Under the pieces are notes generated by a model. The model saw nothing but the letters and a program-made list of their open reading frames with translations. It was not told the DNA's origin and did not search any database. Below, in pieces: positions 1 to 12,030 of a DNA stretch of 12,030 nucleotides; the first letter of the stretch is position 1, and each line of letters begins with the position of its first letter. The position numbers and the translations under genes are program-made. The stretch is from an uncultured archaeon (GTDB taxonomy: Archaea > Thermoproteota > Nitrososphaeria > Conexivisphaerales > CALBHZ01): NCBI GenBank assembly GCA_937892815.1, contig CALBHZ010000010.1, forward strand, positions 1-12,030, written 5' to 3'.

Positions 1-260
1 TAGGTACGCTTATTAGCTTTACATCATAGCTCTCCTTGAACATCTTCAATATCTCATCGTCTTTTCAAGGCGGTAGTATAGGGCCTAAGTAAATTCCCCT
101 AATTCCTAGCGAGAGGAGGTTCCAGAAGATAGCTACCGCTTTCCACTCCATCTAACGTAGGAACAAGGGTTAAGGGAAGATCGTTTACGTTAGATGGCTT
201 ATTGAGAGATATAACGTATCAACCCCTTCTTCTAAAGCTCGCTCCTTCAACAAACTTCAT
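1..260 (-). pseudogene. Decayed hybrid-cluster protein (Hcp / hydroxylamine reductase) C-terminal fragment
   Basis: On the minus strand, the frame from the ATG at 151 reads MEWKAVAIFWNLLSLGIRGI, then YLGPILPP, an in-frame TGA (65-67), then KDDEILKMFKESYDV to the window edge. This matches the C-terminus of Hcp proteins, whose conserved block is of the type 'LPL.LVLSW.EQKAVA...LGIKNI.LGPTLPAF'. Upstream pieces fit the same protein in other frames: ERALEEGVDTLYLSISHL around 190-245 and NDLPLTLV around 165-190. They are separated by frameshifts, and a TAG stands where Trp is expected (152-154). Hcp is a cytoplasmic Fe-S/oxo enzyme linked to hydroxylamine, NO or peroxynitrite detoxification. This copy cannot encode it. 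The rest of the gene, if any, lies left of the window, and the C-terminus would end there. The family assignment comes from recalled motif similarity and is moderately secure; the disruption is seen directly. Confidence 0.55.
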
Positions 261-290
261 AATTAAGAAACGACGTCTAATAACCCGTTA

Positions 291-300
291 CCAAAAAATG
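291..300 (-). terminator. Possible T-rich terminator after the membrane-protein gene
   Basis: Just downstream of the stop codon the minus strand reads CATTTTTTGG (A-run at 293-298 on the plus strand). Archaeal termination commonly uses such T-runs without a hairpin. The position fits, but the signal is short. Confidence 0.3.
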
Positions 301-313
301 AACTTGAAGAGCG

Positions 314-679
314 CTAAACGTTAGCTAGCGCTAAGGCTCCTCCTATAACTCCTAGTAAAAACCCTATGATGAACCCTCCTCCGATAGGCAGGCTGAGAAC
401 GGAAAATACGAGAACTAAAACGCCTCCTAGGGTATTTCTGCCTTTATAGAGGTAGTACGAGCCGAGCAAAACTAAAGCTCCACATAGTGCCCCGAAAACG
501 GATAAGAAGAGCGGAAGCCAAGGAGTAAGGGTGAACATCTTACTCCACATCGTGGAAGAATGGATAGCGAAGTAGAAGAAAGCGAAGACGTGAGCTAAGC
601 TAAGTAGAGCCGCGTTCAGAACTATGAAAACGCCGGCTATTAAGGAGAGAACGAACCCGGCGGTAGGTCTCCTATACAT
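314..679 (-). CDS. Small polytopic membrane protein of unknown function
   Basis: The protein is about 121 aa from the ATG at 679; a longer 139-aa version would start at the ATG at 733. I prefer 679 because a TATA-like element (CTTTAAAAT, minus strand, 703-711) lies about 28 bp upstream, as expected for a leaderless archaeal mRNA. The mature part then begins MYRRPTAGFVLSLIAGVFIV, which already enters the first membrane segment. Roughly four hydrophobic segments are visible: the first from TAGFVLS, the second around AHVFAFFYFA, the third around LPLFLSVFGALCGALVLLGS, and the fourth around GGVLVLVFSVLSL running into a glycine-rich end (IGGGFIIGFLLGVIGGALAL). Short integral membrane proteins with this 'YRRPTAGFVLSLI ... 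GGGFIIGF.LG.IGG.LA' layout are, as I recall, common in archaea and lack a known function. No catalytic motif is visible. It lies just upstream of the Hcp remnant on the same strand, but nothing links them. Confidence 0.7.
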   Translation of the reverse strand: MYRRPTAGFVLSLIAGVFIVLNAALLSLAHVFAFFYFAIHSSTMWSKMFTLTPWLPLFLSVFGALCGALVLLGSYYLYKGRNTLGGVLVLVFSVLSLPIGGGFIIGFLLGVIGGALALANV

Positions 680-702
680 TGGCTCTAGTACGATGTGTGT
701 TG

Positions 703-711
703 ATTTTAAAG
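703..711 (-). promoter_or_regulatory. TATA-like element of the membrane-protein gene
   Basis: Minus-strand CTTTAAAAT is centred about 28 bp upstream of the ATG at 679. This spacing would place transcription start at or next to that ATG and supports the shorter start. The 235 bp beyond the upstream ATG (734-968) hold no convincing gene. Confidence 0.4.
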
Positions 712-968
712 TTTTTAGGACTTTCCGTAACACTCTCTATCGTTGCTCAGCTATTTTAGAATAGCAGGTTGTAGCCGTGGCTTTAGACCTGCTTTAGAAG
801 AAAAGCTTTCTCAAGATCGCTAGAAGAGGTAAAAAGCGAATTACATGGCTGGCTCGAAGGCAGGGGTATCGGTAGTTTGTAATGGAGTCGAAGATCCCTC
901 GGTAATAGAGAACATTAAAGTTTAAACCGTTTTAAGCTAAACGCGCGCTTTTTCACACTAATTCCTTA

Positions 969-1331
969 TTAGATTATCCTTATGCTACCTTCATCTACCC
1001 ACTTTACGATCTTCAACTTCTCAAAATCTCTATCCTTAGTCATTAACCTTAATTTCTTAGATATGGCGGTTGAGGCTATTATTAGATCTACATCGGGAAT
1101 TATAGTTCCCTTTTTCCTCAATTCATCGTACAGCTTACAATAAACCTCTACTACCTCATTATCTATTCCTACTACGTTAAAGCTCTCCTCCAAGAGCTCT
1201 TTAACTACCTTCCTCTTCTCCTTCTTCGTTCCTCTCAAGACCTCAATTAAGGTGATAACTGAGATAGAGCCTTCCTCAAACTTCTTCTCCTTCAACATAT
1301 CTAATAAATAACTCGTATCGAATAACATCAT
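969..1331 (-). CDS. vapC: PIN-domain ribonuclease toxin, VapC family
   Basis: This 120-aa protein has the length and acidic residues of a VapC toxin, a Mg2+-dependent endoribonuclease that typically cuts tRNA or rRNA when released from its antitoxin. Visible PIN residues are Asp5 in MMLFDTSYLLD, Glu30 in ISVITLIEVLRG, Asp80/Asp82 in IPDVDLIIAS and Asp100/Asp102 in LMTKDRDF. The set is complete, so the enzyme looks intact. The start ATG overlaps the stop of the upstream antitoxin gene as ATGA (1328-1331), which implies translational coupling; a second ATG follows directly. The pair should be autoregulated through the repeats at 1556-1588. The RNA target cannot be read from the sequence. Confidence 0.9.
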   Translation of the reverse strand: MMLFDTSYLLDMLKEKKFEEGSISVITLIEVLRGTKKEKRKVVKELLEESFNVVGIDNEVVEVYCKLYDELRKKGTIIPDVDLIIASTAISKKLRLMTKDRDFEKLKIVKWVDEGSIRII

Positions 1332-1552
1332 CTCAATTTAAACCTCTTTCTAAATTTAAGGCTAGATTTCCTCATCTCCTCAATTTCCTCTTCGCTTAAA
1401 ATCGAAGTTAGCTTTTCAAAGCTTTTCCTTTTCTTCATACTTTCAAGCTCTCTATAGAGGTACAGTAGATATTCTCCCCAATCCCTATTTCCCTTTCCTC
1501 TCTCTAGGATCTTCTTTACCTCTTCGGGAACGGAAATCGTTACGTATTTCAT
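1328..1552 (-). CDS. vapB: VapB-type antitoxin, ribbon-helix-helix-like N-terminus
   Basis: This small basic and acidic protein of about 74 aa should neutralise the adjacent PIN toxin and repress the operon. The N-terminus MKYVTISVPEEVKKILERG has the strand-plus-helix pattern of ribbon-helix-helix antitoxins (VTISVPEEV). The rest is a charged tail (LSEEEIEEMRKSSLKFRKRF) of the kind that wraps around VapC. I chose the ATG at 1552 over the in-frame TTG at 1555 because the protein then begins directly with the family-like MKYVTISVP. A TATA-like TTATATAAC (minus strand, 1574-1582) also lies about 26 bp upstream, giving a leaderless transcript. It overlaps vapC by 4 bp. Confidence 0.85.
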   Translation of the reverse strand: MKYVTISVPEEVKKILERGKGNRDWGEYLLYLYRELESMKKRKSFEKLTSILSEEEIEEMRKSSLKFRKRFKLR

Positions 1553-1555
1553 CAA

Positions 1556-1588
1556 ATAACTATATAACCATTAGTTATATAACTATAT
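1556..1588. promoter_or_regulatory. vapBC promoter/operator: direct and inverted repeats
   Basis: Immediately upstream of vapB lies a perfect direct repeat of ATAACTATAT (1556-1565 and 1579-1588). Interleaved with it is an 8-bp perfect inverted repeat, TATATAAC (1561-1568) and GTTATATA (1574-1581), with a 5-bp spacer. The inverted repeat contains the likely TATA element, so VapB(C) binding would block the basal factors. The repeats are seen directly; operator function is inferred from the family. Confidence 0.6.
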
Positions 1589-1628
1589 CATAAAATTTTG
1601 TAAAAATGTTTCACTCCGTTGGTAAAAA

Positions 1629-1636
1629 GTATATAG
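1629..1636 (+). promoter_or_regulatory. TATA element for the HhH glycosylase-like gene
   Basis: GTATATAG, preceded by an A-run that could serve as BRE, lies about 29 bp upstream of the TTG start at 1662. The distance predicts a leaderless or nearly leaderless mRNA and supports that TTG as the start. Confidence 0.5.
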
Positions 1637-1661
1637 TTGAGGTTCAAACTTAATTATCGAG

Positions 1662-2351
1662 TTGCCTTCGTTAAAGGAGATCGTCGATAGCTATATGAGA
1701 AAGGTCTCGGGAATAGGGGAATACTGCGATAGATGTCTCAGAACCGAAAGATATGGAGGAAATGTTGTTTTGATGATCGTCGATGCTTGCTTTACATCGG
1801 TAGGCTTAAACTACTTTACGGCCGTAGTTCCCAAGGTTAAGGAGTTTAATGAAAAGCTCGTAAAAAGCGGAAAGATAAGGAGCTTGAGAGATCTAGCTAG
1901 AGCGAATATGGATGAGCTGAGAGCGGTATGGAGAAATAGGAGGTCTTGGCTCGCCGCTAGGGAGATAGCTTCATACCTATCGAGGGTAAACGATAATGAT
2001 AGGACTGCTCTTAGAACTTGGGCAAGGGAGGCTAAGCTTGAAAACTGGAAGGAAAATCCAATTGGGAGGATCAAGGGTGTCGGCTTAATTACCTTTCAGT
2101 ACTTGAGGATGATGGGAGGTATAGATACGGTAATGCCGGATAAGATTGTTAAGAGGGTGATAAACGGGATTTTAGAGAAAGCTGGATATAAGCCAATAGA
2201 AGACGATATAGAGTTCGTTAAGAAAGCCGAAGAAGTGGCTATATCTTGCGGATATAGGCCTATAGAGCTTTGTTGGATGACGTGGCTTGTTCAGCTCGAA
2301 GGAAGGAAGATGAGAATTGAAAAATATTCGAAAATTCTTCCTGAGATCTAG
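1662..2351 (+). CDS. Helix-hairpin-helix DNA-glycosylase-like protein (HhH-GPD fold)
   Basis: This 229-aa protein starts with TTG and is likely a base-excision-repair glycosylase or a relative. The helix-hairpin-helix is at about residues 133-150 (NPIGRIKGVGLITFQYLRMM). It is followed by TVMPDKIVKRVI, where Asp160 occupies the place of the catalytic Asp in HhH-GPD enzymes (the 'VDTHVxR' position of EndoIII). The HhH lysine of bifunctional glycosylases (G-V-G-R-K) is replaced by GVGLIT, which suggests a monofunctional enzyme or loss of lyase chemistry. The C-terminal four-Cys [4Fe-4S] loop of EndoIII/MutY is absent. Instead there is an N-terminal C-x2-C (EYCDRC, residues 22-25) and the distinctive block VDACFTSVGLNYFTAVVPKV. 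Arginine is encoded only by AGA/AGG in my reading. The gene is divergent from vapBC and convergent with the MFS pseudogene. Substrate unknown. Confidence 0.7.
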   Translation: MPSLKEIVDSYMRKVSGIGEYCDRCLRTERYGGNVVLMIVDACFTSVGLNYFTAVVPKVKEFNEKLVKSGKIRSLRDLARANMDELRAVWRNRRSWLAAREIASYLSRVNDNDRTALRTWAREAKLENWKENPIGRIKGVGLITFQYLRMMGGIDTVMPDKIVKRVINGILEKAGYKPIEDDIEFVKKAEEVAISCGYRPIELCWMTWLVQLEGRKMRIEKYSKILPEI

Positions 2352-2376
2352 CTTTCCAACTACTTCACAATAATAG

Positions 2377-3240
2377 CTAACCTTTAATTGAAATGAATCC
2401 AAGTAGAGCGTAGAGAATGCTTGGTAAAGCTATTAAACACAGAAGCGTTTGATTTAGACCGTAAATTGGGATAAGCAAACCAGCAATTACCGGCCCAACG
2501 GCAATGCCTATAAATCCAAAGCACAAAACTAAGCCTGTAACCGATGAAACGAAGTCTTCTCTCACTAACTCTTGAGCGCTCGTAAGGAAAAGGTTCCAGT
2601 AGGGAGAGATGAAGAAGCCTAGTGTAGCAGAGAGAAGGATAATAGTTAGTACATTGGAAGACGTAAGGGAGAAGATAGCTATACTTATAGCTGTAGCTAC
2701 TATCCCCGTAATGGAGATCGTCATCCTTCTCCCTATTTTATCTGAGAGAGCTCCAAGAGCTAGAAGCCAAAAAAGCCAATGAAGAGAAATAAACCGAAAG
2801 CGAATCCGTTTCTATTGGATTTAAACCAAAGATGTTATAAAATACGTAGGAAGCCATGTAGCAGCTGTAGAAAATGCGATACTACCAATTAAGATGGAGA
2901 TGCTTGCAATTATTACAACCCTTTCCTTTAAAAGTTGAAGGAAGATCGAGTACGACATCCTCTCCTTACTTTGAGTAGACGTTTTAACTACTTTAAATTG
3001 AATAAACGTTAACAAAAGTATAATAACGCCCATAACGACGAACGCTAACCTCCAATTATATTGTGCTGCGAAGAAGCCCATAGTTGAAGAACCAAGCAGC
3101 CCTCCAAGATTGAAAACCCCCGTTGCTAGACCTACAGCAAACCCTTTGCCTCTTTTAACGTTTCTCCTACAGTTGAATAATATGGAGGTATTAACAGTCT
3201 TGCCCCAGCACCAGCTAGTAATAGAGAAGTAAGAAGCTCA
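2377..3240 (-). pseudogene. Frameshifted, 5'-truncated major facilitator superfamily transporter
   Basis: Pieces of one MFS protein occur in order on the minus strand, spread over different frames. They are: a TM3-like LLTSLLLAGAGARLLIPPYY (about 3175-3235); then after a frameshift RGKGFAVGLATGVFNLGGLL (about 3095-3155), continuous with GFFAAQYNWRLAFVV and ATWLPTYFIT (to 2821); FGLNPIETDSLS in a second frame; FGLFLFIGFFGF in a third; and finally LALGALSDKIGRRMT, which carries the hallmark MFS loop motif, running to the TAG at 2377. At least three frameshifts and two stops separate them. About 288 codons remain of a usual 400 or so; the first two or three membrane segments are missing, and the sequence turns GC-rich and unrelated beyond 3240. 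Substrate cannot be told. Several indels in succession argue for decay rather than one sequencing error. Confidence 0.8.
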
Positions 3241-3411
3241 AGGTATTTTGGCCAGCTCGAATTCAAGACATGAGACGAGGATGGACAGAACCTTTAGCTG
3301 TAACGGCCTGATGGCTATCGCCAGCACCTCACAGATGGCCCCTCCGGCTATATGGTAGACCTTCGTCCAAGACTCGCTAGTAAAAAGCGCATTTATAAAG
3401 ATTTCTGGTAA
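3238..3411 (-). pseudogene. GC-rich orphan coding fragment, unrecognised
   Basis: The minus strand holds an open frame of about 57 codons between a TAA near 3418 and a TGA at 3238-3240. It reads ALFTSESWTKVYHIAGGAIC, then EVLAIAIRPLQLKVLSILVS, then CLEFELAKIP. No ATG lies in this frame. The stretch is clearly richer in G+C than its surroundings, has a coding-like hydrophobic pattern, and ends exactly where the MFS remnant begins. It could be the 3' end of a transposase or another inserted gene; I recognise no family. A TATA-like CTTTATAAA (minus strand, about 3387-3395) lies at its head. A structured RNA is an alternative explanation for the high G+C, but I found no known RNA motif. Between here and 3538 the DNA is AT-rich and I see no gene. 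Confidence 0.3.
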
Positions 3412-3511
3412 TTACTAATTTGTTGGTAAGTTGTGAAATAAATTTACGATTACCAGGGGTCTAGAGTTCAACCTATTAATTACGTCATTAACTTTATTTA
3501 ATTAAGGAAGT

Positions 3512-3517
3512 AAAAAA
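3512..3517 (-). terminator. T-run after hdrA
   Basis: About 20 bp past the hdrA stop codon the minus strand reads TATTTTTTACTTCC, a T6 run in AT-rich DNA, suitable for intrinsic archaeal termination of the hdr operon. There is no strong hairpin. Confidence 0.4.
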
Positions 3518-3538
3518 TAGTAACGTATCACTAGCTGT

Positions 3539-5548
3539 TCAAGAAGGTTTGCTCACAACGATTGATTCGGGTGGCTTTTCCTTTTTGACAGCCAATAGTC
3601 CGGCAATCTCTGAAAGGATCTGTTTATCTGTAAAGTACAGTTGTTTTATAGCACCTGAAGGGCATGCAGAGGCACACGTACCACAACCCTTGCAAAGCGC
3701 ATCGTTTATTTGCACAATTTCCTTATCTTTATTGAAGCTTATAGCTCCGTATGGACATAAACTGATACATATTCTGCAACCAGAACACCTCTCAGGATCG
3801 ACGATAGAGACATACGGCTCTGTTTCGACATAGCCTTTACTTATTAGATCTATGGCTTCTGCAGCGGCCGCTTCAGCCTGAGCAACCGTATCAGGAATAT
3901 CCTTGGGTCCTTGACAACACCCTGCTATAAAGATGCCTGATGTTGCTGTAGCTACGGGTGCGAGCTTTGGATGCTTCTCAATGAAAAATCCATCGTTCCC
4001 GATACTAAGATTAAACATCCTCGCGATCTCTGGAGCGTCCTTCCTTGGTACCAAACCAACGCTGAGAATAACCATATCCACAGGCACCCTTCTAACCACA
4101 CCTAAAAGAGTGTCTTCAGCTACTACGATAAGTTTGCCCTCTTCTTCAGGCGTTAGAGGTATATCGGTCACTTCGGCGACCTTACCCCTGATAATTTCAA
4201 CACCCTCTTCCATTACCCGTTTATAGAACTCTTCGTAACCTTTGCCGAAGGCTCTCATGTCTATATAAAATTCATAGACTTTGGCATCCGGGATCCTTTC
4301 CTTGATCATATGGGCGAACTTCAGAGAATACATACAACAAACCCTAGAACAATATTTGTTATAATTCTCATCTCTACTTCCAACACAGTGAATAATGGCT
4401 ATGCTAGAAGGGGTTCTACCATCCTTTAAGACAATTTTGCCATTAGTTGGCCCAGAAGCATTCAAAATTCTTTCGAATTCAAGACTTGTAAATACGTTGT
4501 CAAACCTACCGTACCCATATCGAGGAATTTTGGATGCGTCAAAGATATCATATCCGGTTGCGATTACAATAGCTCCGACTTCTACTTCAATAATTTCAGG
4601 CTTCTGGTTAAAATCGATCGCTTTTCTATCACAGAACTTTTCACAAACTCTACAAACGCCTTTCTGGAAGTATAGACAATGTTCGGCATCGATCGTATAT
4701 TTTCGTGGTACAGCTTGCGGAAAGGGTATATAGATGGCTTTTCTACTGCTCAACCCCATATCAAACTCATTTGGCACCCTTACCGGACATTTTTCAGCGC
4801 ACGTTCCACATCCCGTGCATTTTGATTCATCTACATATCTGGGCTTTTTCCTAATCTTGACCTTAAAGTTTCCGACGTAACCTGACACTTCTTCTATCTC
4901 GCTGTATGCTAGAATTTGAATGTTAGGATGCTTGGCTACTTCGACCATCTTGGGCGTAAGAATACATGAAGCGCAATCTAGTGTAGGGAAGGTCTTGTCC
5001 AATTGTGCCATTCTTCCGCCTATACTTGGAGTTTTTTCAACCAAATAGACCTTTATGCCAGCCTCTGCTACGTTTAATGCCGTAGTAATGCCTGCGATCC
5101 CGCCTCCAACAACAAGGACGGCAGGAACAATGGGCAACTTTTTAGTCTGAATAGGTTCGTTGTAGATCACCCTATTTACAGCCGCTGCTATAAGATCCAT
5201 AGCCTTCTCGGTAGCTAGCTCTTTGTCCTCAGTGACCCAAGATACGTGCTCCCGAATATTTACCATATGGCAAAGATATGGGTTTAAACCCCCATCGGCG
5301 CATGCTCTTCTGAATGTCGGCTCATGCATCGTAGGGGAGCAAGCAGCTACGACCACCCTTGTCAATCCATGTTCTTTAATATCCTTCTTAATGAGTTCCT
5401 GACCTGGCTCTGAACACATGTAAATATAATGCCGTGCTATCTTCACGCCTGGTAGTCCCGACGCAAACTTTGTGACTTCTTCTACGTCAACGGTTTCTGC
5501 TATGTTCTTTCCGCAGTGGCATACATAAACACCGATCTTTTCTTTCAT
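3539..5548 (-). CDS. hdrA: Heterodisulfide reductase subunit A (flavin, Fe-S; HdrA)
   Basis: HdrA carries the FAD and is the proposed electron-bifurcating subunit of soluble HdrABC. It is full length (669 aa from the ATG at 5548). I prefer that ATG to the GTG at 5557 because AGGGTGGT sits just upstream as a ribosome site. Residues from this start: N-terminal domain with Cys10, Cys12, Cys45 and Cys70 (CHCGKN, CSPTMHEPTFRR); FAD dinucleotide motif VVGGGIAG at 146-153; inserted ferredoxin cysteines 244/247/250/254 and 291/299/302/306; the HdrA-specific cluster set Cys388, Cys400, Cys404, Cys405 (HCVGSRDE and YCSRVCC); GCCQGPKDIPDTVAQAEAAA near the end; and two C-terminal 4Fe-4S motifs (588-598 and 619-629). 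All ligands are present and there is no selenocysteine. It is the last gene of the operon, 18 bp after hdrB. No MvhD or other partner is fused or adjacent. Confidence 0.96.
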   Translation of the reverse strand: MKEKIGVYVCHCGKNIAETVDVEEVTKFASGLPGVKIARHYIYMCSEPGQELIKKDIKEHGLTRVVVAACSPTMHEPTFRRACADGGLNPYLCHMVNIREHVSWVTEDKELATEKAMDLIAAAVNRVIYNEPIQTKKLPIVPAVLVVGGGIAGITTALNVAEAGIKVYLVEKTPSIGGRMAQLDKTFPTLDCASCILTPKMVEVAKHPNIQILAYSEIEEVSGYVGNFKVKIRKKPRYVDESKCTGCGTCAEKCPVRVPNEFDMGLSSRKAIYIPFPQAVPRKYTIDAEHCLYFQKGVCRVCEKFCDRKAIDFNQKPEIIEVEVGAIVIATGYDIFDASKIPRYGYGRFDNVFTSLEFERILNASGPTNGKIVLKDGRTPSSIAIIHCVGSRDENYNKYCSRVCCMYSLKFAHMIKERIPDAKVYEFYIDMRAFGKGYEEFYKRVMEEGVEIIRGKVAEVTDIPLTPEEEGKLIVVAEDTLLGVVRRVPVDMVILSVGLVPRKDAPEIARMFNLSIGNDGFFIEKHPKLAPVATATSGIFIAGCCQGPKDIPDTVAQAEAAAAEAIDLISKGYVETEPYVSIVDPERCSGCRICISLCPYGAISFNKDKEIVQINDALCKGCGTCASACPSGAIKQLYFTDKQILSEIAGLLAVKKEKPPESIVVSKPS

Positions 5549-5566
5549 AATTACCACCCTGTATCT

Positions 5567-6424
5567 CTAAGTAATCTTTTTCTTCAACGGAACGAGCATA
5601 GCTTTTAGGCCTATTTCGTCTGGTGACAAACCGAATGCTAATCCTATAAGTTGGGTAAACGGCACGATAGGGATCGACAGCTGTATGTTGTATTTTTTGT
5701 TAACGTCCTCTTGGAACATTTCCAGATTTGTCTGACAAAGAGGACAGCAAGTTGCAATGCATTCTGCCCCACTCTTTACCGCACTTTGTAACAGGTCTTT
5801 GATAAGCCCGAGGCATGCTTCTTTGTTAAGGAAACTTAGCATACCACCACAACATTTCGTCTTTAACGGGTAACTTACGGCTGTAGCACCGATCCAGCTA
5901 ATTAACCGATCCATCGATGTCGGAAATTCAGGATCATCAAAAATGTGGAAAGGCCTGACTATCTGACAGCCATAATAAGGTGCGACTTTGAAGTCCTTAA
6001 GTGGACTGATAACCTTTTCTTTAATTGATTGTTCGCCTACGTCATTAACTAATACCTCTAGGATGTGACGAACTTTCACACTCCCATGGTACGACAGACC
6101 TATCTTTTCTAGAATTTCATTTACCGTTTTGTTCAGATTCGCGTTCTTTTTTAAATACATATTCGTTTTGAGGAGATTAGTATAGCAAGCATTGCAAATC
6201 GTAAGCAAATTATTTCCCATCCTTTCTGCAAGAGCTAAGTTTCTTGCAGAAAGGACGAGGGCCTGTAGTTCATCAACCGAGTGATAGAAAGTTGCACCGC
6301 AACAATTCCAATCTTCTAATTCCACTAGGTCGGCACCTAAGTGCTTCATTATAGCTCTAGTTGAAATATCATATGGTTTTTGCAATCCTTTAGCTGAGCA
6401 ACCTGGATAATAAATATATCGCAA
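5567..6424 (-). CDS. hdrB: Heterodisulfide reductase subunit B (CCG-domain, HdrB)
   Basis: HdrB is the catalytic subunit and reduces the disulfide at two noncubane [4Fe-4S] clusters. This 285-aa protein has both CCG repeats intact. The first uses Cys9 (YYPGCS), Cys41-Cys42 (NCCGAT) and Cys77/Cys80 (CNACYTNL). The second uses Cys153 (YYGCQIVRP), Cys191-Cys192 (KCCGGM) and Cys226 or 227 with Cys230 (CCPLCQTNL). The spacing agrees with methanogen HdrB. It starts with TTG directly after the hdrC stop codon (TAATTG), with GGGGGT about 8 nt upstream as a ribosome site, so it is translationally coupled to hdrC. The natural substrate may be CoM-S-S-CoB in methanogens or alkane oxidisers, or another disulfide or sulfur carrier in other archaea. 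The window does not decide this. Confidence 0.96.
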   Translation of the reverse strand: MRYIYYPGCSAKGLQKPYDISTRAIMKHLGADLVELEDWNCCGATFYHSVDELQALVLSARNLALAERMGNNLLTICNACYTNLLKTNMYLKKNANLNKTVNEILEKIGLSYHGSVKVRHILEVLVNDVGEQSIKEKVISPLKDFKVAPYYGCQIVRPFHIFDDPEFPTSMDRLISWIGATAVSYPLKTKCCGGMLSFLNKEACLGLIKDLLQSAVKSGAECIATCCPLCQTNLEMFQEDVNKKYNIQLSIPIVPFTQLIGLAFGLSPDEIGLKAMLVPLKKKIT

Positions 6425-7024
6425 TTAACCCGACCCCCGTAATTTAATTCTTTCACTAATCTGCGTGAGGTCCTTGATGTTTTTTATAGACTCGCTTTTT
6501 ATGATACTAGTAAGAGAAATTCTCCCTTTTCGTAATAGTTTTAAACCTAACGGGACCGTATCAAACATCCTAGAGAGGTTTTTAAGGATGAGTGACATAG
6601 TTAGGCGCATTTCATTTACCCTCCCGTATTTTTCTACCTGCTCTATGAACTTCTCCGATAACACCTCGTAGCCATTAGTAGGTTGGTTTATTCCAGATTT
6701 CTTAGCTAATCGTTTAATCTCATAAAGTAGATCTGTTATTCTAATACCTGCTGGACATCTTGTTGTACATAGGTAACAAGAAACGCACATCCAGGGGGTA
6801 TTGGATCGAAGGACTTCTTCGAGCATCCCATTTCTGCAGAGAGCTACCAACTTTCTTGGCCCATAATCCATTAAGTAACTAACCGGACACGAGGCGGTAC
6901 ATGTTCCACATTGTAGGCATGCCTCAATTTTATTTCCATCCAAAATTGTCCGTAAATCATCTTTAAAGGCCTGTTCTAACATAAGCCCTTCCTGTTTTTT
7001 AGTTCGCACACTAGACCACCTCAT
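6425..7024 (-). CDS. hdrC: Heterodisulfide reductase subunit C (2x[4Fe-4S], HdrC)
   Basis: HdrC relays electrons from HdrA to HdrB through two ferredoxin-type clusters. Both motifs are complete: C36-x2-C39-x2-C42-x3-C46-P (CLQCGTCTASCP) and C80-x2-C83-x2-C86-x3-C90-P (CVSCYLCTTRCP). The helical C-terminal half is typical of HdrC, giving 199 aa. The ATG at 7024 overlaps the upstream stop as ATGA. An internal ATG at 6982 (residue 15) has a good ribosome site, GGAAGGGCTTATG, and would remove a basic 14-residue leader (MRWSSVRTKKQEGL), giving MLEQAFKDDL. Either start is possible, and the internal one may be the real one. Homology to the subunit is secure; the start is not. Confidence 0.93.
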   Translation of the reverse strand: MRWSSVRTKKQEGLMLEQAFKDDLRTILDGNKIEACLQCGTCTASCPVSYLMDYGPRKLVALCRNGMLEEVLRSNTPWMCVSCYLCTTRCPAGIRITDLLYEIKRLAKKSGINQPTNGYEVLSEKFIEQVEKYGRVNEMRLTMSLILKNLSRMFDTVPLGLKLLRKGRISLTSIIKSESIKNIKDLTQISERIKLRGSG

Positions 7025-7410
7025 TCATCCTTTTTCCTTGAAGGAATTCCAAGTGCTAGTCGAACGTCTTTCTTCTGGAACTCCTTCCTTTCCTCTAATA
7101 ACTTAGCTGTCATATCTATGGCGAAGGATTCCCCAACCTCGTTTGCTGCTTTCATAATCAATAAATCTTCGATGTCACGGAGCTCTTGCGTAATGTAAGT
7201 TTCTAATTTAGGATAACATTTTTTATCGGAATTTTTCTTATGGCTGTTATATAGGTTTATATAGCCTCTGGCGACCCCAAGCATATCAATTAAATCGGAT
7301 ACGTTGACTCCCCTTTTCATCAATTCTATAACCATCCTTGATAAAGTAGTCCATCTGCGTTCAAACCAAGATCTCACCTTCTCACCCCATGAGTTATCTA
7401 CTAAATACAT
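7021..7410 (-). CDS. Unrecognised 129-aa protein, first gene of the hdr operon
   Basis: I do not recognise this soluble, charged 129-aa protein. A helical stretch at about residues 36-56 (NVSDLIDMLGVARGYINLYN) has the look of a small helix-turn-helix, followed by a lysine-rich linker (SHKKNSDKKCYPK) with the only cysteine (Cys65). A second helical half contains EVGESFAIDMTAKLLEERKE. It has no Fe-S motif, signal peptide or membrane segment. Its stop codon overlaps the hdrC start by 4 bp, so it is co-translated with the Hdr subunits and probably acts with them or on their expression. The ATG at 7410 lies about 20 bp downstream of a TATA-like TTATAA (7428-7433), so its mRNA is probably leaderless or nearly so. 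It could be an assembly, scaffold or regulatory protein; the sequence does not choose between these. Confidence 0.8.
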   Translation of the reverse strand: MYLVDNSWGEKVRSWFERRWTTLSRMVIELMKRGVNVSDLIDMLGVARGYINLYNSHKKNSDKKCYPKLETYITQELRDIEDLLIMKAANEVGESFAIDMTAKLLEERKEFQKKDVRLALGIPSRKKDE

Positions 7411-7510
7411 CTATATACTTTATCTACTTATAATTATATCACGAATAATGGTATATATCAATGTTCCTTTTTCATTTTTTACATAAATATATACAGCATG
7501 TAGATAAAGT
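7394..7510. promoter_or_regulatory. Divergent hdr/regulator promoter with a shared inverted-repeat operator
   Basis: ACTTTATCTAC (7417-7427) and GTAGATAAAGT (7500-7510) form a perfect 11-bp inverted repeat with 72 bp between the arms. A further copy of the core TTATCTAC is at 7394-7401, just inside the first codons of the 129-aa gene, 26 bp from the next copy. The arm at 7417-7427 sits at the hdr-side TATA/start region (TTATAA at 7428-7433). The arm at 7500-7510 sits just after the regulator-side TATA (AAATATATAC, 7485-7494). One factor could therefore control both directions. The regulator encoded next door is the obvious candidate. The repeats are direct observation; the binding is inferred. 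Confidence 0.6.
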
Positions 7511-7542
7511 TAATAAATGTAGTCCCCAATATATATCCTAGG

Positions 7543-8604
7543 ATGAAAGTAAGAAGGATTCAAAAAGTCGGCCGCAACACGTTAGTGGTCTCTTTACCAT
7601 ACGATTGGGCTGAGAAAGTCGATTTAAAAAAAGGAGATCTCGTTATCTTTGAAGAACTAAGGGATGGTTCTCTAAATTTACGACCATATAAAAATAAAAC
7701 TGAACAAATTTGTGAAGAATGCGTCATAAATTCTGACCTATGTAATGAGCCGGGGCTTCTGGAAAGAATCATAGTTAGTAACTACATTATGGGACGCGAT
7801 ACAATTAAAATAATCTCTTCAAGACGTATACGACGAGAACACCTCAGTGAGATCCGAGGTATTGTACAAAAACTTTTAGGGCTAAGTATAATGGAGGAAA
7901 GTGATAAACGCGTACTTTTGCGGTGTTCCCTCAACATAACCGCATTTCCAGTTCACTTACTATTAGGAAGGTTATACGTCATCGCTTCAACAATGCATAA
8001 AGAATGTATGCAAGCATTGATCGAATTTAATGCCGATTTAGCCGAAGCCGTAATTATGAGAGAGGAAGAGGCAGACAAAATATATTGGTTAACTCTTCGT
8101 GCATTATTATCGGCTCAGATGTATAGAGAAGTAGCGCTTAAGGTGGGACTAGAGGATGTAAGGCGTATATTGGGCAATAGGGTTATCGCTCATCATTTAG
8201 AAAGAATCGCAGACTGGTGTGAAATCATAGCGAGAAACGCTCTTGGTATTATTAAAAATGATTTCAGACTAAAACCAGAGCTCCTTCAGAAGATTCAAAG
8301 GTTCAATGAATTATGTTTCGAAACCCACTATAAGGCGATGCAGGCACTATATAAGTGTGATGTGAAAGGAGCTAGTAATGTTGTGAAATTATATAAGAAC
8401 GAAATTGAAGGTAAGGAGGAAACCCTAACAAAAGAAGCAATAGAAAATGCCCCTACTGCTGCATGTCCCTTTTTAAGGGCCATTCTCTTTGGTATAAGGA
8501 GAATAGCGGAGCTGGGCGCAGAAATTGCAGAAATCGCTATGAACAGGGCTCTTGAGGAGTCTAGTGAAATTTGTAAAGTTAATCATGTTTGCTTTACGGA
8601 CTAA
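7543..8604 (+). CDS. AbrB-PhoU fusion transcriptional regulator with extra cysteines
   Basis: This 353-aa protein combines an N-terminal AbrB/SpoVT swapped-hairpin DNA-binding domain (residues 1-48: VRRIQKVGRNTLVVSLPYDW, then LKKGDLVIF) with a PhoU-like helical region (about 130-335). PhoU signatures are MREEEADKIYW (172-182) and AHHLERIADWCEIIARNA (216-233), acidic helices that bind metal clusters in PhoU proteins. The length and architecture match archaeal 'phosphate uptake regulator' proteins. Unusually, the linker has C57-x2-C60-x6-C67 (ICEECVINSDLC), and the C-terminus has Cys344 and Cys350 (EICKVNHVCFTD). With cysteines 128, 155, 226, 258, 272 and 308, this makes 11 in all, which hints at metal or redox sensing. 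No phosphate transporter genes are near. It is transcribed divergently from the hdr operon and shares its operator, so hdr is its likely target. About a third of its arginines use CGN codons, unlike the glycosylase gene upstream. Confidence 0.87.
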   Translation: MKVRRIQKVGRNTLVVSLPYDWAEKVDLKKGDLVIFEELRDGSLNLRPYKNKTEQICEECVINSDLCNEPGLLERIIVSNYIMGRDTIKIISSRRIRREHLSEIRGIVQKLLGLSIMEESDKRVLLRCSLNITAFPVHLLLGRLYVIASTMHKECMQALIEFNADLAEAVIMREEEADKIYWLTLRALLSAQMYREVALKVGLEDVRRILGNRVIAHHLERIADWCEIIARNALGIIKNDFRLKPELLQKIQRFNELCFETHYKAMQALYKCDVKGASNVVKLYKNEIEGKEETLTKEAIENAPTAACPFLRAILFGIRRIAELGAEIAEIAMNRALEESSEICKVNHVCFTD

Positions 8605-8712
8605 TTAGTTCCTTTTAACAGGTAGGTGTGGATTCTCCAGCAAGGGTTCTCCTACGCTGATGGTTAACTTTAAATAACATTTTCTACCATTTCTTCATAG
8701 GTCATAGAAAGG

Positions 8713-9325
8713 TTGTTGACGTTCAGGAAGCTTGCAGAAGACTTGATATCCATCCGAACGCTTTGGGAAAGTAAGATAGGCAGGGTAAGATTAGGGTTGT
8801 CCGGACTGTTGGTGGTCGAAGGAGGATACCTGAAAAGCGGAATTGAACGCTTAATGGGGATTATCAAGCCAGATATTTCAAGAAAAGCAGCAATTTATGT
8901 TAGAGTCCCTTCTCATGACTAGAAGGGAGATTTGGATAAGCAGGAACAAAGTCTATTGGAGTACGCGAAATCGAAAGGTTACGAAATCGTTTCTATCTTG
9001 GAGGATGTTATGAGCAGGCTTAACGAGAACAAGAAGTCTTTGAATAAGCTCTTCGATATTGTTGAGAGAAGGAAGATTGGAGTTTATCGTAGCTTTCAAA
9101 GACGGGTTGACTAGGTTTGGATTCAGATACCTTGAGCGTTATTTTGCCTCTTATGGTGTCAGGATTGAGGTGGTTAACGGTGAAGAGCCTAAAGATGCAT
9201 ATCGGGAGCTCGTAGAGGATTTGAGTGCTCTAGTCTCAAGCGTCGCTGGCAAGCTTTACGGATTGGGAAGCCGCAAGTACGAAAAGGTGGTTAAGGGTGT
9301 CGAACGCTTATCAAAGCCCTCCTAG
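8713..9325 (+). pseudogene. Decayed IS607-family serine recombinase (tnpA)
   Basis: Read across frames this is an IS607 OrfA: a MerR-like N-terminal HTH (LTFRKLAEDL, then DIHPNAL in another frame), the DNA-recognition block GKIRVVRTVGGRRRIPE (third frame, about 8783-8833), and a serine-recombinase domain (IERLMGIIKPDISRKAAIY onward). Lesions are: a frameshift near 8745; another near 8775-8785; one near 8833-8842; a TAG at 8920-8922 where CAG is expected (SHDQ became SHD-stop); and a frameshift near 9080, after which the original frame resumes with EFIVAFKDGLTRFGFRYLER through to the TAG at 9325. In RVSS the nucleophilic serine is CCT (Pro, 8908-8910), so the enzyme would be dead even without the frameshifts. 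The expected full length is about 200 aa. In its active form this enzyme inserts IS607 elements through a 5'-phosphoserine intermediate. Confidence 0.85.
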
Positions 9326-9552
9326 GTGAAGGCTATTGGCTTTGCTATACGACAAGTACAAAATGCCAAGGCGCTTCCTACTAGAGCAATACACAAAACA
9401 TCGATATCTGCAAAGCAAGCAGCCATTGGGACGATGGCAATATAGTTAGAATAAATGGAGAGTTTTACACGGATAGCAGGGAATGGCATGAACTCTCACA
9501 ACATCTAACTTCCAATTCTTTTAATCAGATTCGAGATATTACAAATCTATAT
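9326..9552 (+). pseudogene. Degraded remnant downstream of tnpA, possibly tnpB debris
   Basis: Two overlapping open pieces follow the recombinase on the same strand. One frame gives RLLALLYDKYKMPRRFLLEQ up to about 9450. A second gives SSHWDDGNIVRINGEFYTDS, then REWHELSQHLTSNSFNQIRD, stopping at a TGA near 9552. IS607 elements usually carry tnpB in this position, so a shrunken tnpB is plausible, but I see no RuvC motif or zinc finger and cannot confirm it. Only about 230 bp remain of a gene normally over 1 kb. No start codon connects the pieces. Confidence 0.3.
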
Positions 9553-9559
9553 TGAAAGA

Positions 9560-9955
9560 TTACAACACTACAGTAGGAGCTTCCTTTACCTCCTCTATAC
9601 TTCTGTCCGTAGTTACTATAGTCGCTTTCCTCTTTTTAGCGAGCGCTATTAAGTAACAATCCGCTAAGGATAGTACCTTGTAATATCTATGTTTTAATTT
9701 AGCGGCTTCTAAGGTCAGTTCCTCGTTTATCTCAACGAAAGCTATCGGGCTATTGCGCAGTAACGAATGTTTAACTATAGCGGCTTCCCATCCAAAGACC
9801 CTAGCATAGTTGTACAGAAACTCGGCAACGTTGACTTCACACATATAGGCTTCTGCTTTCCCATCGTATAATTCGTTAATGTAGCTCTTTACATCTCCAC
9901 GACCTGCGAAGTAAAGCGGCGAAACGCCGGCATCAAGGACGTACCTCTTTATCAA
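9560..9955 (-). CDS. vapC: PIN-domain ribonuclease toxin, VapC family
   Basis: This 131-aa protein begins with TTG (MIKRYVLDAGVSPLYF). The PIN acidic residues are all present: Asp8 (VLDAG), Glu45 (NVAEFLYNY), Asp99 (SLADCYLIAL) and Asp117 (VTTDRS). The nuclease looks functional. The start lies inside the 3' end of the preceding AbrB-type antitoxin reading frame (overlap about 23 bp, 9933-9955), the usual coupling in these modules. That antitoxin frame is broken by a 1-bp shift, so the toxin may lack its partner, or its translation may be poor because coupling is lost. Confidence 0.88.
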   Translation of the reverse strand: MIKRYVLDAGVSPLYFAGRGDVKSYINELYDGKAEAYMCEVNVAEFLYNYARVFGWEAAIVKHSLLRNSPIAFVEINEELTLEAAKLKHRYYKVLSLADCYLIALAKKRKATIVTTDRSIEEVKEAPTVVL

Positions 9956-10176
9956 CTTCCTCTCTCCTCGAAGCGTTAATGAGCTTCACAACCTCTAACG
10001 CCTTCTCTCCATCAACTCCATACGCCTCTTTAAGGCTCTTAGGAACGATTAAACGCATGCTATCTCCTTCAACGATAAGCTCTAAATACGAGCCTTTGTA
10101 GATACCGAGCTTCCTTCTAACATCTACGGGGATAACGATTAACCCCCTTTCCGTGAACTTTAACTCTGTACCTCAT
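9933..10176 (-). pseudogene. vapB: AbrB-type VapB antitoxin with an apparent 1-bp frameshift
   Basis: From the ATG at 10176 the frame starts MRYRVKVHGKG, then runs off into NRYPRRC and stops. One base later, the frame LIVIPVDVRRKLGIYKGSYL continues to SMRLIVPKSLKEAYGVDGEK and stops at 9933. Removing one G from the G5 run (C5 on the plus strand, 10143-10147) joins these into an 80-aa AbrB/MazE-fold antitoxin, closely parallel to the intact one at 10833-11102 (VKVGPKGQIVIP). No in-frame start codon precedes LIVIP, so the DNA-binding hairpin cannot be made without the shift. This is a true mutation, a slippery homopolymer, or a sequencing error. Confidence 0.75.
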
Positions 10177-10187
10177 CTACGCATTTT

Positions 10188-10223
10188 GTTAAACTACTAA
10201 TTTTTAAAGTTTAACAGTTAAAC
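10188..10223. promoter_or_regulatory. Palindromic operator of the frameshifted vapB module
   Basis: GTTTAAC (10209-10215) and GTTAAAC (10217-10223) form a perfect 7-bp inverted repeat around a single A. A third copy, GTTAAAC, is at 10188-10194. They lie 12-47 bp upstream of the antitoxin ATG, overlapping the TTTAAA-rich promoter. This is typical of an AbrB-type autorepressor site. From here to 10450 I see no convincing gene. Confidence 0.5.
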
Positions 10224-10450
10224 TATTGTGTTCATACTCTCTCTTTAAGTATAACGGGATAGAGATCTTTATCGGGAGTCGTAGCTGCGTGATAAATATC
10301 GAAAAGATTTCAGGAGTTACCGTTGCTTACGCTAAATGAAAATCAACGGTACGTTACAACGGCTAGGTGTTAACATACTACCTTGGAACGACATGCCTTC
10401 TTTACAGAGTGCACGTAGTTAGGTTGAAGTTGGAGTAGAAATTACGGAGC

Positions 10451-10849
10451 TTAGCGCACGTCGATCCATATAACCTTTACCGGTGTTCTCTGAAAGTCGG
10501 CATCTTCGGTAATTATCGCTTGGATGCCGTTATTTTCCATTACGGCTAAATGGATGGCGTCAGATGGCTTCAAGTTGTACTTTAAGACGTTACTTCTCAT
10601 CTTCAAGTACTCCTGAAGTCCTATCGGTAAAATTTCTACTGCTGGTAAGATCACATCGTCGATGAACGCTACGGTCTCTTCGTATGGAACTCTGTACTTC
10701 CTCTTCGATACGTAGAGAAGCTCGTCTATAGCTAAGACGTCCGTATATGCTTCCTCACTTAAGGCTCTTTTGAATAGCTTATCTAGCCTTTCGTCTTTAA
10801 CGCCGATATTGAGGTAGATTAGAAAGCTAGCATCAAGAAATACCTTCAT
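10451..10849 (-). CDS. vapC: PIN-domain ribonuclease toxin, VapC family
   Basis: This intact 132-aa PIN protein starts MKVFLDASFLIYLNIG. Catalytic acids visible are Asp6 (FLDAS), Glu43 (IDELLYV), Asp97 (KPSDAIHLAVM) and Asp116/Asp118 (ITEDADF). The ATG at 10849 lies 17 bp inside the end of the antitoxin gene, so the pair is coupled. It resembles the toxin at 9560-9955 only in the PIN core. The cellular RNA target is unknown. Confidence 0.9.
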   Translation of the reverse strand: MKVFLDASFLIYLNIGVKDERLDKLFKRALSEEAYTDVLAIDELLYVSKRKYRVPYEETVAFIDDVILPAVEILPIGLQEYLKMRSNVLKYNLKPSDAIHLAVMENNGIQAIITEDADFQRTPVKVIWIDVR

Positions 10850-11102
10850 CGAATTCAGCCTCTAGATCGATTTTAGCAAGCTCTCCTAACTTTCCAACGA
10901 TACCCGCTTTTCTCCTCCTTTCCCTGTATTTCGATAGTGCCTTCAAGATCTCCTCAGGGGTCTTTCTCCGCTTTATAATTAAGCCATCCTCTAATGGAAC
11001 AATTACGACTTCCCCACCTTCCTCTATTCCATAGGCTTCTCTAAAGATCTTCGGTATAACTATTTGTCCCTTTGGCCCAACTTTTACTCTTATGCTTACC
11101 AT
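10833..11102 (-). CDS. vapB: AbrB/SpoVT-domain antitoxin, VapB family
   Basis: This antitoxin has an N-terminal swapped-hairpin AbrB domain (MVSIRVKVGPKGQIVIPKIF, then EEGGEVVIVPLEDGLIIKRR) and a charged helical C-terminus (TPEEILKALSKYRERRRKAG) that would bind the toxin. It is 89 aa from the ATG at 11102; a GTG at 11111 (adding MIL) is also in frame. I prefer the ATG because AbrB antitoxins usually begin one or two residues before the first strand. However, a TATA-like TTTAAATAG (minus strand, 11133-11141) points to a transcript start near 11111, so the GTG is not excluded. It overlaps vapC by 17 bp. Confidence 0.88.
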   Translation of the reverse strand: MVSIRVKVGPKGQIVIPKIFREAYGIEEGGEVVIVPLEDGLIIKRRKTPEEILKALSKYRERRRKAGIVGKLGELAKIDLEAEFDEGIS

Positions 11103-11125
11103 AAGTATCACTAAGTTATACTTAT
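11101..11125. promoter_or_regulatory. Inverted-repeat operator overlapping the vapB start
   Basis: ATAAGTAT (11101-11108) and ATACTTAT (11118-11125) form a perfect 8-bp inverted repeat with a 9-bp spacer. It covers the start-codon region of the AbrB-type antitoxin and the DNA just below its TATA element. Autorepression is expected for this family; binding itself is inferred. Confidence 0.5.
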
Positions 11126-11225
11126 AGTTTAACTATTTAAACCTTGATGGTAGGCTAGAAGACGCTAAAGGGCTACATAGCTGCTATCATATTTTAAAGT
11201 AAGCGCTAACCAATAAAAAGCGTTA

Positions 11226-11470
11226 TCATTCCAACGTACCCTTTATTCTCTTAACTACGTTCCTCGCTAAGTAAGATGTCAAGTAACATATCCCTCCTAA
11301 CGAAAACCATAGACCGGAAATAGTAAACTGGAAATCGGGTTCTCATAGCTAAGCCATACTGTGATGCTGATACGAATTAATTCACGGAGGTGAAAGTATG
11401 GCCATCGCTCTTTCCTTTTATGATAAAACTGTTCTGCTAAACGCAATAGCTTTTGATCTCCGCTCATCAT
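11226..11470 (-). pseudogene. Possible frameshifted small membrane protein gene
   Basis: On the minus strand an ORF starts at tandem ATGs (11470/11467) and reads MMSGDQKLLRLAEQFYHKRK, then ERWPYFHLRELIRISITVWL, ending at a TAG (11297-11299). From about 11335 the neighbouring frame continues with PDFQFTISGLWFSLGGICYL, then TSYLARNVVKRIKGTLE, stopping at 11226. Joined by one frameshift near 11335-11345 (sequence TATGAGAACCCGAT) they give a protein of about 81 residues: a basic cytoplasmic N-terminus, a weak then a strong membrane segment, and a basic tail, following the positive-inside rule. I do not recognise the family. Chance cannot be excluded, and a plus-strand ORF overlaps 11398-11470. 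The remainder of 11142-11700 shows no other gene. Confidence 0.35.
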
Positions 11471-11673
11471 TCTCTCTTCTCATAACCTATCTTTTCCTCT
11501 TCCTTTATTCAGTCGTATCGTCTAACTACGCTTAGCAAGCTCGCTTTCCACCTACTATTACGACTTTAGAGAACGATATTCTAATAAGATACCAAATGAA
11601 TCCACAATCGTACTACGTTCATTCCTCCAACGCTCCCACACGCTTATGGATTTAAAGTAATGCAATTTCAGTA

Positions 11674-11697
11674 CTACAAAACTTATATATTTTGTAG
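11674..11697. promoter_or_regulatory. vapBC promoter: TATA element inside a perfect inverted repeat
   Basis: CTACAAAA (11674-11681) and TTTTGTAG (11690-11697) are perfect 8-bp arms flanking the TATA sequence CTTATATA (11682-11689). The ATG at 11716 is about 30 bp downstream, so the mRNA is probably leaderless or nearly so. A dimeric ribbon-helix-helix antitoxin bound here would cover the TATA box. Confidence 0.6.
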
Positions 11698-11715
11698 AAC
11701 ATATGACGTTTACAG

Positions 11716-11937
11716 ATGAGCGTCGTTTCCTTTCGAGTACCTAAGGAGCTTAAGGAGAAGATGAAGCGTATAGGGATAAACTGGAGCGAGGAGCTTGGGG
11801 CTTACATCGAAAAGCGCGTTAAGGAACATGAGCAAAAAGAGGCAATTGAGGAGTTCAAGAAGATTATAGCTAAGATACCTCAGGCTCCAAAAGGTACGGC
11901 GGTTAAGCTCGTGAGGGAAGATCGTGATAGTGATTGA
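11716..11937 (+). CDS. vapB: VapB-type antitoxin, ribbon-helix-helix family
   Basis: This 73-aa protein has an N-terminal MSVVSFRVPKELKEKMKRIG pattern (strand SVVSFRVP followed by a helix), as in archaeal VapB/CopG-like antitoxins. A charged helix (AYIEKRVKEHEQKEAIEEFK) and the toxin-binding tail follow (AKIPQAPKGTAVKLVRED). It should neutralise the PIN protein encoded next and repress the shared promoter through the palindrome around its TATA box. The end of the gene overlaps the toxin start. Confidence 0.87.
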   Translation: MSVVSFRVPKELKEKMKRIGINWSEELGAYIEKRVKEHEQKEAIEEFKKIIAKIPQAPKGTAVKLVREDRDSD

Positions 11938-12030
11938 TGCTTCAGCTCTCGTAAAGTACATTCTTCGAGAGCAAGGCTGGGAGAAGGTAGAACGCTATCT
12001 ACTAGAAAAGCGTCCCCTTTACTCCATAGA
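11924..12030 (+). CDS. vapC: PIN-domain ribonuclease toxin VapC, partial at the window edge
   Basis: The frame from the GTG at 11924 (or the GTG at 11930) reads MIVIDASALVKYILREQGWE and stays open to the edge. VIDASALVKY is the canonical first PIN motif with the catalytic Asp. The start overlaps the antitoxin stop by 14 bp (11924-11937). The other acidic motifs lie beyond the window, so integrity cannot be judged. Confidence 0.85.
   Translation, partial: MIVIDASALVKYILREQGWEKVERYLLEKRPLYSI

Follow-up and report, generated by a model that had tools for sequence, protein, structure and literature searches.

The window, the whole 12,030-nucleotide stretch that was analysed, carries an operon for a soluble heterodisulfide reductase and, divergent from it, a gene for an AbrB-PhoU protein (Table 1). 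The first-pass annotation had described the operon as HdrCBA, and the domain content bears this out, with FAD and Fe-S domains in HdrA, two CCG domains in HdrB and an Fe-S domain in HdrC, as in soluble HdrABC. It had missed the first gene, which encodes a DUF2096_N protein and shares 4 nt with hdrC. The DUF2096_N reading frame is open up to ATG 7410, but its likely start is GTG 7377, because a relative with 89% identity (P0061) begins at that residue; all three TTATCTAC copies discussed below are therefore non-coding. In one relative DUF2096_N is fused to HdrC. No paper naming DUF2096 was among the matches listed in full-text literature searches.

Table 1. Genes and sequence features of the window discussed in the text.
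Feature	Position	Strand	Remarks
hdrA-like, 672 aa	3539..5557	-	FAD + 4Fe-4S; NF040770 917 bits (cut-off 1100)
hdrB-like	5567..6424	-	two CCG stretches; PF02754; TIGR03288 228 bits (cut-off 345)
hdrC-like	6425..7024	-	4Fe-4S dicluster; Fer4_8; TIGR03290 82.9 bits (cut-off 160)
DUF2096_N protein, 118 aa	7021..7377	-	first hdr-operon gene; PF23100 28.7 bits (cut-off 26)
Putative shared divergent regulatory region	7378..7542		165 bp; DUF2096_N-hdrCBA on one side, AbrB-PhoU on the other; seven GTAnnTA
GTAGATAA copy 1 (TTATCTAC on +)	7394..7401	-	inside AGTAGATAACT; GTAnnTA at 7395-7401(-)
GTAnnTA site TGTATTTAGT	7402..7408	-	
GTAnnTA site AGTATATAGA	7412..7418	-	overlaps putative TATA box (by eye) of DUF2096_N-hdr promoter
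Inverted-repeat left arm GTAGATAAAGT	7417..7427	-	11 bp; GTAnnTA at 7421-7427
GTAnnTA site GGTATATATC	7451..7457	+	
GTAnnTA site TGTATATATT	7488..7494	-	
Inverted-repeat right arm GTAGATAAAGT	7500..7510	+	immediately 5' of putative AbrB-PhoU TATA box
Putative AbrB-PhoU TATA box TTAATAAA	7511-7518		by eye
AbrB-PhoU regulator, 353 aa	7543..8604	+	AbrB-type 1-50, alpha/beta middle 59-128, PhoU-type helical bundles 137-340

The earlier call of an AbrB-PhoU fusion holds, as both domains score above their Pfam cut-offs (PF04014, 37.0 bits against 24.7; PF01895, 57.6 bits against 23.5). The AbrB family TIGR01439, at 20.9 bits, stays under its cut-off of 28.3, and the full-length PhoU equivalog TIGR02135 reaches 35.9 bits against a cut-off of 130.25. 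The top PDB match of an AlphaFold2 model of the protein (pLDDT 87.6) is PhoU 4q25, with a TM score on the target of 0.79-0.80; the model also aligns with SpoVT 2w1t over 47 columns at a Foldseek E of about 1. A sequence search of the PDB returned weak matches (best E 0.079), 59 of the 60 matches listed being myoglobin and one PhoU (E 0.3). E/DxxxD motifs are the metal motifs of PhoU metalloproteins, and by its sequence the window protein appears to belong with these: two are kept, E174/D178 and E220/D224, with the residues conserved in 71, 72, 79 and 81 rows, respectively, of an 83-row alignment in which two rows (L025 and L059) are one gene. We rejected the idea that the hdr-linked members have a redox switch of their own, since C67 (69/83) and C128 (60/83) are common across the wider family and C344 is less conserved among the hdr-linked rows (8/14). 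The window's genome has three further AbrB-PhoU genes. An 'Aigarchaeota' homologue, P0033, agrees at its start with the L256 protein.

Linkage of the AbrB-PhoU subfamily to hdr genes

A DUF2096_N-hdr operon lies divergent from AbrB-PhoU in six other genomes. Five genomes of a single genus (f18 g67; L256-L260) have the order DUF2096_N-hdrCBA, and their HdrA proteins are 64-69% identical to that of the window; G005, the same contig as L059/WALT01000005.1, has DUF2096_N, MvhD, two HdrA-like proteins and an HdrC-like protein. In Bathyarchaeota the divergent operon reads [HdrB HdrC MvhD HdrA MvhD NfnB-like RHH-GcvH], and several of these genomes carry HdrBCA-hydrogenase genes on the other side of AbrB-PhoU. 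Kinship bears on these counts, as the f18 genomes are one genus, some Bathyarchaeota are near copies, and L063 and L073 are close relatives. Four f20 genomes of the subfamily have RHH-GcvH without hdrA nearby, and members L044, L046, L047, L058 and L108 have neighbours other than hdr.

The first-pass annotation had proposed checking whether AbrB-PhoU genes co-occur with hdrCBA, and the subfamily and hdr proved to be linked in a contig scan, a tree and a genome sample. In the contig scan, whose profile was not chosen for hdr, HdrA, HdrB or HdrC lay within 10 kb of AbrB-PhoU at 12 of 79 loci, many of the contigs ending within that distance. A single clade of 25 rows (SH-aLRT 86) in the 83-row tree takes in all 13 hdr-linked rows, namely those of the 12 loci and that of the window; this quick tree has long branches and leaves out the f18 rows. 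Linkage there covers 12 of the 24 other members of the window's clade versus 0 of 58 rows outside it. For alignment and tree it was scored at a BLAST E<1e-12, because of which an HdrD-like operon at L045 was scored as unlinked.

Of the 19 best matches to the subfamily in a sample of 300 genomes, the window included, 11 lay within 10 kb of hdrA where 0.7 were expected. This count is inflated by search profile A2, which was filled mostly with hdr-linked members and contained the sequences of eight of the 11. G105 (a lone HdrB-like gene) and G270 (the same contig as L045) counted as misses, and G152 and G321 are short contigs. Of the 10 top genomes that the profile did not contain, 3 were hdr-linked (0.35 expected, P 0.003).

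GTAnnTA sites in the divergent gap and in relatives

Both repeats reported by the first-pass annotation are present in the divergent gap: three copies of TTATCTAC, at 7394-7401(+), 7420-7427(+) and 7500-7507(-), and an 11-bp inverted repeat with no mismatches, ACTTTATCTAC/GTAGATAAAGT, at 7417-7427/7500-7510. At 86% complementarity the repeat can be lengthened to 22 nt (7406-7427/7500-7521). Dinucleotide shuffling of the whole window yielded at least three TTATCTAC copies in 6 of 200 shuffles, and shuffling of the 165-bp gap gave an inverted repeat of at least 11 bp in 17 of 500 and some 8-mer three times in 92 of 500. Taken alone, the copies and the 11-bp repeat are only mildly unusual, with a chance level that is not negligible; the stronger evidence comes from comparing gaps and genomes. 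Each TTATCTAC copy contains the heptamer GTAnnTA, and the copies belong to a larger array of seven such sites on both strands of the gap, a number reached in none of 300 shuffles (mean 1.43). The gap, taken here as 7411-7542 with 5 sites, has the highest GTAnnTA density among 66 sampled gaps of its own genome. Part of the window's GTAnnTA sites overlap TATA-like sequence. Genome-wide, GTAGATAAAGT occurs five times (two in the gap, two in coding frames and one upstream of an unrelated gene), and the arrangement TTATCTAC N60-90 GTAGATAA is found in the window gap only.

The first-pass annotation had also proposed checking whether the arms are conserved at homologous loci, and this held for their core and failed for the exact sequence. 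With one mismatch allowed, GTAGATAA was not enriched at the G005 locus (13 versus 11.8 expected), so the conserved unit is not TTATCTAC as such. Among palindromic motifs upstream of AbrB-PhoU genes the core GTAnnTAC ranked first, and 24 regions out of 72 had it, against a shuffle mean of 3.3 and a shuffle maximum of 8; the 72 were drawn from the 79 loci, the rest having no AbrB-PhoU frame that passed the filter or too little upstream sequence. Gaps between AbrB-PhoU and the divergent operon held 18 sites in 16 gaps, versus 6 in the 115 gaps elsewhere at these loci (6.5 versus 0.4 per kb); this comparison used 16 of 20 loci, as L055, L060, L308 and L318 had no free gap upstream of AbrB-PhoU under mechanical ORF calling. 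Seventeen gaps, window excluded, contained 19 GTAnnTAC palindromes (shuffle mean 1.3, maximum 6), with 11 Bathyarchaeal gaps and G005 coming from the motif-discovery set and the ends of some Bathyarchaeal gap regions set by hand. The five f18 gaps, which are independent of motif discovery, contained 8, with shuffle means that sum to 0.6. Counted on both strands, GTAnnTAC reached 38, and each of the other 35 composition-matched patterns at most 3. Perfect GTAnnTAC is absent from the gaps of L259, G005, L055 and L067 and from the window gap, which has the heptamer alone.

A genome-wide GTAGATAAA regulon found no support, with no clear enrichment (40 sites versus 29 for the reversed control) and 31 of the 40 coding and 9 non-coding; an inverted GTAGATAAA pair on C302 lies inside a gene and was set aside. 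In four f18 genomes AGTATATACT gave 21 sites versus 10 for the reversed control, and of the 15 with loci, 12 fell in reading frames, 2 in AbrB-PhoU/hdr gaps and 1 upstream of a second DUF2096-like gene.

A proposed autoregulated regulator of Hdr

The co-occurrence with hdr and the concentration of core sites in its gap support the proposal of the first-pass annotation that the AbrB-PhoU protein regulates hdr and itself, with binding predicted from sequence. Most likely it is an autoregulated regulator of the Hdr operon, probably a repressing one; we put at about two in three the probability that it is a one-component regulator that would bind clustered GTAnnTA(C) cores in the shared divergent region and control its own gene and the divergent DUF2096_N-hdrC-hdrB-hdrA operon. 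The inverted TTATCTAC arms would be two of its seven sites. Since the sites flank or overlap the putative BRE and TATA elements of both promoters, the most likely effect of binding would be to exclude TBP/TFB from the two, and the outcome would be repression of the hdr operon together with negative autoregulation. The domains, the conserved gene order, and the enrichment and location of the motif are direct observations, and we infer AbrB-PhoU as the binder, repression over activation, and a signal that may enter through the PhoU part, whose bundles carry the two E/DxxxD motifs, or through the cysteines of the middle domain.

A narrower reading, which we think unlikely, is that AbrB-PhoU only autoregulates through GTAnnTAC, with hdr a neighbour by inheritance and the hdr promoter sharing the gap by chance. 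This would fit the 15 of 24 motif-bearing loci that are not hdr-linked, the 17 of 29 GTAnnTAC sites that lie 20-35 nt before AbrB-PhoU itself, and the second hdr operon of the window's genome (C91), where the site is absent. It sits poorly, however, with L063 and L072, which have an extra site 81 nt upstream of the RHH-GcvH-hdr side, with the f18 gaps, whose sites are distributed over both promoters, and with the gathering of hdr-linked rows in a single clade. It also sits poorly with a second hdr-hydrogenase operon, which carries a site upstream in all three f18 genomes in which that gap was covered (G150, G170 and G116, the sole such gap among 12, 8 and 6, respectively), each of the three sites being weak alone versus shuffles (0.03-0.07 of 300). 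In G195 the sole examined gap with sites does not lie upstream of hdr.

The archaeal BRE consensus is RNWAAW, and because GATAAA in both arms fits a BRE next to a TATA box, the repeats could instead be core promoter elements, their symmetry reflecting two similar promoters and no operator. We regard this as improbable. The arms do lie immediately 5' of TTAATAAA and TATATAG, another copy in the genome (L126/L207) has the same position before a TATA-like box, and local shuffles reach an 11-bp repeat at the rate given above; yet GTAGATAA occurs in just 3 of 102 own promoter regions (two in the window gap, one at an AbrB-PhoU paralogue), the copy at 7394-7401 is downstream of the putative TATA box, and the palindrome of the relatives, mostly at -20 to -35 before AbrB-PhoU, seldom occurs in the remaining gaps at those loci. 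It is more improbable still that another DNA-binding protein, such as the RHH-GcvH fusion of Bathyarchaeota or an AbrB-PhoU paralogue, binds the sites: RHH-GcvH fusions do occur at many such loci, one of the three other AbrB-PhoU genes in the genome has GTAGATAAA upstream, and the upstream region of the G005 paralogue carries AAGTAGATAAA, but searches of the window, L256-L260 and L025 gave no RHH-GcvH (best tblastn E 2.4), and the gene that all such gaps share is AbrB-PhoU.

The comparison yields AGTAnnTACT as a candidate operator that can be tested, and would bring the way in which uncultured archaea control Hdr-based electron flow within reach of simple in vitro experiments. The regulator-target pair recurs across several archaeal families, and DUF2096_N, given its HdrC fusion in one genome, is a candidate new Hdr-associated subunit. 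More tentatively, the subfamily may be widespread in Thermoproteota-type archaea and serve them as a dedicated sensor-regulator of electron-transferring Hdr complexes (HdrABC alone or with Mvh hydrogenase, Qmo-like pairs, NfnB and lipoyl-carrier modules). Its operator would be AGTAnnTACT, and its PhoU part would sense not phosphate but metal, redox state or, via DUF2096_N, the Hdr complex.

Comparison with known systems

In domain order and sequence family the window protein matches the archaeal SpoVT/AbrB-PhoU proteins annotated as 'phosphate uptake regulator PhoU', and some of its relatives are named 'phosphate uptake regulator' in source records. TK2245, 'SpoVT/AbrB family, containing PhoU domain', is listed in a table in the section on chromosome-associated proteins of one study (PMC7325993). 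Unlike the annotated phosphate regulators, the window's subfamily often neighbours hdr or RHH-GcvH operons and shares no contig with the PiT genes (PF01384) by which we judged phosphate transport: PiT genes were on contigs other than that of the subfamily gene in 6 of 12 genomes, and the remaining 6 yielded none. These are grounds for doubting the automatic label. No literature joining PhoU, AbrB and heterodisulfide reductase was found among the matches listed, nor did those of the full-text searches include a described regulator of AbrB-PhoU type that acts on the transcription of hdr operons in archaea.

The window's HdrA, HdrB and HdrC have the same domain content as the soluble HdrABC of methanogens but differ in having DUF2096_N as first gene and in scoring below the NCBIfam equivalog cut-offs for the CoM-S-S-CoB reductase. 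MCR alpha (PF02249) was absent from the window's genome (86.7% complete) and from 12 relatives. Because the cut-offs are missed and these 13 genomes have no MCR alpha, CoM-S-S-CoB is an unlikely substrate of the window's Hdr. The sHdr-LbpA sulfur-oxidation system has an LbpA/GcvH-type carrier and a second HdrB in its operon; the window, on a contig of just 12 kb, has one HdrB-like ORF and no GcvH domain in its 13 ORFs (Pfam). RHH-GcvH is present at the Bathyarchaeal loci.

In bacterial sHdr-LbpA operons, hdr-like genes are regulated by the ArsR-type repressors sHdrR and SoxR, which are reported to bind fragments with inverted or direct repeats and to depend on conserved cysteines (PMC12423496). 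These repressors differ from AbrB-PhoU in DNA-binding family, in domain of life and in their targets, which are sulfur oxidation genes with lbpA. The likeness lies in a regulator of hdr-like genes and in repeats within the bound DNA, both putative on the side of the window.

The divergent locus and its repeats

The genome holding the window is 1.35 Mb in 304 contigs and 86.7% complete, the window being one contig (C10), and relatives indicate its archaeal origin. Domain searches confirmed the hdrCBA genes and AbrB-PhoU fusion named in the first-pass annotation and added a gene that it left unmentioned, DUF2096_N, which is closely packed with hdrC, hdrB and hdrA. A relative (P0061) 89% identical to the DUF2096_N protein begins at the residue matching GTG 7377; with the equivalent start, the intergenic region (gap) is 7378-7542 and every repeat lies outside genes.

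Features of the window
Feature	Position	Strand	Basis or remark
DUF2096_N	7021-7377 (ORF open to 7410)	-	Pfam/NCBIfam
hdrC	6425-7024	-	Pfam/NCBIfam
hdrB	5567-6424	-	Pfam/NCBIfam
hdrA	3539-5557	-	Pfam/NCBIfam
AbrB-PhoU	7543-8604	+	Pfam/NCBIfam
MFS transporter, two pieces in separate frames, downstream of hdrA	2377-3081	-	Both fall slightly short of the Pfam cut-off; gene probably decayed
MazE-type antitoxin/PIN pair and two more PIN proteins	10451-11111, 9560-9955, 969-1331	-	
Resembles decayed transposon recombinase, downstream of AbrB-PhoU	8700-9325	+	By eye; single listed frame without Pfam match

The first description of the repeats holds: the gap has three copies of TTATCTAC and an 11-bp inverted repeat. 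Judged against shuffles of the gap region alone these repeats are weak evidence, as an 11-bp inverted repeat arose in 17 of 500 shuffles and some 8-mer occurring three times in 92 of 500. Across the whole genome GTAGATAAAGT occurs five times (two in the gap, two coding, one upstream of an unrelated gene), and the paired arrangement of the arms is unique to the gap. Because GATAAA in the arms fits the archaeal BRE consensus, the alternative that the repeats are simply similar core promoters needed consideration. GTAGATAA, on either strand, was found in 3 of 102 promoter regions from the window and 63 more contigs of its genome, namely both gap promoters and the one ahead of an AbrB-PhoU paralogue (contig C269, included deliberately), so it is no general promoter element. 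An AbrB-PhoU paralogue of a related genome, G005, also has AAGTAGATAAA immediately upstream. The gap also holds seven GTAnnTA heptamers in 165 bp, the TTATCTAC copies among them, a count reached by none of 300 shuffles, and ranks first in heptamer density of 66 gaps in its genome, followed by that of the C269 paralogue.

A palindrome shared by relatives

We searched for all 3+3 palindromes with spacers of 0-9 upstream of 72 AbrB-PhoU genes. GTAnnTAC ranked top, occurring in 24 upstream regions (shuffle mean 3.3, maximum 8), 15 of them at loci without hdr linkage, and 17 of 29 sites begin 20-35 nt ahead of the AbrB-PhoU start codon. Seventeen gaps of hdr or RHH-GcvH loci, window excluded, held 19 palindromes where shuffles averaged 1.3 and never exceeded 6; the five of these gaps from one genus of family f18, independent of motif discovery, held 8 against summed shuffle means of 0.6. 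Counted on both strands in this gap set, GTAnnTAC scored 38, versus at most 3 for each of 35 other composition-matched patterns. Within 20 loci, the AbrB-PhoU gaps (measurable in 16) carried 18 sites in 2,751 bp, compared with 6 in 15,019 bp for 115 other gaps; five other palindromes showed no comparable excess in the AbrB-PhoU gap of these loci. The prevailing form is AGTATATAC in f18 and AGTAAATAC in Bathyarchaeota, and in loci L063 and L072 the RHH-GcvH gene has an additional site 81 nt away. In the suggested comparison of homologous loci, GTAnnTAC is concentrated in the AbrB-PhoU gaps of relatives; the window's gap has the heptamer and no full palindrome.

Three relatives, G150, G170 and G116, have a second operon (HdrC, two HdrA-like, MvhD-like and, by resemblance, hydrogenase-like genes) with GTAnnTAC 17, 27 and 62 nt upstream, respectively. 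Taken singly, the sites stand out only weakly from shuffles (0.03-0.07 of 300); among the 12, 8 and 6 gaps of the fetched stretches, respectively, no other gap has one. In G116 this operon lies about 8 kb from AbrB-PhoU on the same contig. In G195 the operon start lies beyond the contig end, and two sites fall in a gap not upstream of hdr. The stretch fetched from G190 has a different operon type and no site, and the corresponding operon of the window's genome, on contig C91, has no site. A wider regulon is therefore supported in relatives, but not in the window's genome.

Linkage to hdr and the DUF2096_N gene

Among 61 genomes searched, 17 (the window's included) matched at E<=1e-40. G005 belongs to the same taxonomic order as the window's genome, its AbrB-PhoU (41% identity) being divergent from DUF2096_N, MvhD, two HdrA-like genes and an HdrC-like gene. 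The suggested check for co-occurrence with hdr gave a positive answer: scanning genome contigs with an alignment of homologues not chosen for hdr yielded 79 loci, 12 with HdrA/B/C within 10 kb of AbrB-PhoU, all in one clade. In a quick tree of 83 rows, a single 25-row clade (SH-aLRT 86) took in all 13 hdr-linked rows, leaving none in the remaining 58, the window's own position being unsure because branches are long. L045 (Methanomethylicia), with an HdrD-like and, by eye, a membrane-type gene divergent from AbrB-PhoU, was excluded from the hdr-linked count.

A profile of 15 subfamily members, mostly hdr-linked, matched 35 of 300 genomes at E<=1e-75. Of the 19 best matches (E<=1e-120), 11 have an hdrA no more than 10 kb away, against 0.7 expected from those genomes' hdrA loci (5 of 8 by family, P about 1e-4), a count that leans towards the regulator reading because 8 of the 11, window included, were in the profile. 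The ten top genomes outside it include three linked ones (G112, G317, G302; 0.35 expected, P 0.003). The unlinked eight comprise G077, G270, where an HdrD-like operon takes the place of hdr, two short contigs, and four f20 genomes with RHH-GcvH and no hdrA nearby, one of which (G105) carries a single HdrB-like gene.

The divergent operon of Bathyarchaeota runs RHH-GcvH, NfnB-like, MvhD, HdrA, MvhD, HdrC, HdrB, and several have HdrBCA and a NiFe hydrogenase on the opposite side of AbrB-PhoU. Proteins at L117:8596-9903(-) and L063:8949-9539(-), divergent from AbrB-PhoU in Bathyarchaeal hdr loci, join an RHH-like N-terminus (by eye) to a GcvH lipoyl-carrier domain, assigned by Pfam for both L117 proteins and by similarity for L063.

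DUF2096_N (PF23100) matched in 47 genomes of a 300-genome phylum sample, 46 above cut-off. Long DUF2096 proteins (about 160-190 aa; L226-L249) adjoin smc-like genes, so named by eye from the protein start, in many of 30 fetched loci. The short form leads DUF2096_N-hdrC-hdrB-hdrA, divergent from AbrB-PhoU, in the five f18 genomes, whose HdrA is 64-69% identical to the window's. These clusters are flanked by HypF (L256:9083-11392(-) and neighbours; Pfam, L256) and, by eye, probable further hydrogenase maturation genes. In G077, a 312-aa frame (L261:5525-6463(-)) beside a separate DUF2096_N gene combines DUF2096_N with an HdrC-type ferredoxin domain, a fusion that suggests that DUF2096_N is part of the Hdr complex. 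Divergent from DUF2096_N-HdrC-HdrB there, an 865-aa frame (L261:6999-9596(+)) with an HTH-like N-terminal region (DUF7347, weak HTH_20), HdrA-like and FlpD/MvhD domains is perhaps a regulator-enzyme fusion. A second DUF2096-like gene of G150, which scores below the PF23100 cut-off and does not adjoin hdr, has AGTATATACT (L262:6802, contig C16) about 80 nt upstream.

Proposed regulation and its nearest parallel

The linkage and motif comparisons support well, and extend, the original interpretation that AbrB-PhoU controls hdr and itself; we put at roughly two in three the probability that it regulates its own gene and the divergent operon through the putative GTAnnTA(C) sites, a value that takes account of the profile's bias towards hdr-linked members. 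The sites lie across or beside both putative core promoters, and for this reason repression of the operon with autorepression would be favoured over activation via an upstream site. The predicted structure (pLDDT 87.6) combines an AbrB domain, an alpha/beta domain in the middle and helical bundles of PhoU type (4q25, TM 0.79-0.80 on target). The protein retains two E/DxxxD motifs and may therefore bind metal, and its C67 and C128 are widely shared in the larger AbrB-PhoU family.

Against the label 'phosphate uptake regulator', AbrB-PhoU falls below the full PhoU equivalog score, and PiT genes, present in 6 of the 12 genomes searched, always lie on a different contig from the subfamily gene. 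As the window's Hdr proteins fall below methanogen equivalog cut-offs and MCR was not found in 13 genomes, some incomplete, 'heterodisulfide' should not be taken literally. Among the papers covered by full-text search, none joined PhoU, AbrB and heterodisulfide reductase, and none named DUF2096. The nearest described case found is that of sHdrR/SoxR (PMC12423496), which differ in being ArsR-type repressors and in acting on bacterial sHdr genes.
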